A stretch of 64,000 bases of DNA from Apostichopus japonicus. Lineage: Eukaryota; Echinodermata; Holothuroidea; Aspidochirotida; Stichopodidae. Both the position numbers and the translations under genes were made by a program. Positions 1 to 64,000 of this stretch are shown here, piece by piece. The notes below the pieces were generated by a model. The model worked only from the letters and a program-made list of their open reading frames with translations. It was not told the origin of the DNA and did no database searches. The stretch's first letter is position 1, and every line of letters begins with the position of its first letter. Location: NCBI RefSeq assembly GCF_037975245.1, contig NC_092574.1, positions 23,935,713 to 23,999,712 on the forward strand, read 5' to 3'.

Positions 1-139
1 AGTCAGGAGCATGTTTTTGGCAGAAAAAAAACCTATTTTTGATCTGATAACTAGAATGAATTAGTTTTGAAATTGGAAAAGCAAACTGAGCATATATAGT
101 AAAATTTCAACATTGGCAAATGTATAATGGTAGTCCGGT

Positions 140-520
140 CGTCCAAGCAAACGTTCGGACAACCAAAATCACCTGAGGGGACAAATCAATTGTTTACATC
201 TAATTCGGATTGCATTGTAAACTAAATAAATACCCTATAAAGGTCACATGATAGACATATTGGCTGGTGTTCTATTCATCAAACCTACACTTCTCTCATA
301 CAGTGTACATATTGGTATTCTATTCACCAAACCTAAACATGTATCTCTCCTACAGTGTACATATTGGTGTTCTATTCACCAAACCTACGCATCTCTCCTA
401 CAGTGTACATATTGGTGTTCTATTCACCAGACCTACTGTATGCATCTCTCCTACAATGTACATATTGGTCATTGTTATTTTGCTACAATTTTTTTGGATA
501 ACCAAAACTGCTGTTCAGAC
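140..520 (+). mobile_element. Minisatellite-bearing dispersed element, short copy
   Basis: About four to five units of a 46-48 bp repeat (core: CTACAGTGTACATATTGGTG, then TTCTATTCACCAAACC) lie between 258 and 470. They are flanked by non-repeat sequence that is also found, reverse-complemented, around the much larger array at 27893-29230. Shared left flank: GTTCGGACAACCAAAATCA (near 155-173) followed by TGTTTACATCT. Shared right flank: GGTCATTGTTATTTTGC, then CTGTTCAGACAAC. The shared flanks show that this is a dispersed element with an internal tandem array and not a chance microsatellite. Short open frames through the array come from the repeat and are not genes. The element class is unknown. 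Confidence 0.75.
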
Positions 521-540
521 AACAACAACAAAAATCTTTA

Positions 541-872
541 AAAATTTTCCCAGACTCCCATAATTATTTCCAGATGTTTTCTTTTTCCTGATAGACTTCA
601 GACCTGACAAGTGAGAGCATAACCATGGCTACCACATCATGAGATCTCACAGCCATCCAAGAAATCATCATCACTATTGCAGAAATGTGAATATCATTAT
701 AGACAAATGCTTGTGGTCAATTGTTGTAATCTTGTAAGTTGTTCATTTACCCTGTAAAATCAACCACAAGTTTGTTATGTTGAAAGCACTGTCCATTATT
801 TGGGTTATTTCAGCTGAAACCTGTAAATAAATGACACTCGGTAAATGTCTTCATCAGAGAAACTTAGATAAA
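541..872. other. Intergenic, nothing recognised
   Basis: AT-rich sequence between the minisatellite element and the SINE. I see no open frame, RNA gene or repeat in it. Confidence 0.5.
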
Positions 873-1181
873 CCAGTGCTGTGGCCGAGTGGATAAAGGT
901 GGTGGCATTTGAAGCAATGAGGCTTAGTAATTGGTAGGTTTGGGTTTGATTCCCGGTCCGGGTCAGAGTAAGGTGGGTTTTTCATCCAAGAGTAATCTAT
1001 GGTTTCCCCATCTAAAATGACTTTCTAAATTGAAAATATTCCGAATTTGAGTTAAAATGTTGAACTGGAAGCCACTCAACATGTAAGTTTTAATCCATAA
1101 GCCCATGCGGGTTTCTCCGACATTTGTGGTCGCTTAAACGTCGTAAAAATAACTGCTGATTATTATGATTATTATTATTAG
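873..1181 (+). mobile_element. tRNA-derived SINE
   Basis: An internal RNA polymerase III promoter is visible: A box TGGCCGAGTGG at 882-892 and B box GGTTTGATTCC at 943-953, about 50 bp apart as in a tRNA gene. The head resembles a class-II (Leu/Ser-like) tRNA. It is followed by about 200 bp of unrelated body, ending in CGTCGTAAAAATAACTGCTG and an (ATT)n tail at 1158-1181. A tRNA-related head, a body and a simple-repeat tail are the hallmarks of a SINE2-type element. No target-site duplication was identified. It lies just downstream of the Patched-like gene, in the opposite orientation. Confidence 0.75.
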
Positions 1182-1268
1182 ATAAATGTATTTTTTAAGA
1201 ACAGAAAGGTTAAAATGACTTCAAGACAAAATTACTTCTACGTCTCACAGAGTTAGGCTTCAAAGAGT

Positions 1269-4200
1269 TCAAAGAGTTGTCTCTTTCATTTCTACAAACT
1301 CAATCAACAATTTTAATTCTTTACCTTTGTCTGGCGTGCCTCCAGCTACTACCACGTTCCTGATTGCCTCCGTGCTCTTCAAGCTGGTGGTCCTGCAGCA
1401 AGACCCAAGCAACATCAAAACGACTGGTAAGAACACTAAACCGTGCAGCATTCCAAACGCCATCACCAATAGGTTGACCTTAGCAAACGACGTAAAGATG
1501 TAGCTTTTGGTCGCCAGCAGAGACAGAAGCGAGAGAAGCGTGGACACGCCGCTCTGTAAGATGGGAAATCCAAGAGAATGCAGGGCCCCGGCTACTTTCT
1601 CTCTCGGGGACAATCCGGACCTTTGGGAAATATAGGCGTAGCACACATGAGCCGAGAAGTCAATGCTGAATCCAATGCAGATGATGAGGTTTATCATTGA
1701 GATACCATCCAGTGAGATACCCAGATAAGACATCCCTCCGACCACACCGATTTCAATCGAGATGACCGAGGCCGTCACAATGAATGCGACTGCTACGCTC
1801 GGTATCAAGATCAGGGAGACTATTAACATGGACACGATTGCGATGCACAATGTTTGGATCGTGTTCGGGAGGATGATCACATACTGCTCGTAGACGACAA
1901 ACTGAGGGGAGAAGACGACCAGTTCCATGGAGTCATTATCTGCTAGCTTACGTGTTTGGATCATAACGTCGCTCTCCTTGAGGGTGCTGTCTACAGAACC
2001 AAACATGATCAAGAATCGAGAAGATGTTATGCTCCCGGACTCGTGGTCGAAGTTAATATCTTCGGAGTACTTTTCAAATAGAGGTTCTTGTAAAAATCTG
2101 TCCTGCAAGAGTGACACAAAGCTGTCTTGGTCAGACACATTGGCCGATTCCGCAAATCTCTTGAAATCATCCAGCCAAAATTCAGAGCCCTTGACTGTCC
2201 CTAAATATGAGTTGTCTTTGAAACGAGTCATTAATTGACCTAATTTGAGTTGCACATCAGGTTCCCAATAGTTCACATCCCCTTTAATCACTACAGACAC
2301 AGTCGGTCCAAGTTCATTAAAATATTCGGAAGACGTTCGGAAAAATGCATTCGTTACCGAGCCCTCCTCGGCTAAATTGGATAATTGAAGTCCTTCCGTG
2401 AGGTTAAAGCAGCCGTACACACCAAACACGAGATATATTGCATAACAAAATGCTACAACAGTCATCACAAAAGGCCCAGTTACAAAGGGTGAAAACTGGT
2501 TTCTAAAGAACCTCATGACAGCATGCTCTCTACTCTGGCTTGTACCTTCATCTACCTGGCCCCCCGTGCCACCGGAACAAAACATTCGATATATGACGGA
2601 CGGGGACTTTTCGGGGGGTAATACCTCTCGACAGGTGTAGCAGTGTCTATTTTGCGCTTCTCTTCGTCCTGAGAAAACCATCATCGATGCAAAGAATGTG
2701 ACTTGAAAGACAAAATCCAATAAAATTACAACCCCAGTATACAAGCAAAAAGACCGTACAGCTGGTAACGGGGTGATTGCTGCCACGCAAAAACCCAGAA
2801 AATCGGTCAGGCTTGTGATGGTGATGGATATGGCGGCTTCTGACAGCGCAGTGGACATCCTGTCCTCGACTGTTGCGTAACGGTCGGTTCTCCTCCACGC
2901 CGACACCATGATAAACATGTCGTCAATCCCGATACCTGGAAATACGACAGAAAATGTCACTGATTAGGATAGCATAAAAACCTTTCACATTCATGCTTAA
3001 TATATATTACAGGTCTGTAATTGTATGGAGACATTTTTGCTGTATGAGAGCTCAAGTCTGGGGATTTCCCACAATTTCACTCATCGGTCACAAGTGTCTC
3101 TGCTTGTACTGGGAGGATGATTGATGGCACAGAGAAATGATCAAATGCAACTATTTGTACACTCTTCCTCATCTTCCCAAATCCATGATTTATCACTTTT
3201 GACATATATAAATATAGAGTAAACTGAATAGATCTGTGACGTGCGATCACATATAATGCTAATACTGCTACTACTACTAGTACCACTCACCCATAGCCAA
3301 GAACGGCATGGAGGCCACCACTTGGTTAAACGGAACACCGCAGTAAGACAGCAGTCCAACCCCACTGCTGATTGCAATCAACGCCGAAAGGATACCGCTG
3401 TTGGCCAGCCAAGGCTTGCTCTGTACCCAGTCTGCCATCAGGCAAGTCAGTACGGCAAAGATGGTCAGGAAGGAGAAAGTGACGCAAAAGTACGGCAGGA
3501 CACTCACGGCTAACTTGTTCTGAGCTTCGTCCAACGCATCGGATGTGTAATAAACAACTTCAATGTTGCCGAAGGTGGTACTCTCTAGTTGCTTGGCAAC
3601 AGCATCCTCCCACAATCCAGACCGGTCGAACATTTCGATAGGATCATTCCTTAAGAAAAAAAGGAGGGTGACTGCCTCCGTGTAAACAATCTCACCATTT
3701 TCTTCCACGCCGGGGGCGATGAATCCATCAAAATAAATCCTTTCATTAGATGGCAGCTGTCCAAATGGCATGGGTAGATACACTGAAGAAGAATTCATCG
3801 CTTGCAGATAGTCCCACCATACCAGCACCGGGTTCGCTACACACGATCCTTTCCACTCTGCACATACTGATTCATATCTTATAAGCGTGCCGTCAACAGC
3901 CTTTGCAGTGGTAGCAAAAATAGTATCCCGTAACTGTAAAATTTCAGCTACGCTGTCCGTGCGTAATATATTCTTCCCATCTTTGGCCGTGACGATTACG
4001 ACGACCGACCTCTGGCTAGTTGCCGTCACCCGGGTCGGTGTAAACATCTCAAAGTTGGTTGGGAATAGTTCTTCCAAAGTTTCTCTTTCTGATTGAGCTC
4101 TGCTTGCTATTGGTGTGAATAGGTTTTCGGTATTGTTCTCATACTTGAGGAATACTACACCACTGCTCAATACTAGAGCAGTAGACAAAGAGAGCAGCAA

Positions 4201-4287
4201 CACCGCTAGAGGGTGTCTAGCGACAAAACGTCCATGATATCCGAACAAACGAACCAGGCGAGATTGCACACAATCAAATTTTGCCAT
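1269..4287 (-). CDS. Patched domain-containing protein (PTCHD3-like), two exons
   Basis: Exon 1 is 4287-3291 and exon 2 is 2935-1269 (stop TGA). The 355-bp intron is GT-AG and phase 1, giving 887 residues. It belongs to the Patched/RND membrane superfamily; relatives move sterols or lipids or act in Hedgehog-type signalling, but the substrate here is unknown. TM1 is about residues 27-47, then a luminal loop with NNT and NSS glycosylation sequons. A sterol-sensing-type bundle follows (about 265-460) with GIGIDDMF created exactly across the splice junction. A second luminal domain and second bundle carry GFSIDFSAH. Both GxxxD motifs of the family's proton-relay helices are present. I chose the start at MAKFDCVQ because the following RLVRLFGYHGRFVARHP is the usual PTCHD N-terminus; an in-frame ATG 13 codons upstream (4326) is possible. 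Family assignment is firm; exact orthology (PTCHD3 versus ptr-type) is not. Confidence 0.92.
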
Positions 4288-4326
4288 CGTGTCGATGCGA
4301 ACCAAAGAAGAAAACATACAAAACAA

Positions 4327-5590
4327 CCTTCAACAAAACCAAATGAGGGATCCAACATGTAAACCAATTCCTTTTAAAAACAAATGGGAATGTTCTCATC
4401 AAACAACAAACATGGTATAAACCAATCCTTCCAATGTTTGATTAGCATATATGTTCTACCTACAGTATTATGGCTCATGTTCCTAACTTTTTGTATTGAT
4501 GAGACAACACTGACATATAACAATTAGCAATTTTTAAAACAAAAAACAGTATACTGTAACACATTACAAATAACCACTTCTGAACAGAGGTGTTTTAAGA
4601 ATAGACGAAAGCCCAAATGGAAATCACTAGAATGAGATTATCAGTGAACCTTCATGAAAGATACATGTAAAAATGATTGCGAGGAAAAACAAGTGAAAAA
4701 CAACTTCCAACTTCTTGAGATGAGCGAAATAACTCTTGCAGCAATGCTATACAACCGCTAGACTTCTGCTTGACTTCATGACTTCTGCCAGGACTGTTGC
4801 CACAATTCTGTTTTCCCAAAAACGAACGGTTGTCAGTCACATGCAGCTTTAAAGACTTAAGGGGAGATGTATATTGATACTTAAATGTAGAAAGCACATC
4901 CATAGCCTTTCACTGTGAGACTTTGTACCCAGCCTTTCCAGGTTGCCTACAGTACCACCACCTGTTGCAAAGAGAGAAAAGATAAATACAAAATAAATAT
5001 TTAAAAAAATTCATTCCGGTTATCAACAATATTAAATAAAGATAACACTGATGCTGACTTTCTTTTCCATTTCACAACAATGATCATAAGAAAGATAAAG
5101 TAGTTACAGATTTGGCACCGTTTTTTATGTATTACATTATTCTTATCGTGTTTTGCATAACTGATACCAGCAATAAAATCTGACAAGTAATGCAAGACCT
5201 TATCTTTGCTACGGAAGGTAAGCCAGAGGCAATGAAAGAGGGTTCAAAATTTGGGGGTCGCACAGACTTTGAACGGCGATGGGTTATTGGGACTTTGATT
5301 CAATGCGGAAGCAACCTGAAAACATCACAACAAAATTTACTCTTTGTGTACTGCAATCTGTACCACAAATTGCATTCATTGAATGTAACTCTCAGTTAGT
5401 CACTATTTTTCCCCAAAAAAAGGGCATTTTACAATTTCTGATAATTTCTCTAGAAAAAGTCATTTTTTTAAATGAGGCAAGGGCATTTTTTCACCATAAA
5501 AAGAGGAATTTATATAGTAACAAGAGTCCAACAGACATTATGGTTCCTTACTTAGTGGAATATTACTATGTCAACACCCAATATGGTAAT
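4327..5590. other. Upstream flank of the Patched-like gene, no gene seen
   Basis: This AT-rich stretch should contain the promoter and any 5-prime UTR exon of the minus-strand Patched-like gene. I could not identify a TATA box, CpG cluster or further coding exon in it. Confidence 0.4.
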
Positions 5591-6173
5591 ATTTTTGCCA
5601 TAGGCGTACGGGACCATTTCAGTTTGGGGGGGCAGAACTTTTTGTGCCCGAAAGTTCCCATGACACTATCTAAGCGGAGCGCCACCATCGGTTGGCGCGT
5701 AGCGTACAAGAAAATTTTTGGCACACAATGCCTCTCAGATTGCCGGAAACGGCACTTCTGAGGCCTTGCAAGTTGCATCTAAACATTCTTTATTTTATAA
5801 TCTCACGTTTTAGAAATTTACACTTCCCCAAAAATTTGGTAAATTGGAAGAAGAAGAAATGGTAACATCACTTTGGAGGGGAAAAATGGACAGTATATTT
5901 TTTAAGCTCCTATTTAGTTACCTTATTTATTATTTTAACACAGTACTCAGCTACCTCCAGAAAAAAAACATACATTGTTCAACGACACGTAGGCGGGATA
6001 ATGTCGCTGTGTCGGGTGAGACTGCAATTTGTCTCACAAAAAGTATAAAATATAACAAAGAATATGATAAACCTGTACCTCTAGGCAAGTTGTAGGCACT
6101 CCCCCCCACCATCCATGAAATAGAAAATGTTTCTTATATACACTCATGTCGGAGATGTCCAGGCAAGGGCGGC

Positions 6174-6666
6174 GGAAGCACTTTTAATCTTGGGGGCACC
6201 GACATCAAAGGGCACTTTGCAGAAATTTGATTGGACTGATGCAACCTGATATTTAGTACCCTTTATAACTCTTATTGTATTATCTTATTTTAGTGTACAC
6301 ATCACTCCATCAACGCCCCCCCCCCCCCCCAAAGGAAAATATGCATACTAGCACTGCAATATCCAATGCGCAAATTGGGAAACAAGGAACAAGTTTTCTT
6401 TTGAGACAAAATGAGGTGAAATCATGCTAGTTGCTAATGTAGGAATCTTCCGAATTAGAGTTTTTTTCTTGTTAATATCTAAAACAAATTTTTTCCATTC
6501 GAAATAGCTTTGAGTTTGATCCACAGATATTCATTAAAAGTCAGGGGCTTAGCCAGGATTTGCAAAGTTGTATGCACGACTTAAAAAGGTTAAAAAGGCA
6601 CATTTTTAACCTGAGGAAAAGTGGGGGGCACGTGCCCCCTGTGCCCCCCCGGTTCCGCTGCCCTTG
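6174..6666. mobile_element. Nested MITE with CAAGGGC ends
   Basis: Ends CAAGGGCGGCGGAA (6174-6187) and TTCCGCTGCCCTTG (6653-6666) are inverted copies. The direct repeat GTCCAGG abuts both sides (6167-6173 and 6667-6673). G-rich and C-rich subterminal tracts resemble those of the enclosing element. It was inserted into the 5599-7052 element and is therefore younger. It contains a C homopolymer at about 6317-6330 and no coding potential. Confidence 0.7.
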
Positions 6667-6862
6667 GTCCAGGTATACAATTGACTAGTTAGAAAAAAAA
6701 ATAGATCGTCAATAAGCGTGGTAGCCCAGATGAACTGCGCTTACGGTGGTGTTACACGGAAATATTCGGGCATCATGATGCTAAATAAAGAAAATCATGG
6801 AATTGTCGGGCAAAAATTTGAAAAAGATTCGGGCAAGCTACTGCATATTTATATATATATAT

Positions 6863-7004
6863 ATTTCCAGAGGACAAGAAATTCGGGCAAAAGTCCTGAA
6901 AAATTCAGGCAGCCTAAGAGGAGACAAAAATATATATTTTTTTCTCCTCTAAGGCTGCCCGAATTTTTCAGGACTTTTGCCCGAATTTCTTGTCCTCTGG
7001 AAAT
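6863..7004. repeat. Long near-perfect hairpin
   Basis: The left arm, starting ATTTCCAGAGGACAAG, pairs almost perfectly over about 60 bp with the right arm, ending CTTGTCCTCTGGAAAT. The AT-rich loop is centred near 6933. It sits within the hAT-like element and includes the CCCGAATTTCTTG motifs that also occur in the 20702-21304 family. If transcribed it would form a long double-stranded RNA stem. Confidence 0.8.
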
Positions 7005-7061
7005 TTGGGGGGGCAGTCTGCCCCCCTGCCCCCCCCGCCTCGTACGCCTATGATTTTTGCC

Positions 7062-7520
7062 CACATGTACAAGTACCAGGAATTAAACAACAAACTATAT
7101 TCCAAGTTTGGATACAGTCCAATTTAAAGGTTTTGGAGTTTTAAAAATTGGGCCGGATAAAATTTGGGGCCCAAACAAAGAGGATCTAAAATTTGATTTT
7201 CACCAAAATATTGGGCCCCACAAACTCGAGCCCAAAGCATGTGTCCCAAAATGCATTTGTGGAAATAAAATTTAGGCCCCTGGCCCAAAAATGGGCATGA
7301 ATATTTTTGGGTCCAGATAGTCCCCAAAAAATTAGGCCTACAAAGGCTACATGTACCAGCTATTTACCAACAACTGTATACCATGTTTGGCTACAATTCC
7401 ACTCAAGGTTGCAGAGTTATTGCAATGTAACGAAAAAGGGGGGCTAAATGGTCCCAAATATATACCAACCAAAATTTGGGCCCATATAAAAGAATGCATT
7501 TGAGGTGGAAATAAAATCTA
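7062..7520. repeat. Imperfect tandem duplication (about 270 bp)
   Basis: Two diverged copies share, in order, ACATGTAC..CAG, ACAACAA/ACAACTGTATA, CCAAGTTTGG/CCATGTTTGGCTACA, AAATTTGG followed by GGGCCC-type words, and GCATTTG..GGAAATAAAAT. No open frame is conserved between them. Confidence 0.5.
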
Positions 7521-8401
7521 TCTGCAAGATTATCCTTTAAGTATCTTTGTCCATGTTGACTACCTATGATGAACATGTAGTGTATCATAACCAGTGTAAT
7601 GTACTGTAACTCGTAAGGATTGACAAAAACTGTCCAACTACACAGTGTGCTACTCTCAAGACTCTTGATGACATATTATAACAAAAGATGAAGTAGTATT
7701 ATTGATTAGTACTCATTTAAGGCCATCCAGGTGAATAATTTGATATGAAATTAACTTTATTTAGTCTCAGGGACTAGTGTGTCATGATAGTCATATGGGA
7801 TCCTGCTTACAGATCTGCAAAGATTGAAACTGTATAGGGAGCTGTAACACGTCGCAATGTGCTAGTTGTGGAAATTTGAAAAGATCTTGTTAAGTGTCTT
7901 CAATGAGTACAAGAACAATCTCGGTTATAAGTCCAGTGTGCTCCGTTTCGGAGACTTGGATATTAGTTTACTCAGAGGAATGTTCTGTGATTTCACAGAC
8001 AGCAGCTTGTCAAGTTACGTGGAACTTGAAAGGACCGATACTGTATGTCAGCCCCCTCTGTTTATTTCGGGCTGTGGCTAGAGATCCCCATTACAGTAAT
8101 ATTTGTGCTCCAAAAAACTTCACAGATTGGGATACATGTGTTGCTGCACTGATGGTTGCTGAATTATTTCACCAACTTACCGAAAATTATACAGAAAATT
8201 TATACACATGTGGTGTATGCATATGACACTGTTCATGATTAATGATGTTGTGTTGTGGGAATTCTCTGGTAGTGGAAAAATTATTTCTGTTATCATTTCG
8301 AATCATTTCCAGAGATAGAGGGTAAGCCAAGGGCATACAGCATACATGTACATTGCAGCAACATAAATGATCATACACTATGCCCACATGCACAGTATAG
8401 T
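7521..8401. other. Intergenic, nothing recognised
   Basis: Unique-looking sequence before the foldback element. Two overlapping short open frames (7866-8226) show no family signature and no splice logic, so I do not call a gene. Confidence 0.4.
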
Positions 8402-8517
8402 ATGCATACATGGCCAGGTCGATAACGCGGAAACGCGGAAACCGCGGAAATCGAGAAACCGGTTTCAATATCAACGGTTTCCGCGGTTTCCGCGTTATCG
8501 ACCTTGCTATATAGTAA

Positions 8518-9530
8518 GGTCGAAAACGCGGAAACCGCGGAAACGAGAGGAATTTGTCAAGGGAGGGTGACGAAGTCTTTTGGGCGCATTTCAGCCTATA
8601 TTCGCCAAAGAGGGGTGCGGGTTTAAAGCTAGTAAATGTAGGTCGAAAACGCGGAAATCGTACTTTACAATGGATGAGTTAGATTATTTTGTCAAGGGAG
8701 GGTAGTGTAGGTCGAAAACGCGGAAATTTTTTTTTTTTTACAATGGCGAAACTAGATGATTTTGTCAAGAGAGGGTGAAAAAAATTTTGAGCGCATTTCA
8801 GCCAGTATGCGCCAGGAGGGGTGGGGATAGAAGATTTTGTTTCACTAAATGCCGGTCGAAAACGCGGAAATGTTTTTTTACACAATGAATGGCGAAACTA
8901 GAGAATTTGTCAAGGCGGAAGGTTAAGAGTTTTCGGCGCATTTCAGTCAATATGCGCCAGGAAGGTGAGGGGTTGTAGGCTGTTTTTTTTACTAAATGGA
9001 GGTCGAAAACGCGGAAATGTTTTTAGCAAAGGCGGAAATAGAGGAGTTTGCTAAGGGAGGGAAAAGAAGGGTTTTGGCCGGCGCATTTCAGCCAAAATGC
9101 CAGGAAGGGGGTGAGGAAGGATGTTGAGGCTTTTTCACTTAATGCAGGTCGAAAACGCGGAAAAAGTGTTTGCCAATATGCGCAAGGATGGAGTGGGGGT
9201 ATGAGACTTTTTTCAGTTAGTGTAGGTCGAAAACGCGGAAATTTTTTTTTCACAACATTTTTCACAACTAGATGATTTTGTTAAGACAGGGTGAAAAGGT
9301 GTTTTGGGCGCATTTTAGCAAATAGGCGCCAGAAAGGGGTGAGGTTGAAGTCTTTTCACTAAAGGCATGTCGAAAACGCGATTTTTTTTTTTAACAATGA
9401 CGGAAATACTCTAAATGCATGCAGGAATGTAAAGAAATGTTTTGGTCGCATTTCAGCCAACATGCGCTAAGAAGGGTTTGGGTTTGAAGCTTTTTTCACT
9501 AAATACAGGCAGAAAACTCAGTAATGTTTG
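8518..9530 (+). repeat. Left foldback arm: about 145-bp tandem units
   Basis: GGTCGAAAACGCGGAAA begins units at 8518, 8641, 8710, 8854, 9001, 9147, 9225 and (degenerate) 9367. Full spacing is 143-147 bp; shorter gaps of 69-78 bp look like internally deleted units. Each full unit also carries a TTGTCAAGG(G/C) block and an inner inverted pair, GGCGCATTTCAGCCAATATGCGCC-like. The right arm is the inverted counterpart. Confidence 0.85.
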
Positions 9531-9637
9531 TTAACGTCCATTTGGTATGCAGGGATGGTTCCAGGATTTCTCCGACACGGGAGCTAAGGTCCCCGGAAAC
9601 AATTGTGTGCACGTTGTAATATTAATAAAAAAAATAA

Positions 9638-9640
<3 letters not shown>

Positions 9641-9696
<56 letters not shown>

Positions 9697-9734
9697 CTTA
9701 CACATACATATATATGTATATATATATATATATA
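9641..9734. repeat. (TA)n microsatellite
   Basis: A run of TA dinucleotides with short ACATACA interruptions, inside the central region of the foldback element. The short open frames of alternating Ile and Tyr residues here come from the repeat. Confidence 0.95.
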
Positions 9735-10489
9735 GATAGATATATTTACACATACAGATACATATCTATGTATATATAAATCTAATATTGCCGAAGCGCG
9801 CGGTAATTTGTGGTGTCTTTTTTGGTATATGAGAGAAGTTTGAAGCCCGTATGTCGGTGCGGCTGACACCTGTCGGGGACTGATTTTCCTACATTTATCT
9901 TTATCATAGAATTATCATTATGATGATAAGAAATACACAATAATATATTTTTTTCTTCATGGCTCCCTGACGAAATCATAATTTCCCCTACCAGGGGGCT
10001 AGACCTCCCCGACGAGGGGAAGGGGACTGTTACCCCGCTTCTCCCTCCCCCTCTGGGGCCACCCCGTCGGTATATATAAAGGTGCGTATGTACAATGGCG
10101 GAACTAGAGAATTTTCACAGCTAGGGGACGGCAAAGGAGCTTTTGATCGTTTATGAAAAGAAAATATAAAACCTATGTTTTGGGGCACGATTCGGAGGAA
10201 GTGTATGAACTTGAAGTTGCGAACTACTAGAAGTAAGACAGTCACATTTACAATTATTTGACCGATTGCGTTACAATAAAACTGGCAACCCTGCCATCTT
10301 CCCCAGTATTGGAATACCGGTGTGAAGTTAGATACTAATTCCTCGTTCGACGTTCGCGAATGAGTAACTGCTACCTATTCAGTTACTTATTCGACAATGG
10401 TACCGACGTAACACTTATGACAAGACGAATGCATTCTTACAAGATGTTCAACATTTGGTCGTGGAAAAGAGGTTTATCTGGGTCATTTG

Positions 10490-11175
10490 AACTCTAATGA
10501 CAATGTAAATGGGTACCATAGTGCATCTTGCCCGGTCCAAAGAGTTCTTGACCAACTAAAATGACCACTACATCATCGGTTCTTAAATTAATGTAACGGA
10601 AACGGGACCTGACGAAAAATCACTTTAGGCCCTAATCAAGACTAGCACGTCTTGGACCACCTAACCAATGGGTCATATGAATTCTTAAGACAATGAAGAA
10701 GGATATCATAATGCGTCTTGCCCGGTCCAAAGAGTGCTTGACCAATTAAAATGACAACTAAATAATCACTTATTAAATTAGTGTAACGGGACAACGAATG
10801 AAAAACATTTGGCTCCTAATCAAGACCAGCACGCCTTGGACCACCCAAACAATGAGTCATATGAACTCTACAGACATTGTAGAAGGGTACCGTAATGCGT
10901 CTTGCCCGGTCCAAAGAGTGCTTGACCAATTAAAATGACCACTAAATCATTACTTCTTTAATGAGTGTAACGGGACCACGAACACGCTCTGGGCCCTAAT
11001 CCATGCAGCACGCCTTGGATCACCAAACCATTGGGTAACATGAACTCTAATGACATTGTAGAAGAGTACCATAATGCGTCTTGCCCAGTCCAAAGAGTGC
11101 TTGACCGATTTAAATTACCACTAAATCATTACATCTTTAATGAGTGTTACGGGACCTTGAAAAAGCTTAATGTTT
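10490..11175. repeat. Central 188-bp tandem repeats of the foldback element
   Basis: Four copies are marked by CTTGCCC(G/A)GTCCAAAGAG, with CCC at 10531, 10721, 10905 and 11094 (spacings 190, 184, 189). Each also contains TGACCAATTAAAATGAC and an AAATCATTACTTCTT-like block. This is the middle domain between the two inverted arms; no coding capacity is evident. Confidence 0.85.
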
Positions 11176-11439
11176 TAGTTCTATACGTGTTTATATCAGA
11201 AAATTTCCATTGTACCTCCGTTTGTGTTTACTCTCTTTCTTTTAAGTTTGTTATTTGAGATATCGTTATGTAGAAAACACTTAGATTCGTCGGGTATGAA
11301 GTACTTATATCAAGCTCTACTCAATTATTAGCTTAAGAACCGGTATGCTGAGACTTATGCCATGGCGAAATACTTAAGCTCTGATATTAATAGCCTACGT
11401 CACATTTTCTTTGATTAATGTCTGGAATAACCACCACAA

Positions 11440-12490
11440 AATCCTCTAGTTTCACCATTGTTAAAAAAACATTTCCGCGTTTTCGACCTGTATTTAGTGT
11501 AACAGCCTCAACCCACCTCCCCAGACCTTTGCTGGCGCATATTGGCTGACATGCGCCAGCCAAAACACTTCATTTCCCTCCCTTAGCGAACTCCCCTAGT
11601 TCACCCTTTGTTAAAAACATTTCCGCGTTTTCGACCTGCATTTAGTATTAAAAAAGGCTACACCCCTCCCGCACCCCCTCGTGGCGCATATTGGCTGAAA
11701 TACGCTCAGAATACATCTTCATCGTGCCTAGTTTCTCTTGTTTCGCCATTGTAAAAAACAATTCCGCGTTTTCGACCGGCTTTTAGTAAAATAAATTATT
11801 TTACCCCACCCCTTCTTGGCGCATTACAGCTGAAATGCGCCAAAACACTTTTTCACCCTCCCTTGACAAACTCCCCTAGTTCCGCCTTTGTTAAAAACAT
11901 TTCCGTGTTTTCGACCTGTATTTAGTGTAAAAGCCTCAAACCACATCCCCACACCTTTGCTGGCGCATATTGGCTGAAATGCGCCGGCCAAAACATTTCA
12001 TTTCCCTCCCTTGGCAAACTCCTCTAGTTCCGCCTTTGTTAAAACATTTCCGTGTTTTCGACCTGCATTTAGGGGAAAAGCCTACAACTCCATCACCTTC
12101 CTGGCGCATATTGACTGAAATGCGCCGAAAACTCTTCACCCTCCGCCTTGACAAATCCTCTAGTTTCGCCATTCATTGTGTACAAAAACATTTCCGCGTT
12201 TGCGACCTGCATTTAGTATAAAAAAAAAAAACCTTAGCCCTTTCCCACCCCTCCTGGCGCATATTGGCTGAAATGCGCTCAAAAAACGTCTTTATCCTCC
12301 CTTGACAAAATAATCTAACTCGTCCATTGTAAAAGTACGATTTCCGCGTTTTCGACCTACATTTACTGAAATAGCCTTAAACCCGCACCCCTTTTTGGCG
12401 AATATAGGCTGAAATGCGCCAAAAAAAAAAGACTTTGTCACCCTCCCTTGACAAATTCCTCTCGTTTCCGCGGTTTCCGCGTTTTCGACC
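11440..12490 (-). repeat. Right foldback arm: about 145-bp tandem units
   Basis: TTTCCGCGTTTTCGACC (the complement of the left-arm motif) recurs at about 11472, 11620, 11761, 11900, 12046, 12191, 12341 and 12474, with spacing 133-150 bp. CpG decay (GTG for GCG) is visible in two units. The array mirrors the left arm unit for unit, so the two could pair over about 1 kb. Confidence 0.85.
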
Positions 12491-12636
12491 TTGCTATATA
12501 GCAAGGTCGATAACGCGGAAACCGCGGAAACCGTTGATATCGAACCCGGTATCTCTATTACCGAACCCGGTTTATCGATTTCCGCGGTTTCCGCGGTTTC
12601 CGCGTTTCCGCGTTATCGACCTGGCCATGCATACAT

Positions 12637-14232
12637 GTTGTACTCCAGCTAGCTTGTCATATGTGCGTGCTGCCGTGAGGTAGAAAGTCTTGCGTGGTCG
12701 AGGCGACCAGGTACTCTGCACCACTGAGATTAGAGGTCTGTACTCTGTAGTGTACGAAGTATATGGTACTGTACATTGCACGTACAGCTTAAGTGTGGGG
12801 ATTCCCCTCATTACTGATTCATACAGAACGTACCAAAATGTGATTTATTTCTTACTTTGTTTCTAATATAAATGGAGGGTGATACCAACAAGCTACTATA
12901 AATTTTTGGCTGGGATGGATTATTATTTTAACGAATAGGGATTTTCTATACTTTATTCAAAGGGTTGAAAACTAGCCTAGTCGTCCGCCAGAGAACAGGC
13001 TTTTTGGTCGCCTCCGACGATCAGACGCCCGTAAATTTGAGCCCTGACATACAGTACATCCATATGCAACATGTAGGCTATATAGTCACTACTCTTGAGA
13101 GCACAGATATATTGCAATCACAAGCAAAAATATTAATTAATGAAAATACAGTGATATGAATACAAAAATACTTAAACAAGATTAATCAACATGCTCATTA
13201 GGCCTAGTAACAGTTGTATAGACTGTAGTCTGACCAGGGAGCTGCTAGAGTAGCAGTCTTGGTCTTGGTGTGGTACTGCACAAATCGCCACTGACCCTTG
13301 GCCTTACACTTTGCTGTACCACCAGTAATATATGTTACTCTAACTATGGCTCTAATGCTACTTTGTAGCCCTAAAACAATGCTAAATCATAAGAACAGCC
13401 TTATAAATTGTGAATCAAAACGCTAACCACCGGAAGACAGATGCTGTGTTAGAGCCTAGGCTCAATACACCAAAGTGACCAATACTGGCAATGCACTAAC
13501 CAACCTGTCTAGGCCTACAGTCTATATAACCATGGAGGTAAATCAGAACTCCATGATATAACCTAGGCCTATGAGCATTTTGAAAACCTTTGTAGAGTGA
13601 TACATACGAAAAGGGTCAATTGATTTCCTTCGTTTACCTTTTCGCCCTTGTCTGATCTAGGCCTTTCCGTTAGAAATGTTGGTACTAATTTAGAATCCGT
13701 ACCGAAATGTTCAGCAAGTTAGGCCTTTTAATGAATAGTTAAATATGTATTACACAACAGAACGTTGTTATTTGTTCTTCATCCATGTCATTGACGTCAA
13801 AATTGTTTGAGCATTGTTCCTTGTGAGGTCAAAAGAAATGTAGAGCACGGTTAATTAATAACGATTGTGAGTGAGTAGTACTTGTAAATCAAAGATATCT
13901 TTATTCCGTATTCCTGTAATCCAAAGATTATTCAACGCAGATGAAATGAGCCGATTCGTCGTTTATTAGCTTTGATATCTGGTAACTATCTGCATGGTAA
14001 TCTGCTAATATGGTAACTAAACAAATAAAAACGAAACATACGTTTGTAATTAAACAATCAGGAAATCGATTAATGAAAAAGTCAAATATTGAAGAATAAA
14101 TACATAAATCCAGATCATACAGAATAAATAATCATGTATGCAACAAATATACAATCCTATATCAATAAAAACACGACTTACATAAAATCTTTGGTTTAAC
14201 ACTGGAAAATACTTCTTGCTTCAATACGTTCT
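12637..14232. other. Intergenic, nothing recognised
   Basis: Low-GC sequence containing scattered AGGCCTA words and no convincing open frame, RNA gene or repeat boundary. The 64-codon frame near 12965 has no family signature. Confidence 0.4.
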
Positions 14233-15640
14233 TGATATCTACTGAACTCAAATTACGGTAAATGACCGTCTTAAGACAGAACCAACGAAAACAACATGTT
14301 GCGAGTAAAATATTCGAACACATACTGAAATCAAATGTCATGCAACACCTGGATAAACACCAAATTTTGTGTGAAAATCAACACGGCTTTCGTAGAAACC
14401 ACTCATGTGAGACACAGCTGATAAATACAACTCATGAGATAGCTAATTGTCTCTTAGACCAAAAACATCAGGTGGACATGATTATTATGGATTTCGCGAA
14501 AGCGTTTGACAAGGTTCCACATCGCAGATTACGGCAAACTTGATCGCTAAGGTATCAGGGGAAAAGCAATTAATTGGACAGAAGCATTCCTCACTCAAAG
14601 AAAACAGCGAGTAGTGATAGATGGTAAATGTTCAGAATGGGTAGATGTGAAATAGCTAGTGTTCCTCAGGGAACAGTTACGGGACCCATGGACTTCCTAG
14701 TGTTTATTAATGACTTGCCTCAGAACTTAACATCTAGTGTGAAACTCTTTGCAGATGATTGCATCGTGTTCAGAAAAGTATCCGGTCCTGAGGATGCTGG
14801 CATGTTACAAAAGGACTTAGATGTGCTCACTGCATGGCAGTCAAAGTGGCAAATGGCATTTAATGCCCAAAAGTGTTATGTTCTGAGAGTGACTCATTCA
14901 AAATCTCCCAAAAAATTCATATACACACTTAATAATACCGAGTTGGCTGAAAAGAAAGAATACCCTTACCTTGGGGTAACACTTACGTCAAATTGGTCAT
15001 GGAACTCACACGTAAATAATACTGCTGCAAAGGCAAACAGAACCCTAGGGTTTATAAAGAGAAACTTACATTCATGCTCAAAACAGGTCAAAAACTTAGC
15101 ATACAAATCTTTAGTGCGACCAACAATGGAGTACTGTGGATCTGTATGGGATCCGTCAACCAAAGAACTTAAACAGAAACTAGAATCCGTTCAAAACAGG
15201 GGTGCTCGGTTCGTAACCGCCGATTACAGAAGGACTAGCAGTGTGTCACACATGAAACAAGAACTGAAATGGGAACCGTTGGAGGAAAGAAGAAGAGTGA
15301 CTAGAGTCTGCATATTACACCAAGCCCAATCGGGTCGCCTTGCCATACCAACGCAAACAATTCTGCGCCCGGTCGTCCGCTCTTCAAGACACGGATCTTA
15401 CATTCAAATTCCCTGCAACAAAAACTGTTTAAAATTCTCATTCATGCCCAAAACACTAATAGACTGGAACGCCCTCCCACAACACATCAAAGAAATCGAG
15501 GACAAGGATAACTTCAAAGCGGCTGTCGCCCAACACTACAGCCAGAAACCAATCACAGCTTAAACAAGTCTGCACCACCCTACTCGTTTTACCCCTTTTA
15601 GGGGAGTTGAGTAGTATCACTCCAGATCCAGATCCAGAAC
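14233..15640 (+). pseudogene. Truncated, frameshifted non-LTR retrotransposon (reverse transcriptase)
   Basis: Open segment 14262-14543 carries QHGFRRNHSCETQL and DFAKAFDKVPH, the early reverse-transcriptase blocks. A middle block reads only in another frame (about 14551-14645). Segment 14628-15563 then carries SVPQGTVTGP, LFINDLP-like VFINDLP and the catalytic FADD, with the C-terminal part (YLGVTL, KSLVRPTMEYC) through a stop at 15561-15563. At least two frameshifts make it inactive. No endonuclease domain or 5-prime end is present. The 3-prime flank ends in CCAGATCCAGATCCAGAAC, probably the tail. The order of motifs fits the Jockey/CR1/L2 group of LINEs; the exact clade cannot be decided. 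Confidence 0.88.
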
Positions 15641-16990
15641 AAATTTCAAACACATACTCACGCATACACGCACACTCGCACAAACACGCACACGCGCAGT
15701 AGCACTGCAACTTTACATGAAGCACACTTCGTATCAATACACAAACAACACATCGTGTGAGCGCGTTTACAGTACTGTAGATGGATACAGGAAGCAATCA
15801 AAAATTTGGGAAGGATCACTAAGCGCGGTAATTGGGAGAGGAGGAGGGAGAAGGGAGAGGGGAAGGGGGGCGGGGAGAGAGAAGAAATCTGGTGGCCAGT
15901 TTATGTCAGTTTATTAAATGAAAGTTTATTTTCCCAAAATTACGAATTTTATATAAACATTTTGACTGCAATCTCGAGCTTTTGGTTCTTATCTCAAACT
16001 TTTCGACTCTTTTCGACTATTTTATTTCCCAAAATTGCGTTATTTTCATTAAAGGTTCTTCTCGAAAAGTCTTTCTTTCGCGAAATTTCAAGCTGAAATA
16101 CCAAAATTTCTGCTCTTTATATCATTTATTCAATGATTTTTAGGATTATCTTGATTACACTAATAAGAGATCATTTCGACATTGTCGACAATTAGTTCCT
16201 CAAAAATACGACTTTTAACATCAAAATTGAACTTTCATCTCCAGCGTTTTTTTTTAGTCCGAATTTAAACCGTTTTATCTCAAACATGCACAACATATCC
16301 TCCAATATAGTAGGGATCAGTATTTCGACTTTTCATTGAAATAGCGACATTTTATCTCAAAAGTTCGACTGTATAATCTCAAAATATCAAATTTTATTGA
16401 ATTTATAATTATAGGTTAGTATGAGTTCTGGGTAATGTAGGGTATTTTAGGCATCATCCCTGCGTATAACGAAGGGCGCCACACAAACTATTACCAACTA
16501 ATACCAATTTGTAGGGAAAAAATCAAAGCTGTGACGGATTATAAGGTCTGTGAAAAAGAGAAATGATCTTTTGAAGGTGGTGTCAATTTCCATCTACGCG
16601 AATCGTGAAGTCGGGCATTTCTTTTACGGCGGTACTGATGTGCGACGCAGCAGGCAGCCATGCATACTTGTCGTGTGAATGTAAGCATACTCAACTTTTG
16701 AATGATCATATAGCCAGTTATAATAGTTTATGAATATTCTTTTCGCAGAATAGTGTGTTTTTGTGTTTGGGGTGGGGGGGGGGGGGTTAAAACATCCTCC
16801 ACCAGGCATGCCGTCCTTGCTACATGAAAAATCGGATCGGATAAGCAATAACACCAACCTAAGATCCCATCCAGAATTCATTGACCTTTCACTAAATTAC
16901 GCTCTCGGCGCTTGGATTTTAGAGAGGGGGCTATAGCGCTTTCTAGGGCTATAGATCTCTTCGAAAACGAGTAAGTCCGAAATCTGTGCA
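15641..16990. other. Intergenic: CA-rich and purine tracts only
   Basis: Contains a CACGCA-rich stretch (15650-15700), a purine-only GA tract (about 15834-15888) and a G homopolymer (16772-16786). I see no gene. Confidence 0.5.
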
Positions 16991-16997
16991 GTGCACT

Positions 16998-17310
16998 AGT
17001 ACGGCAGTCCGTGATCACTGAGTGGTTGACAATCTCCAGCCCCCCCCCCCCCCCAACCCACGGAAAAACGCGACTCCCTATCGCTCAGAAATTCATACAA
17101 CATGAAGAAGGTGTGTACGAAATTTATCTCAACCCCTCACCGGGCTAGTTCCCTTGTTTTCTAGGAGGAAGGGGGTCGTCAAGCAAGTCAACTTTGCCAA
17201 TTTTACCCCCCTTTGACTAGTTGCACGTTTAACGATTCTGAAAAAAAGTCCGTGATCACTGAGAGGTTGACTAAGCCCCCCCCCCCGAACCCTCCCCCGG
17301 AAAAACGCTA
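16998..17310 (+). repeat. Inverted-arm repeat, left copy (two units)
   Basis: Two units about 243 bp apart begin AGTCCGTGATCACTGAG(A/T)GGTTGAC (17006 and 17249). They share a C homopolymer, CGGAAAAACGC, CCGGGCTAGTTCCCTTGTTTTCTAGGAG-type blocks and AAGTCAACTTTGCCAATTTTACC. The same units occur in reverse orientation at 20100-20520. Confidence 0.75.
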
Positions 17311-20099
17311 TCATATGTGACACCGAGTGGGCATACGTTGTTTACATTCCACAATTAATTGAACTGCCTGTGAGATTCTGTATGTGTTAAGTGTACCCTT
17401 ATCGTGCTTCGAAAGCAGCTCCTTCACAAACTGGAGAGAGATAATTATGTATTATTTTCGTAATTGTATGCACAACCATAAACATTATGGAGGAAGATTA
17501 CCAATAGGCGATTCGAGATATTGGTTCTTGTCAACAAATTTTTTTCATTCAGAAGGCTAGTGTAGCACAAAACACCACTACTCAAAATTAGCCATAGCAA
17601 ACATTATTCAACAGCAAATATTTAATTACTGGCCGACAACTGTTAACATATAGGGCATCCATACACCCCCCCCCCCCCCAGTTTATCTCAGTTTGATGAC
17701 TGGGCTGTAAACCATGGTCAGAATGAAAACTCCTGATCGAGCGGTGCAAGGCGCACGGCTTCGGCAGGTTTATAAGATATTTTTTAGTAAAACAGACAAT
17801 AGCAGTTTGGTGAATCGAGTGAAGTGGACGACAAGCAGTACACGTGACTTGGAAGCTTTAAGGAGTAATATAAACTACTTAGTAAAAATAACGGGAGGTT
17901 GCTCAAGACCTGGTAAACTCACCCTGCCGGGATGTACCCTTACGGTAGCTTTCGCCCTGCATTAAAAGCCCAATTTTGTAATGATTTGTTGTTATTCTAA
18001 GATATCGCCCTCTATTCACAGAGAGAGCCTAACCCTGTTCGTACCGAAGAACGTAATAAACTGATATAAATATCCACAAGATTCTCCACGAATATTTAGA
18101 CCATTGACTTTCACACTAAATCACAAAAGTAATGTGGTCTCTAAGTCTAGATAGAAGCTTACACTAGCTTAACGCTACCCATCACCGGGTAGCTGACAAG
18201 TTGGCCTTTCATGGCACTTTCACTTTTCCGTACCATGACCGCGCAGATTTTTTGCTATCCGAGCCGGAAGTTTTCGTCACTTGTAAACAAACCTCTTCAC
18301 TCAGTAGTTAACAGTTTTCCTACGCTGCTGCTGGGAGGCCTAAAGAGGTCTAAAATTGCCTCAATTGACCCAATTTTCTCACCACATGTACTTCCATTCA
18401 TGCTCTTCATCATGCAAGCAACAACAAAAAATAGATCATGGTTGACAACAGGTAAAAGAAGATGTTCTCCTGCTGCTTTTTGGCACTTTTCCTGATGGAT
18501 ATAGACTCTAATAGGAGCACGCCACCTTACGCTAAGAAATAAGGAAAAATAGTTACCGGTACTGTACTGGGCTGTTCCCCAGAGGTGGACCACTCTTCCG
18601 GGGTTTGACTCTGGCTGTAAACCATATGCAATGACAACCTTTTTTTTTTTTTGAACGATCAAACCATATCAACTGAATGTTTGTATCATTCAGTGAAGCT
18701 GCCCTTACCAACTTAAATTGAAACTAATCCTTTTACTGATTTTAGTGAATAGTTATATGGCTACGTGCAACTTTTATTTATTTATTTTTTTGTACAGGAA
18801 GGAAGTTATAAAACCACAGTTGTCATTTGTTTATTCGTTGACTAAACCGGTTCAGATTGAAAAAGAAAGTTAGGCATCTCTCTTCTCTGGGGTTATGTTG
18901 GTTCTCATTACAATAGCTGGATAAAATCCCAGAACACAATGTTGTTTGGGACATAAAGCATTTTAGGCAACGCTGTATATTTCACCGATATCGCATAAGA
19001 ACAATGTAATTGACAAATATAGGTTTGTAAATGCACAGGGGCTCGAGTGGAGAGGGTTTAACATAATTATGAAAAGATGATAAATATTTCTCCGTTTTTT
19101 TATTCATTTTTGAGAATCTGATAAATCTTACTTATTAAAAGTAAAATACAAATGAAAACAATGATATACTGAATTTCAAGTAAAAAATAAAAAAGGTTAT
19201 GCGTAACGAATAGACATATAACTAAAAAAAATGTGTATCAAGTGGGTGGGGAGAGGTGGGGGAGGGGGGCTTGGCATGTGTACGGGATGATTGTCAAGTA
19301 TGGACAAGCATCAGTTAATTCGCCGTTTTAATTTGGCTTTACTGGATATACACCGCCCTTTTGGCCGCTTATACTATAATTTGCCTACAATATTCAAGTT
19401 TGCGCTGTATTATCGAAGTTGAGAGTTAGGACATCTCTCTTTGGGACTGTAGTTACTCTGCTTCTTTCCTTCTGGATGAAGAGATTCGTGACTAAAGAAA
19501 CAATTCTTTCTTTCAAAATAAGACATTTTCTTTTGGCTGGAGTAAATGTGAAATACATCGATAAAATTTCCTTATTATACATAGGCCTATGAAGTTTTAC
19601 AATTATTATTGCAGACTAAATAATATCATAGCAAATGTTTTTAGTTAGGTTAAAGTTTGTAATCACATTAAACGCTCTAAAACAACAGTTAGAGACCGGT
19701 GAAATGTATACCCGAATTATTCCAAATCATTTTATTTGTGACTAAAAAATAATGTTCAATTACGTACAATCTGAACAATCGGAGAGAACATAAAATCAAA
19801 TTATAATAAACAGCCAATGGCGGGGGGGGGGGGGGGCGGCGCACTTTCTACATGGGTTTTGGGCTGTATGGAAGAATAGGCCTACTATACCACGTCACTG
19901 AAATAAATATAACAAATGACTTAGTTCAATGATTTCACAGCTTTCCTTTTTTTTTATTAAAACCAGCGGGTGCCAATAAACAAGCAATGAAAGAGTCTAG
20001 AAATTTACAATGAAAATCTGAAGGAACAAAAGGAAGATCTTCTTGCTCTGCGGCTCCCTGCAATTCATATCTCAGCATGATATGAGAATCGTTATACGT
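17311..20099. other. Segment between inverted arms, no confident gene
   Basis: Bounded by inverted copies of the same repeat. It contains C or G homopolymers (17666-17679, 19821-19836). One frame at 18211-18495 starts with an arginine- and serine-rich, mitochondrial-presequence-like stretch (MALSLFRTMTAQIF). It shows no further family signature, and I did not call it a gene. Confidence 0.4.
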
Positions 20100-20520
20100 G
20101 CAAAGTCAACGGGGGGGGGGGTACCATTTGGCAAAGTTGACTTGCTTGACTCGACGCCCTTGCCCCTAGAATACAAGGGAGATAAATTTCGAAAACAAAC
20201 TCTCAACGTTGTATGAATTTGGGAGCGACAGGATGTCGCGTTTATCCGTGTGGGGGGGGGGGGGCGGGAACTTTGTCAACCTCTCAGTGATCACGGACTT
20301 ACATTTTTCAGAATCGTTTCACGTGTAAAGTTAGTGTGGGGTAAAATTGGCAAAGTTGACTTACTTGACGACCCTCTTACTCCTAGAAAACAAGGTAATT
20401 AGCCCGGTTAGGGGGTTGTGATAAATTTTCCCCATTCCCCCTCTTCTTGTTGGGTGAATTAAGGAGCGATGGGCGTTGAATTTTCCAAGGGGTGGGGAAC
20501 TTTTCAACCTGATCACTTGT
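20100..20520 (-). repeat. Inverted-arm repeat, right copy (two units)
   Basis: Contains GGCAAAGTTGACTT(G/A)CTTGAC at about 20140 and 20350, and CTCTCAGTGATCACGGACTT at 20280-20299. These are the complement of the 16998-17310 units, with a spacing of about 210-220 bp. Arms in opposite orientation 2.8 kb apart could be the ends of one element or two independent insertions. Confidence 0.7.
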
Positions 20521-20701
20521 CCACAAAGCGGACGTGTGTTACTCCTGTACCGGTTAGCTGCATAAGCAATACCACCAAAGTCAATAGGGGGGGGGGGTAA
20601 GAACTTTGAAAAAATATCAATAAGTACATGTTGCGTGAACCATCAATAGAAAGATTTTGGACTACTGCTTGAGATACTTTTTAAGAAAAGTCGCCCAGGA
20701 A

Positions 20702-21304
20702 TATAGGCGTAGGAGTCTAATTTGATTTGGGGGGGGGGGGGCTGTAACGACTTGCCCGCAAAATAGCCTATAACCAAAACTTCTCGCTTAATGTGCATAT
20801 CATATAGGCATTCATCGGTTATTACATCACATGCAAATAACCGATAAATGCCTATATGATATGCACATTAAGATTTTGAACGCGCGCGGGGCGCGCGAAA
20901 AATCTTGGTTATATTTTCCGTGTTATACCCTTCCATATTGGTTATAATTATTGGGGAAGTCGTTACAATAATAACGATCATAATAATATCAGTTTAACCA
21001 TTGAAAAACACATTGCAAATTATTCTTCTTTTAGTAGGTGCCCGAAAAAAGTTCTCAGCATATTCCCCAATTTTCACAAAAAAAGAAGTGAAAAACACAC
21101 TGCAGATTTTTCTTCTTTCAGTAGGTGCCCGAAAAAATTCTCAGCATATTGCCCGAATTTTCACAAAATAAATTGAAAAACACACTGCAAATTTTTCTTC
21201 TTTCAGTAGGTGCCCGAAAAATTCACGGCATATTGCCCGAATTTTCACCAAAAATTTTGGTTGGGGGGCTGCAGCCCCCTAGCCCCCCGCCTCCTACGCC
21301 TATG
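20702..21304. mobile_element. hAT-like MITE with 8-bp TSD
   Basis: Ends TATAGGCGTAGGAG (20702-20715) and CTCCTACGCCTATG (21291-21304) are inverted copies. A perfect 8-bp direct repeat, CCCAGGAA, flanks them (20694-20701 and 21305-21312). G-rich and C-rich subterminal tracts match the 5599-7052 element. Inside are a 37-bp-stem hairpin (20787-20872) and three tandem copies, about 93 bp each, of a block with TTCTTCTTT(C/T)AGTAGGTGCCCGAAAAA (about 21025-21250). There is no transposase, so it is non-autonomous. Confidence 0.85.
20787..20872. repeat. Hairpin inside MITE
   Basis: CTTAATGTGCATATCATATAGGC.. pairs with ..GCCTATATGATATGCACATTAAG around an 11-nt loop (ACATCACATGC). One mismatch is visible in about 37 bp. 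Outer flanks AACCAAAACTT and AATCTTGGTT weakly extend the symmetry. Confidence 0.8.
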
Positions 21305-21433
21305 CCCAGGAAAGAACCTGGACAGGAAAACCAAACTACCGAACGACTGATCCGCTCTCAACCCCAGTCTCTTGCATCGGGACTGTGACTTTGTGATCAT
21401 CGTCGGGTGTGCATCACCATTCCCCTCGAAAGG

Positions 21434-21473
21434 GAACAGATACTACACATGATCTTAGCCAAAAGGCCGAGAA
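21434..21473 (-). ncRNA. U2 snRNA 5-prime-end-like fragment (probable pseudogene)
   Basis: Read on the minus strand, the first 40 bases (TTCTCGGCCTTTTGGCTAAG, ATCATGTGTAGTATCTGTTC) match the conserved 5-prime region of U2 snRNA, including the branch-site-recognition segment GTAGTA. There is one visible difference (ATCAtG for ATCAAG). The usual first few bases (ATCGC) are replaced. Downstream, the stem-loop II and Sm-site sequence are absent; instead a CCCT-TTCG-AGGG hairpin and GGTGATGCACACCC follow, the latter resembling the U2 3-prime end. This suggests an internally deleted U2 copy or a U2-derived retroelement. A functional U2 gene is unlikely. Confidence 0.6.
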
Positions 21474-21599
21474 TTAGCCTGTGTTTAGCGTTATAGCCAT
21501 CCTTAATGGGTTTTTGGGCTCTCATCGCCCTTCCCTTCATCTCCGCGCTGAAGTCGACGCTCGTGTTGAAGTATAGAGGTGACATTTACCATTAATTCT

Positions 21600-22349
21600 T
21601 TGAAAGGGCGTAGATTGGGACAGTTTGTCCGTCCTGATCATTTGTTGTTCAAAATTAATATAAGTTTTATTAACTAATTAAGAATTTACCATAAAAAATA
21701 TGTGTATAATAACATGCTCGCTCCATTTCACACAAAAAAATAGTCGTTTACAACGGCTAGATGGTTACGATGTTGCTAGGCAACGAGCCATAGCTTTTGC
21801 GAGCTCGCGTCATACGTCACTGCTCAATACATAACAACCTTGCATCGAAGGTGTAGTATTGTACATAACACATAACAACTATATTGTTACAGGCTAACAA
21901 TATTTTTGACCGTGGATAATAAAGTGACCGTTACTTCCAAATATCGTTTTTGACAATGTCAACATTGATTTCTCCAACCACTTTGGAATAACAACGCAAA
22001 AGTTGGTTCCTTTCACTCGATTGGAGGTCTTTTCTCGTGAAACAGGCCCATGTAAGCTAAAGACATTCCAAAGCTAAGTTGTAACGCTAGTCTAACTTGT
22101 CTAGGCTATGACCTGGCTAGTAATAGGCCTAAGCTAGCGTAACATCAGGTTATGGGGCCAAACGTTAGTGTTTGGATAGGACCTAATCTAAGTAAGACTT
22201 AGGCTAACTATAGTGTAACGTTACTTGTTAAATTAAGTTGCATGTACTGTGACACATGTAGAACTTCCAAAATGTTTCATACCTTGGGTTAATTGCTCAC
22301 GCACACGGTAGTAACAACTATAGTAGCATGGTGGGCTCATAATTGACGC
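21600..22349. other. Intergenic with possible promoter-like patch
   Basis: AT-rich except for a CpG-containing patch at about 21750-21840. No coding signal. Confidence 0.35.
21772..21784. promoter_or_regulatory. X-box-like palindrome
   Basis: GTTGCTAGGCAAC resembles the RFX-factor X-box (GTNRCC-N0-3-RGYAAC) with one deviation. A TACGTCA word (CRE-like) follows at about 21812. It lies about 2.5 kb upstream of the anoctamin start codon. A regulatory role is only a guess, since such short palindromes occur by chance. Confidence 0.25.
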
Positions 22350-22679
22350 ACTTAAACTAAAGGGTGTGAAGACTTGCCCAAAATGAAACGTCAAATACCG
22401 GTAATCTGATCTAGTTTCGAATGAGGTGTAACAGAAGTGTTACACACCACCATGGATCCCAGAAAATACACACACAGCCTACTACCGTCGGTAATTAGAC
22501 ACTAGTTTACAGTCAGTACATACAGCTACCTTCAATACCCACAGCACAGTGTATAAACGATACAGCGATGGACATCTCAGGTCCTGCTAAAGATAACAAG
22601 GTATCACGTTTCATTACTGTCTGCATTTTGTAGCGACACAAACAAAATGTCACTTGCAAGCAACAGAAAGTTAACTTTT
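22350..22679 (-). repeat. Dispersed repeat downstream of unrecognised coding relic
   Basis: Read on the minus strand, this follows the stop codon at 22680-22682 and matches the plus-strand sequence at 49519-49850. Shared landmarks are AAAAAGTTAACTTTC, TTGTCGCTACAAAATGCAGACAGTAATGAAACGTGATACC, a GAGATGTCCATCGCTG block, TCTAATTACCGAC, CATGGATCC/GATCGATGG and CTCATTCGAAACTAG. The order is the same in both. This is therefore a duplicated segment that includes both coding tail and 3-prime flank. Confidence 0.75.
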
Positions 22680-22865
22680 TCAGATGGCTGCACGTGGTTT
22701 GGGACGAGTCTTCAATGCCTTTAAGCTGTTTTGATCAACGATGTCTATCAAGGAAATATCCAAATCACTCAACTGTATGCAACTGTATGCAACGTAGCAT
22801 TGAGCAGAAATTGACCACAAAATGTCTGCCGTGTCAAGTTCTTTCATATCCCTAAATTGACACAT
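22680..22865 (-). pseudogene. Unrecognised coding relic, copy 1
   Basis: The 61-codon frame shares MC(Q/H)FR(D/G)MKELDTADILWSISAQ and QLSDLD(I/F)SLIDIVDQ with the plus-strand frame at 23773-24000. The two copies are inverted and about 0.9 kb apart. Relative to copy 2 it lacks a stretch of about 21 residues in the middle (after YVAY) but has an extra C-terminus, NSLKALKTRPKPRAAI. That terminus recurs in altered form at 49474-49518. Conservation at the protein level suggests an exon or transposon-encoded fragment. I do not recognise the family. Confidence 0.5.
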
Positions 22866-22908
22866 TCCTCAATAAGCTAACTGTACTACTACTAGTAGCA
22901 TGGTGACT

Positions 22909-23379
22909 TCGAAGTTCGGACACTTAAGACTTAAAACACCCCAAAACTAAATCTTCTGGTATAAATCATTTGAAAATATACTTCATATGGTGGGAGAATT
23001 TTGTTATAGTACGATACACGGCCAAACTTTCTTTCCTGCAAACTGTTTTCACGTTGTTTTCCAAGAAGATTCTTCGTGATTGTGGAACTGGTATTTCTTT
23101 GCTAGAGTATTGCGAAGTTCGGACACGCAACCCACAGTGTGGCGCTGGTGATAAAATTGGTGGCGCAGTTGCTCTTTCAGTAATTATAACAGACTTCATA
23201 GATCTTCGTTATTTTATTGACAAATATGTAAGTAATTTCTTGCACACGGGTCATTTTGGAGAGAAAATAACTGTAGCTTCGTACTTTTTGGTGAAATTTG
23301 ACTCTTCCTGTAGATTTTCATGGTGAAATCGTGTATTACTTAGGGTGTCCGAACTTTCGCAGTATGCCGAACTTCGCAA
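22909..23379. mobile_element. Probable MITE between the inverted relics
   Basis: The left edge CGAAGTTCGGACACTTAAGAC and the right edge GTGTCCGAAC..GCCGAACTTCGCAAT are imperfect inverted copies. A third TTGCGAAGTTCGGACAC lies inside at about 23107-23123. It is 471 bp long with no convincing coding content. No target duplication was identified. Confidence 0.45.
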
Positions 23380-23772
23380 TACTGACTATATAGTAAATAC
23401 ATAATTGACGCACCCTCGTAATTGAAGCACCTTCAAATATAACTAGCAACGATCTAGCAGGCCACCTAAACTTTTTACAGTCAAGCAGAATTACATATTT
23501 CCTGAGTTTGAATACATGTCAGCTATTTGCTGACCAAATTGTGTTTTTTTTTAAAGCTTTTAACACCCTCCCCCAAGTTTTGCACGTTTTTTGGGCATTT
23601 GGAAATCTTACCCCCTAAAATTAACCAACATTACTGTACCTCAATATGATACCACTATTCTCTGGGACCCTGACCTGTCTGAGTTTAGAGGCTCAGAGTC
23701 AGAGCATTGCAAACAGCATCCAAAGTCAATGGATGTATACTAAGGCCTACACTGCAGTAAGTTTATCGACGA

Positions 23773-24000
23773 ATGTGTCATTTTAGGGGCATGAAAGAAC
23801 TTGACACGGCAGACATTTTGTGGTCAATTTCTGCTCAATTCTATGTTGCATATGCACAGAACAATAACTATTTGGAGATCATTACATTTCTAAGGAACCA
23901 CGCATATGACAAACACATACAGTTGAGTGATTTGGATTTTTCCTTGATAGACATCGTTGATCAAATCCTTAAGTGCATAATTATGAGCCCACCATGCTAG
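23773..24000 (+). pseudogene. Unrecognised coding relic, copy 2
   Basis: This 75-codon frame starts MCHFRGMKELDTADILWSIS. It contains the middle block AQNNNYLEIITFLRNHAYDK that copy 1 lacks, and then shares QLSDLDFSLIDIVDQ. After the shared part it runs into ATTATGAGCCCACCATGCTAG, whose complement occurs at about 22340. The inverted arrangement therefore extends beyond the coding part. No splice sites clearly frame it. It lies 350 bp upstream of the anoctamin start, in the same orientation, but does not match any anoctamin domain. Confidence 0.45.
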
Positions 24001-24296
24001 TAGTAGTATTAGTAACATGAGCCGACAATAATTTAGAAAATGCTTTAACTGACTATCCTAACAAAATGACTGAAGGCTAGATGAAACTGTCATTCCTTAA
24101 CAATTCTGTAGCTCTAGAAACACTACTGTGTTAGGAAGGGATTTCAGATTTTCATGAAAATATGATTACACGTCACTAATTACTTATCATATTTAACATG
24201 ACCCTGTTTTATAAGAGACTGTTCTATGAAACTCAAAATAATAATGAACTTTTATCTTCCAAGTTTATTTTGCTAGTTAATCCTTTTTCTTTTCAG

Positions 24297-24345
24297 ACTT
24301 TGCATCCAGCTGTCTTATAACATATTCTCCCTATCAGACACAACT
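24297..24345 (+). other. Anoctamin 5-prime UTR part of exon
   Basis: A strong acceptor (CCTTTTTCTTTTCAG, AG at 24295-24296) precedes 49 bp of untranslated sequence and then the ATG at 24346. This implies at least one upstream non-coding exon, which I could not locate. Confidence 0.5.
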
Positions 24346-27300
24346 ATGGGTAAAACAGAAAATGGCTACCCCAGGAGCTTGCCCAAATTAGAAACTAATG
24401 GGCACATTAACCACCATGAAAATACATCCTACCTTGAAAAGTCAGCTACTAATGGACGTAAGAAGAAAAGGAAGAAGGGACAAAAGAAGCAGAAGTCAAG
24501 TGAACTGAAAAGCTCGTCTGCTCAAACAGAAGTTCAGAAAAGGGTGGATTATGTTCTAGTTTATCATGCTAAAGATGAGACAGAAATAGTAGGTGCTGAA
24601 GAACTAGAAGAGTACAGGGTCATTAAGAAACTCAGGGAACGGTTCCATCATGCTCTTGTTCACGTGGAGAAAATCAGCTTACAAGAAATCCAAATTGGAG
24701 AGAAAGTCTATGTGAAGCTACACTGTCCATTTGCAAGGCTCTGTGAAGAAGCAGAGGATATCAACTTGGAAATGCCGTTAAGAGGGGTAAGCAGATTTAA
24801 TTGTGCAGAGACATGATGCTGAATGAATGAAGTTTTAATATGAGAGGGAATTAAAGCATCCGTAATATGCTTCTCATTGAAAGTATCTTCACTAACAATG
24901 TTCAAATTTTCTGGTTGGTGTGCCAAAGTTTTGAAGCTGTGCACTAAAATAGGACTTTTGAATGAAGTTCTACAGAAAGTGGATGGGGAAGGAGGAGAGG
25001 GAAAGGGGCTGGGGAACGGCAAGAGGGGGCTATGTTTGGGAGGAACAAACAGCAGCAGCCTAAAATTGGGACTTGAATCTCTAAGAAACAACAAATTCCA
25101 GCCTTCTTTATATGAGCCCATTTTTTCTTTGCAGGCTGCTATAATTCCAAAGAAGCCAGGTTTTTTCTCAAGACTCTTGAAGACAGATGATGAAAGTAAG
25201 AGATGTTTTTTTTATGGTGACCTTTCAACTTGTTAAAAGCAGGTGGTCATTTTTCATTTAACTAAAATTGATAGAAATGGTTTTCATGTGACACACCATG
25301 TGGCACATGTCAGGAAGACAATAATTTTCTTCAGTGCTAGTTGAAAATATCCTGTTCCTTAGTCTAAAATCTAGTTGCTTAAATGACTTTGTGAAAGACT
25401 TAATTTATTCATGATTTACAGAGTTGGAATGTTTTCTTAGCTGTCAATCTGGATTCAAGATTTTAAAACAATGAAATCCTCTTGTAACAATAGTGTTCAA
25501 TTCTGTGTGTAAAGGATTTGTACTTTAATCAAGAAAAGAAAAGATGTTCTCAGCTCAAGTGCCAACATTGTGTCCATCCCACTTCTGTTGCCAGAAAATA
25601 TTCCACAAACTCCACAATTTTATATCCTTATGATATAAGATGCTATCAGTCCGTGGTTTGATTGTAGCATATATAGAGCAAATTCTTTGAACTTTGAACT
25701 GTTAACTTCAGCGCAATGTCATGTCGTTTTAATTATGTTGTACAAGATTTACAGTACCTCATCTAGCTGCAAAATGCACATGTTGAGCACTTAATGTACA
25801 TAACAACTCATGAATGGGTAACTAAAATATACTGGTAGTACAGGGCCATCTGCTGTCACAGTATTGTAGGCCCCTTAGAAGTGTTGCCCTTTTGAAAAGT
25901 AACAGACTTTGTTGTGGACCATATCGAGCATCTCATTTGTCACTCTTAACCATCAAATTACCCCTTTTGTTTTTATTATTCCCAAGTTGAAGGATGTCAC
26001 ATTTGTAACACAACAAGTTGCTTAGTGTGCAGTATGCTTTCACAATTATATTTGCTCTGCTCATTAGTTATCATTGTTCTTTACATTCCATGATTTTTTA
26101 TTTTCTCTGCCCTTTTGTAGTTGATTTTGTAAGTGCTCCATTTGTGATAAACAAAAGAAATGTTTTTGAGGGTATCGATGATCCAGACACATTCTTCAGG
26201 CCATCTCAGAGATCGTTGCTCGTAAGTATTTGTATATATTGCAGTAAAACATTTTCTATGGCCTTCATGTTGTAATTTTATAAGGTAAAGCTTAAAACTG
26301 GAATTAATCAACAATAGATAGCAATAGATAGCATAGATTCTAAGACTTTTCAGAACTGTTGACAATGGTATTGAATTTTTGTTTTAAACAGTGCAAGTTT
26401 CCTTGGAGGTCTTCCATCACCTTAAACCAAAAATCACACCAGACAAAAGAGGAAAATACATTGTTCTTTATCACATATTTCCCCCAACCCTCTTATTGAC
26501 CCGGAGCCCCCTGGAGCTTTAGTTCCCCCGACCCCTCCCCTCTGGTCAGGCCTGCAAATCATCCGATTATTCCTATATAAATAACGTCGCTTAAGAAACA
26601 GCCTGCTTGTCATGCAGCATTTTCTCTTGTCTGGATTTGTATAAACCTTATGGAGATGTCTTATTTCTAACCTTTTCAGACTCACAATATCATCATTAAT
26701 ATGGACATTAGAGATGACGCAGATCAGAAAGAGAAAGACTATGTGAAACGAAGAGGTGAGCCCAATCCTTTACAGAATTCTCCTTGAAAGGAGTAGATAA
26801 TTATGTTTGAACTCATCAAGATTTAACAAACAATTTCACCAGCTCTTCTGTAGGTTTATATACAATACTTTTTGACATTTTCAATATCACCATAGTATGT
26901 TATTAGAAAGAATGTTGAGTGGATAGGAAAGCTGAACGTTTGTCTCACAAATACCTTATAGATGTATTGAATGTAAAATGTAGACACTTTCATCCTTGGA
27001 ATTGTGATTCAGGAATTCATGTATTACCCCGATTTTTCAAGATTTTTAACAACAAACTCAGAAAAATCGACTGAAGCAAGCAGGCTAAAATTATTCCCAT
27101 TTCTGTATGTCAGGCATTTATGATCCTTTTGCTTGGTTATTAGATTAAAGATGCCTGTTTGCGTGTGCTTCATTCAGCAACTTGTTATACAATTAAAAAT
27201 GAACGTTTTGGCTGTCCCAGATGCTAAAAAGTCAGAACAGAATACTTTTGCCTGATTACACTTTGAGAAATGGAAATGGGTGCTAAATGAAAGGATAATT

Positions 27301-30300
27301 AGTGGTCAAAAGATCCTGTCCTGAGTTTGCAAACTTTTACCCTCGACAGGGGCAGATCTAGGATTTTATTAAGTAATTTTGTGGCCCTGGGGTTGTTGAA
27401 AGGGACTCTTATATTGGGGGTTCTGGGTGGGTACACCCCCTTCCCTTAACTGGATCCACAATCTGCTTATTGTTATTTTATCTTGGAAATGCTTCAAAAC
27501 GTTTTCAGTGAGAACTCAGTGAATTCTCTTGGAGATCATATTCCATTGCATTCATGTTTTCATCAGTTTTGTAAGAAGAAAAAAGAAGTTATTATTGATT
27601 CCCCAAAGCAGCTATGTAATGTGTACTTTTTGCTGCTTTTTTTTCTTCTGTCTTTTACTAACATCAGTATCTCCAAGTGTCCATGGTAAAGTAACTATTA
27701 AGTTTGTTTCAGTCTATAAATGCAAGAATGAATTGATGTTGCAGTTAGTGTTCCTTTCTGCCATGCTCTGCTGCTATGCAAATTTTTCTGGAATTTTTCT
27801 GGTTGTCATTCGGAAATCCATGTCCTACACGTGGGTTGTCCGAACAGCAAATTGGTTGCCTAGAGAAATGTTGCAAAAATAACAATGACCAATATGTACA
27901 CTGTAGGAGAAATGTGAAGGTTCGGTAAATGGAACACCAATATGTACTAATATATCTCTAGGAGAGATAGGTAGGTTTTTGTGAATAGAATACCAATATT
28001 TACACTGTAGGAGAGATGCATAGGTTGGGTGAATAGAACACCAATATGTTCACTGTATGAGAGATGTGTAGGTTTAGTGAATAGAACACCAATATGTACA
28101 CTGTAGGAGAAATGTGCAGGTTTGGTGAATAGAACACCAATATGTACACTGTAGGAGAGATGTGTAGGTTTGGTGAATAGAACACCAATATGAACACTGT
28201 AGGAGAGATGTGTAGATTTGGTGAATAGAACACCAATATTTACACTGTATGAGAGATGTAGGTTTAGTGTATAGAACACCAATATATACACTGTATGAGA
28301 GATATAGGTTTAGTGAATAGAACACCAATATGTACACTGTATGAGAGATGTAGGTTTAGTGAATAGAATAACCAATATGTACACTGTAGGAGAAATGTGC
28401 AGGTTCGGTGAATGGACACCAATATGTACACTGTAGGAGAGATACGTAGGTTTGAATAGAACACCAATATGAACACTTTAGGACCATTGTGCAGGTTCAG
28501 TGAATAGAACACCAATATGTACACTGTTGGAATGATGTGTAGGTTCGGTGAATAGAACACCAATATATACACTGTAGGAGAGATGTGTAGGTTCAGTGTA
28601 TCGAACACCAATATGTAAACTGTAGGAGAGATGCGTAGGTTTGAATAGAACACCAATATGAACACTTTAGGACCGTTGTGCAGGTTCAGTGAATTGAACA
28701 CCAATATGTACACTGTTGGAATGATGTGTAGGTTCGGTGAATAGAACACCAATATATACACTGTAGGAGTGATGTGTAGGTTCAGTGTATCGAACACCAA
28801 TATGTAAACTGTAGGAGAGATGCGTAGGTTTGAATAGAACACCAATATGAACACTTTAGGACCGTTGTGCATGTTCAGTGAATAGAACACCAATATGTAC
28901 ACTGTTGGAATGATGTGTAGGTTCGGTGAATAGAACACCAATATATACACTGTAGGAGAGATGTGTAGGTTCGGTGAATAGAACACCAATATATACACTG
29001 TAGGAGAGATGTGTAGGTTCAGTGTATCGAACACCAATATGTAAACTGTAGGAGAGATGCGTAGGTTCGGTGAATAGAACACAACATGTACACTGTAGGA
29101 GAGATGCGTAGGTTTAATGAATAGAACACCAATATGTACACTGTAGGAGAGATGTGCAGGTTTGGTGAATAGAACACCAATATATACACTGTATGAGAGA
29201 TGTGCAGGTTATGTGAATAGCACACCAATGTTGGGGGTTATACAAATTAATCATTTTTACCAGTTTGGAGGTATTTAGTTACAATCAATCCATATTTGAT
29301 GTAAACAACTAGTTGTCTGCCAGATAACCTCTATGAATAGCTGATTTTGGCTGTCCGAACAGAAATTTGGTCACCCCGAACAACAGAACTACTGTACCAT
29401 TAAAAATTTGCTGCTGCTCTGCTGTAATTATGTCTTAAATGTCAAAGACTCAAGTGTAACTGACTTTGGATATGAGAAATTTAAACTTCTTAGACCAGCT
29501 TTCAGGTGTTCTTTGTGTTTGATTAGTAGCAATGTAAGGAAGAATTTTTACCCATCAGCAGAACTGAACAAGGAGTAAATTTAATCACTTGTGAACTTGG
29601 TACATTAATGAAAACGTTTTGCAGATAGTGGAGGCTCATCTTTATACAGTTTGACTGGGAAACATAAAGGCATTTAATTCATGGCGTAACAATCCTCTAC
29701 CAGGGAGTTTTGTTGCATTACATTAATATCTCAGTTGAGCGAGACGTCTGGTTGATTAATTTGACAACAACTGAAGTAAGTGTGTGGTACAAAAGAGATT
29801 TAAAACACAAAAAATGACTTGAAAAATGCTTCATAACACTTAATTTGCTTGTTATTGAGATAAAGGTAGATAGATTAAAAACCTATATTTAACTTTTTAT
29901 TCCTCAGTGCTGGTCAACAGTACAAGTGAAACTGACTTGATTGTTTGCATTTTATTTAGCTCGTCTCCACGGAGGTGCGGTTACTGCCTGCTCTGTTTTA
30001 ATATGTTCAGTAGTTTCTCATGATGTTCAAATTTCAAACAAGTGTTACAGCGGGGTATGCTTGTTACTTAACATGTCTTGTATACCGGCAAGCGTTGTAT
30101 CTGGGCAAGGGGTGGGGACACCTAGGGTGAGGGGAATGTGCTAAGGGGATGTGCTAATTTTAAAAGTCGATTTGAGGATTTTTATGCTGAGGATAAGCAT
30201 CAGTTGCCATGGCCTGAAGTGCTACAGTTTTTCTTTGTAGAATGTCTTGCTGAAAGATTTTCTCCCATGATTAACACATGGATTTATGCACTGTGTCAAA

Positions 30301-32754
30301 AGTAGGAAGTTGAAGGGGCTGCAGCATTCTGCAGCCAAGCTGCTAAGGATGTTATCTAACTTGCTGTGCTATGCAGCTTCATACCATAGACAATGCTGTT
30401 TCACACTGGTGTGCTGAGATAATCTCTATGGGTCGATATTGATTCAGCCTTGTTGCAGTTGTCCCATTAATACTCACTCAAGTTGCATTATGGACAGTTT
30501 TGCAAATTTAGATTGTTTACAATTTTATATTATATTATTTTTATTTTTTTTAAATGTACTAAATTTAGCACCCTAAAATTGTATAATAACCCTGCATGTA
30601 GTTCTTATTGTTTTCCAACAAAAAACACCAATATTTACCAAACATGACAACAGCTTGAGGAAGATGGTCCTATTCTCCATTCAGGCCATGTTTATATTCC
30701 TGTGCAAGATCACAATTTTCACAAGCAACCTTGTGATCTTAGCCATGAGGAATGTGGGCAGTTCGTTAAGTAGTACAAACAGCATGACCCAAGCAACTGT
30801 TATCAAGTCTACACATATATATATCTGTCTGCAATATCCAGTTGGCCATGTTTTCAAGTTATAATAATCGAAATGCTCATGATTAAAAGCCTCTCTGTCA
30901 ATGTGTGCAGCCAAGCAGTGCTCTCATTCAAAAGGCATCCATAATATTGATTGATTGCTTAAAGGTTTCATTTGTGTGTTTGTTAGTTTAGGAACCACTC
31001 GGTTGATAGAGGGAAAGAAAACCGTCATCCATGAAGTAGATATACATTATATCAATACAATGACTTGTCTAAAGTTGTCACTTAATTGCAAGAGAAAGTC
31101 AATGAATTTTGTACTAGGTGGTTTGATTTTAAGCCACGGTATATTATACATACAGATTTACGTTACAGTGTCAAATACAATATCGTGTTAATGTGTGTGG
31201 TGCGTTCTCTGTTGTTATGGAGTATCATGGTTCTTATTGCTTGCAGTGGCCAACTGAATTTAGAGGGGAACATTTTTCTGCATTAATACAAAGGTTCTAT
31301 GATAGTTTGAATAGAAGTGCTAAATAAGGAAGATTTTGTACTAAGATCTAAAAGCAAAAATATATAGATGACTGATATTTTGATGATTCATAGCAACCTA
31401 TGTGATTTTGGTCATGCTCATGTGTATCCATAAATACAAACATGTTAATGATGGGATTATTTATGGAAATTAATTGTTCAAAAAACTTATTGTCAACTTC
31501 TTGCTTCAGCAGAATCATTTGAATCTGATATGTGGGAAGGTAAACCAGCTCTGTTGGATTTGAAAACAAGTTGAAAGTCTTGTTACAAGCATTTTTGATT
31601 GAATTCATTATAAATTGATTATTTAATTTTTGTTCGTTTAGAATTTGTTTTCTCTCATTGAATGATGGCTTTGATGATGCAATTTACCTTTATCACTAGT
31701 AACTCGTGGTGAGGGCAAAGATGACGATGAATACAATATTTCAGTAACACAGAAGTTATAATCAATGAGTCACCATTTGACACTTGAGATAAACAAGCAA
31801 CTTCATTCAACCTCCGTAAATGTTACATTAATCAGTATTATAAAACACCTGAGTTTGGCTGGAAATTTTTCCCAAACATATGAGACATTTAAAATAAGAT
31901 TACAAAATAACCAGATTCAGACATCCTTCTTTATATATATTTTTCCACTTGGGAATGTAATAGATTGAGTTATTAACAATTTTTGATTCAATCCTCAACA
32001 TTTCATCCACCAAAGGCTTTCCATAGCAGTACAAATGAAACACAATGTAATAGCACGTTTTTAAATTTCACAATTTTTGAATTAAATTACCTCACAACCT
32101 GAAAATGATACTTGTCTTTAGAAACAAACTAAAAAGTTACTTTGTTATTGGATTTTCTTAGAGACTAAAAGTAGAAAAATTATGATCGTTTTTAAAAAGA
32201 TTATTACAATTCATAAAGCTGCTTTAAAGTTCATAGATAATTCTTTCTTACCTTTGCTAGACTTGATAAAGTTTACAGAACATGATGCTACTACAGTATC
32301 TAGGGAATTTTTGTTGTAGCCATTGGATGTTACTAGAGACTAAAAGTATAAAAAATATTATCATTAATTATTATTCAAGCTGCTTATGTTTGCTTTCCCC
32401 TGTATTTCTTATCTTTCTTAAAATTATTCTCTATTCATACTTAAAGTAGCTGGTTGCATTCTGTGTCTTAATTTCTCTTGCCTTTGGATCAAACAGCAGA
32501 AACCATTTTGGTTACTTTGAAGTAGAAGAGACAAAGCAAACCTGGAGAGATTCTGTTCCTTCAACAATTTAAAACCCTGATACCCACTACCCAGTTAACT
32601 ACAACAGTTTAGCTTGAGGAATTGGTACAAAAATAAAGAAATGAAGTGATTAAAGGCAACCAGCCACTTTAACTTTACATGCTGCTTTCTTGTTGCTGTT
32701 TTGAATAATTGTCTAATCATGCTGTTTTTCTTTCTTGTCTGAGTTGTGTGTATA

Positions 32755-32825
<71 letters not shown>

Positions 32826-35800
32826 ATTATTATTATTATTATTATTGTTATTATAATATTAAATTATCCTATTTCTTGTTCTTGAGCTCTTTCTATTGCA
32901 TAACTATGCATGTTAAACATGTACCATTTGTACCATATATTTGTTTCTTGTTTTGTTTACTGTGTCCAGATATGTTGACTTTCTCTTCAGCTGGTTGACA
33001 TTGTATGATGATATAGCAATTCAGATGTGTTGATAAAACCTAGTTAATTGTTTAATTGATAATATCTAATTGATTGATACTTCCAGTAAGCTACTGTAGT
33101 GACATCAAGCTTTACATCAGCATATCTCTTGAATGCAGTAATTGTGTATGTAATTAATTGCTGTTACAGAGACGGCCCGGTAGACTTGTGTGTGCCCGAA
33201 AGATGGTTCCGCAAAAGTTTTAATGGGAGGCAGGACTTTTAGAAAATTTACCTGTATAGTTTTCAGATTTCAACATTAATTCCATGGATATTCCAAGCAG
33301 GCTTTCATGCATTCTGAGCATTTGATTCTGTGGAATGGTGGTCTGGTGGGTTAGTGGCTCAGAGTATGTGCAAGGTCATTAGTCGTGGGCCTAATATGTT
33401 TGCGGACCAATGTTTTACAGTTTGTCAATACCGTTTCTTTGTCATGTGAAGTGACATCATCCGATTTAGTTCATTAATTAGTTATAAGTAGTTAACATAT
33501 CATGGCTTTAATCTAACAAGCAGTTATCATACCCCACAGGATCAAGTCAGATATCCAAACCTTAAGTCAACATCAGCCTAAGATTTCCAGTTCTTGCAAC
33601 CTGGTCATCGTATGTCATATATGTCCATATTAGTAAACTCATTCCAGTTTGATGTTCAAAGTAAAACCGAAATGTATTTTTCTACAAAGGTGGTCTTAGT
33701 GGTCAGGTAACTACTGGAGTCAGTGAAAGTCACACCTGATGTTAAAGAAGTGCTTAAATCATTTAACTAGATCTACTTGAAGGAGAGGACTGGAAATGGG
33801 TAGGGGGGGGAGAGATTTTTCATTGTTTTAAATTACAACATGCATATTTTGCAACTTCTTTCAATGCTACTTATCTACTTTGATCTGCCAGGCTTGCCAT
33901 ACATGCTCCTGAAGAAAGTATACAGTGATGCTTTCATACTTCATGAAGAATCTCAGTATGAGGACCTGTCCGATGATGAACTGGATGAGAAGCGATTAGA
34001 GAGTAAACGAAAGGATACATTTGACCCCAAGATTGACCCCAGAGAGGTAATGTCTTAGATAGCAGTTGTTACTTTTATGGTGTATCTTATAGTAGTTTGA
34101 AAGTTTCCATTGAAATTTGAGTTGCATCTGAGGAATTGATTCTAATTGTCTGTGAATTAGACTGATGATGACCATCAATGACCATTTAAATGACCATCTA
34201 AATGACCATCAATGACCATTTAAATGATGACCATCAATTGTTTAAGTGGTCAGTTCTCAGAAATGAAAAGTGGAATAGAACATACCAACCTGGACTGACA
34301 GCAGTGTTTATTAATGGTCTAGAACCTGGTCTAGAATTCTGCAACTAGGGTCACCCTTTAATGTGCTTTGGTCTGTTTAAATTGCAGGAGCTTCAACGTA
34401 CCTGGTGTAAATCTTGTAAGTACCAACCGTTATGGAAAATCAGGAACTACTTTGGAGAGCAGATCGCCTTCTACTTTGCCTGGGCCGGTTCAATGGCGAC
34501 TGTACTGTGGATTCCAATGATTCTTGGTTTAGGCATATGGGCATATGGACTGTACCTTAGGTAGGTAAAACATGCTGGATCAGATGCCCACATGCACTCT
34601 CTACTACCTGTCTTTGGTTTTAGAATGATTTAAAACTAGACAGCAGATTGCCTTTTACTTCTGCCAGGGCTGGGTTCAATGAGGGGAGGGGGATACCTTG
34701 CTTTGTAAACATGATATATCAAAAAGGGAAGGTTCGATGAATCTCAGACTTGCTTATTGACTTTCAATTTTATAGCAGATGTAATAATGTGTAGCACAGG
34801 TATGCGCTACTTTCACAACTCAGGTGTATAAACATGTAATCCTGGCCAGTACCCATTTCAGTTGAAAGTAGATGTATAAAAGTCTAACAGAGACATCTAC
34901 CACTTTCAAGCAAATTTAAAATATCAAACCATGCCTGTACCACTTTCATAGCAAACTTATAAATATTTAATCCAGACCTGTGCTAAATTCTTAGCAAATG
35001 TAAACCACCAAACCAGGGTTGGATCACTTTTGTAGTATACATTTATATACCCATCTTACCTAGAGCTGTGCCACTATCTATTACCTACATGTTTCTCTTT
35101 CTTCAGCATAAGTACCTATGTTGAGGAGAGAGCAGATCAGGATGCCTTGAGAGATCTAGAGGCAGAACTACAGTGGAACATCACACTCTACAACAATACA
35201 GAAGACAGGGAAGAACTAGCCAATGTAACAGCACAGCTGGAAGAATGGTCAATAGTGGACTTGTAAGTCTCTTTAAATCAAAATTGAATTTAATCCCCAA
35301 GAGGACTAAGAAGCCATTAATGGGCTTATCTGTATTCATTTCATGGTCGTGGTCAGACACCAAGTTACAACGTGCTATCTATTATCAACAGGGCTTCAGA
35401 TGATTTTTGAGCTGCACAATATTTTTGTCGCTGACTTCGTGCGTCTGCTCCGTCCTATTTGATGGAGCCTCTACTCTCCACATCACATCAGCTTACATTC
35501 CATTTCAGTTTTGAGAACTTTTATTACTTTTGAAGAAAGTATTTGCTGTTCTTCCAATTATACACAGCTATTCTTTCACAGCAATTTTTATAGCCACACA
35601 GCCATGTGAGCACAGAGTGATGTTTCCTTGTTGCTAGAGACGTTCATAGTCATCTATGTCCGATAAAAAGATTGATATTTCCTTATTTTGATTTGCATAC
35701 TAGATTGACTGAAGATTGGTTGATTATGTTCAAGAATTCCTTTGACAATGAAGCTACTCCATACTTTGCCCTTGTGATATGTTTGTGGGGTAAGTCCTTC

Positions 35801-38800
35801 ATATGTTCTTATATAGAATTTAACTCCAAATTCATGCCTTAATCAGAGAACAATATTCCTCATATTTCAGTCTCAATTAAGAACATTTATATATCTTTTT
35901 AACTTAAATAACTGCTGTTTTCACCATCATAGGTTGGAGTTGACATATTTTAATTTAACCTCATTGCACATGAACTGATATTGTGGTTCGAAATAAGTTC
36001 ATGTATTTATTTACTCGTTAACCTGCTCTTTGGAGCAAAATATCTTGGAGGGCAGATTAGTTTCATCTATTTCCATCTTTTTATTTTGTGTAATACTTGT
36101 AAGGTTTGTTAAAACTCTCTGATCAAACTCAGAGGTCTTTGATGAAACCTAAAATGCTTTCCTACTGTTCTGATGCTGACCTAAGTTTTATCCTGTTGTT
36201 TAATTTTCGCTCAAGGCACAGTCTTTTTGGAGTATTGGAAAAGGAAATCGGCTACACTTGCATACGAATGGGATGTGAACACCTATCAGTTGTCAGAACC
36301 TGACAGGCCACAATTCTTTGGAACCAGAGAGAGAAAAGTAAGTTTAACCTCCGTGACTGTGTCAATACATGTAAGGGTTGATCATGTGACATTTGACGTA
36401 CCAAATGTTGTACGCAACATGATATTAGTTTCTCAAACTTCCTGACATTCTTCAGATCTTTTCACTCAGCAAATTGCGAGTTATTATTCCATATGTTTTC
36501 CTTTGTTGTGATGAATACCTTTCTGGAGAATTTTCTTGTGCTAGCCGCAGTTGAAATTGCATATAATCCCAAACAACCTGTAAATGTTGCGTGGATAAAC
36601 ACCTAACAGATAGGTAAAGTACTGATAAATGTTCTGTTTGTTAGGATTCTGTATCAGATCTCCCAGATTCCATAACATTGATAAATGTTGTTTAATAGGA
36701 TCCTTTATCAGATCTCCCAGATTCCATAACACTGATAAATGTTCTGTTTGTTAGGATTATGTATCAGATCTCCCAGTTTCCATAACATTGATAAATGTTC
36801 TGTTTGTTAGGATTCTGTATCAGATCTTCCAGATACCATAACAGTAATAAATGTTCTGTTTGTTAGGATTCTGTATGTAATCTACCAGATTCCATAACAT
36901 TGACAAATGTTCTGTTTGTTAGGATCCTGTTTCAGATCTCCCAGATTCCATAACATTGATAAATGTTCTGTTTGTTAGGATTCTGTAACAGATCTCCCAG
37001 ATTCTATAACATTGATAAATGTTCTGTTCTTTAGGATCCTGTTTCAGATCTCCCAGACTGGTATTACCCATTCCATCGTCAGTTCCTCAAATATTTTGCG
37101 TCGCTCAGCATCCTTTTCTTCATGGTGAGTTTTCTTTCTTCTTGATCACTTCAGTACCCGAGTATAATAAAAGCATTATCACCGGACTGTGATATGCAAA
37201 TTAGGCACACATACAATTGCTATGAGAGTAATAGATGCATGAAGCTATGTGTTAAATTTTTGTGTGGAATATTAGCATAACTTTTTTGAGGTACACACCA
37301 TCTGTTGTTACCAGAGGCAGATTAGTCAACCAGCGTACCTGCTTGAAACAGGTGTGTCGCTGGATCAGAGGGGCCAAGGTCACTGCCAGGTCAATCTGCT
37401 GAAGGCAGTTATTTCCATGTGGTCACAAACGTGCTAGTCTTGTCCAAGGTGCCAAATGCGCCACTTGTTTCTAGGCCACTGTGCTGTCAGTAGAATCACT
37501 GACCTGGTAGCAATTTATACACCTGGTCGTGATATTAATACAAGATGCAACAAATCTTGGGCTCAATCCTTTGTATGGCATGTAACATTAAGTAGCAAGC
37601 ACCATCATCTATCAGTGTTTTCTGTTACTCTTATTAAAGATCTGATATTCAACGACATGCTATCCTTTGTTGACGTTTCAGTGATGTTTATATCAAGAAG
37701 GGATATGTAGCAGCTTGTAAATCTTAATTTCATCATTCCCTTATTAAAAACAGAGAATTAGAAAAGTGTAAAGAGAGAAAAAGCAGTAAGAAAATGCTTT
37801 GTGTACAGGTAAAAGCATACCAATAGACGGCTTCATGTTCTTCAAACTGACAATATTCTCATGTCCGATTCTTTTTTTGTCTTTCTTGGTAGGTTTGTCT
37901 GGTGGTGGCCAGCGTGATTGGTATCATCGCCTACCGAGTGGTCATGAGACTCATCTTTGCCGATCAATCCAGCATCATCAGACTTTTCTTCTCGTCAGTC
38001 TTGGCTTCTTTGATCAATTCTTGCATCATCATGATATTGGGCAAGGTACGGTCTTACGATCAGTTATGATGAGGTTTCTTGTTTGATAAATTCATCAAAA
38101 GCACAGCAAAAATAAAGCACAATTGTGTTCATTTTATTGCCACTTTTACAGAGTAAATTGTGACCCTCTTAGGACTGGAAAATTTGAACCATTTGTCTAA
38201 TGAAGTTCTCAATTGTTTAATTATCTACCCTTTGCAATTTATCTTATCAAGATCTATATTTTTACATATTTTGACAAATTATGGATGAAATTGTGAGTAT
38301 ATTTGTTGATAGTGGCGCAGACTACCTTAACAAGTGGAGTGTATTTGAAATTCACTCATATGATCACAAATCTGTTACAAATACTGTAACAGAAATCTGT
38401 ATAGTACAAAATATAACAAGTACAAAAGCAAAGGTCTTCAAATCAATTTTTTTTGGATATTTCTTCCTGTTTGAACAAATATCATTAAAAATGGAACTGA
38501 TGTTAGGAAGAATGTTCCCTGATAGTGATGGTTTGAACCTAGCTTTACAAATGTCCGTCATTGTTCATGTTCACTTTTGTGAAAAACACGTTGAGAGACA
38601 AGCTATCACACTTCCTGTTTCTGTCATCCTTCCGTTGCTATGGTAAAATCAGAAGTGTGTCATATTAAAGTGACATGCCATTGTGGCTCCTTTAAAGTGA
38701 AGCCTCTCACTCCATTATTCATTAAACATGTTAGCTTCTTTTTTTTTCTAGATTTATGAAAAAATTGCGGTCATTCTTACAGATTGGGGTAAGTATGATG

Positions 38801-41800
38801 TCTTCCTCGCACTAGGAATTGTAGTCTTTAGTGGGGGGGCTTTAGTGGGGGGGCTTTGCATTTCCAGGTGGCCTCATATGCAATTTGGTGCAATATAGCA
38901 CACTTCAACTCCCACTCCATTTTGTAATGAATTTTGCATTTTCACCTGGCCTTAAATGCAATTTGGTGCTCCAAATGAGATTTTTTTCTCATTTGGAAAT
39001 GAAAAAGGGGTTTTCTGACTTGCGGAGCAGGGGGGGGGCGGAATGATACTTCCGCCCCCCCCCATATTTTTCACTGGGGGGCTGGCGCCCCCCAGCCCCC
39101 CGGTTCCTACGCCCTTGATTCTCTTGGTATTTTTTCATTTTTTCCTTCAATATTTGAGAAAAGTGCTTAGATGCTGAGATGCACTCTCATTATTTCACTG
39201 GAGACTCGTCGAAAACCCAAGGCTTGTGGTGTTTGTCCATGATCATCACATAGACAGGGTTTCAAATGAGTTTCTTTGGCTTCCCAAACCTGTTGGATTC
39301 ACGTAACTAAACTAACTGGAACTAAAATTAAACAATAAATCTAAACGTAACCAACAAAGGCTGGTGTTGAATGTAATTCAGTAGATCAGTACCTTGGCCT
39401 TCATGACTGATTGATTCCTTGTTGTAATAACATATCAAGCTCACACGGTATTATTGAGTACACTAACCATCACAACCAGGTAACATGCAGAATGTCAGGT
39501 TATTCTGTTTGTTTAATCTCCTCTCTATTTGTTTATTTTCCAACAGAGAACCACCGAACACAGAGTAAATATGAGGATGCTCTGATCATAAAGCTCTTTG
39601 CTTTTAGTTTTGTCAACACTTACTCATCTTTATTCTATATTGCTTTCTTCAGAGAGGTAAGGCTGCTCATTACAGCTCCATTAATTTTGCTTGATGGGGT
39701 ATTTTTTTTTCCCCTCTTTTTTTTCTATTATAATATATTTCTGAAAAATCTCCAGCAAGTTCCAAAAATTAGGGAAACAAATATTGCCTTTCATGTAGTC
39801 GTGTTATTAAACAGGAAGGAAGAGACTGCAAATTGAGATGTGGTTGTAATTATTAGAACTGTGAGTCATGAAGATTAACTGGCTGGAGTAAACATGTGTG
39901 GACTGACCAGTGGGCAGTAAATGCCCACTAGCTAAGACCCTACATTTAAAAACTGTTATGTACAAGGTTTGTTGTAATGTTTTTAAGTATGTCTGTTCTC
40001 TTAAGAGAGTCATTTGCACAGAAATAAATTGCATTGTTATTTCCGTATGGTACATCCCTTTTAATGATTAAGTTCTGATGCTCATGCAGACAGGATATTT
40101 TTGGTTTCATCTTCTGAAATTTTGTTTAAAATTAAAATGAAAAGTTCCAAATTTAGATTGTGGAAGATATGCTATGCAGCTAGTTTAGGGAGAGAGGGAG
40201 GGGATTGGGAGGGGGGGTGCATTTCTCTGTTCTATAGCCAATTTTTTGCCCAGTGGCCCATATCAGGGTCAGTCAACTCCTGGGGTAACCCTGATGTAGT
40301 GCTGCTTTTATCCACTCACATCTACCCTGTATGTAAAAGCCAATTTGCTAACAAAAATGGTAAACAAAGTTTTGTGGTATTCCGGCAGTCTTCAAAAGCA
40401 ACATCTTTTATCACCACGACCATCATCACCATCATCATAATCATCATCATTATATATATATATATATGATTTTTCTCCCCTTTCTGTTCATGACAGCAAA
40501 CTACTCAGGGAGGGTTATTTGACATGGGTCCTGAGTATGAAGATAGCTGTGATAATAACAACTGCATGGCCATGTTATCTCTCCAAGTCTTTGTTCTCAT
40601 GGTCGTGAAGCCTTGCCCAAGGTTTTTCAAGGACATTATTGTTCCGTAAGTTTACAGTTCCTGTTGTTACTGTGTTAGTGGTTTCTGAATTGTCATCGCA
40701 AGACTGTTCTTTGAAGAACTATTGCACTGTTCAGTAGTTAAAGGATTATGATAAAATGCAGATAATTACTGCAGTGTAGATTGTCTTGATTAAGGCAACC
40801 GGACTACAAAGATTCAAGGATAATGTTTTGTACCATACGGCAGGATTTGATCTACCTCTTTTGATCTCCTTTTTTTACTCAACTTATATGTTTTTTTATT
40901 ACATTGCCCTAGCTACATGGTATTGTAAAACGTCTTGGACTCGAACACCAGAATGCATTGAATCAAAGACAATGGTTGTTCCTGATCGCATGATTTTGTC
41001 AAGCTCTTTTAAGTGGCTGACTTTACTCAACTAATAATAATATCTCATTGCCTTAGTTGGCATGGTAGTGCATTTTCATCTTCAGTATTGTACACAATGT
41101 AACCAGGTATCTAGTCCTTTGATATATAGATAGAAGATTTGGGATACAACAGGATATGAAAACAAATGAACTGCAGTGATCTTAAAATCAGTATAGTTGC
41201 TATGTCCTGGTGTGTTAAATTGTCTGTGCACTTCAGTTACATTATAGGAAGACTACTATGCCTATAAGCCCCACCCTGTGCCCTGTGAAAAGACTATCAG
41301 GAAGCCTAATTCAATGTAAGGACAGAACAGTTTAGTTACTATAGCACAGGATAAGTATTCCTGATGTCACTGGTCAAATCTATTCAAAATGTGTTTTGTG
41401 TAAAATTTTCTGGTCAGTATTATTTACATGTGTTGCTGACATGATGTGTTCTTCAGTGAGTGAGATTTTTTAGTTTCGAAATAACTTTCATTCTTCTGTC
41501 TGTTTTCATGAACAATCGAATGTTTTCTCTACTCAGATACATCAAGAAATTGATAAGAAGGTACAAATGCTGGGGGAAGAACAAAGTTGGAGATATCGAC
41601 GCGGAGTCCGTGAACGCGCAAGGACAGTTCATACAGAAGGAATACATGAAACCTCAACTAGGTAACTTCACTCTCGGTGAATACAACGAAAAGGTCATCC
41701 TTTATGGGTTTCTCATGGTACGTGCATAAACTTGTCTCTCATATCCAGAATTGCCTTCCCTTCATGGTGTGTTGCATCGGATTGAAGTTCACTATTAGAG

Positions 41801-44800
41801 GTGTTTATCATATTGTTAATATGCATGCTTACACTTTACAGAGAATTTATCAGTCTGTTCAGGGCTCATTCTATTTGGATGTCAGTATAACTGTTTGTTC
41901 CATTTTAGAGGGCAGTATAACAGTACAGGACTGTGTGGACTAAAGGAGAACCAGATTGTGTAATCCTTATAAATGGGGTCATTAAATAAATAATGGATGA
42001 AACTTAATCAGTCAATTCTTGTCTGTTGACCCCTCCTCAGTTGGTGGCATTAATGGAGGACTTTTCAATTGTTGGGGAGAGATTGCACTCACCCCTCATC
42101 CTCCCCTACCCCTATTCCCCCTCCCCCAGCAGTGTTGATAGAGAATCAACCAGGAATGGTATGTAATGGCATATATTGATGAAATAATCTTAGTTTAAAA
42201 TTGTTTTCCTATTTCAGACTTTGTTTCATTCTGTTTGCCAAAGAATATGGTTAGATTGATAATGGGGTTTTATTTCTTGTATTTCGATCTGGTAGGTTTT
42301 CTCCAGTGCTCTTCCGATTGCACCACTGATTGCTCTACTCATCATCATGGTTGACCTGGGTATAGATGCTAGGAGGTTGGTCTGGTTTAACAGAAGACCA
42401 GTTGCACTCATCGCATGTAACATTGGTAAGAGAGAAATAATAGAATGATTCCTTAATCCCCTACTAGTGTAACCTTCATGTAACATTGGTAAGAGAGAAA
42501 TCATAGAACGATTCCTCAATCTCCCTACCAGTGTAACCTTCATCGTCCTGCATTTGTATCATTTTCCAATATGAATGCTTTTTAATTCAGCTTTTACTTT
42601 GGTTTTCAAATGATAATTATGGTGAAAGATTTGTCAAGAAGTCAGTAACAAGGGTTCTGGTTTGTAAGAGACCTTGTCCCTTTAAAAGATTTGTCAAGAA
42701 GTCAGTAACGGGAGTAATGGTTGGTAAGAGTCCCTGTCCCTCGCTTACTTCTTCATTAACTTCCTTCTTCCCTAGCTGCTTCTTCTGATGGTCATAGTGA
42801 ATGATATTCATCTGATATTTGGAGCCAGCCTTTGCGTTTGCAAAGTTGGCTAATGTTTCCCGCTGCGACAAAAAAAATGTTACTTGTGTCGCTGTAGTGT
42901 CTTTAATAACAGGTGTTTAAATCCCTCAAGAAACTCTTTTTATCTCTCAGAACAAATATCAACTCACAAGCCTACATCTACCACACTTTCATAGCAGATG
43001 TGGGCTTAGCCTAATCTGCATATGAAGGTCTGGTCAGCAGTTGCTGTTTTTCAACCTGTGGCTTTGCTGATTACTGTTAGTACTACTGGAATGCGGACAG
43101 TTACATGAAGCCCTGTACGATAATCATGTGTTTGCACAAATCACATTAACTCTATTTGTTTTTAATTATCAGGTATGTGGTACAGCATCTTGGAGTTTTT
43201 GAACTACGTCGGTGTCATCACAAACGCCTTCATTATCGCTTTTACTTCGCAATGGGGTAAAGAATTCTCAACCGCTGGTAAACTGTGGATCGTCATTGGG
43301 TTTGAGGTGAGTCCTCTCAGATACTTGAATCTTTCTGAATCATTCAGATAAGTGCTTCTTCTAGCTGCCACTGTGTATATACAAAGGATTGCCCTAAAAG
43401 CCTTTGCTATCTCAAAAGAATAAATGCTCTTACCTAATAAAATAACAATTTTGTGAACTGTTGAAGACCCAGCCAAGAGTCAATGGTTGCAGAGCATTCA
43501 AAATGTGACCAGTTAACATGCTAGGTAGATTAGAAAGTGCAGTAGTAGTGAGGAGAATGTAAGTATAGCTGCTTCTAAATACATAAACCATGGATTTTTT
43601 GGGGGGTGGGGAGGGAGGAGGATTCTCTCTTCAGAGTCATTAGTCAAGGAGCAATAACAACCGATCTTCTCTTACAAATTACTGGTTTTGACTTCATTTT
43701 GTTATCCTTTATTTTCTATATTTGACTCTCAATTTTCAGCACATAGTATTTGCAGTGAAGTTCTTGTTGGCCTATATCATCCCAGATACACCAGCAGATG
43801 TATCTCTGGCCATGAGACGGGTAAGTCTCTGCTTTGAGTAGATAAAATCATTCATTTATGCCTTTAAAATTCAATCTCTGTTAAAAAACAAATAAAAATG
43901 TCTGTAAATACAAAGTAACAGAAGGGTAGCAGACAACACAAAAGAATTGAGATGAGATATTAAAATATATATAGATATAAAAATAAAAACATGAACTATT
44001 GGGGGTGAAGGGGGGGGGTGGGTGCTTTCACTATGTTGGAAAGATGTTCTGAATGGCAAATCGTACTAGCACAAACCTTGCCCGAGTTTTTTTAGCTTTG
44101 CATTATTGATGCTTCAGTTTTTTGAATTGATGTACCAAACACATTTTTGTACCTTATCTGAATTTAAATACTTGGAAGAATTGAATATATCATCGATTAG
44201 TTGTGTTTTGACCAAGCCCTCTTCCCTACCCAACCATTTACCCCTATGGAAAAAAAAAATAGTAAGCATATTGAATTGAGGCAAAGCTGCAAGGTATTCC
44301 TATTATTATCTTCTCCTTGTAGGAACGTTACCAGGTGGCCAGGATCATGGGGGAAGCAAAGATGCTAGGACCGATTGGAGAATGTAAGGATTCCGAGTCT
44401 GGGAGTGAAAACTCACCGACTAGATACTTTACAGGCCAACCTGTAACACTAACAGCACAAGATAGCATAGAAGAGACGCACAACTCACCCCCTCTTCCTA
44501 AGTAAGCTTTTCCATCATCTTGAGTTGGAGGCTGCTTCTTGTACTCATTATTAAAAGTACTTCATATCTGTGATGTCATATGACCATTTCCCTCCAAACT
44601 TACATTGACTTTGTGCCTGGTAACCCACTAACAGCCGTTAGCAATGCCCCTTACAATCTCTAGGGAGCGTTTCTCGTTTGGACTGACACTGAGCAATTTC
44701 TAACTTTTATAAGCAACAAACATCCACCAACATCTCAAATGAAAGCTTGGATGAACTTCACACATGGCATGTAGATCCAGGTTTGTGAGTGCAAGGAGCT

Positions 44801-46698
44801 TATTGTTTTTGGTAGAGGTAAAAGGTCAACAGATGGCACAGTCTTGAAATATTATAAACATGTTACAGCCAAAGCAGTTCATATTTAACAGATGGATCAA
44901 CCGTCATTTGAACAAAAAATGACTACTTTTGATAACGGAGAAAGGTCACTAGGTCACGAGAGGTCGTAGTCTGAATAGCTTTGACATATGATAGCATCAA
45001 AGTAAAACTTGGATGAAATTCATACTTGGTGTGCAAATACACCTCAGTGAGTAATAGAACTGTATTGCTACATTGTGGATGTCAAAGGTCATGTGTGGAT
45101 GTCGAAACTTGAAAATGTTGTATTTCAGCATTACACTAAATGTTCTCATATAAAACTCTTTTAAGATTTACTAATCATTAAGTCCTGTTGTCATTCCTAT
45201 TTCATTCCTTACTATGGGTTGCTGAATGGTTTACCAATTATAAATGATGTTCTGAACAGTTGCAAGTTCTAAGTGACGCTTTGGTTGTTTGCTTTTCAAT
45301 ATTTCATGATCACACAAGAAGAAGAAGAACAGTGAATTTATTTTAACTGCTAAACTCAAAACTACCAGCATAATTGCTCTATTACTTAGCTGTCATCCAG
45401 CTATTCATATCTGCCTATATTTTTATTTGGCTACGTTCCCATAAAGATGATGCTGGTGAAAATTTATGATAGGTTAATTGAAGCTAAATTAAATGAAAAG
45501 CAATTAACATTTCCAAGAAGCAAGTAACCTTGTAAAGTTGTTCCAAATCATCTTTACCCTCTTATCAGAAAGTTCTGCTTGTATCCTATTGTTAGTTATG
45601 GAGAACTTTCTTTGGTTTTGTAATAGTGACTGCTTCATTGAAATCATGTACTTGTACATACCTTTTAACGTTACATAAGGTTTTTATGAACATTTTAGAC
45701 GATGTTCATTGTTTTTGTGTAAGAGCACTTGTTTGTAAGTTTAACTGATTGTATGAGAGTATGTCAGCAGGAATGATTATTAATATTGAAAGAATATCTC
45801 AAGGCACTGTACACGGAGAAACAAAACGTTAAACAGCAAAGATATGAAACACGTAAAAGTAATAGAATACTAAGTCAAAATAAAACATATAAATTAATGA
45901 AACTATTATAAGAAAAAAACAAGAATAAGGTAAGAAAAATAGAAGCAAGATCAGTCATCAAATTTTATGATACAATTATGAGTTTTCAGTTGACAAAAAT
46001 GTTTTGAAAACTAATTTTGATGGATGATTGGGTATGTTCCTCTTACTGCTGTATCATAAGTGTGATGATCACATCTTTATGTGAATCACTAAGCAAAGTT
46101 TGGGCCTGAACTTATTCATTAGGAATTTGAAATATGAAGGAGATTGGGAAGGTACATGTGCTTAGTAAATAATTGTTCTTTTATTTCTTTTTGGTGACAA
46201 AAATAATGGGTTACACAAAGAGTACAATACTTCAGGAGAGTATCATTTTCAACAAATTTTAAATTTTCCTTTCCACTACCATGAAGATGTTTGCAACATA
46301 ACATTTGCTTTATTCTTTTATTAATATTTCATTCTGGCTTTTAGACATCTCCACAACTGATTTTTTTTTGCCTCCATCCGATCCTTTACAGATTAGTCTA
46401 CGGAAAAGACGGAAGCACATTCTTCGAGGGAGAAGCCATACCACTGAAAGATGATTTATCACCGAGTAAAAAGAAGAAGAAAAAGAAGAAGCCAAAGAGT
46501 AGCCCAAGAGGTAACTCAGCAGGTCCTACTGCCATGTATCCTCCCCCAGACCATGCCCCTCTCCCATACCCACCTGTCCCCCTACATCCCCCAGCTACCC
46601 ATGTCCCTGGCCCGGGGTATGGATGGAATATAGAAGCAGACCATCCAGCGGATAATGCTCACCTGGCCTACCCGCCTCCAAATATTATTCATATGTGA
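24346..46698 (+). CDS. Anoctamin (TMEM16 family), 20 exons, 973 aa
   Basis: Anoctamins are dimeric ten-helix membrane proteins that act as calcium-gated chloride channels or lipid scramblases. Residues 1-60 are basic, with KKKRKKGQKKQK. The anoctamin dimerisation domain starts at about 67 (VDYVLVYH) and runs through exons 2-5. TM1 is about 305-332 (exon 6). A luminal loop with NIT, NNT and NVT sequons follows (exon 7). Then come LEYWKRK and the WD motif (exon 9), YYPFHR (exon 10), the FVNTYSSLFYIAFF helix (exon 13), TM6 (exon 14), GEYNE in TM7 (E685, E688) and DLGID in TM8 (D717, D721). IIPDTPADV (exon 18) precedes a tail with eight lysines and then proline-rich sequence. Length fits the family (about 900-1000). 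TM6 has PRFFKD where calcium-gated members have NN..E. The loop after TM9 is very short. I cannot assign it to a numbered vertebrate anoctamin. Confidence 0.95.
27351..27466. mobile_element. Small MITE-like palindromic element
   Basis: GGGGCAGATCTAGGATTTT..TTAAG at the left is an imperfect inverted match of CTTAACTGGATCCACAATCTGC at the right. Length is about 116 bp, with G-rich/C-rich inner flanks. No target duplication was found. Confidence 0.4.
27834..29378 (-). mobile_element. Minisatellite-bearing dispersed element, expanded copy
   Basis: About 29 units of a 48-bp repeat (CCAATATGTACACTGTAGGA, then GAGATGTGTAGGTTTGGTGA and ATAGAACA) fill 27888-29230. The outer sequences match, inverted, those around the array at 140-520: GGTTGTCCGAACAGCAAATTGG on the left and CTGTCCGAACAGAAATTTGG on the right. 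These two edge motifs are in direct orientation to each other. Because 48 is a multiple of three, the array is open for long stretches (a spurious 272-codon frame on the minus strand). It lies in anoctamin intron 4. Confidence 0.8.
28471..29037. repeat. 189-bp higher-order repeat within the 48-bp array
   Basis: The variant unit GAACACTTTAGGACC(A/G)TTGTGCA recurs at 28471, 28660 and 28849, exactly 189 bp apart. Each block is three 48-bp units plus one 45-bp unit. This indicates amplification of four-unit blocks after the basic array had formed. Confidence 0.85.
32763..32846. repeat. (TA)n(TTA)n microsatellite
   Basis: About 58 bp of TA followed by about 27 bp of TTA/ATT, in anoctamin intron 4. 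Confidence 0.95.
34164..34240. repeat. Short tandem repeat, GACCATCAATGACCATTTAAAT type
   Basis: Three to four imperfect copies of TGACCATCAATGACCATTTAAA units in anoctamin intron 5. Confidence 0.8.
36625..37034 (+). repeat. 56-bp tandem array of duplicated 3-prime splice sites
   Basis: Each unit contains a pyrimidine-rich run, TTTGTTAG|GAT, then TCTGTATCAGATCTCCCAGA and TTCCATAACATTGATAAATG. The last unit runs into anoctamin exon 10 (TTCTTTAG|GATCCTGTTTCAGATCTCCCAGACTGG). AG dinucleotides lie at 36643, 36697, 36753, 36809, 36865, 36921, 36977 and the true site 37033, spaced 54-56 bp. The unit therefore copies the acceptor and the first 24 or so bases of the exon. Use of an upstream copy would shift the frame unless three units (168 bp) are added. 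Confidence 0.88.
38807..39117. mobile_element. MITE of the G-rich-end family
   Basis: The right edge GGTTCCTACGCCCTTG matches the end families at 6666 and 21304. The left edge, about CTCGCACTAGGAATTG, is a weak inverted match. Runs of G (38836, 38847, 39031) and C (39053) and inner repeats GCATTTCCAGGTGGCC/GCATTTTCACCTGGCC are present. It sits 20 bp downstream of the exon-12 donor of the anoctamin gene. No target duplication was seen. Confidence 0.6.
40411..40468. repeat. (ATC)n(TA)n microsatellite
   Basis: ATC-type trinucleotides followed by TA repeats, ending 28 bp before anoctamin exon 14. It occupies the space where the branch point and pyrimidine tract of intron 13 would be. Confidence 0.85.
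42416..42541 (+). repeat. 63-bp tandem duplication including an exon-16 donor site
   Basis: TGTAACATTG|GTAAGAGAGAAAT occurs at the real exon-16 end (GT at 42426) and again 63 bp downstream (GT at 42489), with the intervening sequence duplicated (CTACTAGTGTAACCTTCA / CTACCAGTGTAACCTTCA). Extending the exon to the second GT would read into TGA after 7 codons. Confidence 0.85.
42625..42744. repeat. 60-bp tandem duplication in anoctamin intron 16
   Basis: Two copies of AAAGATTTGTCAAGAAGTCAGTAAC followed by related GG(T)TTGTAAGAG..CC(T)TGTCCC sequence, 60 bp apart. Confidence 0.85.
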
Positions 46699-48650
46699 GG
46701 TAGTATACATTCTCACAGGGGTCACTCGCTGGGGGTTCTGAACCTCCAAAGGATTAAAAGATATGTTTGTCGAGAGCCGATCAGTTTATCTCTACTAATT
46801 AGATTTTGACAGACCACTGAATCTGAAGCTCTGGTCAGTTTGATAAATAGGTTATTATTGTGTGACCAGGTGGTTATGGTATTGAGGACATCAAGTGATC
46901 AAACATACCAGATGAAGAGTCTTTTACTTCATGTTCTCGGAGGGTAAAGTCCTTGGTGAGCATTGATGTCACTCATAACCTTCGTACAAACTTATTTAAG
47001 ATAACTTTTTGTACAATCCAAAGTCGCCTTTGAAGTCTGTAATGTAAAGCAGTTTCTTCATATTTCGTCAGTTTCCTGGATTCAAATTTCTGGGGTCGTA
47101 ATTCTCTAATAGTTTGAATATTATATTTAGAAGAGTTTTTATACAAAGAGTTATATATCATCAAAGGCCAAGAGTCACCTTGATTTAGTGTGTGTTATTT
47201 ATTGTCATTCGTACCTTGATTTCATATGTATTACTGGTTGTCATTTGTGCTACCTTGATTTAGTCAAGTTTTGTGGTAATGTCATTTGTACTACCTTGAG
47301 GACATTCCATTGTATTCCATTGTATAAATCAACACCTTTGTATGCCACCTGATGTGACTTTATATGTATATATTGTATTTTTTATGTATATTTTGAGGAT
47401 AGTCCATTTTTACTAAAAAATAAGATTTCCTGTGTAAACTTCATCGTGTAAACTTGTCACCTTGACCTAATTTCAATCAAAGCTCAGGTTTTGTATTATT
47501 TTATTGAGCAGCATTCAATTTTCATATTTAAAAAGCAAACTTATTATCAAGAAATCATTTGTAGATGGAGGATTTAAAACAGTGTACTATATTTTAAAAT
47601 TACATAACCTATCTCTGTTTCAACTGTAAATTACTTCGTCTTGATAATAGGCTGATACTGCAGCCAACTGATTCCAGCATTCTGGATCTAAGAGGAATGA
47701 AAAACAAACAAGAAAATGATTTGGTTACTTTCCAGTTAGTCTGGTACTGACTCAGAGGTGGTGGATGAGGGTTCAACCTGGGGTGAGGGGGGGGTGGGGA
47801 AGGGGCACAGACTTTTAGGGGCAAAGGGATGTGTGACTTTGATTTGAAACAAAATTACCTTACCACAATATCCAGTATTTGAATGTTTGTCAACAAAAGG
47901 GTATTTTCTTATAACAGTCTTGTCTTACTTTTTTAACTACAGGGCACTTTTTTTAGTAACAATGTTATTTAATTTTTCAACAGAGGGACCTTCTAAATAA
48001 CAAATGGGAACTTTTTAATGTAAAAAATACCAAAAGGAGCAATTATTATTTATGAAAAGAGGCACTTATGAGGCTTTCACAAAACTAGGTAGGGGAAAAA
48101 CATGTCCCTTTGCCTCCTCCCCCTTCCACCCCCCCCCCCTCACACATGCTCACACTGGTTATATCACCCTTTGCAGACCTATTGATTCTATAATTTATGT
48201 GTATAATGCTTCAAAGGAGATGCAAAGATGAATCCTATTGTTGATATGCAAAGAATGTGATGTATTAAGCAAAACAGAACATTGTGAGAAAGTTTGCATT
48301 TCTATTATTCGTTGCAATATATTCACTTTGTGTAGGTTAAATTTACTTAAAACGACCAAAGTCTCTATTTCCCAATATATTCAATCTTGTGTTTCATCAA
48401 AGAATCTGACTTAATTGTCTGTGTTGTGCTCAAGTTTGTTGTCCAATCCCTTTGATTGTTGAGCTTTCAAAGTTTTACAGGTAATATCTCAAATTTTTCG
48501 TATTGCAATGCAACCTGCGTGTGTTTGACTTTGAAACATTTAAAAATGATAGCTTTCCCTAAATGTGTTTCTTTTTCAAACTTATCCCTTCAAATCTTAG
48601 CCTATTTTGCTATTACTTTGAAAATAAAGTCATTTTATTGTTACTATTGA
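46699..48650 (+). other. Probable anoctamin 3-prime UTR and flank
   Basis: AT-rich sequence after the stop codon with no further exon. A candidate polyadenylation signal AATAAA is at 48623-48628 and ATTAAA at about 46754. Which one is used cannot be judged from sequence. Confidence 0.3.
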
Positions 48651-49473
48651 AAATACTCAATTTTATGTAATTTGTAGGGCTTTTAACTTTGATATTTAGT
48701 TCATGTGTACAAGTTTGATGGCTATAAGATTTATTATTGCAGTATTTTGAATTATTGTCAAACTATAATTTTTCTTTAGGTAAAGCAGTCATACTAAAAA
48801 GTGTAACATTGTATGTTGTACATTTAATGAAATGTTGAATTTTTGTGCCATAGTGGAAGAGCGCAGTAATGTAAATAGATGTAGATATGAACACAATTTG
48901 GAAAACTGGTTAAAACTTCCTGAAGGTGTTTTGATTGAGCTTCAGGTACATATTTTGTCCCTTTTCAGTTGTATCAATGTTCACTTTGCTTTTATAATTA
49001 CTAAAGATTTTGGGGATAAAATTTTTTTTTTACCGATTGAACAGATTTTGCGATAATCAACACTGTCATATTTCCTTGGTAAAGACCTTTGTTTGCCTTT
49101 AGCCCTGGATGATTAAGTATGTTAACATGTTCAGGTTTCTTACTTTAAAATCATCATTTAAGTTTCATGCAAATGCAACAGAAATAAATGGAGTGACCAG
49201 TCATAATGGTTGTTCATTTCTGTACTTTCTACTGATTTGTGTCATTTTTGATTTCTGCTTTTATACTTGTTTGCATGCTTCATGCAGTTGTCATATATTT
49301 CATGAATGTTTCAGGAAGTGGGAATGGGAACAAAACTGACCAAAGCCTCTTTGTAAGTCCTCTTTCGATTGTTTAGAAAACAAATGGCTTGTTTTTTTCT
49401 GGGTCAAAGATCATCAGTGTTGTTACCCCCAAATATGTTAGAAAGCTTAGTAAATGGTCACTAACACTTATAT
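48651..49473. other. Intergenic, nothing recognised
   Basis: AT-rich. Short open frames have no family signature. Confidence 0.4.
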
Positions 49474-49850
49474 TTAAAGGCGTTGAAGACTCACCCCAAA
49501 CCGTGTGTCACCCTCTGAAAAAGTTAACTTTCCGTTGCTTGCAAATGAAGTTTTTTTTCTTGTCGCTACAAAATGCAGACAGTAATGAAACGTGATACCT
49601 TGTTATCTTTTATCTAGACCTGAGATGTCCATCGCTGCCATGTACTGTGTTGTGGGTATTGACCGTAGCTGTATGTACTGACTGTGCACTAGTGTCTAAT
49701 TACCGACTGTAGCAAGCTGTGTATATTTTCTGGGATCGATGGTGGTGTCTAACACTTCTGATACAACTCATTCGAAACTAGGTCAGATTACTGGCATGAG
49801 ACGTTTCTTTGTGCGCGATTCCTTCACACCCTTTAAACAATCCCTCTATT
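49474..49850 (+). repeat. Third copy of the unrecognised coding-tail repeat
   Basis: The frame at 49474-49518 reads LKALKTHPKPCVTL-stop, matching LKALKTRPKPRAAI-stop of the relic at 22680 (minus strand). The noncoding sequence after the stop also matches for about 330 bp (see 22350-22679). Retention of frame and stop position between two copies 27 kb apart argues that the tail was once coding. Confidence 0.6.
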
Positions 49851-49908
49851 GTCATCCTCAAGGCTTCTAGCCTGGCAAACTAAACACTCTATCTCTGATG
49901 TTATTATG

Positions 49909-50100
49909 GAGGATCAGAGTATTCTTGAACACTTCTTGCAGGTTTAGGAGGCAAAGATGCAGATACGTTTCAGAAAGTCGATAAGACCAACAGTTCAACT
50001 ATTACTCATGAAACTGCACGGCGCCTCATAAAGTTAAATTCTAAATATTTTGATGAGTTGAAGGTAGCCATGGTTGAACTCCGGTTGTTGCATGGTTAAC
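49909..50100 (+). other. Short coding-like stretch, unrecognised
   Basis: ATGGAGGATCAGAGTATTC (frame MEDQSILEHFLQ) is followed by an in-frame stop. From about 49945 a different frame reads LGGKDADTFQKVDK, SSTITHETARRLIKLNSKYF and DELKVAMVELRLLHG to a stop at about 50098-50100. The composition looks protein-like. It lies directly after the third repeat copy and may belong to the same element. No family is recognised. Confidence 0.3.
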
Positions 50101-51230
50101 TTATACGTTACACTTTCATGTGCCACTGCGTTTTCATTGCATGACATCTTAGCAAAATCTCCAAAAGTCAGAGTCAACCCTCGTCAGAGTCAAAATTCTC
50201 GTCTCATTTCCGCAGAGCAGAAAGCTTAGCACAAGCAATACTCAAATCAGCTACGTCACTGTATGCAACATTGTCTTTTTAGTATAGTGCCTAGTCATAA
50301 CTTAAGCCTGTAACAAACGAACTTCACTAATCGTTTTGCCTGTGCAGTTTGCTCTTTGTTTAAGCAAAACAGAAAAAATGAAATAAAACTTCCCTATTCT
50401 GACAAAGGGTCCTTGGCCAAGCTTACCCCACTTTCGCGACAGGTCAGTGTCCTAACTTATTTCGTTCCTAGTCCTACGCTAACGAATAACTTTACATTAA
50501 CCCTACAGCAAGCAGTTAAGTATAGACTAGTATTTTTAGACCAGCAATCACTCTGAGCCATAACAGTTATATTAGATTTAGAGACAAGCCTAACGTTAGG
50601 CCTCACATTGTTAGCCTAAATATAACTTTACACCAGCCTATACTATAAGTACTAGCATCATTTTCTCAGATGTACTAGCCTAGTACAGTCTGCCGAAATA
50701 TTAGGCTTAGCCTTAGTAATATACTAATGACAAGGAAGCTTTAAGAAGATGTTAATATTCTTTTGGCCAATAGGCTTAACAATAGGCTATCCTCAAAGGC
50801 CTTAGTCAAGCCTAAAATATCCCAACTAGGCTAGCACTAGCAGTTACCGCTAGGCCTGGGTTTTAAGTATATACTTGTAGATGTGGACAGAAGGTATGGT
50901 TTTCAAGATAACCCGATCCTAGGCTATAGTCTAGTCACATTCCATGACCAGTGTATCATCAGATGGTATACCTACATAATTAATGTTTTAATGGTTCACC
51001 AAATTAATGTAATTGAGTTTCAGACATGGCATTACTTTCATTTCAATTAGCCTGATTTTTATCACAACAAAATATACACAAAATGACAGCTAGATAAATT
51101 AAACTTCAAAAACCACATGTTGCAAAAGGAAGTATACTGTACTTAAAAACCCTTTGGGGCTTGAAAATGCAAGAGCACTCCCAGAGAAAACAGGCAAAAT
51201 AATATTAACACAAATAGCAACAAAAAGTTT
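50101..51230. other. Intergenic, nothing recognised
   Basis: Rich in AGGCCTA/TAGGCTTAG words. No open frame or repeat boundary was identified. Confidence 0.4.
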
Positions 51231-52553
51231 GATTTGATTTGATTTTATTCGCACTCAGATTGTTCAAAATACAAAACTATTACAAAGACAAAAAGGACGG
51301 AAAAGAAAAGAACAAAAAGAGTAACAGGAGCTTAATCCCATTAGGCTGACTGAACGTCGGCCCATTTCCAATGGGGCCCTATAGACGAAAAATTGCACAA
51401 TGAATGGAAAAAACTAGGGAACCAATAAAAATAAAAAGTTAAAGTAAATCCTCCTCCCCTACCAGACACTCCTACCACCACCCTATCTCCCACCCACCAA
51501 CAACTTTAATAGTTCCTTACAAAATGTCAGTAAGCCTCTCCTCAGAGATGCAACTGACGGATTTAACTGATAATTCTGAGGCAGTGTGTTCCAAATCATC
51601 ATAGATTGGTACCTGAGACTTCTTTAATAATCATTATCAGCAAAAACATTATGAAGTTGGCTAGATTGTATAGTATTGTAGTTAAGAGCAGTTTGTTGAC
51701 TATGTAAAAGGAAGATAAAGAACTTGGAAGCAGCTTGTTCAAACAACAAAAAGTTAATGAAACTAGACTCATAGAAATCAGGTCATGCAATTTGAGTACA
51801 GTATGTTCTACAAAGCAAACAGACAACTTGTAACTTCCAGTGGTACAGAGCATGTTATGTGTCTCATAGCCCTTTTCTGAAGAATGTCCAGTTTGTTTAG
51901 AGTAGCTTGAAAGTACTGGGTCATATGCTACAGCAATAGGGAAGGTGAGGTGGGATTAGGCTTAGATAAAATAACCTCATAGCCCTTTGAGGCAGAGTAA
52001 ACCTCAATTTACATAGGATGCCTTCTCCTCTTGACATTTGTGCTGATACATACTTAACATGATCTCCCCAGAATTTGGTACAATGAATTTTCAAAAGGGG
52101 TACATTGTTCATACTTATAATAAAGTTATATTTATTTCTACCTCTGGTGAATGCCATTTAATTGGCTTTGTTTATGTTTAGTGATAATTTATTCAAATCC
52201 TTTGTACAAAAACTGGTATACATCTTTGCACGTGTAGTCTTATATAGCAATTTGCCCATATATATTGTAGAATCTACACAATTCATCGTTTACAGTTTTC
52301 TCAAAGTTGTTATTACAGTCTGTGAAGAAATATTGGTATCATCTGCAAAAACACCAAAGGAACAAGATGTAGAGACATTACAAATATCACTAACATAAAT
52401 AATAAATAGTAAAGGTCCAAAGATAAACCCCTGAGTAAATCCACATGTTGCATTAAGAAATTTAGAATGCACATTACCAAGAGATGTAAACGATTGATGT
52501 GAAGTCATATAACTCTTTAAACGTTGTGTGAGCCGATCGCCCAAATCATCTCA
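51231..52553 (-). pseudogene. Decayed non-LTR retrotransposon, minus strand
   Basis: Read on the minus strand, 52544-52290 carries the reverse-transcriptase palm: a GFTQGFIFGPLLFIIYVSDI block followed by the catalytic FADDTNI. 52157-51921 carries the downstream conserved part (FWGDHVKY, LPYCCSIW-like). 51853-51599 carries a degraded C-terminus (LISMSLVS). The parts lie in different frames with stops between them. The 3-prime end shows a GAATAAAATC(AAATC)n tail at 51231-51250, typical of LINEs with short-repeat tails. The 5-prime end is missing beyond about 52553. It is a different element from the one at 14.2-15.6 kb. Confidence 0.8.
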
Positions 52554-53717
52554 AAGTTAGAGAAGGAGAGAGATTATTTATGGTACAGACTTCTTCTACC
52601 CTACTGTACCTGTGTTGCCCTGACATCTTCACGTTGATGTTTTTCTATATTCCTGTCCCCTATGTGGTTTTTGTTCACCCATCTCCCAATGCTAATGGAC
52701 ACCATTGCCGATCAGATTCCTTCTTCCCACCATATCATATCCAACTACAGCCACTCTGCACAATGAAGCTGTATATATTGGGAATTTCCTAATAACTTAA
52801 CACACTTTAAAAAAAAAAGCACAGAAAAATCCCAACTGCAGTATTTATGTTTACAATAAGTGCTACTGTAACGGAACCTTGGTTTCTTTCCGTTGACAAT
52901 TTCCATTTATATAGAACATATTTACGAAGTAAAATGATCCCTAGAAACACAGCACAAACTGAGGGCATTTACAGGAAAGCCATAATTCAGTTCATATGTA
53001 GGCTATACTTGGAAATTTCTTTAAAAATCTTTAGTTCTGTTGAAGTATCACTATATAAATATTTATATTTTTCATTTGACAGAGCTGTGACAAAATGTCC
53101 TAATGTTAAAATTTGTACATATGAACTATACGATGGGCTGATAAGTTGTGTACACAGAAACGTTAAAAGTAAAAGAAGTAACTTATAGGCTAGATTAACG
53201 ACATCAGGGGAGGAGAAGGGCAAGTTACCATGTTATTGGAGAATAAAACAGCAGTGTGGTTTTTGATGGGTGAAACAGTAACCTGACAGAAATAAGTTTG
53301 TATTAATATCCATCAAGCAATAAGAAATTATTGAATGAAGATGTTATTTCACTCCTGGTTTGGAATATTATGACTCGCAATTTAAGTCTGTTGCATATAG
53401 CCTACAGTAATAATTTGGGAATTTCTCAAAGTTATGAAATTTCACTAAATTAATATAAATCAATATTTTCCATACTTCGGAGCTTCCCAAGCAAATGCAA
53501 TGCAGTCTATTTTCAATAGTATTAAAGTAAAATTAAGGTATATTGTATGAGCATGTTACATAATATATTTTATTTTTGTGATGTCAGTGTTATTAATGCC
53601 CATGTCACCCACCACCAGATTAATGATTGGATGCTCTTCCAAGATGTCAGACTTAAATCTTGTGACATTTATTCTGATTTTTAGTTAACTCTCTTCCTCC
53701 TCTGTCTTTTTCCTCAG
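52554..53717. other. Upstream flank of USP38, no gene seen
   Basis: This should contain the promoter or a 5-prime UTR exon of the USP38 gene, because the first coding exon is preceded by an acceptor (TTTTTCCTCAG, AG at 53716-53717). I could not place the upstream exon. Confidence 0.4.
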
Positions 53718-53729
53718 GATATATGAACC

Positions 53730-56700
53730 ATGGATACCATACTAGAGGGTATAGTTGCATCAGATCACAGTGAAGGTGTTAAAAGAGCCCTTGTATCAAA
53801 GGTCCTCGCATCTGCGTCAAATCAAATTCCAGCTGAACAGGCAGCAGCTGTGTTGAGGCTCTCTGCCAGATGGATCTGTAATGAAGACTCCCTCTTTCTT
53901 CAAGAAGTTGGGCAGTTAGCTTTTGAAGCTTGGTCTCGTCACCACAAAGCCGTTCTTCAAACCTACTTATGCCAAACTTTCCTCGTCTCTGTATTCGCCG
54001 ACGAAGTCCGCAACCCTGCCAGAGTTCTACGGTTTGTTAAGGAATGCCTGCGGCTGATCTCCGACACAGATAGAGCTTGTGGTATTCTTCAGAAGCAGTC
54101 AATTTCTCTGGCCAGGGATTATCCCGATATATCTGTTATGGCAGAATTAAGCAGTTTACTATTGGATTATCCCTCCTGTATGCCAGATGGCTCATACGTG
54201 TGTGGCCTGATCCAGTACATGATCAGAAACCTCAGCAAACTAAAGATGCCGGTGACTGAAAGTGACCATAAGAAATGTTTATCGGACGTCACTCTGATAT
54301 CCAAGGCTGTCAACAGCATTTGGCAGAGGAACTTTCAAGCAATAGCTCCCTCTTTGGCTTGTCTTTTCGATGTGATATCAAAGCTACAGGAGGATACCTC
54401 CCCACCACCGTCTCCAGCTCTGGGAAGTTTGGTTCAGTTTATCCCTGCGAACGTTATCGACCTTGTCATCAAGAAGGTCACCACTGACCCCAATGTGTCT
54501 AACGAACAATTGAGAAATGCTTTGACCAGAATAGTCGACTGGCTTTCCTGGCCGGGAGTTCGAAACGTTGACTCATGGGCGATATCATTCTTCAAACACC
54601 TTGCAGTAGTCAAGAAGTTCTCAATCTTGATTCATGTCTCTATAGCTACGGTTGAAACAGTGAGTGTACAATATGATGTGTTATACATACATAGTGGCTT
54701 ATCACAAGTTACTTCTCTCACTAGTTAACAATGTTCCCTCTATTTGAATTCTGATCATCAATGTACACGTTCAAAGATCTCTTGCTGTGCAAATCATTTC
54801 CCAATTTCCATAATAACTTTGTAATCATTTAAAGTTATAAAAGCCCAACAGATTCACAATAATGCTTTTGTCTGTGACAAAATTTACCATTGGGCATTTG
54901 TAGCTGTACAGACCAGAAGGAACAAATTTAGAATTAATAGTTTTGCAGTGTCCGGCTTATGTGTATTCATACTTGAAGATGTTGTCAATAGTGAGTAGTG
55001 ACTGTAGGAGGAGGAGACAACTGGTGTTATGTCCACAGTCAGACTTTGGGTGAACCATCGTCCAGTCTGGTCTTGTCACATTCTAACCTTCAACATTTTG
55101 CTTTGGCTGACTTTTCCTTGTTTTCTGATGCAATTCTCTTGAAACCTTTAATCTCTTGAAACCGTTAATCTCTTGAAACCTTTCATCTCTTGAAACCTTT
55201 GATCTCTTGAAACCTTTAATCTCTTGAACAGTTATTTTACGAGTCTGTCATCTGTCACTGCTGCTAATATGTCTTTATTATGAGTTGGGAGTCTTTTGCA
55301 GTTGCTGCATTTAATGTCACAACCATTATTAGTTACAAATAAAACCAGAATCGAATAAAAGAGTCAAAGGAACATACTCGATAGAGGATGTTTACTTAGT
55401 TTGGTATTGTTTAACAATGAGAGGAATAAATATTCTTTAACTTGAGTTTGATTTGGAAAAATGAAATCATTTAAGTTGTCTTGTATATCTTTATTAATGC
55501 ACATTTCATGATATTTTTTTTTAAAACTGATGGTCATTCAGGTATAACTCCTTCTCTCCTTCACAGGTGTTTCCTAAGCTCTCTTTCCCAATAGTCCGTA
55601 AAGGAGCTTATTCAGTGTTTCAGCATATGATGCTAAGCTTTCAGCACTCACCAGAAGCCTTTCATAAGGTAATCATATTTTATGGTCAATCTTGGTTTAA
55701 GATACACCATCCCCGAAGTGTTTGCTGATTATGCCATCTTTCCTTTTATGGTCTTCTCTCTGATTTCTCCCTAAAGTGTGATACATTTTGACTTTTTTCT
55801 TTATCTGCCAACGTTTACTGTATTTAGAATTTCCTCGACATGAAATTTCCTTGTTGAAATGTTATTTTCCTCTGTGAATATTGTGAATTGTATATTATAA
55901 AACTGAATTGCTGTGATGAAATCATTCACTCTGCTGTACCCAGATGTATTAACAAAATATCACCAAATTTGAAAAACTGATATCTTCGCCATACAAAATG
56001 CTATGAGGATTTGGGTTTGACCTACACATGCAGAATAATTTCAATATCATTGGTCAGTAATCTAATTCAGCCACCAGAAAGTCTTTTTAAAGACATACCA
56101 CTAAAGTGTTTGCTGATTAGACTACTACTGCCTATACTACTACTTACTTAATACTACTGCTGTACTGCATACTTCAGAGAATCCCTGTACTAATCAGGGC
56201 ATAATTTAGTAATTTAAAGTAAGTGTAGTAGCCCTATGCTATTGCTGTACTGCATATTTCAGAGAATCCCTGTACTAATCAGGGCATAATTTAGTGTTTA
56301 AAGTTTGTGTTTAAAGTTAGTGTAGTAGCCCTATACTACTGCTGTACAGGGAATCCCTGTACTAATCAGGACATAATTTAGTGTTTAAAGTTAGTGTAGT
56401 AGCCCTATACAAATGCTGTACTGCAAATTTCAGTGAATCCATGCACTAATCAAGGCATAACTTAGTTATTTAAAGTTAGTGTAGTAGCCCTATACTACTG
56501 CTGTACAGGGAATCCCTGTACTAATCAGGACATAATTTAGTGTTTACAGTTAGTGTAGTAGCCCTATACAAATGCTGTACTGCATATTTCAGTGAGTCCA
56601 TGCACTAATCAAGGCATAACTTAATTATTTAAAGTTAGTGTAGTAGCCCTATACTACTGCTGTACTGTATATTTCAGAGAATCCCTGTACTTATCAGGAC

Positions 56701-59700
56701 ATAATTTAGTGTTTAAAGTTAGTGTAGTAGCCCAATACTACTGCTGTACTGCATATTTAAGAGAATTCCTGTACTAATCAAGCATAATTAGTTATTTAAA
56801 GTAAGTATAGTAGCCGTGAAGGCTTTGTACTTCGTCTCTCATAAAACACTCTGGTTCCTGTGTACAAAAACTGCTATACATCCTTCCACTTGTATAGCAA
56901 TTTGCCCATTTTTGCCCTGTTCAGTAATGCCTAATTTGTAACAGAATTCCACACACTTCACTCTAATGAATCTTGTTATACTTAATACCAATGATAGCCA
57001 TGGATTAATTTCTTGTTTTCAGATCGCAAGTCAGGTACCAGATATTGTGTCTAGACTACAGGTTGAGAACTCTGCTAGTAGTACGGACTGTTGTAAGAAT
57101 CTCTCTGAGTTACTCTACACACTTATGTACCAGTTTCCTGGCTACCCTGAGGTTTATGTGCCCATCATTGAAGCAATAAAGGTAGGTTACACACAGGACC
57201 CTCAAACTATTGGGAGGAGGGGCACCCAAATTGGGTCATTAGACTTTCAGTGGGTCATGGGATTTTTCCAGACTTTGAAAAAAATTATCTACTTTTTAGA
57301 TCAATTAAGTTACTTTTTCTTGTGGTAACTTCAAACCTATATTCCAAGCTAATTTCATGCATTCTGATTATCAGTTCTGAGGGGTAGGGGTCTGGTGGGG
57401 CATGGAATATTCTGTGTGATGGTCGTAAAATTTCTCCAACGGCTGGGCTAGACAGAATAGCTGTAGTCACTGCAAGCATGATTGCTTATAAGTAAACATG
57501 AACATGTAATAGATGGGAGATTTTGAAACCTGTAGTCACATTCAAGCTATGGTGTATTAAATTTACGTTTTCTTTCCTGGGAGTTTTCAACATGCAATTA
57601 TTTTGCTTTGTAAATAAAACAAAGATTCTAATGCGATATCGAAATAAAATGATATAATTCCAATTTTTCAACCTAAAAGTTGATGTGGCAAACTTTTCAA
57701 AAATAGCATGATTTATGGGTCAACCCTGTCCCAACAATATCGCCCTAGATGTGTAATCGGTTCAGGTAGAATCTTGAGTATAAATTAAATTGTAAGGCTT
57801 GGTTGTAATGACAATTCCATTCTTTTAGGGTTAAAGGGTTTTCTGAGTACAATTTCTTTTAAAAAATTGTGGAAATTTTCAGCAAACTTTTAAAAATTTA
57901 CTATGAGAAATGATGTATAGAATTAGGCTGAATGCTAAGGAGAGGCAACCCAAGCCATGGTTGACCTCTTCTTTATGGTAGAGGTGTTACAGATCCTCGA
58001 AGCTTCGCAGATGATGTTCAAAAGGCAGTGCATATCTGGGGATGCTCACAGACTTTCCCCTATTCTATGGCAAAACTTGTTCACATACTTTTGTGTGTTA
58101 TGGTACCACCCATATCGTAGACTAACCACAAATCAGTTCATAACGCCAGTTGAACATTGAAATGATACATCATGAAATGTATTTGATTGTTCCTCAGGGT
58201 TTCCCAATACCACCAGAAGAGGTTATGAAAGCTAGTCTTCTGCAGGCAACTTGGACGGCAAACAAAAGTTTGTTTGGTCTCTCATCTAAGTTTGCACCTC
58301 GCTCAGAAACTGGAAAAGCAGGACTAGTTAATCTTGGCAATACATGCTACATGAATAGTATTATCCAAGCCCTATTTGTGATTAAAGGGTAAGTAACTCG
58401 TTTATAATCTATTAAACTGTTCTTTACAAGTAAACATACGGGAAGAGTCACCTGTAGACATTCATCTTTAATCCTTTCCATTGGTCTGAGTGACCTTGTT
58501 AGCATTGTTATACTGAACTGACATGTTCAAAGACAGGCAGAGGTTGAAAATCTTAAAGCTCAAACCTCAAGAGATTTGCTAAATGCTGCAAGCAATATAT
58601 TCATCACTCTCAACTAAGATATGGTTTCTGATTGAAGAAAGCCACCATGAGACTGTCATAACAATATGAAACTCTCTACATGTGGGTCCAAATCATGTGA
58701 CCTATTGTGTTGTGATGATATTGACCTCGTTACATGCACAGTTCCGTGCAGGGGGATAGGAAACTTCCAAAAAGTGGGGGGGGGGCACAACATCAGAGGG
58801 GCACTTTCTCATTCCATAACCACCACTCGTTATGCTATAAACCTATACACACTCGCCATATCACTTAAATACATATGTGTTAGTATGCTATCAATACTAT
58901 TTATTGAGATTGTTTATTGTTAACCATGCTACAAAAAGATATGGGATGCCATTTTAAAAATAGCATGTACAGACTAAAAATAAATAATTAAAATAAAATA
59001 TTAAAATTAACAAAGGCTTAAGATATCCAAAAGACAGTTCTTCATCAAAGGGGCACATTTTATTTGCCAGTGGGGCACATTTGCTATTTTGGAAATAATG
59101 GGGGTGGGGGCTTGTGCCCCTGCGGCTCCTACCCCCCTGGTTCCGTGTCTTATGTACACAGTTACAAGTAGTGTTCAACCGATTATGCATAACAGAAAAT
59201 ACCGATTACCGATCATTTTTTCCATAATCGTACCGATTCCGATTATTTGAAAATGCGAAAATATCCCGTATATACGAAATCGGCAATAAAGTTTGACAGA
59301 AACAATAATTGTTGTGATTTTCCCCTGTTTCCTTTTGCTTCGTTGTTATACAAGGCTCTAAGGTATCATTTTGTATGTACCAAATTACCTCTGGAGTTTC
59401 TCGCAAAGAAAAAAAAAGTGTATTTTTTTTTAAATTTCCAAAATACGGAAATATGACATCCTACCTAGTCAGTACTGTGCTAAGCGAATGGCCTAACCAC
59501 CTCGACGTGAATGTCACCTGTTAATGGCTTGAAATGGGCTAAGAATAGTTACTCAAAATATCCATCTCAAAAAGTATCTCAGACAAACCATCCATCTTCA
59601 ATCTTTACCAAAGTGTAAATTTTAATGACATGTTGCCTTCATTCCGACATTATTTTCTACTTATTTTCAGTATTATACTGTTTATGAACAAATAGAAATG

Positions 59701-62700
59701 TAACGAACTTCAAGTTAAACATACCTATTCGTTACCTATTTAACTCTATTCAGGTTCAATTAGAAAATGTAAGCTTAGGCCAATCAAACTGAAAAGCAAA
59801 TTGTACCATCGTAACTTGTTTAAAATTACTCTAAAATGTAATACCAGATTGATGTAAAGAAATAATAACAACTAGAAACTACTCCAATATAAAATATAAC
59901 ATTCCCTCTCATATCACTTACAGTACCTTCCAAACAAATGCCGATTTCCAGCAAATTGAAAGTTTGCTACGCATTTTTTTTTTTTTTTGCAAACCGATGG
60001 TTAGGCTACATTTGTCATTGACTTAGTGTGGTTGTTAGGCTAACATGTGGTCGAAGATTGCAGTTTCCGTGGATATTTTTATTTTGTATTTGCGACACAA
60101 CTAGAGCGAATTAACAGATGGCAAGGTTAGATTTCCATGCAGTTGACTTAGTGTGAAGTAAGGCTACCATGTGGTCGGAGATTTGTGAGGATTTTAGGTT
60201 ATTTTCGCTGGTACTGAAATTGCTTCGTGCACGCCGTAATTTTCCACGGTAACTTCCCGGGGATTGTGCGCGACCCTACCGCACTGCTTCAAATTTGATG
60301 CGAGATGTGAAAACTGTTTGCGCGATTCGCGCTGCAACTGCAATTCCTAGCTAAAGCAAACGCATGTCACAATTAATTTTACACAGACACCTGATATAAC
60401 GAGGGCGATTTTCTTATATTTCTTTTTCACACTCGTAATTGTGCTTTAGGAGGGCTTTTTAGCACATCGCTCCCGCTTATATTCGACCCTGTCAAGCACA
60501 TTCGTTAATTCGCGAAATTGGTATTGCTGCTATGCCTACTGTGCCAAGAAATTAGATATAGAGGGTGTCTTATTTTAATATTTCGTAGTAAAAGAACAAA
60601 CCTAATACATCAGTTGATATTTTCAACTTCCATATGTTTTTGAATAATGATATTTTCACCTTCCATATGTTTTTGAATAATCGGTATGAAATAACTGGTA
60701 TTCCACGTAATTTTTACCGATTCCGATTACGTTCCGATTATGGGACCGATTCCGATTCCGATTAGGTTAATCGGTTGAACACTAGTTACAAGTAACGCAC
60801 AGTCACACATCAGGAATGCTGATTATATGATGTACAACAATACTGTCTGATATTCATGCACAGAAAGGAATTGAAGGAGTATTTCTTGCCATCCCTGCCC
60901 TAAAAATATACCTGTTATAATTTGGATGATTTTAAGTAACACCATGGTAGGCTCTCCTTTATGATACTCATGTTATCTTAGGTTATACACACTGAGCTCA
61001 CATCTTGAGTATTCAAGATAGCAAAAAGAGAAATGATGAATAAAAGTAATATTGATCCTACCCACGGTTGACAAGGGGACTAAGTCACTTGAGATGAATC
61101 ACAAGCATAGATGGAATTCTGGGTCTCCAAGTAGTGCAGCATGTTGATGAGATCATCTTGTTTGTGTTTTGCATTTAAACATACAAGTATTTAATAATCT
61201 ATATGCTTGAACATTCTCAGTGTAGAAGGAGACGGAAAACCAGCTGTCGTGCTTATCTTAGATGATACAGGTGCTTATGATGAACTTCTCTGTGAAGTCG
61301 CTAAGAAAAATATAGTTTATCGTGGAAGTTATTTCTGGTCATTTGCCCAATTTTACCAAACCTACCAATAATGTCTGAAAATAAGATCGGATTGGTCAAG
61401 CAGAGTTATTAACTAAATGAATGTTAATAAGTGATTAATGATTCCGTTCAAGTCTAAATTTTTCTTAGTCGAGTTACTTTATATTACATTGTTTGATTTC
61501 TACGTCTGCTCTTGTTGGTCTTTCAGGTTTATGGAGGATATTTTAAACTTTCCTGTGTCTATCAGCAAGCACAGTGTCATCATGCAACTGCAAACTACTT
61601 TTGCTTTCTTGTCTTATACTCAAGTAAGTCATTATTTTGTTCATACACTGCTGTTCAATCATAAATTCACATGGAAATACACAGCACATATTTATTATGG
61701 TAGTTTTTAGTTTCAAATCATCTTTTACACAACTGTAGAAATAAAGTTCTGACCTTCTATGCTTTCGTTTTATCTCCTGTACAGCGAGCTGCTTATTCAC
61801 CAGAGCAGTTTCTTCAGGTTTCTCGTCCACCTTGGTTTACTCCTGGAACTCAGCAAGATTGTTCTGAATTCCTCAAGTATCTGTTGGATCGCATTGATGA
61901 GGAAGAAACCAACCTCTTCAAACTATTATCCGTCACCAAGGATGATAGATCAGAGCCCTCTACCTCTCTGCCAAGTGGCACTTCACAGCCATCTGCCTCT
62001 CTATCAAGTGATACTTCACAGCCGTCTACCTCTCTGCCAGATGTTCCCTTGGATGGATCGTCCTTTCCTCCTTTCACACGGGAAAGACTTTCTCTCGTCC
62101 AGACCTACTTCGGCGGTAAATCTGTGACAAAAATCAGATGCCTCAAGTGCAACTACATCTCCAGCCGGGAGGAGATGTTTGTTGATATTCCGCTTGCATT
62201 TCCAGAGACAGATGCCACTAGCAGGACTAAAGGTCTCGGAGGGGGCGATGCTAAGAAGCGCCCCTGCCCAGACGTAGCCGTTTGCGAAGCAGAGGATATG
62301 CACGAGACCAAACCGGTGGAGCAGCCACACAGTTCCAATCACACTCTCATCATGGACGAAGCATTTACACCAGATGAAGCGTTTGCATATCAACATGCAT
62401 CCGCTTCTCAAAGCCCCAAGGAGAAAGAATTGGAGAGTCTGCTCAAGCATTACTTTAATCCGGAACTCTTGAACGGAGATAACCAATACTACTGCGACTC
62501 TTGTCATCACCTTCAGGATGCGGACAAGAGGACCCACATCGTAGAGGCCCCGGAGATTCTAGTCCTAACGCTGATGAGATTTTCGTACGATGCAGTACTT
62601 CAAAGAAGATGTAAGATTCAAGACCATGTCAGGCTTCCCAAGACTCTACGGTTACCTAGGAGAAACAGAGAGGTGGCCAGGAGGCCAAGCGATGACTTCG

Positions 62701-63982
62701 ACGATGAGGATGTTGACACGGTGCTTCCAGAGGTCAAGAAACTGAAACCTCTGGAAGCACCAGAAGATGAGGCAGCGGCTGTCGATTACACCCTGGTAGG
62801 AGCTGTGGTGCATTCTGGTCTCTCCTCGGAAAGTGGTCATTACTACTGTTACGGACGGACTGACAATGTGGACGACAGCTTGGTGTGCCTGGATGCAAAT
62901 GGGCAGTGGGAAGAACATTGGTGTTTATTCAATGACGATAGAGTATCTCACTCCTCCTTTGAGGCATTGACCAACATTTCATCCCGTTTTTGCAATGATA
63001 CAGCATATGTACTATTCTACCAGAAAGTCTCAAGTAGGCAAGGCGCTAAACGACATTTCAGCAACTCAGCAGTGAGGACGACATTTCAAGATATGGTGGC
63101 TAGGGACAATTCTGCCTACTTACAGGTTTGTCAATGTTAACCAAAAACTACATAGCTGTATGATGTGGAGGGAAAGGAGATGGGGGGGGGTCGTTCATTT
63201 CTCTCTTAAAAGGGTTCCAGAGCATATATTTGAAAGAAAGTGATATCTGATTTAGGACAGAAATACAGTGGCTTGATAGCCTGATGCCTCTAAACAGCTT
63301 ATTGCTACTAAAAGTGGAAAAGGAGCAAATGTTAGCCATGAAATTGTGAAGCTGAGGTGGAAATGAATTCCTTAAAATCTGTAATTTTAAGACCAAATGA
63401 GATTCATCAATGGACATCAAAAGTACAAAAATTAAACCTAGTTAATGAATGTAATATCAACTTGGTTTTCAGTTTCTAAAATTGTTGTTTTTGACAAGAA
63501 ATACTTCGGTAACCTGTGATTTAATAATTGAGCATATTTCTAGAACTTCATGTACTACCAAGAAGCCTATGGTGTAATCCAGTTGGTATCAGAGAACATT
63601 AACCTAAAAATAAAAAACCTTAACAATTTAACATAAACGTGTTTGTTTATGACGAGCAATACATACATGCAAGCACCCTTGTTCGATGAGGGGAGCGATG
63701 CAGGGTAAGGGGAGGGGTTTGAGGTAAGGTTGCTTGCTTCACCTATTTAATCTCAAAGGAGGCTAAGTGATACTGTTATAACACTTGTAAACAAAGGCCC
63801 ATCTTTGTCTTTTTCACCCTCAGGAACAAGAAACGGAGGCACGTCACGATAAGTCTGCAAGGAGACCCATCTCTAATGATAATTATTGGTACAAAGATAA
63901 AGATTCTGATGACCAGAATGAACCTCCCGGAGGATGCGGTCTTGGTGGAGGCGGGGTACCACCGGGACATTTAGTCTTTTAA
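53730..63982 (+). CDS. USP38: Ubiquitin carboxyl-terminal hydrolase 38 (USP38), 7 exons
   Basis: Exons: 53730-54659, 55567-55668, 57023-57181, 58198-58388, 61527-61623, 61785-63125, 63824-63982 (TAA). All introns are GT-AG; total 992 aa, close to vertebrate USP38. It is a cysteine protease that removes ubiquitin from proteins. Residues 1-400 form the helical-repeat N-terminus (MDTILEG, TDPNV, WLSWP, LSFQHSPEAFH). The USP domain has the catalytic Cys447 in GNTCYMN, then QQDCSEFL, zinc-knuckle pairs CLKC (612/615) and CDSC (730/733), catalytic His845 in SGHYYCYG, and Asp877 in FNDDR. All key residues are intact. The C-terminus PPGGCGLGGGG..HLVF is the distinctive USP38 tail and separates it from USP35. 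An ACCATGG context supports the start. A three-copy 11-residue serine-rich repeat lies between the Cys and zinc regions. Confidence 0.96.
55134..55230. repeat. 17-bp tandem repeat
   Basis: Five to six copies of TCTCTTGAAACCTTTAA in USP38 intron 1. Confidence 0.9.
56100..56830. repeat. Minisatellite with 74-97 bp units
   Basis: GTAGTAGCC(C)TATAC recurs at about 56225, 56322, 56396, 56481, 56555, 56640, 56724 and 56806. It is accompanied by GAATCCCTGTACTAATCAGG and CATAATTTAGTGTTTAAAGT. Alternating 74 and 85 bp spacings indicate a 159-bp two-unit block. It fills much of USP38 intron 2. Confidence 0.85.
56862..56965 (-). mobile_element. LINE fragment in USP38 intron 2
   Basis: TACAAAAACTG(C)TATACATC, then TATAGCAATTTGCCCAT and ACAATTC/CACACTTCA, align with 52208-52285, which is inside the minus-strand reverse-transcriptase relic. 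This is therefore a short fragment of the same or a related element in the same orientation. Confidence 0.5.
58741..59150. mobile_element. MITE-like G-rich-end element in USP38 intron 4
   Basis: The left edge CCGTGCAGGGGGATAGGAA and right edge GGCTCCTACCCCCCTGGTTCCG are imperfect inverted copies. GGGGGGGG (58778) and GGGGGTGGGGGC (about 59099) tracts lie within, and GGGGCAC words recur. No exact target duplication was found. It ends within 20 bp of the hAT element that follows. Confidence 0.55.
59169..60784. mobile_element. Non-autonomous hAT transposon with 8-bp TSD
   Basis: Terminal inverted repeats are TAGTGTTCAACCGATTA (59169-59185) and TTAATCGGTTGAACACTA (ending 60784), flanked by the exact 8-bp direct repeat GTTACAAG (59161-59168 and 60785-60792). 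TAGTG-type ends and an 8-bp duplication are standard hAT features. Both ends carry clustered CCGATTCCGATTA subterminal repeats, which in hAT elements serve as transposase binding sites. The 1616-bp body has no transposase frame. It lies in USP38 intron 4 and does not disturb the exons. Confidence 0.88.
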
Positions 63983-64000
63983 TGCTCTCCTGGAGGCCGT

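What the first reader, a model, noticed from the sequence alone, without database searches (positions are those of the whole stretch)
8412..12626. Complete 4.2-kb foldback element with mirrored 145-bp arrays and a perfect 10-bp target duplication
Both termini, both terminal hairpins, eight roughly 145-bp units per arm in mirrored orientation and the 10-bp direct repeat ATGCATACAT can all be read directly. The element has no transposase but keeps strict internal order: hairpin, TATA palindrome, array, central 188-bp repeats, array, palindrome, hairpin. Foldback elements with tandemly built arms are known in sea urchin (TU) and fly (FB); this motif set (GGTCGAAAACGCGGAAA) is not one I recognise.
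Basis: partly seen in the sequence, partly recalled or inferred. Interest (0 to 1): 0.85.

Follow-up and report, generated by a model that had tools for sequence, protein, structure and literature searches.

The report
Sea cucumber foldback transposon family
The window holds one copy of a family of jumping DNA in what is very probably the Japanese sea cucumber genome: it carries no enzyme of its own, its ends are long mirrored arrays of one short repeated site, and it usually duplicates 10 bases of host DNA where it lands.

Summary
Window 8412-12626 is one intact 4215-bp element with inverted composite ends, mirrored ~145-bp arrays and a perfect 10-bp target duplication. The assembly (671.58 Mb, 35 contigs) fits the published Apostichopus japonicus one. 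Of 32 copies examined, 26 show both ends; 21 of these have a perfect 10-bp duplication, two have 9 bp, two have 9 of 10, one is decayed. Sizes run from 49 bp to 22.7 kb with one kind of tip (GGCCAGGTCGATAACGCGG, up to 2 mismatches). The 17-bp array motif matches the tip site at 16 of 17 bases and is the most conserved part of the unit, so the arms look like stacked transposase sites. The two arms agree best near the tips. No transposase was found in the interiors read (part of the largest copy unread), and none of 38 MULE-domain hits lies within 26 kb of 75 compared tips. It is a non-autonomous foldback family, new as far as I could search. Mutator-type mobilisation in trans is the best guess but unproven. 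Most large copies carry nested foreign repeats. The empty-site search did not complete. New member of a known kind; moderate interest.

The parts
8402..8411 (.). left copy of the 10-bp target-site duplication ATGCATACAT
8412..8503 (+). left tip: GGCCA + site GGTCGATAACGCGGAAA (8417-8433) and its inverted copy (8487-8503)
8477..8544 (+). left subterminal hairpin around the TATA palindrome TTGCTATATAGTAA
   Evidence: z -9.9
8518..9530 (+). left array: 7 exact GGTCGAAAACGCGGAAA motifs (8518, 8641, 8710, 8854, 9001, 9147, 9225), then decayed units read by eye
9643..9778 (.). AT-rich microsatellite; the foreign insert of the 22.7-kb copy begins next to its equivalent
10479..11155 (+). central tandem repeat, 184-bp period, 3.7 copies
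11472..12490 (-). right array: 8 motifs in opposite orientation, 4 exact and 4 with one mismatch
12464..12531 (-). right subterminal hairpin around the TATA palindrome
   Evidence: z -11.8
12532..12626 (-). right tip, ending CGACCTGGCC; carries a 9-bp step CGCGGAAAC and a 21-bp insert that the left tip lacks
12627..12636 (.). right copy of the 10-bp target-site duplication

Best explanation
This is a complete, non-autonomous foldback DNA transposon of a multicopy family. Shown: near-constant tips, a 9-10 bp target duplication, no coding capacity found, and arms made of repeats of a site almost identical to the tip site. Inferred: a transposase encoded elsewhere (most likely of the Mutator/MULE superfamily) recognises GGTCGA[A/T]AACGCGGAAA, is collected by the tip and the 7-8 array sites per arm, pairs the two ends at GGCC, cuts the element out and inserts it with a 10-bp stagger. 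The arms keep matching mainly near the tips, by conversion or template switching between ends, by selection on the ends, or both.
For: Of 26 both-ended copies, 21 have a perfect 10-bp duplication, 2 have 9 bp, 2 have 9 of 10, 1 is decayed; L039 and L040 are one insertion in a duplicated segment, so 20 of 25 sites are perfect. The exact 19-base tip occurs 57 times on 17 contigs, reversed control 0; with up to 3 mismatches the 22-base tip occurs 211 times (inner inverted sites included), control 0. No ORF above 169 aa in 19 copies; 5 of the longer ORFs from several copies have no Pfam match at E 0.1. The motif is the best-conserved 17-base window of the unit (0.95 against mean 0.71; 42 units from 4 copies; with units picked by another anchor 0.92-0.93 against 0.68, 28 units from 2 copies). 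Mutator inference: MULE duplications are 8-11 bp (PMC6446971, passages); foldback arms occur with a Phantom-type MULE in Tm1 (PMC3169594). Multiple binding sites in long arms were shown for Galileo (PMC3688188, abstract and Discussion).
Against: No transposase linked to these ends was found: 38 MULE-domain (PF10551) hits, nearest 26 kb from any of 75 tips compared, and 12 P-element-domain (PF12017) hits, none within 2 Mb of those tips by inspection. The tip list showed only 100 of 211 places. The 49-bp copy L057 with a perfect duplication shows that arrays are absent from at least one insertion, so they may not be needed, unless it lost them after insertion. The fall of arm identity away from the tip is uneven, more so when gaps are counted. 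Binding to the motif is not tested.
Confidence: 0.8

Rival explanations
1. Same non-autonomous foldback element, but mobilised by a P/Galileo-type (THAP) or another transposase rather than a Mutator one.
For: Galileo is a foldback-like element with a P-type transposase that binds repeated sites in its arms (PMC3688188). The genome holds 12 PF12017 hits, all above the family's cut-off.
Against: Galileo duplications are 7 bp (PMC3573991, passages), against 10 bp in 21 of 26 copies here. No PF12017 hit lies within 2 Mb of the compared tips (by inspection). hAT and KDZ searches did not complete, so other superfamilies are not tested.
Confidence: 0.12
2. The mirrored arrays are a satellite or palindrome that grew in place (inverted duplication), not a transposon.
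For: Units are tandem and diverged, as in satellites. Foldback arms can seed satellites (Tetris, PMC4079207, abstract).
Against: The same ends occur on 17 contigs, with 9-10 bp duplications that differ from site to site. Array spacing is nearly the same in the 4.2-kb copies. Among 19 copies, flanks match each other only for L039/L040 and in short stretches of 26-50 bp.
Confidence: 0.01
3. A sequence-matching process, not selection on binding, keeps the tips and motif alike: conversion or template switching between inverted ends during hairpin formation or gap repair.
For: Presence or absence of a 9-bp step is the same at both tips in 18 of 19 copies (17 of 18 if L039/L040 count once), although both states occur on both interior types (Fisher p 1e-4, relatedness not corrected). 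L038, L039 and L040 have a right arm 98% like W but a right tip of the other kind, 82%.
Against: The 17-bp motif stays conserved between units of one arm whose other parts diverge, which points to selection on the motif. The mixed copy W looks like a simple 9-bp slippage from L036, and L044's two tips differ by a further 8 bp. Copies are related, so independent events are few.
Confidence: 0.3

Closest known systems
Tm1 (Mutator/Foldback family, root-knot nematodes; PMC3169594)
   Same: Foldback composite inverted ends with tandem motifs; mostly non-autonomous copies; target duplication of similar length (9 bp)
   Different: ~14-bp motif C in 1-9 copies instead of ~145-bp units; asymmetric 7-bp outer motifs; an element encoding a Phantom-type transposase is known (abstract, section 9 and first part of Discussion read)
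Tetris (Drosophila virilis foldback; PMC4079207)
   Same: Long ends built of ~220-bp tandem units; no autonomous copy found; 8-10 bp duplications; assigned to Mutator by duplication length and analogy only
   Different: Three structurally complete copies only; external domain of up to 866 bp; no sequence comparison made here (abstract and two sections read)
Galileo (Drosophila, P superfamily; PMC3688188, PMC3573991)
   Same: Long internally repetitive inverted ends; repeated transposase (THAP) sites inside the arms
   Different: 7-bp duplication; P-type transposase known (abstract and Discussion of the first, passages of the second)
FB/NOF of Drosophila and TU of sea urchin
   Same: Classic foldback elements with tandemly built arms; TU is from another echinoderm (recalled; the library gave only a citation of the sea urchin element inside PMC4079207)
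   Different: Sequences could not be compared here; TU's 8-bp duplication is recalled, from no call

Membership tests
Foldback (FB-like) elements | Long inverted ends made largely of tandem repeats | tested here: met
Foldback (FB-like) elements | Dispersed copies flanked by fixed-length target duplications | tested here: met
   21 of 26 perfect 10 bp
Foldback (FB-like) elements | Most copies lack a transposase | tested here: met
   Longest ORF 169 aa in 19 copies; ORFs of L059-L066 up to 236 aa, the longest in a minisatellite; 8 ORFs scanned with Pfam, none above a cut-off; part of the 22.7-kb copy unread
Mutator/MULE superfamily | 8-11 bp target duplication | tested here: met
   10 bp; range from PMC6446971
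Mutator/MULE superfamily | MULE (DDE) transposase between the same ends in some copy | tested here: inconclusive
   38 PF10551 hits, none within 26 kb of 75 compared tips; tip list incomplete
P superfamily (Galileo) | 7-8 bp target duplication (7 from PMC3573991; 8 recalled) | tested here: not met
   10 bp in 21 of 26, 9 bp in 2 of 26
P superfamily (Galileo) | P-type transposase between the same ends | tested here: inconclusive
   12 PF12017 hits, none within 2 Mb of compared tips
TU elements (sea urchin) | Sequence similarity of ends | not testable with these tools
   no TU sequence held; literature search found no TU paper
Rehavkus | 9-bp duplication | tested here: not met
   10 bp in 21 of 26, 9 bp in 2; feature from PMC6446971
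Rehavkus | PHD-finger transposase between the ends | not tested
   no search made

The most novel reading that the evidence does not exclude
The arms are stacks of spare transposon ends: each ~145-bp unit (about one nucleosome core long; recalled) repeats the tip's recognition site at 16 of 17 bases, lacking the GGCC edge. Transposase is gathered along two nucleosome-spaced tracks, and a damaged tip can be rebuilt by copying an inner unit or the opposite end. That would explain why the arms agree best near the tips and why tip length changes in pairs. The 49-bp copy, with a right tip of array type (GGCCGGGTCGAAAACGCGG), would be the limit case: just two tips.
Probability: 0.12. Interest if true: 0.75.

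Novelty: new member of a known kind. Interest (0 to 1): 0.45.

Why it matters
Why foldback transposons carry kilobases of repeats in their ends is an old open question. This family gives a natural series with one kind of tip: 49 bp, 0.65 kb, 1.7 kb, 2.7 kb, 4.2 kb and larger, with the target duplication readable at most of them. It lets one ask directly which part of the arms transposition needs, and how the two ends of one element stay matched. It also adds a family, found in no held paper by its motif, to the repeats of what is very probably the Japanese sea cucumber.

Tried and rejected
Autonomous copy inside the longest elements: L032 (7.8 kb) and L045 (7.2 kb) are long because of other repeats inside, a GGTTCCTTGC-ended satellite-like block and a TTAGTC-palindrome element. 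L060's extra 1.9 kb is a nested element with CAGTGGCGGATCC ends, and L059's extra 2.4 kb (the 7.2-kb copy on C7) has inverted ends GGAAGCCTCGCAAATCTAACCGCC of its own. The extra stretches of L061 were not explained. The 22,688-bp copy on C5 (duplication GTGGATTTAG on both sides) was first suspected to be autonomous or a captured host segment. On its left the foreign part starts next to the AT microsatellite of an otherwise ordinary arm, and on its right it ends near a TA microsatellite. Outside a G-rich minisatellite (ORFs up to 236 aa) the parts read have no ORF above 133 aa; of 5 ORFs of this copy scanned with Pfam one had a match below its cut-off (DUF3707, 17.1 bits against 24) and four had none. 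3.6 kb of it (C5:1917401-1920999) was not read. Probably nested insertion; not proven.

W as evidence for tip conversion: W is the one mixed copy of 19 (left tip short, right long), but its left tip shares private letters with L036's, so a 9-bp slippage explains it better.

L031's duplication was first scored as absent; the flanks printed there read AATATTTATC/AATATTAATC, 9 of 10.

Rows not in the 26: six of the 32 copies (L041, L050, L053, L054, L056, L058) showed one end only or no matching partner in the stretch fetched. In L041 and L050 the similarity stops 1.7 and 0.7 kb from the end; L056 has two ends in tandem; L053 and L054 share the flank of L052, all on C7, so these three are probably one amplified locus, and partner ends are listed at the expected distance but were not fetched.

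Empty site: a joined-flank query for 20 copies was prepared; seven submissions did not complete, so this test was not done. hAT (PF05699; 81, 85) and KDZ (PF18758; 114, 117) searches were likewise unanswered.

Full report
What is there. Window 8412-12626 is 4215 bp, starts GGCCAGGTCGATAACGCGG and ends with its reverse complement, and lies between two copies of ATGCATACAT. From the edge inward each end has: the tip site GGTCGATAACGCGGAAA, a stretch of CGCGGAAAC steps, an inverted copy of the tip site, a TATA palindrome (TTGCTATATAGYAA), and then the array, whose units begin GGTCGAAAACGCGGAAA. The inverted copy and the first array site make a strong hairpin. The motif (up to 4 mismatches, overlaps and tip sites counted) occurs 28 times in the element, 0.2 times in a simulated sequence, and 0 times in the rest of the window. 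The centre has an AT microsatellite and 3.7 copies of a 184-bp repeat.

Host. The window lies in G000:C14, an assembly of 671,581,487 bases in 35 contigs. The published Apostichopus japonicus assembly has 671.6 Mb, 34 scaffolds, 23 chromosomes, scaffold N50 29,647,521 and N90 20,397,903 (PMC10344927, passages); contigs C4 (29,643,483) and C18 (20,392,820) are 4.0 and 5.1 kb from the two last values. The host name is an inference from sizes, not a record. Neighbouring window ORFs are of animal kind: a Patched/sterol-sensing protein and a USP38-like ubiquitin hydrolase.

A family with one kind of end. The exact 19-base tip is found 57 times (30 + and 27 -, 17 contigs) and the reversed control 0 times; the 22-base tip with up to 3 mismatches 211 times, inner inverted sites included, control 0 (100 places shown). 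I examined 32 copies: W, L031-L050, L051-L058 (L051 continued in L059), L060, L061, and the C5 copy seen through L062/L063. Twenty-six show both ends; the tips of these 26 fit the 19-base tip with 0-2 mismatches. Twenty-one of the 26 have a perfect 10-bp duplication, L045 and L047 have 9 bp, L031 and L051/L059 have 9 of 10, and L055 is decayed. L039 and L040 share 500-bp flanks at 100% and are one insertion in a duplicated segment. Lengths of the 26: 49 bp (L057), 652, 1684, 1874, 2716-3019 (four), 3784-4535 (twelve, W included), 5174, 5931, 7163, 7208, 7814 and 22,688 bp.

Interiors. Copies fall into a W-like group with the 184-bp repeats (L036, L037, L038, L039, L040 and L046 match W over the full length at 96.8-98.9%; L031, L032, L033, L044, L047 and L049 in part) and a second group (L034, L035, L043, L045, L048, and shorter L042) whose arms match W at 82-89% and whose centre differs. 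L034 of this group has a tRNA-like stretch at 2001-2075 (Rfam tRNA, 50 bits), so it probably holds a tRNA-derived SINE (inference). Four of the larger copies carry nested foreign repeats (L032, L045, L059, L060), the 22.7-kb one probably does, and L061 was not explained. In 19 copies the longest stop-to-stop ORF is 169 aa. Eight ORFs from several copies were scanned with Pfam; none passed a cut-off.

What the arms look like. Units are conserved unevenly. In an alignment of 42 units from four copies, the 17-base window with the highest mean pairwise identity is the motif itself (0.95; mean of all columns 0.71). Because units were picked by that motif, I repeated the test with 28 units from two copies picked by a different anchor: the motif window, or the same window shifted by one base, still came first (0.92-0.93 against 0.68). 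The motif equals the tip site at 16 of 17 positions, read directly. This is what an array of transposase-binding sites would look like, as shown by footprinting for Galileo (PMC3688188: abstract and Discussion); that paper calls the role of the repeats in foldback and Phantom elements untested. Against a strict need for the arrays: L057 is a 49-bp insertion with just two tips and a perfect duplication CACATATATC. It either moved as such or lost its inside later; I cannot tell.

How ends stay matched. Left against right arm, by 150-bp step, gaps left out, is 97, 96, 79, 93, 87, 64, 68% for W; 97, 94, 78, 93, 87, 64, 68 for L036; 97, 93, 90, 81, 69, 86, 70 for L034; 100, 96, 91, 83, 75, 79, 52 for L048. 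With gaps counted the first step is 81, 85, 97 and 94% and the last 63, 63, 50 and 50%, with dips between (42 and 37% in the third step of W and L036). So agreement is best near the tips, but the fall is uneven. A 9-bp step in the tip is present at both ends or absent from both in 18 of 19 copies, and both states occur on both interior groups. A Fisher test gives p = 1e-4, but the copies are related and L039/L040 are one insertion, so this overstates the case; L044's two tips differ by another 8 bp, and W, the single mixed copy, is best explained by slippage. L038-L040 carry a right tip of the other kind on a W-like right arm, a clear case of tip exchange. Conversion between ends, selection for matching ends, or both would do this.

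Which transposase. A 10-bp duplication fits Mutator elements (8-11 bp, PMC6446971, passages). The foldback form has been tied to a Phantom-type MULE in Tm1 (PMC3169594; abstract, section 9 and first part of the Discussion), and Tetris was assigned to Mutator by duplication length and analogy (PMC4079207; abstract and two sections). I searched the genome for the MULE domain: 38 hits, 14 of them in open frames above 300 aa, none within 26 kb of the 75 tip places I compared. P-element domain: 12 hits, none within 2 Mb of those tips by inspection. The tip list was truncated by the tool, so a linked transposase with poorer tips could be missed. Membership in Mutator is therefore a fair inference, not a result; 'works like a foldback element' is well supported.

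Not done. The empty-site test was prepared but never answered by the server. KDZ and hAT searches also did not complete. No other sea cucumber genome was searched. Three strings of the tip and motif do not occur in the held open-access papers, and no paper there combines Apostichopus japonicus, transposable element and foldback; subscription papers and Repbase were not searched, so an entry may exist.

Verdict. It is a genuine, complete, non-autonomous foldback element, one of a family of about 30 copies or more; the family is new as far as I could search, of a known kind. Its interest lies in the size series with one kind of end and in the tip site repeated through the arms.

Noticed in passing
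window 27888-29229 and 265-469: A 48-bp tandem repeat array (28 copies) and a short array at 265-469 with a similar unit in inverted sense (TGGTGTTCTATTCACC... against ...GGTGAATAGAAC), 27 kb apart.
   Followed up: no
window 56151-56815: An 85/159-bp tandem repeat array of about 8 copies in the stretch between the USP38-like N-terminal ORF and the ubiquitin-hydrolase ORF.
   Followed up: no
window 14628-15563: A 311-aa reverse-transcriptase ORF (Pfam RVT_1), 2 kb downstream of the element.
   Followed up: no
L057 101-149 (G000:C21:13509711-13509759): A 49-bp insertion made of just two tips, with a perfect 10-bp duplication; its right tip carries the array-type base (A instead of T).
   Followed up: partly
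L045 2150-6650: A nested ~4.5-kb stretch with TTAGTC-rich palindromic ends and its own internal inverted repeats with 141-147 bp spacing (arms 3343-3601/3958-4216, 95% complementary): possibly a second, unrelated foldback-like family.
   Followed up: no
L034 2001-2075: A tRNA-like sequence (Rfam 50 bits) inside the centre of a second-group copy; looks like a tRNA-derived SINE nested there.
   Followed up: partly
G000:C5:1915002-1937689: A 22.7-kb copy with perfect duplication GTGGATTTAG; about 20 kb of foreign DNA with a G-rich minisatellite lies between its arms; 3.6 kb not read.
   Followed up: partly
L039 and L040 (C8 and C5): The same insertion with identical 500-bp flanks on two contigs, 99.3% alike inside: a recent segmental duplication or assembly duplication.
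   Followed up: partly
L034 flanks: A 49-bp stretch next to the left end is repeated exactly, starting 237 bp into the right flank.
   Followed up: no
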